From NCBI GenBank assembly GCA_024642725.1, contig JAHEAO010000022.1, forward strand, positions 1-47,677: a stretch of DNA of 47,677 nucleotides. The letters run 5' to 3'. A program made the translations under genes and the position numbers. Positions 1 through 47,677 of this stretch are shown here, piece after piece. The stretch comes from Paracoccaceae bacterium. Lineage in GTDB: Bacteria > Pseudomonadota > Alphaproteobacteria > Rhodobacterales > Rhodobacteraceae. Position 1 is the first letter of the stretch; the number at the start of each line of letters is the position of its first letter. The notes under the pieces are model-generated. The model did no database searches. It was not told the DNA's origin and saw nothing but the letters and a program-made list of their open reading frames with translations.

Positions 1-605
1 TGCAGCGCACGGTTCGCCCAGAGGATGCGCCGGACGCACCGGAGTTCATCGAGATCGGCTTTGAGCATGGCGATGCAGTGTCTATCAACGGAGAAGCACT
101 GTCCCCTGCCACGATTCTGACCCGGTTGAACGAGTTGGGTGGCAAGCACGGCATCGGCATTCTGGACCTCGTCGAGAACCGCTTTGTCGGAATGAAGTCG
201 CGCGGCCTGTATGAAACGCCGGGCGGCACGATCCTGTTGGAAGCGCATCGCGGCATCGAGCAGATCACGCTGGATGCAGGCGCTGGGCACCTCAAGGATT
301 CGATCATGCCGCGCTATGCCGAACTGATCTACAACGGCTTCTGGTACAGCCCCGAACGCGAAATGCTGCAGGCCCTGATCGACAAGAGCCAGGAACATGT
401 GACCGGCACCGTTCGGCTCAAGCTTTACAAGGGATCCGCCAGCACGGTGGGTCGCTGGTCCGATCACTCCTTGTATTCCGAACAGCATGTCACCTTCGAG
501 GATGATGCCGGCGCCTATGACCAGAAAGACGCCGCGGGCTTCATCAAGCTGAATGCCCTGCGGCTGAAGCTGATCGCGATGCGCAAGCGGCGGTTGGGCG
601 GCTAA
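1..605 (+). CDS. argG: Argininosuccinate synthase, C-terminal part (cut by window edge)
   Basis: ArgG joins citrulline and aspartate, using ATP, to give argininosuccinate in cytosolic arginine synthesis. The frame is open from base 3, so the start lies outside the window and only about 200 of the usual ~400 residues are present. The visible part contains the conserved stretch [19 protein letters not shown] and the following YETPGG, typical of the substrate-binding C-terminal synthetase domain, then the helical C-terminal tail ending MRKRRLGG. The stop codon at 603-605 directly abuts the stop of the oppositely oriented sulfotransferase-like gene, leaving no room for a separate terminator. Identification is certain; the N-terminal nucleotide-binding half cannot be assessed. 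Confidence 0.96.
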
Positions 606-1310
606 CTAGGGGCGCAGCCTCAGGGCCGAAAGTCTGTCGAAATACGGCAGCGCGGCTTCGGCCAGCGCTGCGTAATCGCCTGCAAGTTCTGGCAATGGCC
701 CTTCCGGGCCCGCGAAGCCCGTGCTGCGATGCACGGCGCCATACCAATGCTCGGCCCAGATCCCGTCATCGGGATGGCCGCCTTCGGGCCAGCGCAGCAT
801 CGCCGCGCTGTAGGACAGTCCGATGGCCTCGCAAAGCTTGCCGAGCATTGCGCCGGGATCGTCGCGAATATCGGCGCTGTCGATGACAATGCCGCCGATC
901 CTGTCGTAAAGCTCCGCCTGCTGGCGAAAGCCGAGATCGTCAAGCGTCACCGCCTCTCGCTTTGCGCCATAACTTGCGACGACGCGCGCGGGGTGGCGGA
1001 TCAGGTGCACGTTCACGCAATCCGCCGCCCAGTCCATCGGAAAGCCGTCGACCATGTGATGCGGCATGACCTTGAGATAGAAATGCGGCTTTTTGCCTGG
1101 AATAGAGCCTGAAATTCTGGCGGCCACCTTTTCAGGATCGGTTTCATGCGCAGCGACAATCCGGCCCGCCATCGGGTGATCAATGCCCGTGGCTTTCAGG
1201 TAGGCTGCATAAAAAGGTTCGTCCCAAACCGCGCAGTCACCGCGCGCGCCAAAGGAATACATCATCGCGGTGGACAGGTTCCGCGGTCCGGACCACATGG
1301 CGATCCGCAT
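606..1310 (-). CDS. Sulfotransferase-like P-loop protein
   Basis: A 234-residue protein with the sulfotransferase fold signatures: an N-terminal phosphosulfate-binding-type loop SGPRNLSTAMM (about residues 7-17) and a second motif LIRHPARVVASY (about 103-114) that in sulfotransferases contacts the 3'-phosphate of PAPS. No substrate can be deduced. It is translated right after the class IV aminotransferase: that gene's TGA and this gene's ATG share one base (TGATG at 1308-1312), so the two are probably made and used together. Related sulfotransferase-like and aminotransferase domains also occur as fused proteins in plants, which supports a functional pair, but the reaction is unknown. It could be a non-catalytic P-loop partner. 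Confidence 0.8.
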   Translation of the reverse strand: MRIAMWSGPRNLSTAMMYSFGARGDCAVWDEPFYAAYLKATGIDHPMAGRIVAAHETDPEKVAARISGSIPGKKPHFYLKVMPHHMVDGFPMDWAADCVNVHLIRHPARVVASYGAKREAVTLDDLGFRQQAELYDRIGGIVIDSADIRDDPGAMLGKLCEAIGLSYSAAMLRWPEGGHPDDGIWAEHWYGAVHRSTGFAGPEGPLPELAGDYAALAEAALPYFDRLSALRLRP

Positions 1311-2218
1311 CAGGCGGTTTCCCGGTCCACGAGCTGCTTGTAAAGCTGGCGAAGCTGCCCCGTCACAGGGCCCATCTTGCCATCACCGATCGAGCGGCCG
1401 TCGATCTGGCTAACCGGCGTCTGGGCGCCGAAAGTCCCTGTCAGGAACGCCTCGTCCGCGCCATACGTGTCGACGAGGCTAAAATTGCGTTCAAAGACCG
1501 GGATGCCGTTTGCGCGGCAAAGATTGATGACATTCTGTCGGGTTATGCCGTTCATGCAATAGTCGCCCGTGCTGGTCCAAACCTCACCCTTGCGAACGAT
1601 AAAGAAGTTGCAGGCGTTGGTCGTGTTCACGAATCCATGCACGTCCAGCATCAACGCCTCATCCGCGCCTGCCTTTTCTGCCGCAATGCAGGCCAGGATG
1701 CAGTTGAGTTTGGAGTGGCTGTTGAGCTTGGGGTCCTGCGTCATGGGCAGGCCGCGCAGATGCGGAACGGTCGCCAGCCGGATCGGTCGCGGCAACGAGG
1801 GGCGCGAATGTTCCATGATGATGACGATGGTCGGACCCGAGCGTGACAACGACGGGTGCTGAAACGGCCGGATCTTGACGCCGCGCGTCACCATCAGCCG
1901 CGCATGGACATCATGTTTCATTTCATTGGCGATGCGGGTGTTTTCGAGCGCGCCGATCACACCTGCCTTGTCCAGCCCGATATCAAGGTCGATGGCTTTC
2001 GCGGCTTCGAACAAACGGTCGATATGATCGTCGAGAAACGCCCATTTGCCGTTGTATAGCCGCAGCCCCTCCCAGATGCCGTCACCCAGCATGAAACCGC
2101 TGTCATAGACACTGATTTGCGCTTCGGCCCGCGGAACGATGCGGCCATTCACATAGATCTTGATCGCCTCGTTTCGGGCGTCCTGTTCGGCCTGGTGCGT
2201 GGTCACATTCTCGGTCAT
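1310..2218 (-). CDS. Class IV (branched-chain/D-amino acid type) PLP aminotransferase
   Basis: A 302-residue fold-type IV aminotransferase. The Schiff-base lysine is probably K170 in the SHSKLNCIL motif, and the C-terminal DEAFLTGTFGAQTPV stretch matches the family's cofactor phosphate-binding region. Branched-chain transaminases move an amino group between Leu/Ile/Val and 2-oxoglutarate; substrate preference here is unproven. In the segment GFVNTTNACNFF (about 195-206) the Glu that normally contacts the pyridine nitrogen of PLP (as in GYISEG of IlvE) aligns with Thr199, so activity may differ from a standard BCAT. ATG at 2216-2218 is preceded by a strong Shine-Dalgarno (GGAAAGGAGG on the minus strand). 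First gene of a two-gene operon with the sulfotransferase-like gene. Confidence 0.85.
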   Translation of the reverse strand: MTENVTTHQAEQDARNEAIKIYVNGRIVPRAEAQISVYDSGFMLGDGIWEGLRLYNGKWAFLDDHIDRLFEAAKAIDLDIGLDKAGVIGALENTRIANEMKHDVHARLMVTRGVKIRPFQHPSLSRSGPTIVIIMEHSRPSLPRPIRLATVPHLRGLPMTQDPKLNSHSKLNCILACIAAEKAGADEALMLDVHGFVNTTNACNFFIVRKGEVWTSTGDYCMNGITRQNVINLCRANGIPVFERNFSLVDTYGADEAFLTGTFGAQTPVSQIDGRSIGDGKMGPVTGQLRQLYKQLVDRETA

Positions 2219-2360
2219 TTCGGCCTCCTTTCCCGGACGCTAACGAGGCCGCGCGACCGCGCCAAGGGGTAAATTCCGTTCACCCTCGCGTGAGATGACG
2301 CGGGCGTGAGTTGGCCTGCGACGCGGCAGCCGACATGGTGGCGCCAAAAGGAGAAAACCC
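2219..2360. promoter_or_regulatory. Divergent intergenic region, aminotransferase / msrA
   Basis: A 142-bp gap between divergently transcribed genes, which must hold both promoters. It contains strong ribosome binding sites at each end: GGAAAGGAGG for the aminotransferase (minus strand) and AAAAGGAG seven bases before the msrA ATG. I could not pick a convincing -35/-10 pair for either direction. Confidence 0.5.
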
Positions 2361-3011
2361 ATGGCCATGTCGAAGTTGAAAACCATCGCCCTTGCATTCG
2401 CTATGATGTTCGGTGTGACGCTGGTCGCCACCCAGTCGCGCGCCGATACCGCTGTGCTGGCGGGCGGCTGTTTCTGGTGCGTCGAATCCGATTTCGAGCA
2501 GGTCAAAGGCGTGTCCGGCGTCGTCAGCGGCTATACCGGAGGCACAACCCCCGATCCGACCTACAAACAGGTCAGCGCAGGCGGCACCGGCCATTACGAG
2601 GCGGTGAAGATCACCTTTGATCCGTCGCAGGTCAGCTACGACGAGATCTTGCGCCTGTTCCTGAGATCGGTCGATCCAACCGATGCCGGCGGCCAGTTCT
2701 GTGACCGGGGAGAGAGTTATCGAACAGCAATTTTCGTGTCTAACAAGGCCCAAGAGGCTTCGGCGCGGAAAGCGATTTCCGACGCGCAGGCCCAGCTGGG
2801 CCAGAAGATTGTGACGCCCATTCTGCCCGCTGCGAAGTTCACCAAGGCAGAGAGCTATCATCAGGACTACTACAAGAAGTCCGATATCGTGATCACCCGG
2901 CGCGGCCCGAAGTCAAAGGCGGAGGCCTATAAATTCTACCGCAATGCCTGTGGCCGGGATCAGAGGGTTCAGGCCATTTGGGGAAGTAGCGCGCCGTTCC
3001 TCGGCCATTGA
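2361..3011 (+). CDS. msrA: Peptide-methionine (S)-S-oxide reductase MsrA, exported
   Basis: MsrA reduces the S form of methionine sulfoxide in proteins. The catalytic motif GCFWC is at about residues 36-40, with the nucleophile at Cys37, followed by the family segments GYTGG and HYEAVKI. Two later cysteines, in QFCDRG and in the C-terminal NACGRD, could serve in disulfide relay. Residues 1-28 form a Sec-type signal peptide (KLK, hydrophobic core, then SRA before DTAV), so this is a periplasmic repair enzyme rather than the usual cytosolic form. 216 residues. The ATG at 2361 has AAAAGGAG seven bases upstream. It is followed by a 52-bp gap and mutS in the same direction. Confidence 0.95.
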   Translation: MAMSKLKTIALAFAMMFGVTLVATQSRADTAVLAGGCFWCVESDFEQVKGVSGVVSGYTGGTTPDPTYKQVSAGGTGHYEAVKITFDPSQVSYDEILRLFLRSVDPTDAGGQFCDRGESYRTAIFVSNKAQEASARKAISDAQAQLGQKIVTPILPAAKFTKAESYHQDYYKKSDIVITRRGPKSKAEAYKFYRNACGRDQRVQAIWGSSAPFLGH

Positions 3012-3063
3012 ACTGATCTGAAACAGGTCGTTTTGCGGCTTTCGCTGCGATTCGAGGCTTTGT

Positions 3064-5757
3064 ATGGTCCCACGACAAGACCCGGGGGACCACTTGACCA
3101 TCGCCAATGCTGCCGTGACGCCGATGATGGCGCAGTTTCTGGAGATCAAGGAGGCGCATAAGGACGCGCTTCTGTTCTACCGGATGGGCGATTTCTACGA
3201 AATGTTCTTTGACGATGCCGTCGCTGCTGCCGAGGCGCTGGATATCGCGCTGACCAAGCGGGGCAAGCATCTGGGTGAAGACATCCCGATGTGCGGCGTG
3301 CCGGTGCATGCCGCCGAAGGTTATCTTCTGACGTTGATCCGCAAGGGCTTCCGCGTCGCGGTCTGCGAACAACTGGAAGACCCCGCCGAGGCGAAGAAGC
3401 GGGGATCCAAGTCCGTTGTGCGGCGGGGAGTCGTGCGCCTTGTCACGCCGGGAACTCTGACAGAGGAAAGCCTGCTGGAAGCGCGTCGGCACAACTTCCT
3501 TGCCGCCTTTGCCGAGGTTCGCGATGAGGCGGCGCTCGCCTGGGTCGATATTTCGACCGGAGAAATGCGGGTCATGCCCTGCCCGGTCGTTCGACTGGCG
3601 CCGGAACTCGCCCGTCTTGCACCGAGCGAAGTCGTGGTATCTGAAGCTCGGGAAGCGGATCTGGCTTTGTTAGTTACTGAATCCGGCGCGGCAATGACGC
3701 CACTGGCCCGGTCCAGTTTCGACAGTACCTCGGCAAATGGCAAGCTTTGCGACCTGTTCAAGGTGGCGTCCTTGGACGCCTTTGGAACCTTTGGCCGGTC
3801 CGAGCAGGCCGCTCTGGGCGCGATCGTGGACTATCTGGAGATTACCCAGAAGGGCAAGCTGCCGCTTTTGCGCGCGCCGATTCGCGAAAGTGTCGGAGGT
3901 CTCGTGCAGATCGACGCCGCGACACGCCGCAATCTGGAACTGACCCACAGTCTTTCGGGCGGGCGCGACGGCTCGCTGATTGCTGCGATCGACCGGACGG
4001 TGACGGCAGCAGGCGCGCGGTTGCTGGAGCGGAGGCTGTCCAGCCCGTCGCGCGACCTTGACGCAATCAATGCGCGGCTGGACGCGGTTGACCTGATGAT
4101 TGGCGACGCGCGGCTGCGTGGGGCGTTGCGAGATGATCTTCGCAAAGTCCCCGATATTGATCGCGCGTTGTCCCGGATCGCACTGGATCGGGGCGGGCCG
4201 CGTGATTTGGCCAGCATTCGCAACGGCTTGGGGCAGGCGACCGAAATTTCGGGGCGGCTTTCCGGCTTGGATCTGCCGGGTCTGCTGGCCGGGGCAGTCA
4301 GGGATCTTGGTGGTCATGACGAATTGACCGGTTTGCTGGATCAGGCACTTGTCGCCGACCCGCCGCTTCTGATGCGCGATGGCGGGTTCATTGCGAAGGG
4401 CTATGATTCCGAGCTGGATGAAGCGCGCAAGCTGCGCGACGAGGGGCGAAGCGTGATTGCCGAGATGCAGGCGGATTACGCGCGGCAAAGCGGCATCGCG
4501 TCTTTGAAGATCAAGCACAATAACGTGCTGGGCTATTTCATCGAAACAACCGCTACACATGCTGAAAAGATGCTGTCAGCCCCGCTGTCGGAAACCTTCA
4601 TTCATCGCCAGACGACCGCCAATCAAGTGCGGTTCACCACGGTGCCGCTGTCGGAAATGGAGACGAAGATCCTGAATGCCGGGAACCGGGCGCTGGAAAT
4701 CGAAAAGCGGCTCTTTGAAAGGCTGAAAGGGGCAATTCTGGACCGATCGGCAGAGGTCGGAGGCACGGCGCGGGCGCTGGCCGAAGTTGACCTCGCTTGC
4801 GGTCTGGCGGATCTTGCGTCTGGCGAGAACTGGGCACGGCCTGTTGTGGATGAGAGTCGCGCTTTCGATGTAACGGCGGGTCGGCACCCGGTGGTTGAAC
4901 TGGCCCTGCGCAGGCAGGGCGGGGGGTCATTCATCGCGAACGATTGCAGCCTTTCGGATAGTTCAGACGGGGCGCATATCTGGTTGCTGACCGGACCGAA
5001 TATGGCGGGCAAATCGACGTTCCTTCGGCAGAATGCGCTGATTGCTCTGCTGGCGCAGATGGGGTCGTTCGTACCCGCCGATGCTGCCCATATCGGGCTG
5101 GTTTCTCAGATTTTCAGCCGGGTCGGAGCGTCCGACGACCTGGCTCGGGGGCGGTCGACCTTCATGGTCGAGATGGTCGAAACGGCGGCGATCCTGAATC
5201 AGGCCGACGACCGCGCACTGGTGATCCTTGATGAGATCGGGCGCGGAACCGCGACCTACGACGGGTTGTCGATTGCGTGGGCCACACTGGAACACCTGCA
5301 CGACGCAAACATTTGCCGCGCGCTTTTTGCGACGCATTATCATGAGCTTACCGCGCTGGCCGACAAGTTGCGCGGGGTTGAGAACGCGACTGTCGCGGTC
5401 AAGGAGTGGGAAGGTGAAGTCGTGTTCCTGCATGAGGTTCGCAAAGGCGCTGCGGACCGGTCCTATGGCGTGCAGGTCGCAAAGCTGGCGGGACTGCCGG
5501 CGGTCGTGGTGGAACGTGCACGGGTTGTTCTGGATGCGTTGGAAAAGGGCGAGCGCGAAGGTGGCGGCAAACAGAAGGCGCTGATCGACGATCTGCCGCT
5601 TTTTTCGATGGCAGCGGCGTCAGCCCCCGTGCCTCGACGGGCGACATCGCTTGCCGAAGAAAAACTCGCCGGGATACATCCCGACGAGTTGACGCCAAAA
5701 GAGGCGCTGCAGCTGATCTATGAATTGAAAGCCCTTACGAGCCCGGAGTCGAACTGA
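3064..5757 (+). CDS. mutS: DNA mismatch repair protein MutS
   Basis: MutS recognises mispaired or looped bases and recruits MutL. The N-terminal mismatch-contact motif is in RMGDFYEMFFDDA (Phe-x-Glu), the Walker A loop is GPNMAGKST, and the Walker B / signature region reads LVILDEIGRGTATYDG. All domains are present and the length (about 890 residues) is normal. The start is ambiguous. ATG at 3064 has GAGG six bases upstream. TTG at 3094 has GGGGG five bases upstream and gives an N-terminus (MTIANAAVTPMMAQ) closer to what I recall for relatives. The 3' end overlaps the convergent grpE by 23 bp. Confidence 0.97.
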   Translation: MVPRQDPGDHLTIANAAVTPMMAQFLEIKEAHKDALLFYRMGDFYEMFFDDAVAAAEALDIALTKRGKHLGEDIPMCGVPVHAAEGYLLTLIRKGFRVAVCEQLEDPAEAKKRGSKSVVRRGVVRLVTPGTLTEESLLEARRHNFLAAFAEVRDEAALAWVDISTGEMRVMPCPVVRLAPELARLAPSEVVVSEAREADLALLVTESGAAMTPLARSSFDSTSANGKLCDLFKVASLDAFGTFGRSEQAALGAIVDYLEITQKGKLPLLRAPIRESVGGLVQIDAATRRNLELTHSLSGGRDGSLIAAIDRTVTAAGARLLERRLSSPSRDLDAINARLDAVDLMIGDARLRGALRDDLRKVPDIDRALSRIALDRGGPRDLASIRNGLGQATEISGRLSGLDLPGLLAGAVRDLGGHDELTGLLDQALVADPPLLMRDGGFIAKGYDSELDEARKLRDEGRSVIAEMQADYARQSGIASLKIKHNNVLGYFIETTATHAEKMLSAPLSETFIHRQTTANQVRFTTVPLSEMETKILNAGNRALEIEKRLFERLKGAILDRSAEVGGTARALAEVDLACGLADLASGENWARPVVDESRAFDVTAGRHPVVELALRRQGGGSFIANDCSLSDSSDGAHIWLLTGPNMAGKSTFLRQNALIALLAQMGSFVPADAAHIGLVSQIFSRVGASDDLARGRSTFMVEMVETAAILNQADDRALVILDEIGRGTATYDGLSIAWATLEHLHDANICRALFATHYHELTALADKLRGVENATVAVKEWEGEVVFLHEVRKGAADRSYGVQVAKLAGLPAVVVERARVVLDALEKGEREGGGKQKALIDDLPLFSMAAASAPVPRRATSLAEEKLAGIHPDELTPKEALQLIYELKALTSPESN

Positions 5758-6298
5758 CGCCAACCTGTGCGGGCCGCAGCAGACGGTCATGAAGCATGAA
5801 GCCTTCGGTCATGACCTGAATGATGTCGCCTGCCTTCGTGTCCGGCACCGGGGCTTCAAACATGGCCTGATGAATCTGCGGATCGAATTTGTCGCCGATT
5901 TCTGGCGCGACACGCTCGATCCCGTGCTTGTGGAAGACATGCAGCAATTCGCGCATCGTCAGTTCCACGCCCTCGATCAGCGCCTTTGCGACTTCGCGTT
6001 GTTCGTCCGTCGCGGCATCAAGGGCACGTTTCAGGTTATCATAGACCGGAAGAACATCGCGCGACAGTTTTGAGCCGCCATATTGTTCCGCTTCGCGGCG
6101 ATCCCGTTCGCCGCGCTTGCGGGCATTTTCCGCATCTGCAAGAGCGCGCATGAAGCGGTCGCGAAATTCATCGCGTTCCGCGCGCAAGGTTTCAAGTTCG
6201 TCGAGATCGGCGTTCAGTTCGTCTTGCAGATCCTGCTCTGCCATGTCGTCGAGCGTATCTTCGATATCATCCAGAAAATCTTTGTTTGCCTCGGCCAT
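5735..6298 (-). CDS. grpE: Nucleotide exchange factor GrpE
   Basis: GrpE releases ADP from DnaK in the Hsp70 cycle. The 187-residue protein has the family layout: an acidic, disordered N-terminus (MAEANKDFLDDIEDTLDD), a long coiled-coil helix rich in RDEFRDRFMRALADAENARKR, then the C-terminal beta domain with the GVELTMRELL and KFDPQIHQAM signatures. It is the second gene of an hrcA-grpE operon, 12 bp after the hrcA stop. No dnaK or dnaJ lies nearby. Its 3' end runs 23 bp into the 3' end of mutS on the other strand. Confidence 0.97.
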   Translation of the reverse strand: MAEANKDFLDDIEDTLDDMAEQDLQDELNADLDELETLRAERDEFRDRFMRALADAENARKRGERDRREAEQYGGSKLSRDVLPVYDNLKRALDAATDEQREVAKALIEGVELTMRELLHVFHKHGIERVAPEIGDKFDPQIHQAMFEAPVPDTKAGDIIQVMTEGFMLHDRLLRPAQVGVSSTPGS

Positions 6299-6310
6299 CT
6301 TCTTTGTCCT

Positions 6311-7375
6311 TTAGCCCCGGTCTGACAGCAATTTGCCAACCAGCTGCGCCGTGTAGTCCACAATCGGAACAATTCGCCCGTAGTTCAGGCGGGTTGGTCC
6401 GATCACTCCGACGGCGCCGATAATTTTTCGATCAGCGTTCATATATGGACTGACAACCAAAGAGGAACCCGAAAGTGAGAAAAGTTTGTTCTCTGAGCCA
6501 ATAAAAATGCGCACACCTTCGCCTTCTTCCGTCAATTCGAGGAATTCTGCGATGTCTCGCTTTCGTTCGAGATCGTCGAACAGGGTTCTGATGCGGTCGA
6601 GGTCCTCTGCGGGGCTGTCGTCGCCCAAAAGATTCGCCCGTCCACGCACGATCAGACGTTCATAGGAATCGCCTTCGTTTTCCCAGACGGCGAGACCGCT
6701 TTCGACAAGATCACGGGCAAGCACGTCGATTTCCCGCCGGCGTTTGTGGATCTCGGTCGCGATCGCGCCGCGCAGATCGGTAAGCGTCTTGCCCTCCGCC
6801 AGCGCATTGAGAAAGTTCGCCGCCTCGCGCATTGAAGATGGCGTTTGTCCCGGTGGCGGCGTGAACACCCGGTTTTCGACATGTCCGTCGGCATGGACCA
6901 GAACGACAAGCGCGCGGTCGTGGCCGAGGCTGACAAATTCGATATGCCTGATCGGGGCTTCATGTTTGGGTGCAAGAACAAGGCTGGCGCCATGGGTCAG
7001 CCCGGACAGGGCCGATCCAACGCGATCCAGCATCGTACCAACATCGCGTTCATTGCTGCCCAGCGTTGCGTCGATCTTCTCGCGGTCATCGGAATTCAGG
7101 CTGCCGACCTCAAGAAGACTGTCGACGAACATCCGCAAGCCAAGTTGAGTCGGTACGCGCCCGGCGGAAATATGGGGGCTGCCCAACAGCCCGAGGTATT
7201 CGAGATCCTGCATCACGTTGCGGATCGTCGCGGCGCTGACCTTTTCGTTCATCGTCCTTGTCAGCGTGCGCGACCCCACCGGGTCACCATTGTTCAAATA
7301 GCTTTCAACGACGCGCCGAAACACTTCGCGGCTGCGATCGTTCATTTCTGCCAGCAATTTGCTTCCGTCGTTCAT
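6311..7375 (-). CDS. hrcA: Heat-inducible transcription repressor HrcA
   Basis: HrcA represses chaperone genes by binding the CIRCE inverted repeat and is itself kept active by GroEL. The protein has the N-terminal winged helix (REVFRRVVESYLNNGDPVGSR; SAATIRNVMQDLE), the central GAF-like domain and the C-terminal end VDYTAQLVGKLLSD. I chose the ATG at 7375 (354 residues). A TTG at 7405 would add ten residues but lies inside the predicted -10 element. No CIRCE repeat is visible in front of hrcA or grpE, so the repressor's targets (groESL, for example) must be elsewhere. Divergent from rph. Confidence 0.95.
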   Translation of the reverse strand: MNDGSKLLAEMNDRSREVFRRVVESYLNNGDPVGSRTLTRTMNEKVSAATIRNVMQDLEYLGLLGSPHISAGRVPTQLGLRMFVDSLLEVGSLNSDDREKIDATLGSNERDVGTMLDRVGSALSGLTHGASLVLAPKHEAPIRHIEFVSLGHDRALVVLVHADGHVENRVFTPPPGQTPSSMREAANFLNALAEGKTLTDLRGAIATEIHKRRREIDVLARDLVESGLAVWENEGDSYERLIVRGRANLLGDDSPAEDLDRIRTLFDDLERKRDIAEFLELTEEGEGVRIFIGSENKLFSLSGSSLVVSPYMNADRKIIGAVGVIGPTRLNYGRIVPIVDYTAQLVGKLLSDRG

Positions 7376-7404
7376 CAGAATTCCGGGACCGGTCGGGCCT
7401 TCCA

Positions 7405-7432
7405 ATTAAAGAGGTTGTTTCGCGGTCGTCAA
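7405..7432 (-). promoter_or_regulatory. Candidate vegetative promoter of hrcA-grpE
   Basis: On the minus strand TTGACG (7432-7427) is followed after 16 bases by TTTAAT (7410-7405), a good housekeeping-sigma match. Transcription would begin near 7398, about 23 bases before the hrcA ATG at 7375, which supports that start. No heat-shock sigma or CIRCE signal is evident. Confidence 0.5.
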
Positions 7433-7493
7433 TCGGGGTTGCGCCATGGGGCCGGGGGTGAGTATGTCAGCCCATCACAGGAAAGGACATATC

Positions 7494-8207
7494 ATGCGGC
7501 CCTCTGGCAGAGATGTAAGTGAATTGCGCGCGATTTCAATTGACGTGGGCGTGACGAAGCACGCCGAAGGGTCCTGCCTGATCAGGGTCGGTGATACGCA
7601 TGTTTTGTGTACCGCATCGCTTGAAGAACGTGTGCCGCCGTTCCTGAAGAACACCGGGCTTGGCTGGGTGACGGCAGAATACGGAATGCTGCCGCGATCA
7701 ACCGGGAGCAGGATGCGGCGCGAGGCGGCAGTCGGAAAGCAGGGTGGGCGCACCGTCGAAATCCAGCGTCTGATCGGCCGGTCGCTGCGCGCAGGCGTTG
7801 ACCGGGTCGCACTCGGCGAACGCCAGATCACGGTCGACTGCGATGTTATCCAGGCCGACGGCGGAACCCGCTGTGCCGCCATCACGGGTGGCTGGGTCGC
7901 GCTGCGGCTGGCAGTGAACAAGCTGATGAAGGCGGGGGACGTAATCTCCGATCCGCTGGTCGATCCCGTTGCCGCTGTCAGCTGTGGGATCTACGCAGGC
8001 CAACCTGTGCTTGATCTGGACTATCCCGAAGACAGTGAGGCCGGTGTGGATGGTAACTTCGTGATGACCGGAAGCGGTCGCCTGATCGAAGTGCAGATGT
8101 CCGCCGAAGGGTCTACTTTCTCTCGGGAGCAGATGGCTCAGCTGCTTGATCTTGCTGATAAAGGGATTGCGGATCTGGTTGCCGCGCAAAAATCTGCGGT
8201 TGCTTGA
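7494..8207 (+). CDS. rph: Ribonuclease PH
   Basis: A phosphorolytic 3'-5' exoribonuclease that trims tRNA 3' ends. The 237-residue protein begins [12 protein letters not shown] and carries the RNase PH core: [24 protein letters not shown] (active-site region) and [16 protein letters not shown]. The frame is open further upstream, but the ATG at 7494 has a clear AGGAAAGG and fits the universal RPdGR start of the family. It heads an rph-rdgB-hemW operon: rdgB begins two bases after its stop. Confidence 0.97.
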
Positions 8208-8208
8208 T

Positions 8209-8817
8209 ATGCGCAAATTCCGCGGCGAGAGTTTGGTGGTCGCAACACATAACAAAGGCAAGCTGGAAGAGATTCAGCAGCTGCTTGGCCCCCATGGCAT
8301 AACGGCGGTTTCCGCCGCCGAGCTTGGATTGGCCGAACCGGAAGAGACCGAAACGACCTTCGTCGGAAATGCGCGGATCAAGGCGCATGCGGCGGCCAAG
8401 GCGACAAACCTTCCCGCGCTTGCCGATGATTCCGGGATCGAGATTGACGCTTTGGGCGGCGCGCCGGGTGTTTACACGGCGGACTGGGCCGAGACACCCA
8501 ACGGGCGCGACTTTGTCAAAGCGATGACCGAGACCTGGGACAAGCTCGAAGCGATCAGCGCCCCTTATCCCCGGACCGCACGCTTTTGCTGCACGTTCGT
8601 TCTGGCCTGGCCCGATGGCCATGATGAGGTTTTCACCGGCGAGATGCCAGGACAGATCGTCTGGCCGATGCGCGGCGATCAGGGCCACGGCTATGATCCG
8701 ATCTTCCAGCCCGACGGTTTTGACATCACTTTCGGCGAGATGGATCGCTGGCAGAAGAACAAGATCAGCCACCGCGCCAAGGCATTCGAAAAACTGGTGG
8801 CGGTCTTTGAGGGCTGA
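8209..8817 (+). CDS. rdgB: XTP/dITP diphosphatase (non-canonical purine NTP pyrophosphatase)
   Basis: RdgB hydrolyses ITP, dITP and XTP to monophosphates, keeping deaminated purines out of DNA and RNA. Recognised by VVATHNKGKLEEI near the N-terminus (nucleotide binding), TFVGNARIKAHAAAK, the LADDSGIEIDALGGAPGVY motif and GHGYDPIFQP. 202 residues from the ATG at 8209, which follows the rph stop with one intervening base, so translation is probably coupled. The 3' end overlaps the proposed hemW start by 11 bases. Confidence 0.96.
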   Translation: MRKFRGESLVVATHNKGKLEEIQQLLGPHGITAVSAAELGLAEPEETETTFVGNARIKAHAAAKATNLPALADDSGIEIDALGGAPGVYTADWAETPNGRDFVKAMTETWDKLEAISAPYPRTARFCCTFVLAWPDGHDEVFTGEMPGQIVWPMRGDQGHGYDPIFQPDGFDITFGEMDRWQKNKISHRAKAFEKLVAVFEG

Positions 8818-9976
8818 GGACTGGCGGGCGGGGGGCTTTGGCCTTTACCTGCATTGGCCGTTTTGCCAGGCAAAGTGCCCCTATTGTGATTTCAATTCCC
8901 ATGTCGCCGCCTCGATCGATCAGTCGCGCTGGCAGAAAGCCTATCTTTCAGAGATCAGCAGGATCGGCGAGGAAACAAAAGGCCGTGTGTTAGACACGGT
9001 TTTCTTTGGCGGCGGCACACCCAGCCTGATGGAGCCCGATCTCGTCGCCGCGATTCTTGAAAAGGTGCGCACGACCTGGCCGACCTCGAATTCCTTCGAG
9101 GTCACTTTGGAGGCCAACCCGACGTCTGTCGAGGCCGGGCGGTTCCGGGGCTATCACGCAGCGGGCGTCAACCGGCTGTCGATGGGGATTCAGGCGTTGA
9201 ACGACGCCGACCTCAAGGCGCTTGGCCGCCTGCATTCTGTCGCGGAGGGTCGGGCGGCATTTGATCTTGCGCGCGATACCTTCGACCGCATCAGTTTTGA
9301 TCTGATCTATGCACGTCAGGATCAGGGCGTCGATGACTGGCGCGCCGAATTGCGCGAAGCCTTGTCGATGGCCGCCGATCACCTGTCGCTCTACCAGCTG
9401 ACGATCGAAGAGGGCACGGCCTTTGGCGACCGCTTTGCGCGCGGCAAGCTGCCGGGCCTGCCGATTGAGGACAGCGCCGCGGATATGTATTTCGCGACGC
9501 AGGAGATCTGCGAGGCGGCCGGGTTGCCCGGCTATGAGATTTCGAATCATGCCCGTCTCGGCTTCGAATCCCGGCACAACCTGATCTATTGGAATGCTGG
9601 CGATTATATCGGCATCGGCCCCGGTGCGCATGGGCGATTGACCCTGAAGGGCGCACGGCTCGCGACGGACACGCCGAAACAGCCCGGGCGATGGCTGCAA
9701 ATGGTCGAAGCCGAAGGGTCCGGAGAACTGCCGAGAGAGATCCTGGCAATTCAGGATCAAGCCATGGAATTCCTGATGATGGGCCTTCGCCTGCGCGAAG
9801 GCATTTCCATGGCGCGTCTCGAAGGCTTTGGCGAGAGCGCTGTTTTAGTTAAGAAAATCAATGACTTGATTGAACTTGGAATGCTCAAGCGCAGCGGCGA
9901 TCAACTGCATACCACGGCTGATGGGCGCCCGTTGCTGAATGCCGTCCTGTCAGACCTCTACGCCGCTTTCACCTGA
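8807..9976 (+). CDS. hemW: Radical SAM heme chaperone HemW (coproporphyrinogen III oxidase-like)
   Basis: HemW is a radical-SAM protein that binds heme and is thought to deliver it to respiratory enzymes. Older annotation calls it oxygen-independent coproporphyrinogen oxidase. The iron-sulfur motif is CQAKCPYC (CxxxCxxC), close to the N-terminus after GGFGLYLHWPF, followed by FFGGGTPSL. It has a single CxxxCxxC run without the extra Cys typical of true HemN. The TTG at 8807 is the only sensible start: it gives MRAEDWRAGGFGLYLHWPF and overlaps the rdgB stop. 389 residues. The end overlaps convergent parB by 8 bp. Confidence 0.9.
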   Translation: MRAEDWRAGGFGLYLHWPFCQAKCPYCDFNSHVAASIDQSRWQKAYLSEISRIGEETKGRVLDTVFFGGGTPSLMEPDLVAAILEKVRTTWPTSNSFEVTLEANPTSVEAGRFRGYHAAGVNRLSMGIQALNDADLKALGRLHSVAEGRAAFDLARDTFDRISFDLIYARQDQGVDDWRAELREALSMAADHLSLYQLTIEEGTAFGDRFARGKLPGLPIEDSAADMYFATQEICEAAGLPGYEISNHARLGFESRHNLIYWNAGDYIGIGPGAHGRLTLKGARLATDTPKQPGRWLQMVEAEGSGELPREILAIQDQAMEFLMMGLRLREGISMARLEGFGESAVLVKKINDLIELGMLKRSGDQLHTTADGRPLLNAVLSDLYAAFT

Positions 9977-10877
9977 AAACGTTGCGGTCCGCGGCTGACA
10001 GGATTCGGCAGATCTCGTCCAACTCGTCCATGTCCTTGTAGCGGATCGTCACCTGCCCGCTTTCCTGACCGACGGGCTGGTTGATCTCGACCTTCATTTT
10101 CAGGTTGGCGGACAGGTCCTGTTCCAATGCGACGGTGTCGGCATCCTTGCCCTGCGGCCGTGCGGCCGGTTTCGGCTTCGCGGCGCCCGGCCCTTTGGCA
10201 AGCTGCTCTGTCTCGCGGACCGACAGGCCCTTCGCAACAACCTGACGCGCGAGTTCCGACGGGTTTTGCGTAGTGATCAGTGCCCGGGCATGTCCCGCGC
10301 TGAGCTCGCCCGACCGCACCATGTCCAACACATCGTCCGGAAGCTGCAATAGCCGCATCAGATTGGCGATGTGGCTGCGGCTTTTCGAAAGTGCCTCGGC
10401 GAGTTTTTCCTGCGTGTGGCCGAACCGGTCCATAAGCTGCCGATAGCCTGCGGCTTCTTCCACCGGATTCAGATCGGCGCGCTGGATATTCTCGATGATC
10501 GCGATTTCGAGGACTTCGGTATCGCTGTAGTCGCGGATCAGGACGGGCAGTTGATGCAGCTGCGCCATTTGTGCCGCGCGCCAGCGGCGTTCGCCGGCGA
10601 CAATCTCGTAATGTTCTGATTTCTTTGGATTAATTCTAACAATAAGTGGCTGAAGAACGCCCTTTTCACGAATCGAGGCGGCGAGCTCTTCCAGATCTTC
10701 GGGCCGGAACAGGCGGCGCGGCTGGTCGGGGTTCGCATCGATTTTTTCGATCGGAATGAACATATCGCCGCGCCTGCGTGCGGGCTCTTCGGTCGGCTGA
10801 TGCGCCGGGGCGACGTCCGCCATCAACGCGCTTAATCCGCGCCCCAAGCCGCGTCTTGGCTGTGCCTTGTCTGCCAT
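9969..10877 (-). CDS. parB: Chromosome partitioning protein ParB
   Basis: ParB binds parS, spreads as a CTP-dependent clamp and is moved by ParA to segregate origins. The 302-residue protein has the basic N-terminus RRGLGRGLSALM (ParA-stimulating), the CTP-binding ParB/Srx domain with GVLQPLIVR and VAGERRWRAA (the GERRxR motif), then the helix-turn-helix TQEKLAEALSKSRSHIANLMRL, a linker rich in Pro/Ala/Lys and a C-terminal dimerisation domain. It follows parA by 17 bp, with a purine-rich ribosome site. Two perfect parS sites lie about 1.4 and 3.3 kb upstream in the same operon. Confidence 0.97.
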   Translation of the reverse strand: MADKAQPRRGLGRGLSALMADVAPAHQPTEEPARRRGDMFIPIEKIDANPDQPRRLFRPEDLEELAASIREKGVLQPLIVRINPKKSEHYEIVAGERRWRAAQMAQLHQLPVLIRDYSDTEVLEIAIIENIQRADLNPVEEAAGYRQLMDRFGHTQEKLAEALSKSRSHIANLMRLLQLPDDVLDMVRSGELSAGHARALITTQNPSELARQVVAKGLSVRETEQLAKGPGAAKPKPAARPQGKDADTVALEQDLSANLKMKVEINQPVGQESGQVTIRYKDMDELDEICRILSAADRNVFR

Positions 10878-10894
10878 GTCTTGCCCCCGTTTCT

Positions 10895-11701
10895 TCAGGC
10901 CGCGTGGCCGTGCCTGACTATCATTTCCGTCGCCAGATCCCGATAGGCGGCGCTGCCCTTGGACAACGTATCATATTCCAGAACCGGCACGGCAAAGGAT
11001 GGCGCCTCGCTGATCCGCACGTTGCGCGGCACCACAGTCCGGAACACCAGATCGCCCAGGTTGTCCCTTGCATCCGCTTCCACCTGCAGCGACAGGTTGT
11101 TGCGCTTGTCATACATGGTCAGCACGACACCTTCGATTCGCAACCCCGGGTTGGCCGACTGACGGACCTCGCGAATCGTCAGCATCAGCTGCGAAAGGCC
11201 TTCCAGCGCATAAAACTCGCTTTGCAGCGGCACGAGAACGGAATGCGCCGCGACCATGGCGTTCACGGTCAGGAGGCTTAATGACGGCGGGCAATCGATC
11301 AGCACGTAATCCAGTTCAAACTTGTCGATGGCCGGCTGTCGCAGTGCGTCATGCAGCAGGAAGCTCCGCTTTTCATTCGCCACAAGTTCGATATCGGCCG
11401 AGCTCAGGTCGGTCGTCGCCGGGGCGATCCACAGCCCATCAATCGCGGTTGCCTTTACCACATCTTGAAGCGGCGCATCGTCCAGCAACAAGTCATAGGT
11501 CGTCAGCCCTCGCTTTGCCGCATCGAGGCCAAGACCGGTAGAGGCGTTCCCCTGCGGATCGAGATCGACAAGGAGCACGTTGAAGCCTTGTTCGGTCAGC
11601 GCCGCACCCAGATTGATGGTGGTCGTGGTCTTGCCGACGCCGCCTTTCTGGTTGGCGACGGCTATGATTTTGGGGCCGGGAGGCCGGGTAGGGTCAAGCA
11701 C
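10895..11701 (-). CDS. parA: Chromosome partitioning ATPase ParA
   Basis: ParA is the Walker-type ATPase that forms a nucleoid-bound gradient pulling ParB-parS complexes. The deviant Walker A motif is KGGVGKTTTTINLG, with LLVDLDPQGNAS and DYVLIDCPPSLSLL following. The frame is open 84 bases further upstream inside rsmG. I chose GTG at 11701 (268 residues, [18 protein letters not shown]) because it has GGAG nine bases upstream, overlaps the rsmG stop by only 8 bases and fits the family's usual N-terminal length. An ATG at 11740 is the main alternative. Confidence 0.95.
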   Translation of the reverse strand: MLDPTRPPGPKIIAVANQKGGVGKTTTTINLGAALTEQGFNVLLVDLDPQGNASTGLGLDAAKRGLTTYDLLLDDAPLQDVVKATAIDGLWIAPATTDLSSADIELVANEKRSFLLHDALRQPAIDKFELDYVLIDCPPSLSLLTVNAMVAAHSVLVPLQSEFYALEGLSQLMLTIREVRQSANPGLRIEGVVLTMYDKRNNLSLQVEADARDNLGDLVFRTVVPRNVRISEAPSFAVPVLEYDTLSKGSAAYRDLATEMIVRHGHAA

Positions 11702-12329
11702 GCCTGATATCTCCAAGGCTAAGGACAACGCCAGCGCCATCGGTACTGCTTGGGTATTCTTCGCTCTGAAACGTCCATGTTTCAAGCGCTTCTTCGACCT
11801 CGGCGCGGAAAGATGCGCCTTTCAGGAAAAGCGCTTGGCCGTTCGGGTTCAGGTGCCGTTCAGCATGCACGAGCAACTGGGGCAGCGGTGCCAGCGCTCG
11901 GGCCGAAAGCACATCGGCGCGCATCGGCCGGACCGTTTCAATCCGTTCAGAGAGAACCGTCACCGGAACGTCGGTCTCCCGCGAAACGCTGCGCAGGAAG
12001 GTTGCCTTGCGGTTGTCGCTCTCGACGAAGGTAAAGCGGAGGTCCGGTGCTGTCTCTCTCGCCAGAATCGCGCAGATCATTCCGGGAAAGCCTCCGCCAG
12101 TTCCGATATCCACCCAATGGCCCTTGCGGACTTTGGAGAGGGCGAAGATCTGCGCTGAATCGCGGAAATGGCGGTCCCACAGGTCCGGCAGGCTGGATTT
12201 GGACACGAGATTGATGGCCGGATTCCATTTTTCCAGAAGCGCCGCATAGCGGTCGAGTCGCGAAATTGTTTCACGTGAAACATCGAATTCCGCAAGAAAC
12301 CGCGCACGGCCGGGCGAATCAAGCGTCAT
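11694..12329 (-). CDS. rsmG: 16S rRNA m7G527 methyltransferase RsmG (GidB)
   Basis: RsmG methylates N7 of G527 in 16S rRNA, the site linked to streptomycin sensitivity. The SAM-binding motif [12 protein letters not shown] and the preceding WDRHFRDS (usual H-hDS) are clear; 211 residues. The codons for D-V-S-R-E-T near the N-terminus form a perfect parS site. The start ATG overlaps the mnmG stop (ATGA). Gene order mnmG-rsmG-parA-parB is widespread near bacterial origins. Confidence 0.96.
11974..11987. other. Degenerate parS-like sequence in rsmG
   Basis: On the minus strand GTTTCGCGGGAGAC matches the 14-bp parS core GTTTCACGTGAAAC at 11 of 14 positions. Like the perfect site in the same gene, it encodes V-S-R-E-T. 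It may be chance or weak ParB binding. Confidence 0.25.
12267..12282. other. parS centromere site (in rsmG)
   Basis: TGTTTCACGTGAAACA, a perfect 16-bp palindrome identical to the consensus bacterial parS. It lies inside the rsmG coding region, about 5.2 kb from the proposed origin and 1.4 kb upstream of parB. It should be a ParB loading site. Confidence 0.9.
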
Positions 12330-14194
12330 GCGCTGCGCTTGCGATCGGATTGTCGCAACTTGGCGAGAAGCAAGGTAAGCGCCGCCGGCGTCATTCCTTC
12401 AACCCGGGCCGCCGCCGCGAGCGTCGGGGGCCGGGCCCGGCTCAGCTTCACCGACAACTCGTTGGACAGGCCTTGAAGCGCGGTAAAGTCGAAACCTTCC
12501 GGAATCACCTGGGCCTCATCGCGCTTGAGCGCCTCGGCATCCCGGCCCTGCCGGTCTATGTAGTTGGCATAGAGCGCGTCGCACCATATCTGGTGGCGAA
12601 TCTCGGTCTTTATGTCAGCAAGATCGGGTTGGATATCGATCAGGTTATCAAAGCTGATGTCCGGAAAAGCCAGGAGTTGCAGGCCGTTTCGACGGACACC
12701 GTCAGCGCTGACCTTTATGCCATGCGTTGCGATTTCACCCGGTGTCAGGCTGATCCGTGCCAGCCGCGACTTGGCTTTGCCCAGAGCGTCGACCTTGTCC
12801 TCAAACGCGCGGCAGCGCGTCTGCCCAATGCACCCCAGATCGATCCCGATAGGGGTCAGCCGCTGATCGGCATTATCGGCCCGGAGCGACAGCCGAAATT
12901 CGGCGCGTGAGGTGAACATGCGGTACGGTTCGGTCACGCCGCGGGAAATCAGGTCGTCCACCATCACCCCGATGTAAGACGACGAGCGGCTGAACACCGC
13001 GGCGTCGCGCCCCAAAACGGCAAGCGCGGCATTGAGACCTGCGACCAGCCCTTGCGCCGCGGCTTCTTCATAACCTGTCGTGCCATTGATCTGGCCAGCG
13101 AGATAAAGCCCCGGAACGTCCCGAAGCTGAAGAGTTGGCCCCAGCGCGCGGGGATCGACATAATCGTATTCGATGGCGTAACCCGGTTGGAGAATACGCG
13201 CGCGCTCTAGGCCTTCAATGGAATGCACATAAGCTTCCTGGGCGTCCTCGGGCAGAGAGGTCGAGATGCCGTTCGGGTAGATCGTATCGTCATCAAGTCC
13301 TTCTGGCTCAAGGAAAATCTGATGCGACGTCTTGTCAGCAAAGCGCACAACCTTGTCTTCAATCGACGGGCAATACCGTGGTCCGACGCCATCAATATGG
13401 CCACCGTACATGGCAGACCTGTCGAGGTTCTCGCGAATGATGTCATGCGTCCGCTCATTGGTATGCGTGACGCCACAGCTGACCTGCCGGGCTGTTGGGC
13501 CATTTGACAGAAAAGAAAACAACACCGGATCCTCGTCGCCCGGCTGCTCTTGCAAAATATCCCAATTGATCGTCTTGCCATCCAGTCGCGGTGGCGTCCC
13601 GGTCTTCAGGCGCCCAAGGGGCAGGCCAAAGCTGTCGATCCGCTCTGCAAGCTTGACAGAGGGCTTGTCACCGATCCGTCCGCCGGGACGCGAAATGTCG
13701 CCGATATGGATGACCCCACGCAGAAAGGTGCCCGTCGTCAGCACGACAGCGCCCGCGCGAATCTCGGACCCGTCCGCAAGCACGAGTCCGGTCACGGCAC
13801 TGCCGTTCATCAGGAAATCCGTGGCCTCGCCTTCGATGACGATGATATTCGGCTGCTTCGCAATTTCTTCCTGCATCGCAAGGCGATAGAGCTTGCGGTC
13901 GGCTTGGGCGCGGGGCCCCTGAACCGCTGGCCCCTTGCGTCGATTGAGCAGGCGGAACTGGATTCCGGCGCGGTCGGCAACCCGGCCCATAACACCGTCC
14001 AAGGCATCCACCTCGCGCACCAGATGACCTTTGCCAAGGCCGCCAATGGCCGGATTGCAGGACATGACCCCGATGCCGTCAAACCGTAGCGTGACCAATG
14101 CCGTTCGCGCACCGAGACGCGCCGCAGCATGCGCAGCGTCGGACCCGGCATGCCCGCCGCCGACCACGATAACATCGAAATCCGTATGTTTCAC
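12326..14194 (-). CDS. mnmG: tRNA uridine 5-carboxymethylaminomethyl modification enzyme MnmG (GidA)
   Basis: MnmG, a flavoprotein, works with MnmE to build the cmnm5 group on wobble uridine 34 of certain tRNAs. The FAD-binding [15 protein letters not shown] is at the N-terminus; [21 protein letters not shown] and the C-terminal helical domain are intact. I prefer GTG at 14194 (622 residues, [14 protein letters not shown]) because AAGGAG lies eight bases upstream. The GTG at 14203 sits directly against that ribosome site. Either way the start codon is inside a parS palindrome. Starts 12 bp after the mnmE stop; its own stop overlaps the rsmG start. Confidence 0.95.
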
Positions 14195-14202
14195 GTGAAA
14201 CA
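14187..14202. other. parS centromere site (over mnmG start codon)
   Basis: A second exact TGTTTCACGTGAAACA, 1.92 kb from the first and about 3.2 kb from the proposed origin. The central CACGTG contains the preferred mnmG GTG start on the minus strand, so a single 16-bp element serves as centromere and translation start. Confidence 0.9.
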
Positions 14203-14206
14203 CTCC

Positions 14207-15493
14207 TTACTTGCCGATGCAGAAACTGGCGAAAATCTCGTCCAACAGGTCTTCTACGTCGACACGACCGACCAGAGAATCAAGTGCCCGGATCGCCGTT
14301 CGCAGGTCTTCGGCGGCAAGTTCCGCATTCTCTGCGCCGTTCCTTATCTGATTCCGCCCGGAATCCAAAGCACCGACGGCCCGGATCATCGCGGTGCGAT
14401 GTCGTTCCCGTGTTGCTATGCCTGCCTGGCTGGCCCGGCTCGCAAGCGTATCGGTCATCCGGTCCACCAGTTCTGAAACACCGGCGCCGGTTTTGCCGGA
14501 GACGGAGGGGCCGTCGCCTGAATGCAAATCCGCCTTGGCGCGCAGGACAATGTCACCAGGGGCAGGGGTGATATCCTCGGGAAGAGCATCCTCGACGAGA
14601 AACACGCGGAGGTCAGCCAGACGTGCCCGCTCCAAGGCGCGCCGAATACCGATCACCTCGACCGTGTCATCGCTCGCACGAAGACCCGCCGTGTCCAGCA
14701 CCGTGACAGGCAAGCCGTGAAGATCCATCCGGACCTCAATAACGTCGCGCGTCGTCCCCGCGACCTCTGACGTGATCGCCGCCTCGCGCCCCGCCAGCGC
14801 ATTCAACAAAGTCGACTTCCCGACATTCGGAGCTCCGATGATCGCGACTTCAAAACCGTCGCGAATACGTTCGGCCGCGCGGGTCGCTTCGATCTCAGAA
14901 ACCAGTTCCAAGGACACGGAATCGATCAGGTCCAACACTTCCGGCCCGACATCGACGGGCACGTCTTCGTCCGCGAAATCAATTGTTGCTTCCAGAAGGG
15001 CAGCGGCGCGGATCAGCCTGACCCGCCAGCCCTCGGCGCGCCGCCCCAACGCACCAGAGAACACCCGAAGCGCCTGCTTGCGCTGCGCCTCGGTCTCGGC
15101 GTCGATCAGGTCGGCAAGGCCCTCGATCTGCGCGAGGTCGAGCCGCCCGTTTTCCAGAGCACGGCGGGTGAATTCGCCGGGCTCCGCAAGGCGCAGATCG
15201 GGCATCTCTCCGAGGGCCCGAAGGACGGCGGCGACTGTGGCGGAACTCCCGTGCAGGTGCAGTTCGACAACATCCTCGCCGGTGAAACTGTGGCCGGAGG
15301 CAAAACAAACCACCAGCGCCTCATCAAGGTGATCGCCGCCCGACTCCCGCAGGATGCGCAGTCCCGTCATCCGGGGCGCCGGTAACTCTCCGGCCAGCGC
15401 AACGCCAGCCGAAAACGCAGATGGTCCGGTAATCCGGACCACCGCCACGCCAGCCTTGCCGCGCGCCGATGCTAGGGCGAAAATCGTATCCAT
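14207..15493 (-). CDS. mnmE: tRNA modification GTPase MnmE (TrmE)
   Basis: MnmE is the GTPase partner of MnmG in wobble-uridine modification of tRNA. The 428-residue protein has the N-terminal formyl-THF-binding domain ([36 protein letters not shown]), an inserted G domain with G1 [10 protein letters not shown]2 TTRD and G3 DTAG, and ends with the invariant CIGK, whose Cys is essential in the family. It follows rho after a 32-bp spacer holding an AT-rich inverted repeat and starts the mnmE-mnmG-rsmG-parA-parB run. Confidence 0.97.
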
Positions 15494-15499
15494 ATCAGT

Positions 15500-15529
15500 C
15501 TAACCAATTGTTTTTTAACAATAAGTTAG
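15500..15529. repeat. AT-rich inverted repeat between rho and mnmE
   Basis: CTAAC (15500-15504) pairs with GTTAG (15525-15529), and inside it TTGTT (15508-15512) pairs with AACAA (15517-15521) around TTTT. The element covers the rho stop codon. Its low G+C makes it a poor intrinsic terminator; it may be an RNA processing site or part of the mnmE promoter. Confidence 0.4.
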
Positions 15530-16797
15530 GTGTTCATTGAATCGAAGAAATCAGAATTGGACTTTGTCTGCTTGAGCTTCGACAGAAGGAATTCAATCGC
15601 ATCCGTTGTCCCCATCGGGTTGAGGATCCGGCGCAGGACATAGGTCTTCTGCAGGTCGCCCTTGTCCACCAGCAGTTCCTCTTTCCGCGTACCGGACTTG
15701 AGGATGTCGATGGCCGGGAAGACGCGCTTGTCGGCGATCTTGCGATCCAGGACGATTTCCGAGTTACCGGTGCCCTTGAATTCTTCGAAGATCACTTCGT
15801 CCATCCGGCTTCCGGTGTCGATCAGCGCGGTCGCGATGATGGTCAGCGAACCGCCTTCTTCGATATTCCGCGCCGCACCAAAGAACCTTTTGGGGCGCTG
15901 CAGAGCGTTGGCGTCGACACCGCCGGTCAGGACCTTGCCCGAGGATGGGACGACCGTGTTGAAGGCGCGGCCAAGGCGTGTGATCGAATCCAGCAGGATG
16001 ACCACGTCGCGCTTGTGCTCGACAAGGCGCTTGGCCTTTTCTATGACCATCTCGGCCACCGCAACGTGGCGCGTCGCAGGTTCGTCAAAGGTCGAGGAGA
16101 CAACCTCACCCTTCACCGATCGCTGCATGTCGGTGACTTCCTCGGGGCGTTCATCAATCAGAAGAACGATCAGGTAGCATTCCGGGTGGTTCTTTTCGAT
16201 CGAGTTGGCGATGTTCTGCAGGATCACCGTCTTACCGGTCCGCGGCGGCGCAACGATCAGCGACCGCTGGCCCTTCCCAATGGGCGCGACCAGATCGATT
16301 ATCCGCGCGGTGCGGTCCTTGATCGTCGGATCCTCGATTTCCAGCTTGAAGCGTTCATCGGGATAGAGCGGCGTCAGGTTGTCGAAGTTGATCTTGTGGC
16401 GCGCTTTCTCGGGATCTTCGAAGTTGATCTGGCTGACCTTGGTGATCGCAAAGTAACGCTCGTTTTCGCCCGGCGCCTGAATGACACCTTCGACGGTATC
16501 GCCGGTGCGCAACGAATGCTGCCGGATCATGTCCGGCGAGACGTAGATATCGTCCGGACCGGGCAGGTAGTTCGCTTCGGGCGAGCGCAGGAAACCGAAT
16601 CCGTCCTGCAGAACTTCCAGAACACCGTCACCCGAAATTTCCCAGCCTTCCTCGGCGCGCTCCTTGAGGATGGCGAACATCATGTCGCCCTTGCGCATCG
16701 TCGAGGCATTCTCGATCTCGAGATCCTCAGCCATTGCCAGAAGATCTTTGGGAGTATGCGCTTTCAGATCGGCAAGGTTCAGGCGTTCTTGAGTCAT
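15526..16797 (-). CDS. rho: Transcription termination factor Rho
   Basis: Rho is the hexameric RNA helicase that ends untranslated transcripts. The 423-residue protein starts [12 protein letters not shown] and has the N-terminal cold-shock-like RNA-binding domain ([17 protein letters not shown]), the Walker A loop APPRTGKT, Walker [17 protein letters not shown] and the secondary RNA site around [15 protein letters not shown]. No large insertion is present. The longer upstream frame is ignored because the ATG at 16797 fits the family start. A 117-bp leader with two hairpins separates it from hemJ. Confidence 0.97.
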
Positions 16798-16857
16798 GGG
16801 ATATATCCAGCGACCGGCATCAGTTCTGCGGGGTCTGATCAAAATGGGAATTCATCA

Positions 16858-16893
16858 CGGTCGGACGACCGCTGCGCGCTAGATAGGCGCAGC
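16858..16893 (-). promoter_or_regulatory. Two adjacent hairpins in the rho leader
   Basis: In the hemJ-rho gap, GCTGCGC (16871-16877) pairs with GCGCAGC (16887-16893), and CGGTC (16858-16862) pairs with GACCG (16867-16871). Neither is followed by a T run on the minus strand, so they look like leader structure rather than a terminator. rho genes are commonly autoregulated through their leaders; that use here is an inference. Confidence 0.35.
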
Positions 16894-16914
16894 ACAGGCC
16901 CGAGTCAACGTCGC

Positions 16915-17367
16915 TTAGAACGGTTGGGCGATGACAGAGACGACAATGATGATCAGCAGCACTGTCGGAACTTCGTTCATCAATCGGTACTGGCGGCCCG
17001 TCAAGGTATTCTTTCCCGACATGAAGTCCTTTCGGCGCAGACCCAGCCAGTGATGAAACCAGGTCAGCGTCAGGACCGAGGCCGCCTTCGTCCAAGGCCA
17101 GATTTCAGTCCAGTCGACGATGCCGGGGGTAAAGACCAACATCAATCCGAAGATCCATGTCGCAATCATCGCCGGGTTCATGATGGCACGCAGCAGCCGC
17201 CGTTCCATTGTCTGGAACAACGCATCGGTCGAGCTGCCCTTTTCGATCGCTTCAACATGGTAGACGAACAATCTGGGAAGATAGAAAATGCCCGCCATCC
17301 AGGCGATGACCGAGATCACGTGTAGGGACTTGGTCCAAGGATAGGCCGTGATAAGAAAGTCGGTCAT
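16915..17367 (-). CDS. hemJ: Protoporphyrinogen IX oxidase HemJ
   Basis: HemJ is the membrane enzyme that oxidises protoporphyrinogen IX to protoporphyrin IX in heme synthesis when HemG and HemY are absent. 150 residues with about four hydrophobic helices. The first contains the conserved KSLHVISVIAWMAGIFYLPRLF with its His and the following FVYH; later TWFHHWLGLRRKDF and the C-terminal RLMNEVPTVLLIIIVV complete the family pattern. It is the first gene left of the proposed replication origin and reads away from it. Confidence 0.92.
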   Translation of the reverse strand: MTDFLITAYPWTKSLHVISVIAWMAGIFYLPRLFVYHVEAIEKGSSTDALFQTMERRLLRAIMNPAMIATWIFGLMLVFTPGIVDWTEIWPWTKAASVLTLTWFHHWLGLRRKDFMSGKNTLTGRQYRLMNEVPTVLLIIIVVSVIAQPF

Positions 17368-17398
17368 TGCGTTTCTTCCCCGCCGTATGGCTGACCCC

Positions 17399-17435
17399 CC
17401 TTAAATAAAAATAAGTAAGAAAAGAAAAGATGATG
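17399..17435. other. AT-rich tract, candidate DNA unwinding element
   Basis: A run almost free of G+C on the hemJ side of the intergenic region, made of TTAAATAAAAATAAG followed by repeated A-rich GAAAA units. It contrasts sharply with the surrounding DNA and lies just before the first DnaA-box-like 9-mer. Confidence 0.55.
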
Positions 17436-17562
17436 TGTTTGTAGGGGCAGTGGACAATGTGGATTATCGAGTCATCACAAGAGTTACACACAGGACATTA
17501 ACCCTGTTGAAAGTTCAGGGAGAAATCATAACCTATCCACAATTCAGTGTTTTAACGTTTAT

Positions 17563-17575
17563 GATCAATAACTTA
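17563..17575 (+). promoter_or_regulatory. IHF-like binding site in oriC region
   Basis: GATCAATAACTTA matches the IHF consensus WATCAANNNNTTR except at the first position. It sits between the third and fourth DnaA-box-like sequences, a common arrangement for origin-bending IHF sites. Confidence 0.45.
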
Positions 17576-17788
17576 AAAACCTGAGCCTATGGATTGATTC
17601 AGTATGTCTCATCTAAGACTTCCAGGAATTGGACTATTCACAGACCGCGGACGATGCTTCTCCACCGTGGAGCCTTCGGCCCGAAAGATTGACAAGTCGG
17701 ACGGGATTGCGGGACACCCCGGATACTTGTCGCTTACTCACAAATCGCCCCATGGCATTCGGGCACAGACATCAACAAGGTTATCAAC

Positions 17789-18388
17789 ATGAGCGGTCGT
17801 ATCATTCTAGCCTCAGGATCCGAGATCCGCGCAACTTTGCTACGCAACGCCGGGGTAGCCGTAGAGGTTCTGGTGCCGCGCCTTGATGAGGATGCGATAC
17901 GCGCTGCGATGTTGGCCGACGGGGCATCGCCCCGAGACCTGGCCGACGCGCTTGCCGAGAACAAGGCGCGCAAGATCGGGCTGAAGCATCCCGACGCCCT
18001 CGTGATCGGCTGCGACCAGATCCTCGATTTTGGCGGCAACTGCCTGTCGAAACCCGCCGATCAACAGGATGCGCGCGCCCAGCTTCGCGCAATGTCCGGG
18101 CAGCGTCACAGCCTGTTGTCCGCAGTGGTTATCTGGCACGAAGGTGCATCGGTCTGGCGGCACATCGGGCAAGCCCGGCTGCAGATGCGTGAGATTTCAG
18201 AGCCCTATATCGACGATTACGTCGAACGGAACTGGGACAGCATCAGGCATGCGGTTGGATGCTACAAGCTCGAAGAAGAGGGCGTGCGGCTGTTTTCACG
18301 CATCGACGGCGACTATTTCACCGTTCTGGGCTTGCCGCTGGTCGACCTGCTTGGCTATCTGACGGTCAGAGGAGTGCTTCCAGGATGA
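17789..18388 (+). CDS. maf: Maf-family nucleoside triphosphate pyrophosphatase
   Basis: Maf proteins hydrolyse modified or canonical nucleoside triphosphates and were first linked to septum formation. The 199-residue protein carries the family motifs IILASGSEIRATLL at the N-terminus, ALAENKARK, and VIGCDQILDF. It is the first gene right of the proposed origin. The last DnaA-box-like 9-mer ends on the A of its ATG, so transcription and origin function overlap physically. Its stop overlaps the aroE start (ATGA). Substrate class cannot be assigned with certainty. Confidence 0.9.
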   Translation: MSGRIILASGSEIRATLLRNAGVAVEVLVPRLDEDAIRAAMLADGASPRDLADALAENKARKIGLKHPDALVIGCDQILDFGGNCLSKPADQQDARAQLRAMSGQRHSLLSAVVIWHEGASVWRHIGQARLQMREISEPYIDDYVERNWDSIRHAVGCYKLEEEGVRLFSRIDGDYFTVLGLPLVDLLGYLTVRGVLPG

Positions 18389-19221
18389 GTGACCGCAAAA
18401 TTCCGCTGGCCGCCGTGATCGGATCGCCGATCGCCCACAGCCGATCCCCCGCCCTGCATGGATATTGGCTGCGACGGTACGGGTTGGCGGGCTATTATGT
18501 CCCGATGGATGTCAGCCAGGACGATCTGGCAGACGTGATCCGGGCGATGCCGAAGATGGGTTTTGTCGGGGCCAATGTCACAATACCTCATAAAGAGAAG
18601 GTGCTGGCGCTGGCTGATCTCGTGACGGATCGCGCCGCGCTGATCGGGGCTGCCAATACCCTTATCTTCCGCAAGGACGGCAAGATCCATGCCGACAATA
18701 CCGACGGATACGGGTTCACCGAGAATTTGCGGACCGGCGCCGAGAATTGGGCACCGAAGGCCGGACCTGCCGCGGTATTTGGTGCGGGCGGCGCTGCGCG
18801 CGCTGTTCTGGCTTCGCTTCTTGATATTGGCGTCACTGAAGTTCGCCTGTCGAACCGGACACGCGCCCGCGCCGATGCCCTGCAGCAGGAATTCGGCGCA
18901 AGGATCAAGGTTTTCGACTGGGTGCAGGCCGGGAACATGCTGGAAGGGGCAATGACCGTCGTCAACGCCAGCTCTTTGGGGATGGTCGGGAAGCCGGAAT
19001 TCCGGGTGCCGCTAGATGCGCTGTCACCCAAAGCGGTTGTCACCGATCTTGTCTATACCCCTCTGGAAACGGCATTCCTTGCACATGCAAAGGAAGCGGG
19101 CTGTTCGGTGGTCGATGGCTTGGGGATGCTGATATATCAGGCTGCACCTGCCTTTGAACGGTGGTTTGGAGTCAGGCCGGAAGTGGATGACGAAGTGCGC
19201 CGCGTCGTGTTGGCGGCATGA
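18385..19221 (+). CDS. aroE: Shikimate dehydrogenase
   Basis: AroE reduces 3-dehydroshikimate to shikimate with NADPH in aromatic amino acid synthesis. The substrate site is IGSPIAHSRSPALHGYW at the N-terminus, with the catalytic Lys in GANVTIPHKEKV. The NADPH-binding glycine loop is FGAGGAARAVLASL, followed by LSNRTRARA. 278 residues. The frame extends upstream within maf, but the ATG at 18385, in the ATGA overlap with the maf stop and with GGAG upstream, is clearly the start. The end overlaps coaE by four bases. Confidence 0.96.
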   Translation: MSDRKIPLAAVIGSPIAHSRSPALHGYWLRRYGLAGYYVPMDVSQDDLADVIRAMPKMGFVGANVTIPHKEKVLALADLVTDRAALIGAANTLIFRKDGKIHADNTDGYGFTENLRTGAENWAPKAGPAAVFGAGGAARAVLASLLDIGVTEVRLSNRTRARADALQQEFGARIKVFDWVQAGNMLEGAMTVVNASSLGMVGKPEFRVPLDALSPKAVVTDLVYTPLETAFLAHAKEAGCSVVDGLGMLIYQAAPAFERWFGVRPEVDDEVRRVVLAA

Positions 19222-19817
19222 CGCGCAAGGGGCCGTTGGTGATCGGCCTGACCGGGTCAATCGGCATGGGCAAATCCACCACGGCAGCGATGTTCGCTGA
19301 GGAAGGAATACCGGTCTGGGATGCGGACAAAGCCGTCCACAAACTCTATTCAAAGGCCGGGGCCGCAGTTACGGGGATCGCCGCGATACGGCCCGAAGCC
19401 ATCGTGGACGGCGCAGTCGATCGCGATGCACTCAAGTCCTGGATTTCGCAAGACCCCGAGGCCTTGCGCCGGATCGAGAAGGTCGTTCACCCGCTGGTCG
19501 CCGCCGACCGCGCGGCATTCCTGCAAGATGTCGACAGCGACATCGCGGTGGTCGATGTCCCGCTGCTGTTCGAGACCGGCGGCGACAAGGCCGTCGATCT
19601 GACGGTCGTGGTCTCGGTACCCGAGGCGGATCAAAGGGCAAGGGTGATGGCGCGGCCGGGAATGACGGAAAGCCAGTTTCAGTCGATCCTGTCAAAGCAG
19701 ATGCCAGATGACCAGAAACGCGCATTGGCCGACGTCGTGATTCCGACGACCTCGGTTGAAGAAGCCCGCGCCGCCGTGCAACAGTTGATCCGAACACTCA
19801 GGAAGGCATCCGGCTGA
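19218..19817 (+). CDS. coaE: Dephospho-CoA kinase
   Basis: CoaE phosphorylates dephospho-CoA on the ribose 3'-OH, the last step of coenzyme A synthesis. The P-loop is [18 protein letters not shown], followed by [12 protein letters not shown] and [11 protein letters not shown], all diagnostic. 199 residues. Its ATG overlaps the aroE stop and its TGA shares one base with the dnaQ ATG, so the four genes maf-aroE-coaE-dnaQ are a tightly coupled operon. Confidence 0.96.
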
Positions 19818-20506
19818 TGCGCGAAATCGTCCTTGATACCGAGACAACGGGTTTTGATCCCGAAACCGGCGACCGGATCGTCGAAATCGGTGCGGTTGAA
19901 CTTTACAATCACCTGCCGACGGGCCGGACTTACCACCAGTATATCAACCCTGAACGCGCCATGCCGAACGAGGCCTTCGAGGTCCACGGCCTGGGCGATG
20001 AGTTTCTGCGGGACAAACCGGTTTTTGCCAGTATCGGCCAGGCATTTCTGGAATTCATATCCGACGCCAAACTGGTCATCCACAACGCCGCGTTCGATAT
20101 GAAATTCCTGAATGCCGAACTGAAGTGGATGAACCTGCCGCCGCTTCCTTGGGAACGTGCGGTCGATACGCTTGCCATTGCCAGATCCAAATTCCCCGGA
20201 TCTCCGGCATCTCTGGACGCTCTTTGCCGGCGGTTCGGGATCGACAATTCGGCACGGACCCTGCACGGCGCGCTGCTTGACAGCGAAATTCTTGCGGAGG
20301 TCTATCTGGAACTGATCGGCGGCCGCCAGCCTGACCTTGTGTTGTCGCAAAACAGGCATGGCGGGTCCGGCGGGCAAGGCGGCGACTGGCGCGCGCGCCC
20401 CCGCGACAAGACCTTGCCGTCACGGATCACCAAAGAAGAGGCCGCCGCCCATGCCGCCTTTGTAGACGGTTTGGGCGACGGCGCATTATGGAAGAAATTC
20501 GGCTAG
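19817..20506 (+). CDS. dnaQ: DNA polymerase III epsilon subunit (3'-5' proofreading exonuclease)
   Basis: DnaQ removes misincorporated bases within the Pol III core. The exonuclease motifs are visible: Exo [22 protein letters not shown], Exo [18 protein letters not shown], and Exo III as [18 protein letters not shown], with HxxxxD. 229 residues with a C-terminal tail (about 177-229) that would bind the alpha subunit. It lies within 3 kb of the proposed origin. The 3' end overlaps secB on the other strand by four bases. Confidence 0.96.
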
Positions 20507-21003
20507 ATGGTCTTCGCCGCGGCTTTCTGGGATTCAGCCTGACGCGCCAGATTCTGCCGGTAAAGACTGACCCAGTCGATACTGTCGAGGTTGAGCGGCG
20601 GGAAGCCACCGTCGCGGATCACGTTATGCACGATCTGACGCGCAAACGGGAACAATAGGCGCGGACATTCGATCATCAGGAACGGATGCAGCTGTTCATC
20701 CGGAACGTTTTCGATGTGAAAGATTCCACCGTAGTCCAGTTCCATCAGGAACATGGTGTTGTCCGTTCCCTTGTTCTTCGCAGTCACCTTGTATTTCGAG
20801 ATGACTTCATACTGGTGATCCGCCGGGCGCTTCTTGGCGTCAAGGCTTACAGCGACGTTTACATCTGGAACCGCGTCGCCACTGATGCCCTTCTGGGCCA
20901 CGATGTTTTCAAACGACAAGTCACGTATGAACTGGCCAAGGATTTGCATCTTGACCTGAGGCGCTTCCGCGGCGGCCCCGTTTCCTTCGGCTTTTTCAGC
21001 CAT
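20503..21003 (-). CDS. secB: Protein-export chaperone SecB
   Basis: SecB holds preproteins unfolded and passes them to SecA. 166 residues from the ATG at 21003: MAEKAEGNG, then [49 protein letters not shown] and [13 protein letters not shown], all SecB hallmarks, and an Ala/Lys-rich tail. A TTG at 21012 is rejected because the GGAG ribosome site is spaced correctly (ten bases) only for the ATG. Reads towards the origin, unlike its neighbours dnaQ and the Tim44-like gene. Confidence 0.96.
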
Positions 21004-21061
21004 ATCTACCAATCTCCTGCCAGAATTCGTCGCGCTTTGGTATCAGGTTGGTCACTGGGCC

Positions 21062-21541
21062 TCAATGCCTTGTCCAGCCGGAATCGCCACGCTTCTGCTC
21101 GGTTTCGGGGTCGACTTCGCGATATTCGACATCCGTTATCGTTGCAGAGTCCGGTCCCGCCCTGCGCGCCGTTCCCTGAACCGTGAAACTCTGCAGCTGA
21201 ATGCGATTGCGAATGTAGGCATAGATGGCCGACCGGACCGGCGGGACCAGCAACAACAGCCCGGTTGCATCGGTAAAGAAGCCGGGCGTCAACAGCAATG
21301 CTCCGGCAAAAAGGATCATCGCCCCGTGTGCGAGGGGTTCGGTCGGGTCACGCAGGTCGTTCAGCGACATCCGAAGATCATTCAATGCCCTGAGCCCCTG
21401 CTGCCGCATCAGCCAAGTACCAAGGATCGCGGTCAGAACCACGATCGCGAGCGTCGGCCATAGCCCGATCAGTCCGCCGACCTGAATAAACAGAGCAATC
21501 TCGATGATCGGGATTGCGACGAAGACAGCGAATAACCACAT
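21062..21541 (-). CDS. fxsA: FxsA family membrane protein
   Basis: A small inner-membrane protein, 159 residues. FxsA in E. coli alters exclusion of phage T7 by the F plasmid; its native role is unknown. The N-terminal half matches the family: WLFAVFVAIPIIEIALFIQVG, then LGTWLMRQQGLRAL and GAMILFAGALLLTPGFFTDA, with three to four hydrophobic helices, and a polar C-terminal tail. The reading frame runs far upstream without identity. The ATG at 21541 with GAGG five bases upstream is the true start. Divergent from the Tim44-like gene. Confidence 0.92.
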   Translation of the reverse strand: MWLFAVFVAIPIIEIALFIQVGGLIGLWPTLAIVVLTAILGTWLMRQQGLRALNDLRMSLNDLRDPTEPLAHGAMILFAGALLLTPGFFTDATGLLLLVPPVRSAIYAYIRNRIQLQSFTVQGTARRAGPDSATITDVEYREVDPETEQKRGDSGWTRH

Positions 21542-21649
21542 ATGGACCTCATGCCAATGTTGCGGGCCGCGGTGGACTTGACCCGGACGCTGCCTTACAT
21601 AAGTGCGGAAATGGCCCGACGCCACCTGATTGCCATCTGAGAGGTAAAG

Positions 21650-22306
21650 ATGAGTTCTGCTGTGATCCAGCTTCTGGTGCTTGCGGGCATCGCCGTGTTC
21701 CTGATTATGCGCCTGAAAAACGTGCTGGGAACGCGGGAAGGTTTTGAAAAGCCGCCTGCGAAGATTTCGTCGACAGCGCGCAAGCGCAGCGACTTTGAGG
21801 TGATTGAAGGCGGTCCTGACCGCGATATCACCGACCATGTCGCCGAAGGCAGCGGTGCCGCGAAAGCACTGGCTGCGATGAAGTCGGCAGAACCATCCTT
21901 TATGGTTGGCGATTTCCTTTCCGGTGCGCGCGGTGCCTATGAAATGATCCTCATGGCTTTCGAAAAGGGGGACATGCAGCAAATCCGGCCGTTCCTTGGC
22001 GATGAGGTCTTCGAGTCATTTTCTGACGTTGTCAAATCCCGGGAAGAGCAGGGGCTGACGATTGACGCTCATTTCGTCGGAGTGCGCGAACTGACCCTGA
22101 CCGATGCCGAGTTCGACGAGAAATCCCGCGTAGGCGAGATCACCGTCCGCTTCGTCGGGGAACTGACTTCGGTCGTGCGCGACAAGGATGGTCAGGTCGT
22201 CGAAGGCAATCCGAACGAGATCAAGCGCCAAAGAGACGTGTGGACCTTTGCCAGGCCAATGGGCACGGATGACCCGAACTGGCAACTGGTCGCCACAGGG
22301 GGATGA
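21650..22306 (+). CDS. Tim44-like domain protein (TimA-type)
   Basis: 218 residues with one N-terminal transmembrane helix (SAVIQLLVLAGIAVFLIMRL) and a Tim44-like C-terminal domain (FLSGARGAYEMILMAFEKGD... DEVFESFSDVV ... FVGELTSVVRD ... DVWTFAR). In mitochondria Tim44 links the import channel to Hsp70. The bacterial homologue is a membrane-anchored protein of uncertain function that may act in protein assembly. Its neighbours secB and fxsA match the arrangement near other alphaproteobacterial origins. The stop overlaps the mltA start (ATGA). Confidence 0.9.
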   Translation: MSSAVIQLLVLAGIAVFLIMRLKNVLGTREGFEKPPAKISSTARKRSDFEVIEGGPDRDITDHVAEGSGAAKALAAMKSAEPSFMVGDFLSGARGAYEMILMAFEKGDMQQIRPFLGDEVFESFSDVVKSREEQGLTIDAHFVGVRELTLTDAEFDEKSRVGEITVRFVGELTSVVRDKDGQVVEGNPNEIKRQRDVWTFARPMGTDDPNWQLVATGG

Positions 22307-23340
22307 TCCGTGGTCTGCTGGCCCTGTCGGTCATGGCAGTATTGGCCATGACCGGGGCCCGTGCAGAATCGGACGTGCGCCACACCGTCCTGAGCTTTGC
22401 CGACCTGGCGGGCTGGGAAGACGACGATCACAGCGTGGCGCTTGAGGTTTTCAAGTCGACTTGCAGGGACATGCGGACGCCCGACTGGGCGGCGCTTTGC
22501 GCCCTTGCAAAAGACCAGCTCAACGCGCGTACGTTCTTTGAACTCTTCTTCCGCCCGGTGCTGATCGAAGACGGAACGCCCGCACTTTTCACCGGATATT
22601 TCGAACCTGAACTCAACGGGTCGAGATCCCAGACCGGACGCTTTCGCCATCCGCTCTATCGCTTGCCGCCGGAAGTGAAGGACGGCGCGTGGTTTTCGCG
22701 CGCCGACATCGAAGGGCAAGGCCTTCTGGCGGGGCGGGGGCTGGAAATCGCCTGGGTCGAGAATCCCGTCGACGTCTTCTTTCTGCAGGTTCAGGGATCC
22801 GGGCGCATACGGCTGACCGACGGGTCGGTCATCCGGGTCGGCTATGCCGGAGCGAATGGTCATGAATACCGGTCGATCGGGCAGGAACTTGTTCGGCGGG
22901 GCATATTCGAGGCGCATCAGGTATCGGCGCAGGTGATCCGAAAATGGGTAAACTCGAACCCGGTGGCCGGTCAGGACCTTCTGCGCCACAATCCGTCTTT
23001 CGTTTTCTTTCGTGAAGTCAGGAAAGTGCCGCCGCACCTTGGGCCGCTGGGCGCGATGAACCGGTCGGTGACCGAGATGCGGACCGTTGCGGTCGATCCG
23101 GCCTATGTGCCGCTGGGCGCACCGGTCTGGTTGGAAAAAGGCGGGCGGAATGTCTTGCGCCGTTTGATGATCGCACAGGACACCGGGTCTGCGATCAAAG
23201 GCGCCCAGCGCGCCGACATCTTCTTTGGCACCGGAGCCGAGGCAGGCCGCAGCGCAGGGCGGGTTCGCGACCCCGGCCGCATGGTGGTTCTTCTGCCAAT
23301 CGAGCAAGCCTATGCAAGGGCCGAGGGCCTTGATCAATGA
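22303..23340 (+). CDS. mltA: Membrane-bound lytic transglycosylase MltA family
   Basis: MltA cleaves the MurNAc-GlcNAc bond of peptidoglycan, leaving 1,6-anhydro ends. The 345-residue protein begins with a signal peptide (residues 1-21, ending ARA) but has no lipobox Cys, so it is probably soluble in the periplasm. Catalytic-domain motifs are LFTGYFEPELNGS, VDVFFLQVQGSGRI, VDPAYVPLGAPVWL and the C-terminal MIAQDTGSAIKGAQRADIFFG with the presumed catalytic Asp. Translationally coupled to both neighbours by ATGA overlaps. Products could feed the AmgK/MurU recycling route encoded 12 kb away. Confidence 0.93.
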   Translation: MIRGLLALSVMAVLAMTGARAESDVRHTVLSFADLAGWEDDDHSVALEVFKSTCRDMRTPDWAALCALAKDQLNARTFFELFFRPVLIEDGTPALFTGYFEPELNGSRSQTGRFRHPLYRLPPEVKDGAWFSRADIEGQGLLAGRGLEIAWVENPVDVFFLQVQGSGRIRLTDGSVIRVGYAGANGHEYRSIGQELVRRGIFEAHQVSAQVIRKWVNSNPVAGQDLLRHNPSFVFFREVRKVPPHLGPLGAMNRSVTEMRTVAVDPAYVPLGAPVWLEKGGRNVLRRLMIAQDTGSAIKGAQRADIFFGTGAEAGRSAGRVRDPGRMVVLLPIEQAYARAEGLDQ

Positions 23341-23927
23341 GCAGGCGAAAGCCCCGAGGATTGCGGCCCGAAGAACAAGAGCTTTGGAACCGGGTGCGAA
23401 AGAACACCTCTCCCCTGCATCCCGACAAGAAGACCATTCTGAGGGATGCGGTCGCGCAGTTGAAGCCGGTGCCGCAAACGGACCCGTTGCCCGAATTCCG
23501 CATCGGAGAGAGGTCGGCGAAAACCGCACCGGGCCACGATCTGAAACCGTCGCTCACTGACCATCTGGCCGGCGCGCGGCTGCAGATGGACCGCAAGCGG
23601 TTCGGGAAGATGCAGAAGGGCAAGTTAAGCCCAGAGCGCCGGATCGACCTGCACGGGATGACGGTGGCCCGGGCGCATCCGGCGCTGACCCGGTTCATAC
23701 TGGATGCCTATGCGGATGGATTGCGGCTGGTTCTGGTGATCACCGGCAAGGGTCGCGATAGCGACGATGCCGGACCGATCCCCGTCGTGCGCGGCGTCCT
23801 GAAACACCAGTTGCCGCACTGGCTGCATTCCGAACCGTTAAGGCCGCTGGTTCTGCAAGTGACCGAAGCGCATCTGAAGCACGGCGGATCAGGCGCTTTC
23901 TACATCTATCTTCGCAGGCCCCGGTAA
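23337..23927 (+). CDS. Smr domain-containing protein
   Basis: A 196-residue protein with an N-terminal basic, low-complexity region (about 1-95) and a C-terminal Smr (small MutS-related) domain: RIDLHGMTVARAH, LVLVITGKGR and GSGAFYIYLRR. Smr domains of MutS2 and related proteins have nicking or RNA-cleaving activity, usually needing the LDLHG and TGKG motifs, both present here. Target unknown. Third gene of the Tim44-like/mltA/smr operon. The 3' end overlaps the convergent MFS gene by 39 bp. Confidence 0.92.
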   Translation: MSRRKPRGLRPEEQELWNRVRKNTSPLHPDKKTILRDAVAQLKPVPQTDPLPEFRIGERSAKTAPGHDLKPSLTDHLAGARLQMDRKRFGKMQKGKLSPERRIDLHGMTVARAHPALTRFILDAYADGLRLVLVITGKGRDSDDAGPIPVVRGVLKHQLPHWLHSEPLRPLVLQVTEAHLKHGGSGAFYIYLRRPR

Positions 23928-25133
23928 GAGGTTTCTTGCCTTGCGAACCCCAATCGTTGCGAGCACAGCGGCGAAGACGAAATATGCGGCGATGCCAATC
24001 ATCTGATCGGGAAACTCGATGCCAAGGTCGATCAGCCAACCGCTGATGCCCGGGCCGATGGCAGAACCCAGAACCATGACCGCCGCCGCCATTGCCTTGA
24101 TGCTGCCGAGGTTTCTTGTCCCGAAATGCTCTGCCCAGAATGCGCCGGGCAGCGTTGCTCCGGCCCCGACACCGAGACCCAGAACCATCATCGCAAGACC
24201 TGCTGCAAACAGGGTTTCGGCCTGCGACAACATCAGGAACGAAACGACAAATGGCAGCAGGTAGAACGGCATCAGGCGGTTGGTGCCCAGCTTGTCGAGC
24301 GCCCAGCCCGACACGAAGGTCGAAGTCACGGACATGACCGTAAAAAGAGGAAAGAGCGCGACGAACTCGACATGGGTCCAACCTTTGATCTCGGCAAGAT
24401 GGACCTGTTGAAAGAACAGCGCCGTTCCCCAAGCCGCGGGGCCAAGCAGCGTTGGCACCATCAGCCAGAACAGCCAGTGCCGAACCAGGTCGCGCCGAAC
24501 CCAATGCCGCCCGTTCATGCCGACGGCATGGGTCGTTTCGGCGACTGATTGCGGCGTGCGTTCGGCGCGCAAGAGCCAGACGAGCAGGGGAACCGCCGAA
24601 AGACAGAGCCCGGCTGCGAGAACCCAGAGCGACCGCCATGGCATCAACGCCAGAAGCGCCACGAAGACGACCGGAAGAACCGCCTGACCCACAGCGAATC
24701 CCATGCTTACAACCGATAAAGCGCGGCCGCGGGTCGCGACGAACCATCGCGCGGTGCCGACAATCGCCAGATGGCTGATCATGCCCTGTCCGGTGATCCG
24801 CAGCGTGAATATCACGGCGATCAGCATCAGCGGCCCGGGAACCGCTGCCATGAAAAGACAGGCCATCGCCAAGAGGCACAACACCACAGCCCCCAGCTGG
24901 CGGACGCGGAACCGGTCGGTCAGCACGCCTGCCCAGACCATCGCGATCGCAGAGGCGGCCGTTCCAAGCGTATAAATCCCGCCCCATGCCCCGTGAGAAA
25001 GCGAGAATTCCGACTGGATGACGCCTGCAAAGATCGAAATGAAAAAGGTTTGTCCGAAACTCGAAGTCAGCGACAACAGGAACCCGGCTGCAAGCCAGGG
25101 CGCATTGTCTCGCAGAAACTTCAGATAACCCAT
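23889..25133 (-). CDS. Major facilitator superfamily (MFS) transporter
   Basis: 414 residues with about twelve hydrophobic helices. The MFS signature between helices 2 and 3 is present as AGVLTDRFRVRQLGA, with a repeat of the pattern in the second half, SGWALDKLGTNRL. The family moves small solutes by symport or antiport; no substrate can be deduced from sequence or from the neighbours (a Smr gene, and a DUF900 hydrolase 37 bp upstream in the same direction). The ATG at 25133 gives the expected cytosolic N-terminus before helix 1. Confidence 0.9.
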   Translation of the reverse strand: MGYLKFLRDNAPWLAAGFLLSLTSSFGQTFFISIFAGVIQSEFSLSHGAWGGIYTLGTAASAIAMVWAGVLTDRFRVRQLGAVVLCLLAMACLFMAAVPGPLMLIAVIFTLRITGQGMISHLAIVGTARWFVATRGRALSVVSMGFAVGQAVLPVVFVALLALMPWRSLWVLAAGLCLSAVPLLVWLLRAERTPQSVAETTHAVGMNGRHWVRRDLVRHWLFWLMVPTLLGPAAWGTALFFQQVHLAEIKGWTHVEFVALFPLFTVMSVTSTFVSGWALDKLGTNRLMPFYLLPFVVSFLMLSQAETLFAAGLAMMVLGLGVGAGATLPGAFWAEHFGTRNLGSIKAMAAAVMVLGSAIGPGISGWLIDLGIEFPDQMIGIAAYFVFAAVLATIGVRKARNLLPGPAKIDVESA

Positions 25134-25170
25134 GCCCCGGTGTCACCGAGTTCCGGGGCAAAGTGAAGAG

Positions 25171-26316
25171 CTATTCGGCGATGGCCGTGATCGGCGAAAG
25201 GATGATCCCGGTGGCATTCTGGATGGTGAGCGCGACGCCGGGCAACAACCCTATATGCGCGGTCGTATCGCCCGCAAAAGCCGCATCGACCGAGCCGAGG
25301 TTGGAAAGCAGGCTGATCAGCGCTGGCGAATCTCCGGGGGTGAAGTGCCCGATGCCGCTGGAGAAACTGGTGACATCAATGATCGTGACCTTGAAATCCT
25401 GCAGCGCCGAAAGATCCTCGATATTGCCAAGGCGATCCTGCTGACCGGTCAGCCATGCCGAAAGCTGGAGCGCGCGGTCGCGTCGGGATACGAAGATGAG
25501 AAAGGGGTCGGGAAGCGGTTCGATACGCGAAAGCTGGGAACGAAAGACTTCTTCATCGATATCGGGCGACACGAGAATGACGGCGCCGATGTCGCGATGC
25601 GCAGCACCCGGTCGCGCGATTTCCATCTGCCTCAAGGTCTCGACGATCAGTTGCGCGCCCATCGAATGCCCGACCAGCAGCACCCTTTGCGCTCCGGCGG
25701 CCCTGACCTGACGGATCAGATCCTCCAGCCCGTCGCGGGCAAAAAGCACGCTGTCCTTATCGTATTCGTAGCCCAGCGGAGAGGCCGCCGAGGGCCATGA
25801 ATAGTGAAGCGCGACACCGTCGAGGTGAAAATCGTCTGAAAGCTGGGAAATCCGCAGGATGCCTTCATCGAAGGTGTTGTTGAATCCGTGGACGTAGATC
25901 AAAGCCTCGCGATCGGCGACAGGGAGCATCAAAAACGAGCGCCGCAGATCGGCGCGGAAGGACTCGGCCGAAGGGTATCGGGCAGCGCTGGAAACCAGAA
26001 AGTCGGTATCGGGATCCGGATCGCGGGTGAATTTGTCGATTCCACCCGTCGAGCGATGTTGGGGAACGGAAATATCATATCGCAAATAGCTCGGAGTCTC
26101 GCTCCGCATATCCTGATACGTGCCGTCTTCACCCAGCCCACGCGTGGTACTGACAAAGACCGGGGACACTTTCTCGGGTTCGCCGGTTGACGGAAACCCA
26201 ATCAGGGCGGGTCTCGCCGCGCAACCAACGAGCAGCAGCAGAAAAAAGGTCAGGATGAATCCGCTTGGGACCCCTTGCCCCCATTTAACCTGGCTTTTCC
26301 GCCGCGGGCCGATCAC
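25171..26316 (-). CDS. DUF900 alpha/beta hydrolase, predicted lipoprotein
   Basis: 381 residues. Residues 1-32 form a lipoprotein signal: basic start, hydrophobic [10 protein letters not shown], then lipobox LVGC with lipidated Cys32. The rest is an alpha/beta-hydrolase of the DUF900 type, with [12 protein letters not shown] (oxyanion-side motif) and the nucleophile elbow VGHSMGAQL (Ser in GHSMG). A catalytic Asp and His are likely in [10 protein letters not shown] and GIGHFTPGD. Substrate unknown; possibly a membrane-anchored esterase or lipase. The GTG start overlaps the hslU stop (GTGA), so it is the third gene of the hslV-hslU operon. Confidence 0.85.
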
Positions 26317-27620
26317 AGCATGTACTTGTGCGTGTCCGTCGCGCTGACGAACTCGCCAAGGTTGGCATTGACGAAATCCGCAGTGACCGAGACCTTTTCG
26401 CCGCCGCGATCCGGGGCGGTAAACGAGATCTCTTCAAAGACGCGCTCCATCACCGTGTAAAGCCGCCGCGCGCCGATGTTTTCGACGGTATGGTTCACAT
26501 CGGCTGCGATATGGGCGAGTGCGGCGATCCCGTCTGCGGTAAACTCGACCGTAACGTCTTCCGTCCCCAGAAGGGCCGTGTACTGCAACGTCAGGGCGTT
26601 GTCGGTTTCGGTCAGGATACGAACGAAATCTTCTTCGGTGAGCGGCCGCAATTCGACCCGGATCGGCAAGCGACCCTGCAGTTCTGGCAACAGATCCGAA
26701 GGCTTCGCAATGTGAAACGCGCCACTGGCGATGAACAGCACATGATCGGTTTTCACCGGCCCGTGCTTTGTAGAAACGGTCGTGCCCTCGATCAGCGGCA
26801 GAAGGTCGCGCTGCACACCTTCGCGGCTGACATCAGCGCCTCGGGTATCGGACCGCGCGCAGACCTTGTCGATCTCGTCGAGAAAGACGATGCCGTTCTG
26901 CTCGACCGCTTCAATGGCGGCACGGGTCACCGTTTCGTCGTCCAGCAACTTGTCGGCCTCTTCGCCGATCAGCACGTCAAAGCTTTCGGCGACGGTCATC
27001 TTGCGGCGCACTGTTCGCCCCTGAAACGCTTTGCCGAAAAGATCACCCAGATTCATTGCGCCGCCCATCTGACCGGGCTGGCCGGGCATTTCGAACATCG
27101 ACATCGGGTTCGAATTGTCGGCGAGATCGAGCTCTATGACGGTATCGTCCAACTCGCCTCGCTTCAGCTTGCCGCGAAACATTTCCAACGTTTGCTCGCG
27201 GGCGTTTTCCCCGGCGATGGCAGCCAGCACGCGGTGTTCGGCGGCCTGACGCGCGTTCGCCTTGACGTCTTCGCGCATGTGCTCGCGGGTCATGGTGATC
27301 GCGCTTTCAACCAGATCGCGGATGATTTGTTCCACATCTCTGCCGACATAGCCGACTTCGGTGAATTTCGTTGCTTCGACCTTCAGGAACGGCGCGCGCG
27401 CCAGCTTTGCCAGACGACGGCTGATCTCGGTCTTGCCAACGCCTGTCGGCCCGATCATCAGGATATTCTTTGGATAAACCTCTTCGCGCAAATCGTCAGG
27501 CAGCTGCTTTCGCCGCCAACGGTTGCGCAGGGCAACGGCAACGGCGCGCTTGGCGTCCTTCTGGCCGATGATGTACCGGTCGAGTTCCGATACGATTTCG
27601 CGGGGCGTAAGGTCTGTCAT
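26313..27620 (-). CDS. hslU: HslU, ATPase subunit of the HslVU protease
   Basis: HslU (ClpY) unfolds substrates and threads them into the HslV chamber. The 435-residue AAA+ protein has Walker [18 protein letters not shown], the pore-loop region [16 protein letters not shown] (GYVG), the intermediate domain (about 110-230), Walker [13 protein letters not shown], and sensor motifs in the C-terminal half. The C-terminus, which docks into HslV, ends THKYML, different from the RFIL end I recall in E. coli. ATGA overlap with hslV upstream and GTGA overlap with the DUF900 gene downstream. Confidence 0.97.
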
Positions 27621-28174
27621 TTCTTGATCTTCTCTACCGTGAGATTGCCGTTGGTATAGACGCAGATATCGGCCGCAATCGACATCGCCTTGCGCGCGAC
27701 GTCCTCTGCGGACAGATCGCCATCCATCAGCGCGCGGGCCGCGGCCAGGGCATAGTTGCCGCCCGATCCGATCGCGGTCACGTCATGTTCCGGCTCCAGC
27801 ACATCGCCTGCTCCGGTGATCACCAGCAGGTCCTTGCCGTCGCTGACGATCAGCATCGCTTCCAGCTTTTGCAGGTATTTGTCGGTGCGCCAGTCTTTGG
27901 CGAGTTCTATGGCGGCCCGCGCCAACTGGCCCGGTGTTGCGTCGAGCTTTGCTTCCAGTCGTTCGAGCAGGGTGAAGGCATCTGCGGTCGAGCCGGCGAA
28001 CCCCGCGACCACATCTGTGCCACCACTCGATAGGCGCCGCACCTTGCGCGCAGTTCCCTTGATCACGGTCTGGCCAAGGCTGACCTGCCCGTCACCCGCA
28101 ATCACCACTTCGCCACCCTTGCGCACCCCGATGATCGTGGTGCCATGCCAGCCCGGAAAACTGTCTTCTGCCAT
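27617..28174 (-). CDS. hslV: HslV, peptidase subunit of the HslVU protease
   Basis: HslV (ClpQ) is the proteasome-like threonine peptidase. The nucleophile is the first Thr of [10 protein letters not shown] (Thr12). In E. coli only Met precedes the catalytic Thr, while here eleven residues ([11 protein letters not shown]) would have to be removed, as in other alphaproteobacteria. Other conserved parts: [43 protein letters not shown] and the end [12 protein letters not shown]. 185 residues. First gene of the operon; divergent from the capsule-type gene across about 100 bp. Confidence 0.97.
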
Positions 28175-28276
28175 GTCGCCTCTCTGCGTTTGTCCAGCGC
28201 TATATGGACATCGCTTGGGCAGCGCACAACCGCTTTCCCTTGTCGCTATGCGGGGCGGGCGCTAGCGTCCCGGTCG

Positions 28277-29194
28277 ATGACGGCAGAGAAAACATTGATT
28301 TTCTATCTGGAACCGGGCTTTCGCGAACGTGCAGAGTCCGGCAAAGTCAATTTCATCAACAAGATCGTTTCGGCCTTCGCATCTTGCGGAATCGTTGCCG
28401 AGTTTCAGGGAAACAGCGATGCGGAGGTGCTCGGCTCGATTGCCCACCCCGGATATGCGCTCTACCTGATGGAAGATCCTGTCAGTCCGCGCGGGCTGAC
28501 CATGCGGCTGAGCTATTTCTATCCTTTCTGGCGAATCGAGAAGAGCGGCAAGCGTTGGGAATTCGAAGTCGCTGGAACCCGCTTCGACCCCGAGTCCATC
28601 GACAGGGCAGAGGCGGTGGGTTTTGTCCGGCAGTGGCGAAAACGGCTCTTCAGCGATGTGAAACAGGAATGGTCCGGGAACGGTCATGTCTATATTCCGC
28701 TTCAGGGCCGTCTGACCGAACATCGGTCCTTTCAGGCGATGCGGCCGCTCGACATGATCAAGGCCACGCTTTCCGAAGAGAAGTCCCGCAAGGTCATTCT
28801 GGGGCTGCATCCCGGAGAAACCTACGAAGCGGACGAGCTGGATGCGCTCGACAGGCTGGTGGAAGCTCACCCGCGACTGTCGCTGTCAAAAGCCGGGCCG
28901 GTCGATCTGGTCCGAGGGGCCGACTACATTGTGACGCAGAATTCTTCCGTGACGATGACAGGTTATTTCTTCGACAAACCCGTCGTTCTCTTCGGGAGAA
29001 TCGATTTCCACCACATAGCGGCCAATGTGCACGACCTTGGCGTTGAAGACGCGTTCCGGCAGGTGCGCGAAATGCAGCCGGACTATACGCGGTATCTGTT
29101 CTGGTTTCTGCAGCTCATGTCGATCAATGCCGGGCGCGACAATGTCGAAAATCGCATACTGGAGACCGTCAGGACAAGGGGCTGGCAGGTCTGA
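28277..29194 (+). CDS. Capsule polysaccharide (KpsS/KpsC-like) family protein
   Basis: 305 residues. The C-terminal two-thirds match the capsule-polysaccharide biosynthesis/export family: HVYIPLQGRLTEHRSFQ, ILGLHPGETY and, most telling, VTQNSSVTMTGYFFDKPVVLFG. Related proteins (KpsC/KpsS) are sugar transferases that add the Kdo linker to capsular polysaccharide. No capsule-transport genes are nearby, so this is an orphan and its acceptor is unknown. The frame is open from 28145; the ATG at 28277 (MTAEKTLIFYL) is the best start although no Shine-Dalgarno is obvious. Followed by a hairpin terminator shared with trxA. Confidence 0.65.
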   Translation: MTAEKTLIFYLEPGFRERAESGKVNFINKIVSAFASCGIVAEFQGNSDAEVLGSIAHPGYALYLMEDPVSPRGLTMRLSYFYPFWRIEKSGKRWEFEVAGTRFDPESIDRAEAVGFVRQWRKRLFSDVKQEWSGNGHVYIPLQGRLTEHRSFQAMRPLDMIKATLSEEKSRKVILGLHPGETYEADELDALDRLVEAHPRLSLSKAGPVDLVRGADYIVTQNSSVTMTGYFFDKPVVLFGRIDFHHIAANVHDLGVEDAFRQVREMQPDYTRYLFWFLQLMSINAGRDNVENRILETVRTRGWQV

Positions 29195-29198
29195 ACGA

Positions 29199-29225
29199 AA
29201 AAGGGGCGCCAAAGCACCCCTTCTT
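29199..29225. terminator. Bidirectional intrinsic terminator
   Basis: AAGGGG (29201-29206) pairs with CCCCTT (29217-29222), and GC/GC pairs inside around loop CAAA. T-rich DNA flanks one side and A-rich DNA the other, so it can end both the capsule-type gene (+) and trxA (-). Confidence 0.7.
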
Positions 29226-29246
29226 GATCTGGTTTTGCAGCGGCGA

Positions 29247-29567
29247 TCAGATCGCGTCTTCGATCCAGCTTTGCAGGGCCGCTTTCGGCGCCGCCCCGAC
29301 CTTGTTCGAAACAACCTGCCCGCCTTTGAACATGAACAGCGCCGGAATACCGCGCACACCCATCTGGGCCGGGGAATTCGGATTCTCGTCAACGTTAACC
29401 TTGACGATCTTTACCTTGCCGTCGAACTGGTCGGACAATTCTTCCAGAGCCGGGCCGATCTGCTTGCAGGGGCCGCACCACTCGGCCCAGAAATCGACGA
29501 CTACAGGAATGTCGGACTGTCTGACTTCGGTGTCGAACGTGGCGTCTGTGACGGGAACGGTGGCCAT
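29247..29567 (-). CDS. trxA: Thioredoxin
   Basis: A 106-residue cytosolic thioredoxin that keeps protein thiols reduced. It has the active site [13 protein letters not shown] and the conserved cis-Pro segment [13 protein letters not shown]. Full length with no signal peptide. Its ATG has GGAGAG upstream. It is the last gene of the leftward addB-addA-trxA series, 58 bp after addA, and could supply reductant for MsrA, whose export however would require a membrane relay. Confidence 0.97.
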
Positions 29568-29625
29568 TAATTCTCTCCAATGGAACGATGGGTCGCGGGA
29601 AAGGTATGGATAGCGGTCCGGAACG

Positions 29626-32600
29626 TCAAGATGTGGAGGTGTCGCGGAGAGCCTGCCTCACGATGTCGTGGGGCAGGGGCATAAGAGTGGCGGTTCGGGT
29701 CCACAAAATAGCTACGTCGACTCGCTTTCCGGGATAGATTTGTCCAAGCGCCGACGCATAGGCCCCCATTTGTTTCAACAGCCCTAGCGGAACGTCCAGG
29801 GGATCTTGGGGAATCACTGCATTCGATTTGAAGTCGATCGCCAGAACACTGTCTGCCCGGATCACCAACCGGTCGATTGACCCGTTGATGCGGGCGCCCG
29901 CAAGTTCGGGCAACGAAGCGCTGACCGGCACTTCGGCCAACGAATTTGAGCCGAACAGGTACTCAAGGTCAGGGTTTCCAAGAACGGCTTGGGCTTCTGC
30001 GAGAATATCATCGGCCAGATCGGAAGGGACCGCCGCCTCGCCAACCGACAAGAGCGCGCGCGCAAGGTTCGGCCAGTTGTCGCGCGGGTGTTCGGGCAGG
30101 TGTTCCAGCAGCCGGTGCAAATGGGTGCCTCGCTCCATCGCTGCTTCGGTATCCAGAGCGGCGGCCTCACCCGGCATGACTTTCGCACCGCCCAAACCGG
30201 AGGGCGCCAATGTCGCCGGCCGGTCCGCAGGCGGATCTGCCCGCGTGGTCAGCCAAAGTGGCAGCGGTTCCCGAGGCCCGGCATTTGCTGTCTCTTCGCC
30301 ACGCTCGACCTCGGCCCAGTCACCGTGTTGCAGACGCAGACCGACGCCGGCCGGTGTAATCAGCGGCATCGCGCCGGCTTCGATCATGCCGGCCTCGACC
30401 AGCCCGTGCCAGTTGCCCGGGTCCTTGCCTGTTTCGCCGCAGCCGCAAACGATCAGCCATCTCTCGGCCCGGGTCAGCGCGACGTACAAGAGCCGCATCC
30501 GTTCTTCGTCCTGCGCGGTTTTCGCAACGGCCATCGCTCCGGCCATCGCTTCCGGCATCTGGTCTGACCGGGTCTTCCACAGCGGCGGCAGGCCGTCAGG
30601 CTGAATCAGGTCGTCACGATGACGGATCGTGCGATCGGCGGTATCGGGCAAGATGACAATTGGAGATTCCAGCCCCTTCGCACCATGCGTGGTCATCACC
30701 CGGATCCGGTCGCCTGCGGCATCCGACTGCCGCTTGATCTCGACCTCGTCGGTTTCCATCCAGGTCAAGAACCCCGTAAGGCTCGGGGTCTCGGTCGTCT
30801 CATAGCTCATCGCCAGCGACAGCATGGCGTCGATGCCGTCTTCTGCCTCGTCGCCCAGACGGGCCAAAAGCCGCAGGCGGCCACCGAACCGCGTCAGAAT
30901 CCGTTCGATCAATTCGTAGGGGGCAAGAAAATCTGCCTGATTGCGCAGTTGGTACAGCGTTTCATGCGCCTCCGGGAAATCGGACTTGCGACGCCGCAAC
31001 GCCTGCCAAAGCCGCGTTTCGCTGCGGGTATGGGCAAGGTCGTAAAGCTGTCCCTCGGTCAGTCCGATGATCGGCGATCTCAGGACCGACGCCAGCGACA
31101 GGTCATCGTCGGGGGTTGCCAGAAATCGCAAAAGCGCCGTCAGATCCTGCACGGCGAGCTCCGCCCCGACTTTCAGCCGGTCGGCTCCGGCAACGTCCAG
31201 CCCTTTGGATTTGCAGGCACGGATGATCTCGTGAAACAGCCGCGACCGGCGTTGCACAAGGATCAGGAAGTCGCCGGCAGTGATCTTGCGGAAAGCGCCG
31301 TTTCCTCCTGGAACAGAGCCGGTCTTGATCATCCGATCGATTTCTTCCGCGATCTTGTTGGCCAATACGACACGGGCATCCGTCTGAGCGATCTTGTCGG
31401 TCGGATCGTACCATTCACGGTCTTCGGGGCCTTGGCTCTTGGGAACGACGGGCCAGTGGTCGACCCGTCCGGGCAGCGCTGCGTGAAAGGCGAGGTGAAG
31501 CGGCACGCCGCCAAGGCCACGACCCCCGGTCGTTCGGAACGTGGCATCGACCAGTTCAAGAACCGCGCGCGATGATCGGAAGGAATAATCGAGTGACTGA
31601 CGCTGCAATTTGCGCCCGACCGTCTGCAGGCGAGACTCGAAGTGCTGGCGCATCTGGTCGAAGGCGCGGGGATCGGCTCCTTGGAACGAATAGATTGATT
31701 GTTTCAGGTCGCCGACCACAAAAATCGTGCGTTCCACACCGTCTCGGGCGCCCTTGCCCGTCGTGAACTCCTCGGCCAACAGCTCGATCACACGCCATTG
31801 CTCGGGGCTCGTGTCCTGCGCCTCGTCGACAAGGATATGATCGATTCCGCCATCGAGCCTGAACAGCACCCATTCCGCGACGACCGGATTGGTCAGCAAC
31901 TTGCGCGCGCCGATGATCAGATCATCGAAATCAAGCCAGCCGCGTTGTTCCTTGCGGGCGGCATATTCGGGCAGGAAAATGCCCGCGAAGTCGTAAAGTG
32001 CGGCGGAGCGTTCCGCTGCGAAAAGCTGGTTGCGCAAAGGTCTAGCCGCTTCGACGCGCTGCATGAAATCTTCAAGCCGGTCCAGTATCGTTGCGATCTG
32101 GCTGCGCAGGTCCTTCGTCGGAAAACTGCCGATCTTGGCGGAAAAGGGTTGCTTGGCCCCGGCGCCTGTCAGGAAGACCGAGGCGAGGAGTTCGAAATCC
32201 TCAAGCGTTGGTCCACCCGCAGAAATCGCGGATAGAAGCTTTGCAGCGCGCTGGTCTGTGACCTTTTCGCTTCTTGCCAAAGCAGTGCAGAGATCGGTCA
32301 GCAGCCCGGCTTCGCCGCCAACGAGAAGCTGCGCCGACAGATCGGCCCGGGAAAACCCCGGCGGCAGATCGAATGCAGCCCAGATCGTTGCACGGTCGCC
32401 GCCAGCCAGCAGCGCCTCTCGCCGCCGGACCAATTCGGTCGTCAGACCGTCCAGATCCTCGCCGGTATAGTGCCGTGCCAGAGCCTCAATCACCGGCAGA
32501 TGCGGCCCGCTCGCAAGATCCTCGACCACTTCTTCGCGCAACAACTTCGCGGAACGATCATCGATCTCCCGGAAGAATGGCGACACGCCCGCTTCCATCG

Positions 32601-33003
32601 GGAACCGTCGCAGAAGCGAGGCGCAGAACGAATGGATCGTCTGAATTTTCAGGCCGCCGGGGGTCTCGATGGCCCGCGCGAAAAGCGTCCGGGCATGTGC
32701 CAGATCGCCGGGCGACAAGGTCTCTTCGACACCGAGTTCTCGCAACTCGGCCTGCAACGCTTCATCGCCTTTCATCGCCCATTCACCGAGGCGGCGGAAC
32801 AGGCGGTTCTGCATCTCGGTTGCTGCGGCCTTGGTATAGGTCAGGCAGAGGATATTCTGAGGCGAGACCCGGCGCAGAAGTAGCCGAGCTACCCGGTCGG
32901 TCAGAACGCGTGTCTTGCCCGATCCGGCATTTGCCGAAAGCCAGGTCGAAACCGCAGGATCTGCGGCGGATATCTGCCGCAGCGTTGCGTCATTGGCGGT
33001 CAT
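29626..33003 (-). CDS. addA: Double-strand break repair helicase-nuclease AddA
   Basis: AddA is the UvrD-like motor and one of the two nucleases of the AddAB complex, which resects double-strand breaks for RecA. 1125 residues: Walker [37 protein letters not shown], Walker [33 protein letters not shown], motif V/VI-type [12 protein letters not shown] and [15 protein letters not shown], and the C-terminal RecB-family nuclease core [10 protein letters not shown] (Asp-x-Lys). Start overlaps the addB stop (ATGA), so the two subunits are made together. Confidence 0.95.
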
Positions 33004-35954
33004 GGGCCCACCTCTATTCCGACCGGTTCCTGCGATTCATCCCATTCCCCATAGCGGGCGAGGTGATCGAAATTGCCGTCGTGACGAAGCTCTGCCATGG
33101 CGCGGCGCGAGGAATAGCCCTGTGAGCGCTTCATGTATTCACGGATCAGCCGGATGAATTCGTCACGAACCTTTTCGGTTTCGCCGGGTTCCAGCGTGAT
33201 TGGATCGAACACCGGATTCGCCCCCAGCCCGATATGTGCGACTTGTGAAACCTCGCCCGCGCCGATCTTTCGAAACCCGCCGAGCTCGACCATCACGGCC
33301 TCCAGCAGAAGCTGCTTGTCGAAATACTGCATCTGGTCTTTCGACGGTGGCATCCCCGTCTTGTAGTCGTAGATGATGAAACGGCCGTCCGGCGTCCGGT
33401 CGATCCGGTCGACCTTCGCGGTCAGGGTGAAATCCACTTCGGGGAAATGAAGCGCATCCTGCTCTTCCAGCAAGACGACTTCGGCCAACGACTGGCGCAA
33501 GGCTTCGCCGGCCAAAAACCTGTCGGCCACACGTTCCAGCTTTGACTTCCACAGGACTTTCGCGGCGGGCCAAGGCGCTTCGGCGTCAAGGACTTGATCA
33601 GCGACCAGCAGCAGACGCTTATGCGCAGCGTCAGCGCCTTGCGACAGATCGAGGCCGCGAATGAACTGCTCCATAACCTTGTGCAGGACGGTTCCGCGTA
33701 AAGGGGCGTCGGCCTGTTGATGCAGGGGGTCGAGCGGCCGCAGCCGCAGCACGGATTCAGCATAGATCGCGTAGGGATCGCGGATCAGTCGCGCGATGGC
33801 GGTGACTGAAAGCGCTCTCGGGCGGGCCTCGACCGGGGGTTGCGGAGATGGGCGCGGCTCTGGATTTACCTTGGCCTCGGGCGTCTCAAGCCCGTCGACC
33901 AATTGCAGCCAGACCTCGCCGCGCTCTTTCATCGCGGCATAGGCGGCCTTGCCGTCCGCCGACATGCCCTGCATCAGGTTGCCAAGGCGGCTCAGCCAGC
34001 GCGACGGCACGGTTTCGGCCTCGTCGCTGCGCACCGACCGGGACAGAACCACCTCTTTCGCGGCAATGGCCTGCTGGAAATCATGGGCGGACAGCCCGAC
34101 GCGCCGCTCGGGCAAGAGCAGACCGGCAGCCAGCCGCATTTCCCGGTTCAGCCAGGGATCGGGTGACGGAAGTTCCGGCCACGTGCCGTCATTCAGACCG
34201 CCAAGCACGACCAGGTCAGCGCCCTGGACCCGAGCCTCAAGCGTTCCCCAGATCATGATACCGGGATGCGGACGGACCGGATCGCGGACCTCTCCCTGCG
34301 CCAGCACGGTCATCACCAGCTGCCGGTAATCGGCGGGCGTCAGGGTTCCGGCATGTTCGGCAACGGCCGCAAACTCCGAAAACAGCCGTTGCGCGACGCG
34401 TCCTTTTTCGGTCGCCCAGAGCGTCCCGGTGTCGATAGCCGATGGCCCTTCGACAAGACCCGTGGCGATAGCGACATGCCGGGACAAGTGATCGGGCGCC
34501 GGACAAGTGCCGATCTGGGAAACACCGTCAATCAACCCGGACAGCCATTTCGCCCAAGCCAGTCGTCCGTCATCCGGGTCGTGCCGCGCCGCCCATGCCA
34601 GCAGGTCGCCGGGGGTCGGGAACGGCGGTCCGTGCCGTCGCAGCCGAAGTTCCAGATCGAATGTCCACAAAAGGTGCTGCCCCCGGTCGGCGCTGGCGGA
34701 GTTCACCATCGGATGCTTCAGAAGCACCAGCAGCCTTTCCGCTGTCAGCTTTTGCCCAAACAAGTCGGCGACGTGACGCAGAAGGCGCCCCACCGCGGTC
34801 TGCGGCAAGGGTTCGCCGACACTGACATCCGGTTCGATGCCCCAGCGATCCAGAGCGGCGGTCACCTGCCGGGTCAGCACGCGGTCGGGCGTCACAAGCG
34901 CGGCCGTTCTGCCATCCCCGGCGGCCTTGCGAAGGATCGCGGCGATGGCCATGGCCTCGATCCGCGACGACGGCGCTTCGATCAGTGTAGCGGCCTTCGT
35001 CGCTTCGCCGACGCCGGTGAAGGCGGGGCCTTCTGCCATCCACTGATCCGTGACCGGGGCGGGGCGAAGCGCCAGAGACACCAGCCGGTTGCGCGCCGGG
35101 ACCGGGGCGACAGCCGCGTCCCGCCACGGCTGGACGGAACTCGCCGGCAGGTCCAGCCCGCTTAACAATTTGGCGAAGCGGAATTGGGGATGATCTTCGG
35201 ACGTTAGCGCATCGTCCAAATTGCCCCAGACTGCTTGCGGCAGGTCGAAATCGAAACCCGGCAGAACGATCGCGCCTTGCGGCAGCCGCGCGACCGCCTG
35301 CATCAAAAGCGCCGTCGTTCCCCGTGACCCGGTGGACCCGGCAACCAAGACCGGATGTGTTGGCGGTGAGTTCTTCCAGCTCTCCAGCATCCGCTCTACG
35401 ACCATCCTGTTGCGACCGACGGAGTCCGGGGCCTCTCCGCTCTCAGGTCCAAAGAACCGTCCAACGGCATCGAGGAACAACAGGCTGCGCTGCCAATAGC
35501 CGGAACTGTCCGCTACATTGAGACCGCGGATCGCGGAGGGCGGAACTCCTTCATCCTGCATCTCGGCCAGAAGCTGCGCCAGGCTATCCGCAAGATCGAA
35601 AAGAGCCGCTCGCGGGGCAAGATCAGGCTGGGCTTCCAGCAGGCGACGGATCAACTGGCTAAGCTCCAGCCGGCGCTGCAGGTTTGAAACCACCGGCGGC
35701 AGGTCCGGCCCCGCCGGATCGTGGGCGAGGTCGGCGACCAGCCGGATCTGCGGCAGGAGCCGGGCCGGGCCCTCGTCGAAAAGCTGCACCATTCTGCGCT
35801 GCATCCGGCGCGTGTTCACGAAAACCTCGACCTTGGCCATGGTCTCTGGCGGCTTCCCGGCCATGCGTTCGCAGAGACCTTGAACCAGATGTCGCGGAAA
35901 GTCCGCACCTGGCGGGCAGGCAAAGACACGCGGTTTCGCGCTGGGTTCAAACAT
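33000..35954 (-). CDS. addB: Double-strand break repair protein AddB
   Basis: The second subunit of AddAB, 984 residues. The N-terminal half is a degenerate UvrD-like helicase; the C-terminal nuclease domain contains GTVLHKVMEQFIRGL, KVDRIDRTPDGRFIIYDYKTG (Asp-x-Lys) and ends with a long tail. In Firmicute AddB four Cys around this domain hold a 4Fe-4S cluster. Here the equivalent segment DPYAIYAESVLRL has no Cys, nor does the rest of the C-terminal domain, so the cluster is absent. Start overlaps the murU end by 8 bp, stop overlaps addA. Confidence 0.92.
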   Translation of the reverse strand: MFEPSAKPRVFACPPGADFPRHLVQGLCERMAGKPPETMAKVEVFVNTRRMQRRMVQLFDEGPARLLPQIRLVADLAHDPAGPDLPPVVSNLQRRLELSQLIRRLLEAQPDLAPRAALFDLADSLAQLLAEMQDEGVPPSAIRGLNVADSSGYWQRSLLFLDAVGRFFGPESGEAPDSVGRNRMVVERMLESWKNSPPTHPVLVAGSTGSRGTTALLMQAVARLPQGAIVLPGFDFDLPQAVWGNLDDALTSEDHPQFRFAKLLSGLDLPASSVQPWRDAAVAPVPARNRLVSLALRPAPVTDQWMAEGPAFTGVGEATKAATLIEAPSSRIEAMAIAAILRKAAGDGRTAALVTPDRVLTRQVTAALDRWGIEPDVSVGEPLPQTAVGRLLRHVADLFGQKLTAERLLVLLKHPMVNSASADRGQHLLWTFDLELRLRRHGPPFPTPGDLLAWAARHDPDDGRLAWAKWLSGLIDGVSQIGTCPAPDHLSRHVAIATGLVEGPSAIDTGTLWATEKGRVAQRLFSEFAAVAEHAGTLTPADYRQLVMTVLAQGEVRDPVRPHPGIMIWGTLEARVQGADLVVLGGLNDGTWPELPSPDPWLNREMRLAAGLLLPERRVGLSAHDFQQAIAAKEVVLSRSVRSDEAETVPSRWLSRLGNLMQGMSADGKAAYAAMKERGEVWLQLVDGLETPEAKVNPEPRPSPQPPVEARPRALSVTAIARLIRDPYAIYAESVLRLRPLDPLHQQADAPLRGTVLHKVMEQFIRGLDLSQGADAAHKRLLLVADQVLDAEAPWPAAKVLWKSKLERVADRFLAGEALRQSLAEVVLLEEQDALHFPEVDFTLTAKVDRIDRTPDGRFIIYDYKTGMPPSKDQMQYFDKQLLLEAVMVELGGFRKIGAGEVSQVAHIGLGANPVFDPITLEPGETEKVRDEFIRLIREYMKRSQGYSSRRAMAELRHDGNFDHLARYGEWDESQEPVGIEVGP

Positions 35955-36642
35955 TCCCTGCCGCTTTCAGCATGGCTTCGGCCCTTGCAATTCCTTCGGG
36001 ACTGCCAACGTCACACCATCCGCCGCGATGCACAATCCCGTAAAGCCTTCGCCGATCCAGCATCAGGTCCCAGACACGGTTCAGTGAAAACGCTGCTTCC
36101 GGGATTTCGGCAAGAAGGCCGGTCGTCAGTATCTGGGCACCGGTGTAGACCAGCCCCGGGCCGCGAGAAAGCCGACCATCCCGGTCCATGTGGAAATCGC
36201 CCGCTCCGACATGGCCCCGCGCATTCTGCCGCTCAACCAGAAGCAAAAGGCCGTCCATCTCATCGGGCCGCCATTCCGCCAGTAGTCTCGAGATCGGATT
36301 CGTCCCGGTCCAGACGGCATCGGAATTCAGCGTGAACACCGGGCCGCCGCGCAGCAGCGGCAAAGCCCGGCGCAGGCCGCCGCCGGTTTCCAGAAGCGCG
36401 TCGGTTTCGTCGGAAATCAATACGCCGCTGTCTTTCAGATGTTCCGTGATCTGATCCGGCAGGTAGTGAACATTCGCAACGACATTGGGAATCGCGGCCC
36501 CTCTCACCAGCGCCAGCGCATGGTCGATCAGCGGCTTGCCCGCCACCTCGATCATCGGTTTGGGGCGGTCATTGGTCAGCGCGCCCATGCGCGTTCCCCT
36601 TCCCGCCGCAAAAAGCATCAGGGAACTGGGGCTGCCGCGCAT
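35947..36642 (-). CDS. murU: Nucleotidyltransferase, probable MurNAc-1-phosphate uridylyltransferase MurU
   Basis: 231 residues with the sugar-nucleotide transferase start LMLFAAGRGTRMGALTNDRPKPMIEVAGKPLIDHAL, and FTLNSDAVWTG supplying the metal-binding Asp. MurU makes UDP-MurNAc from MurNAc-1-phosphate in a peptidoglycan recycling shortcut that bypasses fosfomycin-sensitive MurA. The assignment rests on the sequence type plus direct linkage to an amgK-type kinase, which supplies the sugar-1-phosphate. The ATG at 36642 (MRGSPSSLM) overlaps amgK by 25 bp. A mannose-1-phosphate guanylyltransferase is the alternative. Confidence 0.82.
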   Translation of the reverse strand: MRGSPSSLMLFAAGRGTRMGALTNDRPKPMIEVAGKPLIDHALALVRGAAIPNVVANVHYLPDQITEHLKDSGVLISDETDALLETGGGLRRALPLLRGGPVFTLNSDAVWTGTNPISRLLAEWRPDEMDGLLLLVERQNARGHVGAGDFHMDRDGRLSRGPGLVYTGAQILTTGLLAEIPEAAFSLNRVWDLMLDRRRLYGIVHRGGWCDVGSPEGIARAEAMLKAAGNV

Positions 36643-37637
36643 CGTGCTTTCATCCTGGTCCGGAAATCCTCTGTCGGTTCCGGCAGAGCGGCCAGAACAA
36701 TGTTTCGAAGTGTCGTCAGATCGGGGTGAGACAGATCGGTCGACAAGTGCCGCCAGACCCGGGGCATCATCCCGACGTAATGCGGCTTTCCCTGCAACTG
36801 GCAAAGCCGCGCAAAGACGCCGAGGATACGCAGATTGCGCTGGGCGCCATAGACAGCCACGGCGCGGTTCAGATCTTCCGGATGAGCCCGGCTTGAACGG
36901 ATGTAGCGGTCGGTCAGGGGTTGAATCAGCGCAGGCTTGGGATCACGTCGCGCGTCGCGCAGCAGTGAAGCCAGATCGTAAGCCGGATGGCAAAGAAACG
37001 CGTCCTGAAAGTCCAGAAGCCCGACGCGGCGGATGCCGTTGCGATCCGGCAGCCAGACAAGGTTTTCAGAATGAAAGTCCCGCAAGGCGAGCACTGGCCG
37101 GTCCGTCTCGACCAGGGACAGGAGCCGCGTCAGTTCGTCCGTGAAGGCCTGCTTCGCTTCGATCGGGGCATTGGCGCCGGGAACATACCAGTCGAAAACG
37201 ATGGCCGCAAACTCGGCCATCTGCGTGGGCGTGAAGGTCGAAACGCCTGCTGGCGCCTGCACGGAATGCAGATGCGCAAGAACATCCACTGCCGCGTTGT
37301 AAAGCGGAGCCTCGGTCTTTGGGTCGTCGTGCATCATCCGGGCAAAGATCAGGTCACCGAAATCTTCCAGCAGTAGAAACCCGTGATCCGGATCCTCGGC
37401 GATGCTGCGCGGTGCGCTCAGCCCGTTCCGGTCAAGATGCCGGGCGATCCGCTGGAACGGCTCCAAACTCGCGGCTTCTGTCAGCCCCGTCATCATCAGC
37501 ACGGCGGTCTCGCCGCTGTCTTTTCGCAGCCGGTCATATCGGCGGGCAGAAGCGTCCCCGGCCAGAGAAGTGCGGGACGCCTTCGCCCATCCTGCGCCGG
37601 TCAGAAACTCTGTCAGGTGATCGTGAGTGTCGGCCAT
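36618..37637 (-). CDS. amgK: Aminoglycoside-phosphotransferase-fold kinase, probable MurNAc/GlcNAc kinase AmgK
   Basis: A 339-residue kinase of the APH fold. The catalytic loop is LALRDFHSENLVWL (Asp and Asn) and the metal-binding Asp is in VGLLDFQDAF. AmgK phosphorylates the anomeric hydroxyl of MurNAc and GlcNAc released from cell-wall turnover. It sits one base after tsaE and overlaps murU, the standard recycling pair. The alternative reading as an antibiotic kinase is unlikely because of this context. A likely Gly-rich/nucleotide segment is SLAGDASARRYDRL. Confidence 0.84.
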   Translation of the reverse strand: MADTHDHLTEFLTGAGWAKASRTSLAGDASARRYDRLRKDSGETAVLMMTGLTEAASLEPFQRIARHLDRNGLSAPRSIAEDPDHGFLLLEDFGDLIFARMMHDDPKTEAPLYNAAVDVLAHLHSVQAPAGVSTFTPTQMAEFAAIVFDWYVPGANAPIEAKQAFTDELTRLLSLVETDRPVLALRDFHSENLVWLPDRNGIRRVGLLDFQDAFLCHPAYDLASLLRDARRDPKPALIQPLTDRYIRSSRAHPEDLNRAVAVYGAQRNLRILGVFARLCQLQGKPHYVGMMPRVWRHLSTDLSHPDLTTLRNIVLAALPEPTEDFRTRMKARCAAAPVP

Positions 37638-37638
37638 C

Positions 37639-38142
37639 TCAGGTTCTTTCCGGCGCCAGATGGCCGGCCGATTTCAGGATTGCCTTCCATCTGGGAGACG
37701 CCGACTCCATCGTCAGATCGCGATCGGACTCGCCCGCGCCAGGAGCGAATTTCAGAAACAGCGCGTCGGTCGGCGCGAGGCCGGACAAACGATCGGGCCA
37801 TTCGACAATGCAGATCGCATTTGCGAAAGCCTCGGCCAGGCCGATCTCTTCGATCTCTTGCGGACCGGTCAGCCGGTAGAGATCCGCATGCCAGATCTCG
37901 GCAATACCATCATCGTAAGTCTGGACGATTGTGAATGTCGGGGACGGCACATCCTCGAACAGCCCCGCTGCCGAAAGCCGCGCCTGAATCAGGGCGCGGG
38001 CGAAATGGGTTTTTCCGGCACCGATGGGCCCTTCAAGAAGCAGGGTGTCTCCGGGCTGCAGGGCAGGCGCGATGCTTCTGGCAAGCGCGGCAGTTTCCTC
38101 GGGGGAGGACAGGGTCCGGATCGTGGAAAAGCGCGCTGACAT
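37639..38142 (-). CDS. tsaE: tRNA threonylcarbamoyladenosine biosynthesis ATPase TsaE
   Basis: TsaE is the ATPase of the TsaBDE complex that makes t6A37 in tRNAs reading ANN codons. 167 residues with P-loop LLLEGPIGAGKTHFARAL, PSPTFTIVQTY (conserved switch) and IWHADLYRL, then IVEWPDRLSG, all family marks. Followed after one base by amgK, and preceded by a 40-bp gap after the PAS protein. tsaE, amgK and murU lie together in other alphaproteobacteria as well. Confidence 0.95.
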   Translation of the reverse strand: MSARFSTIRTLSSPEETAALARSIAPALQPGDTLLLEGPIGAGKTHFARALIQARLSAAGLFEDVPSPTFTIVQTYDDGIAEIWHADLYRLTGPQEIEEIGLAEAFANAICIVEWPDRLSGLAPTDALFLKFAPGAGESDRDLTMESASPRWKAILKSAGHLAPERT

Positions 38143-38182
38143 GGCAGTGTTTTACAGTGCCGCCGCGCCACCGCAAGTTTCT

Positions 38183-39784
38183 TCAGGCAGAAATGGTCCT
38201 GGCGTTGCGCGGGTCATGGCTTCGCCCAGTTGCGCTGTCATCGCTTTGCCGCCGGGTCGGGGCTTGGAACCCGACGAGTGTCGCTCCACCGGCGAGTGGT
38301 GCAAAGCGACACCCAAGCTGCCGTCCGTCGCGCAGCCGAATGTCCGCAGCCCATTCCGCCCGCTCTCCGAAGCTGGCCACGAACTCGCGCAGATCACCCC
38401 AGACGGGGGTCGGGGCGCATTTTTCGCTCCATGCCCTGGTCGCGTCAGCAATGCCGAAGTCGTCGATCGTGGTCGTAGGGTCGAAGCCCCAAAGCCGGGC
38501 ATAGGCCGAATTCGAGAGCGTCAGGGACCCGCTGGGCGAGAAGACCGCGATCGCCTCGTCCAGGCTGTCCAGAACAGCCTGCCCGGTTTCCAACTCTGCG
38601 CGAAACCTGCGCGTCAGCGAGATCTCCGCACTGATATCTTCAAAGAGGAATGCCACTGCGCCATCCGGATGCGGCCGCCCGGTGACCCGATAGGTTTGCC
38701 CCGACGCGAGTGACCATGTTTCCTCGTAGGTGCCGTTCGAGGCTTCGGTTTCCAGCTCGTACATGCGCTGCCGCCACGACTTGTAGTCCTTGGGTTCGGG
38801 GATGATCCGCTTTTCCCGCAGCCGGTCCAGCATCGCCTGCAGGCTGGGGCGGGCGATCAGGAATTCCGGGGGCAGATGGGTAAGATCGGCCAGTGCCGGA
38901 TTGAACAGCGTAAGCTTGCGCGACTTGTCGAAGATCGCCAGCCCCACGGTAAGATGCGCGAAGGTTTTTGTCAGCGTCTGCACGAACTCGCGCAACGACA
39001 CCTCGGCATGAACGGTCTTGTCAGCCGTTACCGCCATGAACAGGCTTTCATCGCCGACTGCGGTCCGGCAGCAATCAAACCAGCGCGGTTCCGGCTCGGT
39101 TGGGACTTTTATGGAAAGCCGCGCCATCTTCGATGCATCGGGGGCGTCCTGAAGCGACGAGACATCAAACAGTCGCGCCGGGGGCCAGCTCGTGCCTTGC
39201 CCGTCTGGCCGGCGTTTCCCCGACAGGTCCAGATAGGCGGCATTGGCCCAAGTGATGACCCCGTCTGGTCGTTGCCGCCACATCAGTACAGGCGCGTGAT
39301 CCGCGGTCAGCCGCAGCGTCTCCAACTCTCGTTGCAGGGCGGCAAGACTGTGGCGGTCAAAGTCAACAGGCAGGCCGGCAGCATCGCTGTCGACAAGGCA
39401 GAGCCGCGCCAACCCGTCACGCCATTCCGCGTCGATCTGCGACGTCCCGTCTTGCGATACCACTCGCACCCGCCCGTCTTCGGCAAGCACTTCGAGATCC
39501 TCGAGCAAACTGGGAAACTTCGGCAGCAGCAGCGACATCAACCGGTTCCATTCGGAACGTCCTTCCGCAGCGCCGGACAGGATCTGTTTTGCAGGCTCGG
39601 TCGCATTCACCAGAAACTCGTCGTCGAAAAGGAAAGCGACGGCGTGATCCGGTTCCATCATGAACCCCGTCGCGCGCCGCCGCGTCCGCGCGTTGATGAA
39701 GGCCAGCAGCCAAAGAGCGGCCAGAGCGACGAGGAATGAGCTGAGTAGAAGTAGACTGACCTGGGTCAGGAAGGCGGCGTTCAT
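38183..39784 (-). CDS. PAS-domain protein, DivL-like but lacking a kinase domain
   Basis: 533 residues: one N-terminal membrane helix (LLLLSSFLVALAALWLLAFIN), then several PAS-like modules, for example VLMWRQRPDGVITWANAAYLDLSG (about 168-191), LTVGLAIFDKSRKLTLFNPALADL and LDSLDEAIAVFSPSGSLTLSNSAYARLWGF. No DHp or ATPase domain follows; the protein stops 40 bp before tsaE. In Caulobacter the tyrosine-type kinase DivL sits at a comparable place next to tsaE and controls CckA-CtrA signalling. Position and PAS layout suggest a DivL relative reduced to a sensor/scaffold. Unproven. A generic PAS sensor is possible. Confidence 0.7.
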   Translation of the reverse strand: MNAAFLTQVSLLLLSSFLVALAALWLLAFINARTRRRATGFMMEPDHAVAFLFDDEFLVNATEPAKQILSGAAEGRSEWNRLMSLLLPKFPSLLEDLEVLAEDGRVRVVSQDGTSQIDAEWRDGLARLCLVDSDAAGLPVDFDRHSLAALQRELETLRLTADHAPVLMWRQRPDGVITWANAAYLDLSGKRRPDGQGTSWPPARLFDVSSLQDAPDASKMARLSIKVPTEPEPRWFDCCRTAVGDESLFMAVTADKTVHAEVSLREFVQTLTKTFAHLTVGLAIFDKSRKLTLFNPALADLTHLPPEFLIARPSLQAMLDRLREKRIIPEPKDYKSWRQRMYELETEASNGTYEETWSLASGQTYRVTGRPHPDGAVAFLFEDISAEISLTRRFRAELETGQAVLDSLDEAIAVFSPSGSLTLSNSAYARLWGFDPTTTIDDFGIADATRAWSEKCAPTPVWGDLREFVASFGERAEWAADIRLRDGRQLGCRFAPLAGGATLVGFQAPTRRQSDDSATGRSHDPRNARTISA

Positions 39785-39857
39785 TCTGAGCGGTCCCCGA
39801 GTCGGAAATTCTGCCCGACCCTGCCCCGTGCTTGGTTAAATGCGGGTTAACCGTTTC

Positions 39858-41282
39858 TCACTCGGTGATCAGCTGGTTTTCGCCAAGACCCTGCCCGGCA
39901 CCGGACCTGTCGGCTGTGATCTTGTCGAGCGGCCAGGTCACTTCGACAATCGCGCCGGTCCGGGTGCGGGGTTCGGCGCCGCTCAGGAACGGATCCCGAC
40001 CGTTGGCAAAACTGAGCTCTGCCCCTGATCGTTCAAGAAGCGTCTTGGCGATGAACAGCCCCAACCCCATGCCCTCGTAACCGGGGCGTTTCTTTTCCTG
40101 TTCATCTGCGCGTCTGCGCCGCACGAAAGGGTCGCCGATCCTGCCGATGACCTGCGGTGGAAACCCCCTGCCGTCGTCGACGATGCGGATAAGGATCGCG
40201 GTGCGAGACCATTGCACGTCGATCCAGACCTGGGTTTCCGAGAAATCCACCGCATTCTGGATCAGGTTGCGCAGCCCGTGCACGATCTCTGGCCGGCGAT
40301 GGATCAGCGGCGGCCGTTGCGATGCGCCTGCCGTGGCTTGGATCTGAATGTCGATCTGCTTGCCGCGGTCCATGTGGGGTTCAGCGGCTTCCCGTATCAC
40401 CTCGGTCAGCGGCACGGTGTGCAGATGCGCGTCATCCTTGCCCGCCCTGCCCATCGATTGCAGGATGTCGCGGCATCGGTTGGCCTGTTCACGGATCAGC
40501 ATCGCGTCTTCCAGAAGCTCAGGACTCGTCGCCAGCTCCTCGATCAACTCGCCGCTGGCCAGTTTGATCGTTGCCAGCGGCGTCCCCAGTTCATGTGCGG
40601 CAGCGGCCACCACGCCTGCAAGATCCGTCAGCTTCTGTTCGCGGGCGAGCGCCATCTGGGTGGCCAGCAGCGCCTCTGACATCTTGTTGATTTCGGATGT
40701 GACTCGGCGCGCATAGGCGCCAAGGAAGATCACGCCGATCACGATGGCAAGCCAGAAGCCAAAGACAAAATCCGTCGGAAGCCGCATGACAAAGCCCATG
40801 TCGGTCCGCAACTGGATATGAAAGAGCATGACCAGAGTGGTCAGAGTGATCGCGAAAGCTCCGACGATCAGCGTCGGCCCGGTGCGAAGCGCGGTGGCAG
40901 AGATCGTGACCGGCGCCAGAATCAGGAGCGCGAAGGGGTTGTTCAGCCCGCCGGTCAGGTAAAGCAGGGCCGAAAGCTGGGCGATGTCGAAGATCAGCAT
41001 CCACATCACTTCGTTTTCCGACAGGCGCTTGTTCTCGGGGTAAACGAATATGGCGATCAGGTTGGCGATCACCGAAGTGCCGATCGCTACGAAGCAGAGC
41101 CCGAGATTGATGTTCAGGTCGAACCAGCGCCGCGCCACGAGGATTGCCGCCAGCTGTCCGAGGATGGCGATCCAGCGCAAGACGATCAGCGTCCGCAGGC
41201 GCACCCAGTTGCTGCGCCGTTCTTCAGTCAGGAGGTCGATCGAAGGCGTAGCCATCGCGGGTGGTGCACCGGGTTGCGTCAA
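39858..41282 (-). CDS. regB: Redox-responsive sensor histidine kinase RegB (PrrB)
   Basis: The global redox sensor of Rhodobacterales. 474 residues with six hydrophobic N-terminal helices, the conserved ubiquinone-sensing loop segment GGLNNPFALL, the H-box AAAHELGTPLATIKL with the phosphorylated His, a conserved Cys in NRCRDIL, N-box NLIQNAVDFSE and G boxes VDDGRGFP and GMGLGLFIAK. It senses quinone/oxidase redox state and phosphorylates RegA, controlling respiration and, in phototrophs, photosynthesis genes. Divergent from senC-regA across 79 bp, the classical arrangement. The PAS protein follows 73 bp downstream. Confidence 0.96.
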   Translation of the reverse strand: MTQPGAPPAMATPSIDLLTEERRSNWVRLRTLIVLRWIAILGQLAAILVARRWFDLNINLGLCFVAIGTSVIANLIAIFVYPENKRLSENEVMWMLIFDIAQLSALLYLTGGLNNPFALLILAPVTISATALRTGPTLIVGAFAITLTTLVMLFHIQLRTDMGFVMRLPTDFVFGFWLAIVIGVIFLGAYARRVTSEINKMSEALLATQMALAREQKLTDLAGVVAAAAHELGTPLATIKLASGELIEELATSPELLEDAMLIREQANRCRDILQSMGRAGKDDAHLHTVPLTEVIREAAEPHMDRGKQIDIQIQATAGASQRPPLIHRRPEIVHGLRNLIQNAVDFSETQVWIDVQWSRTAILIRIVDDGRGFPPQVIGRIGDPFVRRRRADEQEKKRPGYEGMGLGLFIAKTLLERSGAELSFANGRDPFLSGAEPRTRTGAIVEVTWPLDKITADRSGAGQGLGENQLITE

Positions 41283-41361
41283 GGTATCCCCTTGTTAGTA
41301 GCGGCCGATGCTGGGATCAATGCGCCAGCGACAGGCAACGGCCTGAAGACAGGAGCGAGAA
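41283..41361. promoter_or_regulatory. Divergent regB / senC-regA promoter region
   Basis: A 79-bp gap that must contain promoters for both regB (leftward) and senC-regA (rightward). ACAGGAGCGAGAA precedes the senC ATG as its ribosome site. I could not assign a definite RegA-binding site by eye. Confidence 0.5.
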
Positions 41362-42000
41362 ATGGCGAAAACACAAAGCTATGCGGTAGCGGCGGCAGTT
41401 GCCGTGGTCGGTCTGCTAGGCGCCACGATGTACTACGCAACCCGGCCTTCGGCGGACGATCCCTTTGCACCCTGCCGCGATTCGGTGATCGCGGGCGGCG
41501 CCTCCAGCATCGGCGGGCCATTCACGCTGGTCGATGAGACCGGCAAAACAGTCACTGACAAGGACGTTTTCACCAAACCGTCGCTGGTCTATTTCGGCTA
41601 TACCTTCTGCCCGGATGTCTGCCCCGCGGACACGTCCCGCAACGCCGAGGCAATCGATATCATCGCGGAAATGGGTTATGATGTGCAGCCTGTGTTCATC
41701 TCGATCGACCCGGAACGGGACACGCCGGAAGTCGTGGCCGATTTCACCGACTATCTGCATGAAGACATGCTGGGCCTGACTGGAACGCCAGAGCAGGTCA
41801 AGGCCGCGTCGCAGGCCTACAAGACCTATTTTCGCAAGCAGGACGGTGATCCGGAATACTATCTCGTGGATCACTCGACCTTCAGCTACCTCGTCTTCCC
41901 GGACACCGGATTCGTCGAATTTTTCAAACGCGACCTGACCGCGGACGAATTGGCAAATAAAATGGCCTGTTATCTCGACATCGGCAGCTACGGAAATTGA
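41362..42000 (+). CDS. senC: SCO1/SenC copper chaperone protein
   Basis: A 212-residue membrane-anchored protein: one N-terminal helix (YAVAAAVAVVGLLGATMYY) then a thioredoxin-like periplasmic domain with the copper site FGYTFCPDVCPADT (CxxxC) and the distal His in VDHSTFSYLVF. SCO/SenC (PrrC) proteins deliver copper to the CuA or CuB site of cytochrome oxidase and influence RegB signalling in Rhodobacter. First gene of senC-regA; 51 bp to regA. Confidence 0.95.
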   Translation: MAKTQSYAVAAAVAVVGLLGATMYYATRPSADDPFAPCRDSVIAGGASSIGGPFTLVDETGKTVTDKDVFTKPSLVYFGYTFCPDVCPADTSRNAEAIDIIAEMGYDVQPVFISIDPERDTPEVVADFTDYLHEDMLGLTGTPEQVKAASQAYKTYFRKQDGDPEYYLVDHSTFSYLVFPDTGFVEFFKRDLTADELANKMACYLDIGSYGN

Positions 42001-42051
42001 CCCCGGCACACGCCCGCAATAATGTTGCGCAGGTTTTGTGAAGGAAATCCG

Positions 42052-42606
42052 ATGTCAGAGGCTGACCCGCTGGAGCTTGGCGACGACAAATCGCTGCTGC
42101 TTGTCGATGATGACGAAGCGTTCCTGCGTCGCCTTGCGCGAGCGATGGAAAAGCGCGGATTCGAACCTGAGATGGCAGGATCTGTTGCCGCCGGAAAAGC
42201 CTTCGCGACAGCCCGCCCGCCCGCCTATGCCGTCGTTGACTTGCGGCTGGAGGATGGCAACGGGCTCGATGTTGTAGAGACAATACGCGAGCGACGCCCG
42301 GACAGCCGGATCGTTGTGCTGACGGGCTACGGGGCGATTGCAACGGCCGTTGCCGCCGTCAAGATCGGAGCGACCGACTACTTGTCCAAGCCCGCCGACG
42401 CAAACGACATTACGGCAGCGCTTCTGGCTGACGGTTCCGCGCTGCCGCCGCCGCCAGAAAACCCGATGTCAGCCGACCGCGTGCGTTGGGAACATATTCA
42501 GCGGGTCTACGAACTCTGCGACAGGAACGTCAGCGAAACGGCGCGCCGACTGAACATGCATCGGCGGACGCTGCAGCGGATTCTTGCGAAACGCAGCCCG
42601 CGCTGA
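42052..42606 (+). CDS. regA: Response regulator RegA (PrrA)
   Basis: 184 residues, the exact size of the RegA/PrrA family. Receiver domain with acidic pocket LLVDDDEAFLRR, phospho-acceptor Asp in AVVDLRLEDGNGLD, and Lys in DYLSKPAD. A proline linker (PPPPENP) leads to a Fis-type helix-turn-helix, NVSETARRLNMHRRTLQRIL, that is nearly invariant in the family. The ATG at 42052 has AAGGA seven bases upstream; a frame opening at 42022 has no support. The usual next gene hvrA is missing: a GNAT gene converges 6 bp downstream. Confidence 0.97.
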   Translation: MSEADPLELGDDKSLLLVDDDEAFLRRLARAMEKRGFEPEMAGSVAAGKAFATARPPAYAVVDLRLEDGNGLDVVETIRERRPDSRIVVLTGYGAIATAVAAVKIGATDYLSKPADANDITAALLADGSALPPPPENPMSADRVRWEHIQRVYELCDRNVSETARRLNMHRRTLQRILAKRSPR

Positions 42607-42612
42607 GACGCA

Positions 42613-43113
42613 TCAAGGCAGATCGTAGCGCTTTCTGATGCGGTCCACTTTCGTGCCGTCGCTCAATGGTACATTGATCAGCCGGTCATAGTCGGTGAAT
42701 CCGATACGCGAATAGTAACGCAATCCGCCGACGTTATCGGCGCGTATCGTCGCATCGATGGTCCTGACACCGGCCCGGTCCGCCGCCGCTTTTGTCGCCT
42801 CGAACAAGGCTTTGCCGATACCTCTCCCCGTCAGGCCGACCTTCGCGAATGTCGCGATGATTGCCCAGCCCTGCGCAAACCGGTCGCCATCCTCGCTCGG
42901 CCAGGCCAGAGACTGGAAACCGACGAGTTCCCCGTCTCGCTCGGCGACGGTGCAGGACACCCGTTCGTCCGGCTGGATGTAGTGATGCAGCATTCGGTCA
43001 GGCGTGAACGGGCGTTGGTGCGCCGTGGTGCCCCCGGCCGCGATCACCGCATTCAGAAGCGCCGCAAGTCCTGATGCGTCCCCGGCTTCGGCCGGACGAG
43101 TTGTGAGCGTCAT
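42613..43113 (-). CDS. GNAT-family N-acetyltransferase
   Basis: 166 residues with acetyl-CoA-binding motif A LTGRGIGKALFEATKAAAD (the R/Q-x-x-G-x-G/A loop as GRGIGKA) and the motif B tail NVGGLRYYSRIGFTDY. Substrate unknown; related proteins acetylate phosphinothricin or methionine sulfoximine, or protein amines. The sequence is clearly related to the GNAT at 44285-44767 (shared LLNA...GGTTA, ALFEATKAA, DNxGGL, YYxxxGF). Downstream of a LysR gene by 17 bp in the same direction, so likely co-transcribed. Confidence 0.88.
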   Translation of the reverse strand: MTLTTRPAEAGDASGLAALLNAVIAAGGTTAHQRPFTPDRMLHHYIQPDERVSCTVAERDGELVGFQSLAWPSEDGDRFAQGWAIIATFAKVGLTGRGIGKALFEATKAAADRAGVRTIDATIRADNVGGLRYYSRIGFTDYDRLINVPLSDGTKVDRIRKRYDLP

Positions 43114-43130
43114 GCTGGGGCCCCGGTTGG

Positions 43131-43997
43131 TCAGACCACCGACTTTAGCCATCGCATGAACAGGCGCAAGTTGGCCTTCACCGGTCCGGGACGGGTCACA
43201 AGGTAGTAACCCAGCCCGCTGACGGGTGCACAATGAACCGACCGCAAACGGCCGGTGGCAAGATCATCCGCGACCAGCGTGCCCAGCTCGACATGCAGCC
43301 CGTATCCCTGTCGCGCAGCAGACAAGGCAAGTTCTTCGGTTGGCACCATGGTCGTGCGTATCCGAGAGACATCAAGTCCGATCCGGCTCATGTAGGCCAA
43401 CTGCTCGGGCCAGTCTTCCTCGATCACCCAGGGCATTGCCGCCAGCTCCTCCAGCGAGAAGTTTTCCCGGCCATCAAGCAGGTTTGGAGCTGCGACGACG
43501 CAGAAATCGGCGGGCGTCAGCATCTCGGCCTGAAGGTTGGGCCATTTGCCGTCGCCATAGCGAATCGCGAGGTCCATACCGTCCCGCGCCAGATCGACAA
43601 TGTGCCGGTCGGGATGCAGCGTCAGCGGAACATCGGCGTGTTTTGCCCAGAAATCACCCAGCCGCGGCATGAGCCATTGTGCCGCGAAACTGGGGGTAAG
43701 CGTCACGGCAAGCGGCCGCCCCGGGTCGTCACTGATCGCGCGCATCGCATCTGCGATCTGGCCGAAAGCCTGCCCCAGAGGTTGCGCCAGACGTCGCCCG
43801 TCTTCGGTCAGCGCCATGCCTCGGCCTTCGCGACGCATCAGCGCCCGCCCGACATGTTCTTCGAGCTTGCGAAGGTGCTGGGCGATGGCGGCATGGGTCA
43901 CGTTCAACTCGCGTGCCGCCTCGCTCAGCGACCCGGTTCTTGCCGCAGCCTCAAACGCCCGCAACGCCGATAGCGATGGTATCTGACGCCAATCCAT
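43131..43997 (-). CDS. LysR-family transcriptional regulator (GcvA-like)
   Basis: 288 residues. N-terminal winged helix SLSALRAFEAAARTGSLSEAARELNVTHAAIAQHLRKLEEHVGRAL, then the effector-binding domain with RYGDGKWPNL and a typical Asp/Ser ligand region. The effector is unknown. GcvA-type regulators respond to amino acids. It is divergent from the 53-residue gene at 44093, with a TTACAT/ATGTAA inverted repeat between them, and is followed in the same direction by a GNAT gene. LysR regulators often control a divergent neighbour. Confidence 0.9.
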   Translation of the reverse strand: MDWRQIPSLSALRAFEAAARTGSLSEAARELNVTHAAIAQHLRKLEEHVGRALMRREGRGMALTEDGRRLAQPLGQAFGQIADAMRAISDDPGRPLAVTLTPSFAAQWLMPRLGDFWAKHADVPLTLHPDRHIVDLARDGMDLAIRYGDGKWPNLQAEMLTPADFCVVAAPNLLDGRENFSLEELAAMPWVIEEDWPEQLAYMSRIGLDVSRIRTTMVPTEELALSAARQGYGLHVELGTLVADDLATGRLRSVHCAPVSGLGYYLVTRPGPVKANLRLFMRWLKSVV

Positions 43998-44010
43998 ATG
44001 AAAGCTCCAC

Positions 44011-44051
44011 TTACATGTCAGAAATCTTCCTGAGTCGATCCGTCAATGTAA
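44011..44051. promoter_or_regulatory. Inverted repeat between LysR gene and small gene
   Basis: TTACAT (44011-44016) and ATGTAA (44046-44051) form a perfect inverted repeat with a 29-bp spacer, in the middle of the 95-bp divergent gap. It is a reasonable LysR operator candidate, though the spacing is wider than the classical T-N11-A site. Confidence 0.35.
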
Positions 44052-44092
44052 AGGGCGTAATTTCAAAACATGGAAGATGAAAGGAGATAGCC

Positions 44093-44254
44093 ATGCTTTC
44101 AATACTCGGAAACGCATTCAGGATCGCGACGCTGGGCAATTCGTGGGACGCACCGGATCACTGGCGCAAGCGCGGACCGAAAAGCGACTGGGAAATCGCG
44201 AATGAAGATTGGGAACGCAACCGGCGTCTTTACCTCGATCCGCCAATGCGGTGA
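44093..44254 (+). CDS. Small protein, 53 residues, function unknown
   Basis: A short open frame, missed at the usual 60-codon limit. The ATG at 44093 has a near-ideal ribosome site (AAAGGAGA, six bases upstream). The product begins MLSILGNAFRIATLGNSWDAP and is rich in Trp, Arg and charged residues (DHWRKRGPKSDWEIANEDW), ending YLDPPMR. There is a short N-terminal hydrophobic stretch but no clear membrane helix. I recognise no family. It is divergent from the LysR gene and 30 bp from the convergent end of a GNAT gene. Confidence 0.7.
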   Translation: MLSILGNAFRIATLGNSWDAPDHWRKRGPKSDWEIANEDWERNRRLYLDPPMR

Positions 44255-44284
44255 GCACGACGATGACATCTCAAAGGATGGTGG

Positions 44285-44767
44285 CTAGTCCAGTCGGTAT
44301 CGTTTCCAGACCTTGTCGACGCGGCGGCCATCATCCAGCTTTTCATTCGGCAGGTGGAGAATGGTCTCAAAGCCCCGGCTTTGGTAGTATGCCAGCCCAC
44401 CAGAGTTGTCGGAACGGATAATGGCATCGATGCAGCGATACCCCTGTGCACGCACCGCTGCCTTCGTCGCCTCAAACAGCGCCGAACCGATCCCCAGCCC
44501 GGTTTCCCCCAACTGCACGTAGGAAGCGATATCAACGGCATCGGGCGGCAAATCCGGATGCGGTTCCGTCCATTGGAAGCCCTTTACCTGGCCGTTGTCA
44601 TCTTCGGCGAGATGCCAGATCGCATTCTCCCGGCCCATCCACTCGGCAAGCGCTTTCCCCGACACCGGAGTGACCATCGCCGTCGTTCCGCCCTTGGCGA
44701 TTATCGCATTCAGAAGATCCGACAATGCATTTGCATCAAGCGGTCCGGCCCGCCGGATATGGATCAC
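44285..44767 (-). CDS. GNAT-family N-acetyltransferase (second copy)
   Basis: 160 residues: GETGLGIGSALFEATKAAVRAQG contains acetyl-CoA motif A, and SDNSGGLAYYQSRGFETI motif B. Related to the GNAT at 42613-43113 and of the same length class. Substrate unknown. The ATG at 44767 overlaps the stop of the HD gene (44764), so the HD phosphohydrolase and this acetyltransferase form a leftward pair. It converges on the small gene. Confidence 0.88.
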   Translation of the reverse strand: MIHIRRAGPLDANALSDLLNAIIAKGGTTAMVTPVSGKALAEWMGRENAIWHLAEDDNGQVKGFQWTEPHPDLPPDAVDIASYVQLGETGLGIGSALFEATKAAVRAQGYRCIDAIIRSDNSGGLAYYQSRGFETILHLPNEKLDDGRRVDKVWKRYRLD

Positions 44768-45357
44768 GCCGTCTGTTCCAGCAGTTCGTGGTGACGCGCT
44801 GTAAAGGCGGTGCGGGTTTCCGCGGGCGGTCGAAGACGAATCCGTTCACCTCGGATCACCGCGTGATGGGGGACGCCGAATAGCTTGTCGGCCTCTGCCT
44901 TGGTGAACCCGGCAATCTGGGTCGCTTCCAGCCAGGCGCTGATCTTGTCCGCCCTCTTGATCTCCTTCTTGATCGAGGCAGGTATCTGCGCGGGCAGGCC
45001 GAACCGGATGTGAATCGCCGCCGTCAGCCGGTCGTCCAGGGATCCGTATCCCGGACCGACCGCGGCCTTCACCGGGCTGATCATGTCGCCGATCACATAC
45101 TCGGGCGCATCGTGCAGCAGCGCGGCCAGCCGCCATTTCACCGGTGCCGAGGGATTGAGCCGTGCAAAAATCTCTTCCACCAGAAGCGAATGTTCGGCGA
45201 CTGAATAGGCGTAATCCCCCTGGGTCTGCCCGTTCCAGCGCGCGACGAAAGCAAGGCCGTGGGCGATGTCTTCAATCTCAATGTCAACGGGGGTCGGGTC
45301 CAGCAGGTCCAGCCTGCGGCCGGAAAGCATCCTTTGCCAGGCGCGTGGTTGCTTCAT
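44764..45357 (-). CDS. HD-domain phosphohydrolase (YfbR-like)
   Basis: 197 residues. The metal-binding HD motif is [21 protein letters not shown], with an earlier His in [14 protein letters not shown] and a later Asp in [14 protein letters not shown], the order used by YfbR-type 5'-deoxynucleotidases. Activity is inferred; other HD hydrolases are possible. Divergent from ahcY. The 3' end overlaps the start of the second GNAT gene by four bases. Confidence 0.82.
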
Positions 45358-45412
45358 ACGAAAACCTCAGAAAAAGCCTTGGAGACCATACCGATCCCCT
45401 CCCGCCATTGTC

Positions 45413-45436
45413 GAGATGGCATCCCAGTGCTATCTC
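45413..45436 (+). promoter_or_regulatory. Hairpin in the ahcY leader
   Basis: GAGATGGC (45413-45420) pairs with GCTATCTC (45429-45436) (one G-U pair) around ATCCCAGT. It ends 34 bases before the ahcY ATG. No T run, so not a terminator. It does not resemble an S-adenosylhomocysteine riboswitch closely enough to be called one. Confidence 0.35.
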
Positions 45437-45470
45437 ACCGCCAAACAGGATCAAGAAGGAGCGCGGCGAG

Positions 45471-46871
45471 ATGCCGAAGGATTATATCGTCAGGGACATA
45501 AATCTCGCTGACTACGGGCGCAAGGAACTGGATATCGCCGAAACCGAAATGCCGGGCCTGATGGCGCTGCGCGAGGAATACGGCAACAAGAAACCACTGA
45601 AGGGCGCGCGGATCGCCGGGTCGCTTCACATGACGATCCAGACTGCTGTCCTGATCGAAACGCTCAAGGCGCTGGGTGCCGATGTCCGCTGGGCATCTTG
45701 CAACATCTTCTCGACGCAGGACCACGCCGCGGCCGCAATCGCAGCGGGCGGCACTCCGGTTTTCGCAATCAAGGGCGAAACGCTCGAAGAATACTGGGCC
45801 TATACCGACAAGATCTTCCAGTTCGGCGGAGAAGGCGGAACCTGCAACATGATTCTCGACGATGGCGGTGACGCCACGATGTACATCCTGATGGGTGCGC
45901 GGGTCGAGGCGGGTGAAACCGGCCTGATCGAAGTTCCAACCAGCGAAGAAGAAACCTTCCTGTTCGCTCAGATCAAGAAGCGGCTAAAGGCCAGCCCCGG
46001 CTGGTTCACCAAGCAACGCGACGAAATCAAAGGCGTGTCCGAGGAAACGACGACAGGCGTGCACCGTCTTTACGACTTGCACAAGAAGGGTCTTTTGCCT
46101 TTCCCCGCAATCAACGTGAACGACTCCGTCACCAAGTCGAAATTCGACAACAAGTACGGCTGCAAGGAATCGCTTGTGGATGGTATCCGCCGCGCCACCG
46201 ATACGATGATGGCCGGCAAAGTCGCGGTCGTCTGCGGTTACGGTGACGTTGGCAAAGGGTCCTCTGCGAGCCTGCGTGGTGCCGGCGCCCGCGTCAAAGT
46301 CACCGAGATAGACCCTATTTGCGCGCTTCAGGCCGCGATGGACGGCTATGAGGTTGTGCGGCTCGAAGATGTGATCGACACCGCCGATATCTTCATCACG
46401 ACGACTGGCAACAAGGACGTGATCCGCATCGAACATCTGCGTGAGATGAAGGACATGGCGATCGTCGGCAACATCGGCCATTTTGACAACGAGATTCAGG
46501 TTGCCGCGCTGAAGAACCACAAATGGACAAACATCAAGGAACAGGTGGACATGATCGAGATGCCCTCGGGCAATCGCATCATCCTGTTGTCCGAAGGCCG
46601 ACTGCTGAACCTTGGAAATGCCACGGGCCACCCGAGTTTCGTGATGTCTGCAAGCTTCACCAACCAGGTTCTCGCGCAGATCGATCTCTGGACCAAGGGC
46701 GCTGAATACAAACCCGGCGTTCACATCTTGCCCAAGGCGCTCGATGAAAAAGTCGCGCGCCTGCATCTGGGCCGGATCGGGGTTCGGCTGACCGAACTCA
46801 AGAAGGAACAAGCCGACTATATCGGCGTCACCGTTGAAGGTCCGTTCAAGCCGGAACATTACCGCTACTGA
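45471..46871 (+). CDS. ahcY: Adenosylhomocysteinase
   Basis: AhcY splits S-adenosylhomocysteine into adenosine and homocysteine, relieving inhibition of methyltransferases. 466 residues: [22 protein letters not shown] (substrate region with His), [30 protein letters not shown] and the NAD-binding [17 protein letters not shown], ending FKPEHYRY. The ATG at 45471 follows GAAGGAGCGCGGCGAG; the frame open from 45162 has no support. In Rhodobacter capsulatus ahcY lies beside regA-hvrA; here five genes intervene. A strong terminator follows. Confidence 0.98.
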
Positions 46872-46891
46872 TCCGATCCCCTTCGCCTTTT

Positions 46892-46924
46892 GCCGCCTGT
46901 CCGCCCGGACGGGCGGCATTTTCT
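46892..46924 (+). terminator. Intrinsic terminator of ahcY
   Basis: GCCGCC (46892-46897) pairs with GGCGGC (46912-46917), and the stem continues inward for five further base pairs to the loop GCCC (46903-46906), giving 11 pairs. A T-rich stretch (ATTTTCTT) follows. Confidence 0.85.
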
Positions 46925-47013
46925 TGCGACTCGAGGCTTTCGGGTCGCTGAAGCCGGAAATTCCCCAGAACTTTTTCCTTTTTCTCGGCCATAATAGCCT
47001 TTACCGTCAGCGC

Positions 47014-47033
47014 TGACCCACGAGACTGGGTCA
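47014..47033 (+). promoter_or_regulatory. Leader hairpin before the DUF2853 gene
   Basis: TGACCCA (47014-47020) and TGGGTCA (47027-47033) form a perfect 7-bp stem around CGAGAC, 41 bases before the ATG. No T run. It could be an operator or an mRNA structure. Confidence 0.4.
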
Positions 47034-47074
47034 TTGACCGGGACAACGCCCGAAAACAGGTGGGAGTAATAGCT

Positions 47075-47416
47075 ATGGGAAAACGCGACGATTTAATCGC
47101 GCTTTATGCAAATGATTTGAAGACCAAGTGCGGGATGACCCCCGACATGGATCTGTTGACGAAAGTAACCATCGGTTGCGGGCCAGCGATTTACAATGCC
47201 GACGCATCGACCGTCGCGGCGACTCAGGAGAGCGAGTTGGAGACCGTCAAGGACAATTTCCTGATCAAGAAACTCGGCCTGAAAGAAAGTCCAGAGCTTA
47301 TGGCCGGGATCAACAAGGCCATCGAAACCTATGGCAAGTCAGAGCGCAACAAGTACCGCGCGGTTTTCTACTACCTGCTGACAAAGCATTTCGGCAAAGA
47401 GTCTGTCTACCGCTGA
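47075..47416 (+). CDS. DUF2853 family protein
   Basis: 113 residues, starting MGKRDDLIALYANDLKTKCG and containing CGMTPDMDLLTKVTIGCGPAIYNADASTV and KYRAVFYYLLTKHFGKESVYR. I recognise it as the DUF2853 family found in marine alphaproteobacteria, of unknown function. It is small, soluble and helical by composition. The ATG at 47075 has GGGAG nine bases upstream; an upstream GTG at 47060 is less likely. It is a single-gene unit, with a terminator at each side. Confidence 0.85.
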   Translation: MGKRDDLIALYANDLKTKCGMTPDMDLLTKVTIGCGPAIYNADASTVAATQESELETVKDNFLIKKLGLKESPELMAGINKAIETYGKSERNKYRAVFYYLLTKHFGKESVYR

Positions 47417-47435
47417 ACGGGCTCTATACCTTCAG

Positions 47436-47464
47436 AACGCCCGCTGACCGGCGGGCGTTTTTCT
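47436..47464 (+). terminator. Intrinsic terminator of the DUF2853 gene
   Basis: AACGCCCGC (47436-47444) pairs perfectly with GCGGGCGTT (47451-47459), loop TGACCG, followed by a T-rich run up to 47464. Confidence 0.9.
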
Positions 47465-47549
47465 TAACGGACCTTGCTGTCCCGTTACGAAAAAGCCCGG
47501 CATTCTAAACAGTCGGAGTTTGCAATGAATCCCGGCTTGGCATAGCTTC

Positions 47550-47656
47550 GTTCTTGTCGGACCAGGACGGTCGGACCCTTATTCGAACACGTGGGTGCCT
47601 GAGGGAGCACGTGGGGTGGTGGAGGGTTCCGATGGGGTCGGGACCCTCCATTTTTT
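47550..47656 (+). ncRNA. Possible small RNA or attenuator, about 100 nt
   Basis: No coding frame of note. A repeated TCGGACC occurs at 47557-47563 and 47571-47577, followed by a hairpin made by two CACGTG copies (47588-47593 and 47608-47613) and a 13-bp terminator at 47620-47656. TCGGACCC at 47571-47578 could also pair with GGGTTCCGA (47624-47632), excluding the terminator. A weak promoter (TTGCAA, 17 bases, TAGCTT) would start transcription near 47555. Class unknown: I see no match to the SRP RNA loop or the tmRNA, and no confident match to 6S RNA. Confidence 0.35.
47620..47656 (+). terminator. Strong intrinsic terminator at right end
   Basis: TGGAGGGTTCCGA (47620-47632) pairs with TCGGGACCCTCCA (47638-47650), loop TGGGG, with one T-G pair. 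Six T residues (47651-47656) follow directly. Textbook terminator on the plus strand. Confidence 0.9.
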
Positions 47657-47677
47657 CAGATCAGAACAAGGCCAGAA

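Follow-up and report, generated by a model that had tools for sequence, protein, structure and literature searches.

Introduction

Between regB, which encodes a redox sensor kinase, and tsaE lies a gene for a PAS protein without a kinase domain. Its position raises the question of whether it encodes a form of DivL and, if so, how such a protein would act on the CtrA phosphorelay. In Caulobacter, the pseudokinase part of DivL is reported to bind DivK-P, while its PAS domains set specificity (PMC4211667). DivL of a Rhodobacterales cluster has been described as kinase-less and CtrA-controlled (Brilli 2010, PMC2877005), and a series leading from DivK loss through degenerate long DivL to short DivL has been outlined (PMC9430884). 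Here, we examined the gene and its surroundings in a stretch of 47,677 nucleotides (hereafter the window), the genome to which the window belongs, further genomes of its family, and genomes of the class outside that family.

Results

Architecture of the PAS protein

The reading frame begins with an ATG at 39784 and its stop codon ends at 38183 on the minus strand, giving a protein of 533 aa with the following predicted parts.

38183..39784, minus strand: short divL gene, 533 aa, N-terminal helix and tandem PAS, without a kinase domain
39677..39778, minus strand: N-terminal (membrane) helix, residues 3-36, from the AlphaFold2 model and a hydrophobic run seen by eye
39389..39640, minus strand: PAS-like unit 1, residues about 49-132, from the model only
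39026..39292, minus strand: PAS unit 2, residues about 165-253, from Pfam PAS_8 (157-194) and PAS_4 (172-204) and the model
38636..38956, minus strand: PAS unit 3, residues about 277-383, from Pfam PAS_7 (276-388) and the model
38264..38560, minus strand: PAS unit 4, residues about 409-507, from the model

PAS_7, PAS_8, PAS, and PAS_4 all exceeded their Pfam cut-offs, with PAS_7 matching in two stretches, one of them residues 276-388. A Pfam search at E<=1 found neither HisKA nor HATPase_c, and the protein thus lacks a DHp-CA pseudokinase and its H-box Tyr. The AlphaFold2 model, built from an input of 10 family sequences, had a mean pLDDT of 71 and a pTM of 0.32, the latter indicating low confidence for the arrangement of the domains. 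In our reading of its strands and helices, the model contains four PAS-like units linked by helices. Unit 3 falls where the family alignment is best conserved, and the last PAS unit is followed by a 26-residue tail that is modelled with low confidence. A first-pass annotation of this DNA had described a helix plus PAS repeats, without an H-box or ATPase, ending 40 bp before tsaE; Pfam and the structure prediction that it had suggested both bear this out.

The locus and its conservation

On the same strand, regB precedes divL by 73 nt and tsaE follows it after 40 nt, the latter serving as a locus marker for DivL in the broad sense. The neighbors are as follows.

36618..37637, minus strand: amgK-like sugar kinase gene, next downstream, locus marker; Pfam APH; NCBIfam AmgK 235 bits, below the cut-off of 500
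37639..38142, minus strand: tsaE, downstream neighbor, locus marker; Pfam TsaE and NCBIfam TIGR00150 over cut-off
39858..41282, minus strand: regB, redox sensor kinase gene, upstream neighbor; NCBIfam NF045988 773 bits, cut-off 570
41362..42000, plus strand: senC, locus marker, divergent from regB; Pfam SCO1-SenC
42022..42606, plus strand: regA, locus marker; NCBIfam NF033791 320 bits, cut-off 250

A DivL match at E<=1e-5 was found in 136 of 149 family genomes. Synteny, which had been proposed as a check, proved to be conserved: of the 136 loci, that of the window included, 128 have a regB match upstream, oriented like divL, and 122 a tsaE match downstream. The neighbor gave no match in eight and 14 loci, respectively, and was reversed in none; some of the missing neighbors lie at contig or stretch ends, which these counts do not separate. 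Among the best 80 loci, which come from Marinosulfonomonas, Celeribacter, Pacificibacter, Tropicimonas, Rhodobacter, and others and are in many cases closely related, regB was upstream in 79 and tsaE downstream in 67. The full set of regA, senC, regB, divL, tsaE, and amgK was present in 9 of 20 longer stretches (6-11.5 kb), the rest being without at least one of the six.

The 13 family genomes without a DivL match at E<=1e-5 were G014, G029, G033, G036, G059, G068, G069, G078, G090, G096, G102, G109, and G136; their size is small (1.9-2.7 Mb) in seven cases, and completeness is below 85% in four. Six frames (L088, L127, L139, L173, L182, and L183) contain a stop or a frame shift, lie in two pieces, or run on into tsaE, and represent either assembly errors or decaying genes. 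Six others (L097, L094, L096, L179, L180, and L181) have 339-421 aa and align with the protein encoded in the window from residue 161-269 onward, and their N-terminal side appears to be either shortened or diverged. Elsewhere in the window, two similar small proteins, acetyltransferase-like by eye, are encoded on the minus strand at 42613-43233 and 44285-44767, the former adjoining a LysR-like gene (43131-43997, also assigned by eye).

Long forms at the same locus link the short protein to DivL

Neither the Pfam and NCBIfam matches of the short protein nor phmmer pointed to DivL by name: the former included no DivL-named family and the latter returned no DivL chain. The same locus, however, contains graded frames from short to long. 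Ten family genomes (L078-L087) have a long frame there, with 163-285 residues after the last PAS; Pfam HisKA was matched in six of these ten, and the HATPase cut-off was reached by none. A wider family search added six more (L372, L375, L376, L378, L379, and L392), and all 16 long family frames have the locus and the PAS region in common with the window gene. The residue at the H-box varies among them, being His in L081, L082, L083, and L372, Thr in L080, and Tyr in L079 only. When L079 was compared with PDB chains, other histidine kinases matched best and DivL (4q20) ranked fifth.

Outside the family, we took 60 tsaE loci from 191 class genomes with a tsaE match. In twelve of these loci, the frame immediately before tsaE is long and DivL-like; a profile of family proteins built without L078-L087 recognized all 12 at E values of 1e-42 to 1e-59, whereas the upstream frames of the other 48 gave no profile match at E<=1e-3. 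At the H-box, nine of the 12 have Tyr, two Phe, and one His. For both of the two that were compared with the PDB, the best match was 4q20, 'Sensor protein DivL', which we take to be Caulobacter DivL. As judged from the alignments of the long forms, 4q20 holds the kinase part only, and for this reason the short protein is not expected to match it.

In a PAS-region tree rooted on the 12 class rows and containing DivL rows only, the outer branches of the family are long forms, and most short forms are nested inside. Together with the profile matches, this tree argues that the PAS region is homologous to that of Tyr-box DivL. By locus and sequence, the window gene is a short, kinase-less DivL of Rhodobacterales, orthologous to long DivL. 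The first-pass annotation's view of a DivL that keeps only the sensory part thus gains support from the HMM comparison it had called for, from the series of short to long forms at one locus, and from the 4q20 matches of the long forms.

Partners and DivL copies in the same genome

A full-length DivL elsewhere in the genome had been named as an observation that would speak against this identity. A protein search at E<=10 gave a single DivL match, and the H-box pattern was recognized in six of the genome's 18 HATPase frames, each with His, the other 12 falling outside the pattern; a second full-length DivL was rejected on these grounds. By score, the hybrid kinases L033 and L031 come closest to long DivL in this genome, with identities mostly of 20-32%, and L031 shows a His-box. 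A further divL homolog, bearing kinase and receiver domains, has been attributed to D. shibae (PMC6473078); that hybrid kinases are present in this genome as well counts against the reading preferred below.

The genome encodes the phosphorelay through which a short DivL would work. CtrA exceeded its NCBIfam cut-off, ChpT exceeded the Pfam cut-off while remaining under both NCBIfam ChpT cut-offs, and one hybrid kinase had two CckA models as its best families, both under cut-off, making it a CckA candidate.

For DivK, a direct search with the Caulobacter protein gave a best match of 37% identity, whereas all 12 class genomes with long DivL have DivK at 60-80% identity. Since the assembly is 98.95% complete, the absence of DivK is likely but not certain. 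The single-domain response regulators L065 and L061 were rejected as DivK because DivK ranks below PleD or PhoP-type chains among their matches. Contig C145 of this genome (G000) carries a two-component cluster (L033, L056, and L065) with a hybrid kinase that has two receivers; its single-domain response regulator is the genome's sole DivK match, at 37%. The combination found here, a DivL without a kinase domain and a genome in which DivK was not found by direct search, is that of the Rhodobacterales short DivL.

A conserved CtrA box precedes divL

The regB-divL gap contains GGTTAACCCGCATTTAACC on the divL strand, an exact match to the predicted CtrA box.

39836..39850, minus strand: CtrA box TTAA-N7-TTAA, 52-66 nt before the divL start codon, exact match

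This is the one exact TTAA-N7-TTAA in the whole window, where 0.03 would be expected. Among 118 family loci with regB and a gap of 20-260 nt (18 of the 136 fall outside this definition), scanned from 150 nt before the start and with long forms included, the exact box was found in 101 and a box with one mismatch in nine more. Control stretches gave no exact box (0/106 before tsaE and 0/117 inside regB), and base shuffles gave one in 0.1% of 2360. A second count, from 200 nt before to 60 nt inside divL and with the ten long forms set apart, found the exact box in 102 of 121 loci, leaving 19 without; the cut or broken frames L183, L091, L171, and L182 were left out of this count and of the trees. 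All 79 regB-bearing loci of the best 80 contain a CtrA box in the interval that runs from the regB match to 150 nt beyond the first divL codon in the match.

Across the genome, TTAA-N7-TTAAC is not enriched: it gave 10 rows, and its reversed control gave 22. The argument from the box consequently rests on its place and conservation rather than on number. These results suggest that the conserved box gives divL its own CtrA-driven promoter. L375 and L378, long forms that the tree does not pair as sisters, have an identical 15-base box, TTAAACAATATTTAA, before divL.

A possible order of DivK loss, box gain, and truncation

We searched for DivK in 22 family genomes, 16 with long and six with short frames, including that of the window. 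The genomes of L078, L079, L080, and L392, which form the outermost branches, have DivK at 71-79% identity; those of L081 and L083 have a relative at 45-47%, and the other 16 of the 22 have none above 39% (E<=1e-20). The CtrA box was absent from all 11 class loci scanned, two of which had less than 320 nt upstream and from which the cut locus L234 was left out. Of the 16 long family frames, seven carry it (L084-L087, L375, L378, and L379) and nine do not.

In a smaller tree of 49 rows, from which L219, L247, and L234 were left out and for which 24 short rows were picked by hand, one clade (30 rows, support 100/99) contains every one of the 24 short rows, 17 of them with the exact box, together with six of the seven long frames that are boxed. 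Among the 19 rows outside this clade, L375 alone has the box. When the long frames were sorted after the fact by whether the H-box motif was kept or lost, the box was found in 0/8 and 7/8, respectively (p 0.0014 for a post hoc table of related rows); L078 and L375 can be placed either way, and moving L375 changes the counts to 1/9 and 6/7.

The fewest length changes were three on the large tree, counted without L088, L127, and L139, whose frames run into tsaE or are shifted, and four on the 49-row tree, two of which are forced by well-supported branches. Bootstrap trees of the 49 rows, from a bootstrap that had not converged, required three to five. One forced change depends on L377, a protein of 593 aa in which about 77 residues still follow the PAS region, and for this reason two truncations are likely but not proven.

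These observations can be arranged into an order to which we give roughly even odds: DivK was lost, the CtrA box was gained, and the pseudokinase was then eroded and cut off, perhaps more than once, such that feedback would have replaced the DivK-P input before the docking domain was lost. Against a simple order of this kind stand the 19 of 121 short loci that lack the box, L375, boxed although outside the main clade, and L392, which has neither the H-box motif nor the box. The order was read after the fact from a gene tree rather than a species tree, with unsure placement of long branches. A placing of the box within the series of DivK and DivL losses was not met in the accessible parts of the literature searched.

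Discussion

Taken together, we favor the reading that the window gene is a short Rhodobacterales DivL that raises the kinase state of CckA within a CtrA positive feedback loop, with a probability of about 0.9. The membrane-anchored PAS tandem would contact the hybrid kinase CckA and push it towards its kinase state, as papers on relatives suggest; CckA would then phosphorylate CtrA via ChpT, and CtrA-P would switch divL on, closing a loop that may stand in for the DivK input of Caulobacter. Contact between the PAS tandem and CckA is the most likely mode of action in light of the reports on R. capsulatus and Caulobacter, and the earlier proposal that CtrA control works through protein contact alone is, by the same analogy, plausible.

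In the accessible parts of those reports, R. capsulatus DivL is stated to stimulate the kinase activity of CckA and thereby promote phosphorylation of CtrA (PMC9143464 and PMC9638019, citing Westbye 2018), and CtrA-P to raise DivL (PMC9638019, citing Westbye 2018). In D. shibae, a CtrA site is predicted before divL, and the divL transcript is lower in phosphorelay mutants (PMC4046655); in P. inhibens, divL1 falls in ctrA and cckA mutants (PMC12363192). The short DivL proteins of R. capsulatus (rcc00042) and D. shibae (Dshi_3433) are described in the same terms as that of the window, with PAS domains only, DivK absent, and divL under CtrA control (PMC2877005, PMC9430884, PMC4046655, and PMC6473078), and a comparison at the level of these partial descriptions found no feature that sets the window gene apart. 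Short, kinase-less DivL is thus already known from Rhodobacterales, and the window gene is ordinary for its group. Caulobacter DivL resembles it in the tandem PAS, and the 12 long forms before tsaE among the 60 outside-family loci are of the Caulobacter type. According to the accessible text of PMC4211667, the Caulobacter protein differs in that DivK-P binds to its DHp-CA pseudokinase, which contains Tyr550, whereas the window DivL has no pseudokinase and DivK was not found in its genome. Oceanicella and Albimonas, described in part of PMC9430884 as early Rhodobacterales, keep a degenerate kinase part, as do the 16 long family frames and unlike the window protein.

The position of divL directly behind regB, which recurs across most of the family loci, had led to the proposal of a redox link. 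One such reading has divL transcribed through from regB, with its PAS units relaying redox or oxygen signals between DivL and RegB in either direction. The top Foldseek ranks of the DivL model are redox- and oxygen-responsive PAS proteins (PpsR, DosP, and FixL), but PAS folds match each other whatever their function, and the TM-scores (query length) were about 0.12-0.32 among the 50 rows listed. For R. capsulatus, transcripts of the CtrA regulon are reported to fall when RegA is lost, and ChIP-seq together with predictions suggests FnrL binding beside divL; the accessible text of the same article, however, names chpT as the only phosphorelay gene under RegA regulation (PMC7232146). The conserved CtrA box within the gap suggests that divL has a CtrA-driven promoter of its own, which disfavors a regB-divL redox operon, and this operon was rejected as the leading reading. 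Moreover, no regB match was found within 0-1.3 kb upstream of the 12 long DivL genes outside the family. The redox proposal did not find support in these data, and a role for DivL as an accessory of RegB is improbable; a redox link by other routes, such as the RegA and FnrL effects described for R. capsulatus, may nevertheless exist.

It is more doubtful still that the gene is a functionless, decaying remnant. Its kinase part has indeed been lost, and stops or breaks interrupt the frame in a few family genomes, but most family genomes have a single open frame, the promoter box is conserved, and the protein is strongly conserved, with a mean column identity of 57% among ten close relatives; a role in CtrA phosphorylation is, moreover, stated for R. 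capsulatus DivL in the available part of PMC9143464. That the protein is a PAS protein unrelated to DivL, standing before tsaE by chance, would agree with the lack of any DivL-named match for the short form, but is scarcely credible given the graded series of frames at one locus and the profile matches to Tyr-box DivL. The reading as a short DivL acting on CckA within a CtrA feedback loop therefore remains the one we prefer.

DivL is a known regulator of CtrA, and hence of gene transfer agents, in Rhodobacterales. The intermediate forms are living proteins that could show by which part DivL drives CckA without a DivK-binding pseudokinase, a question that is hard to address in Caulobacter, where the CckA-driving part and the DivK-binding pseudokinase occur together.
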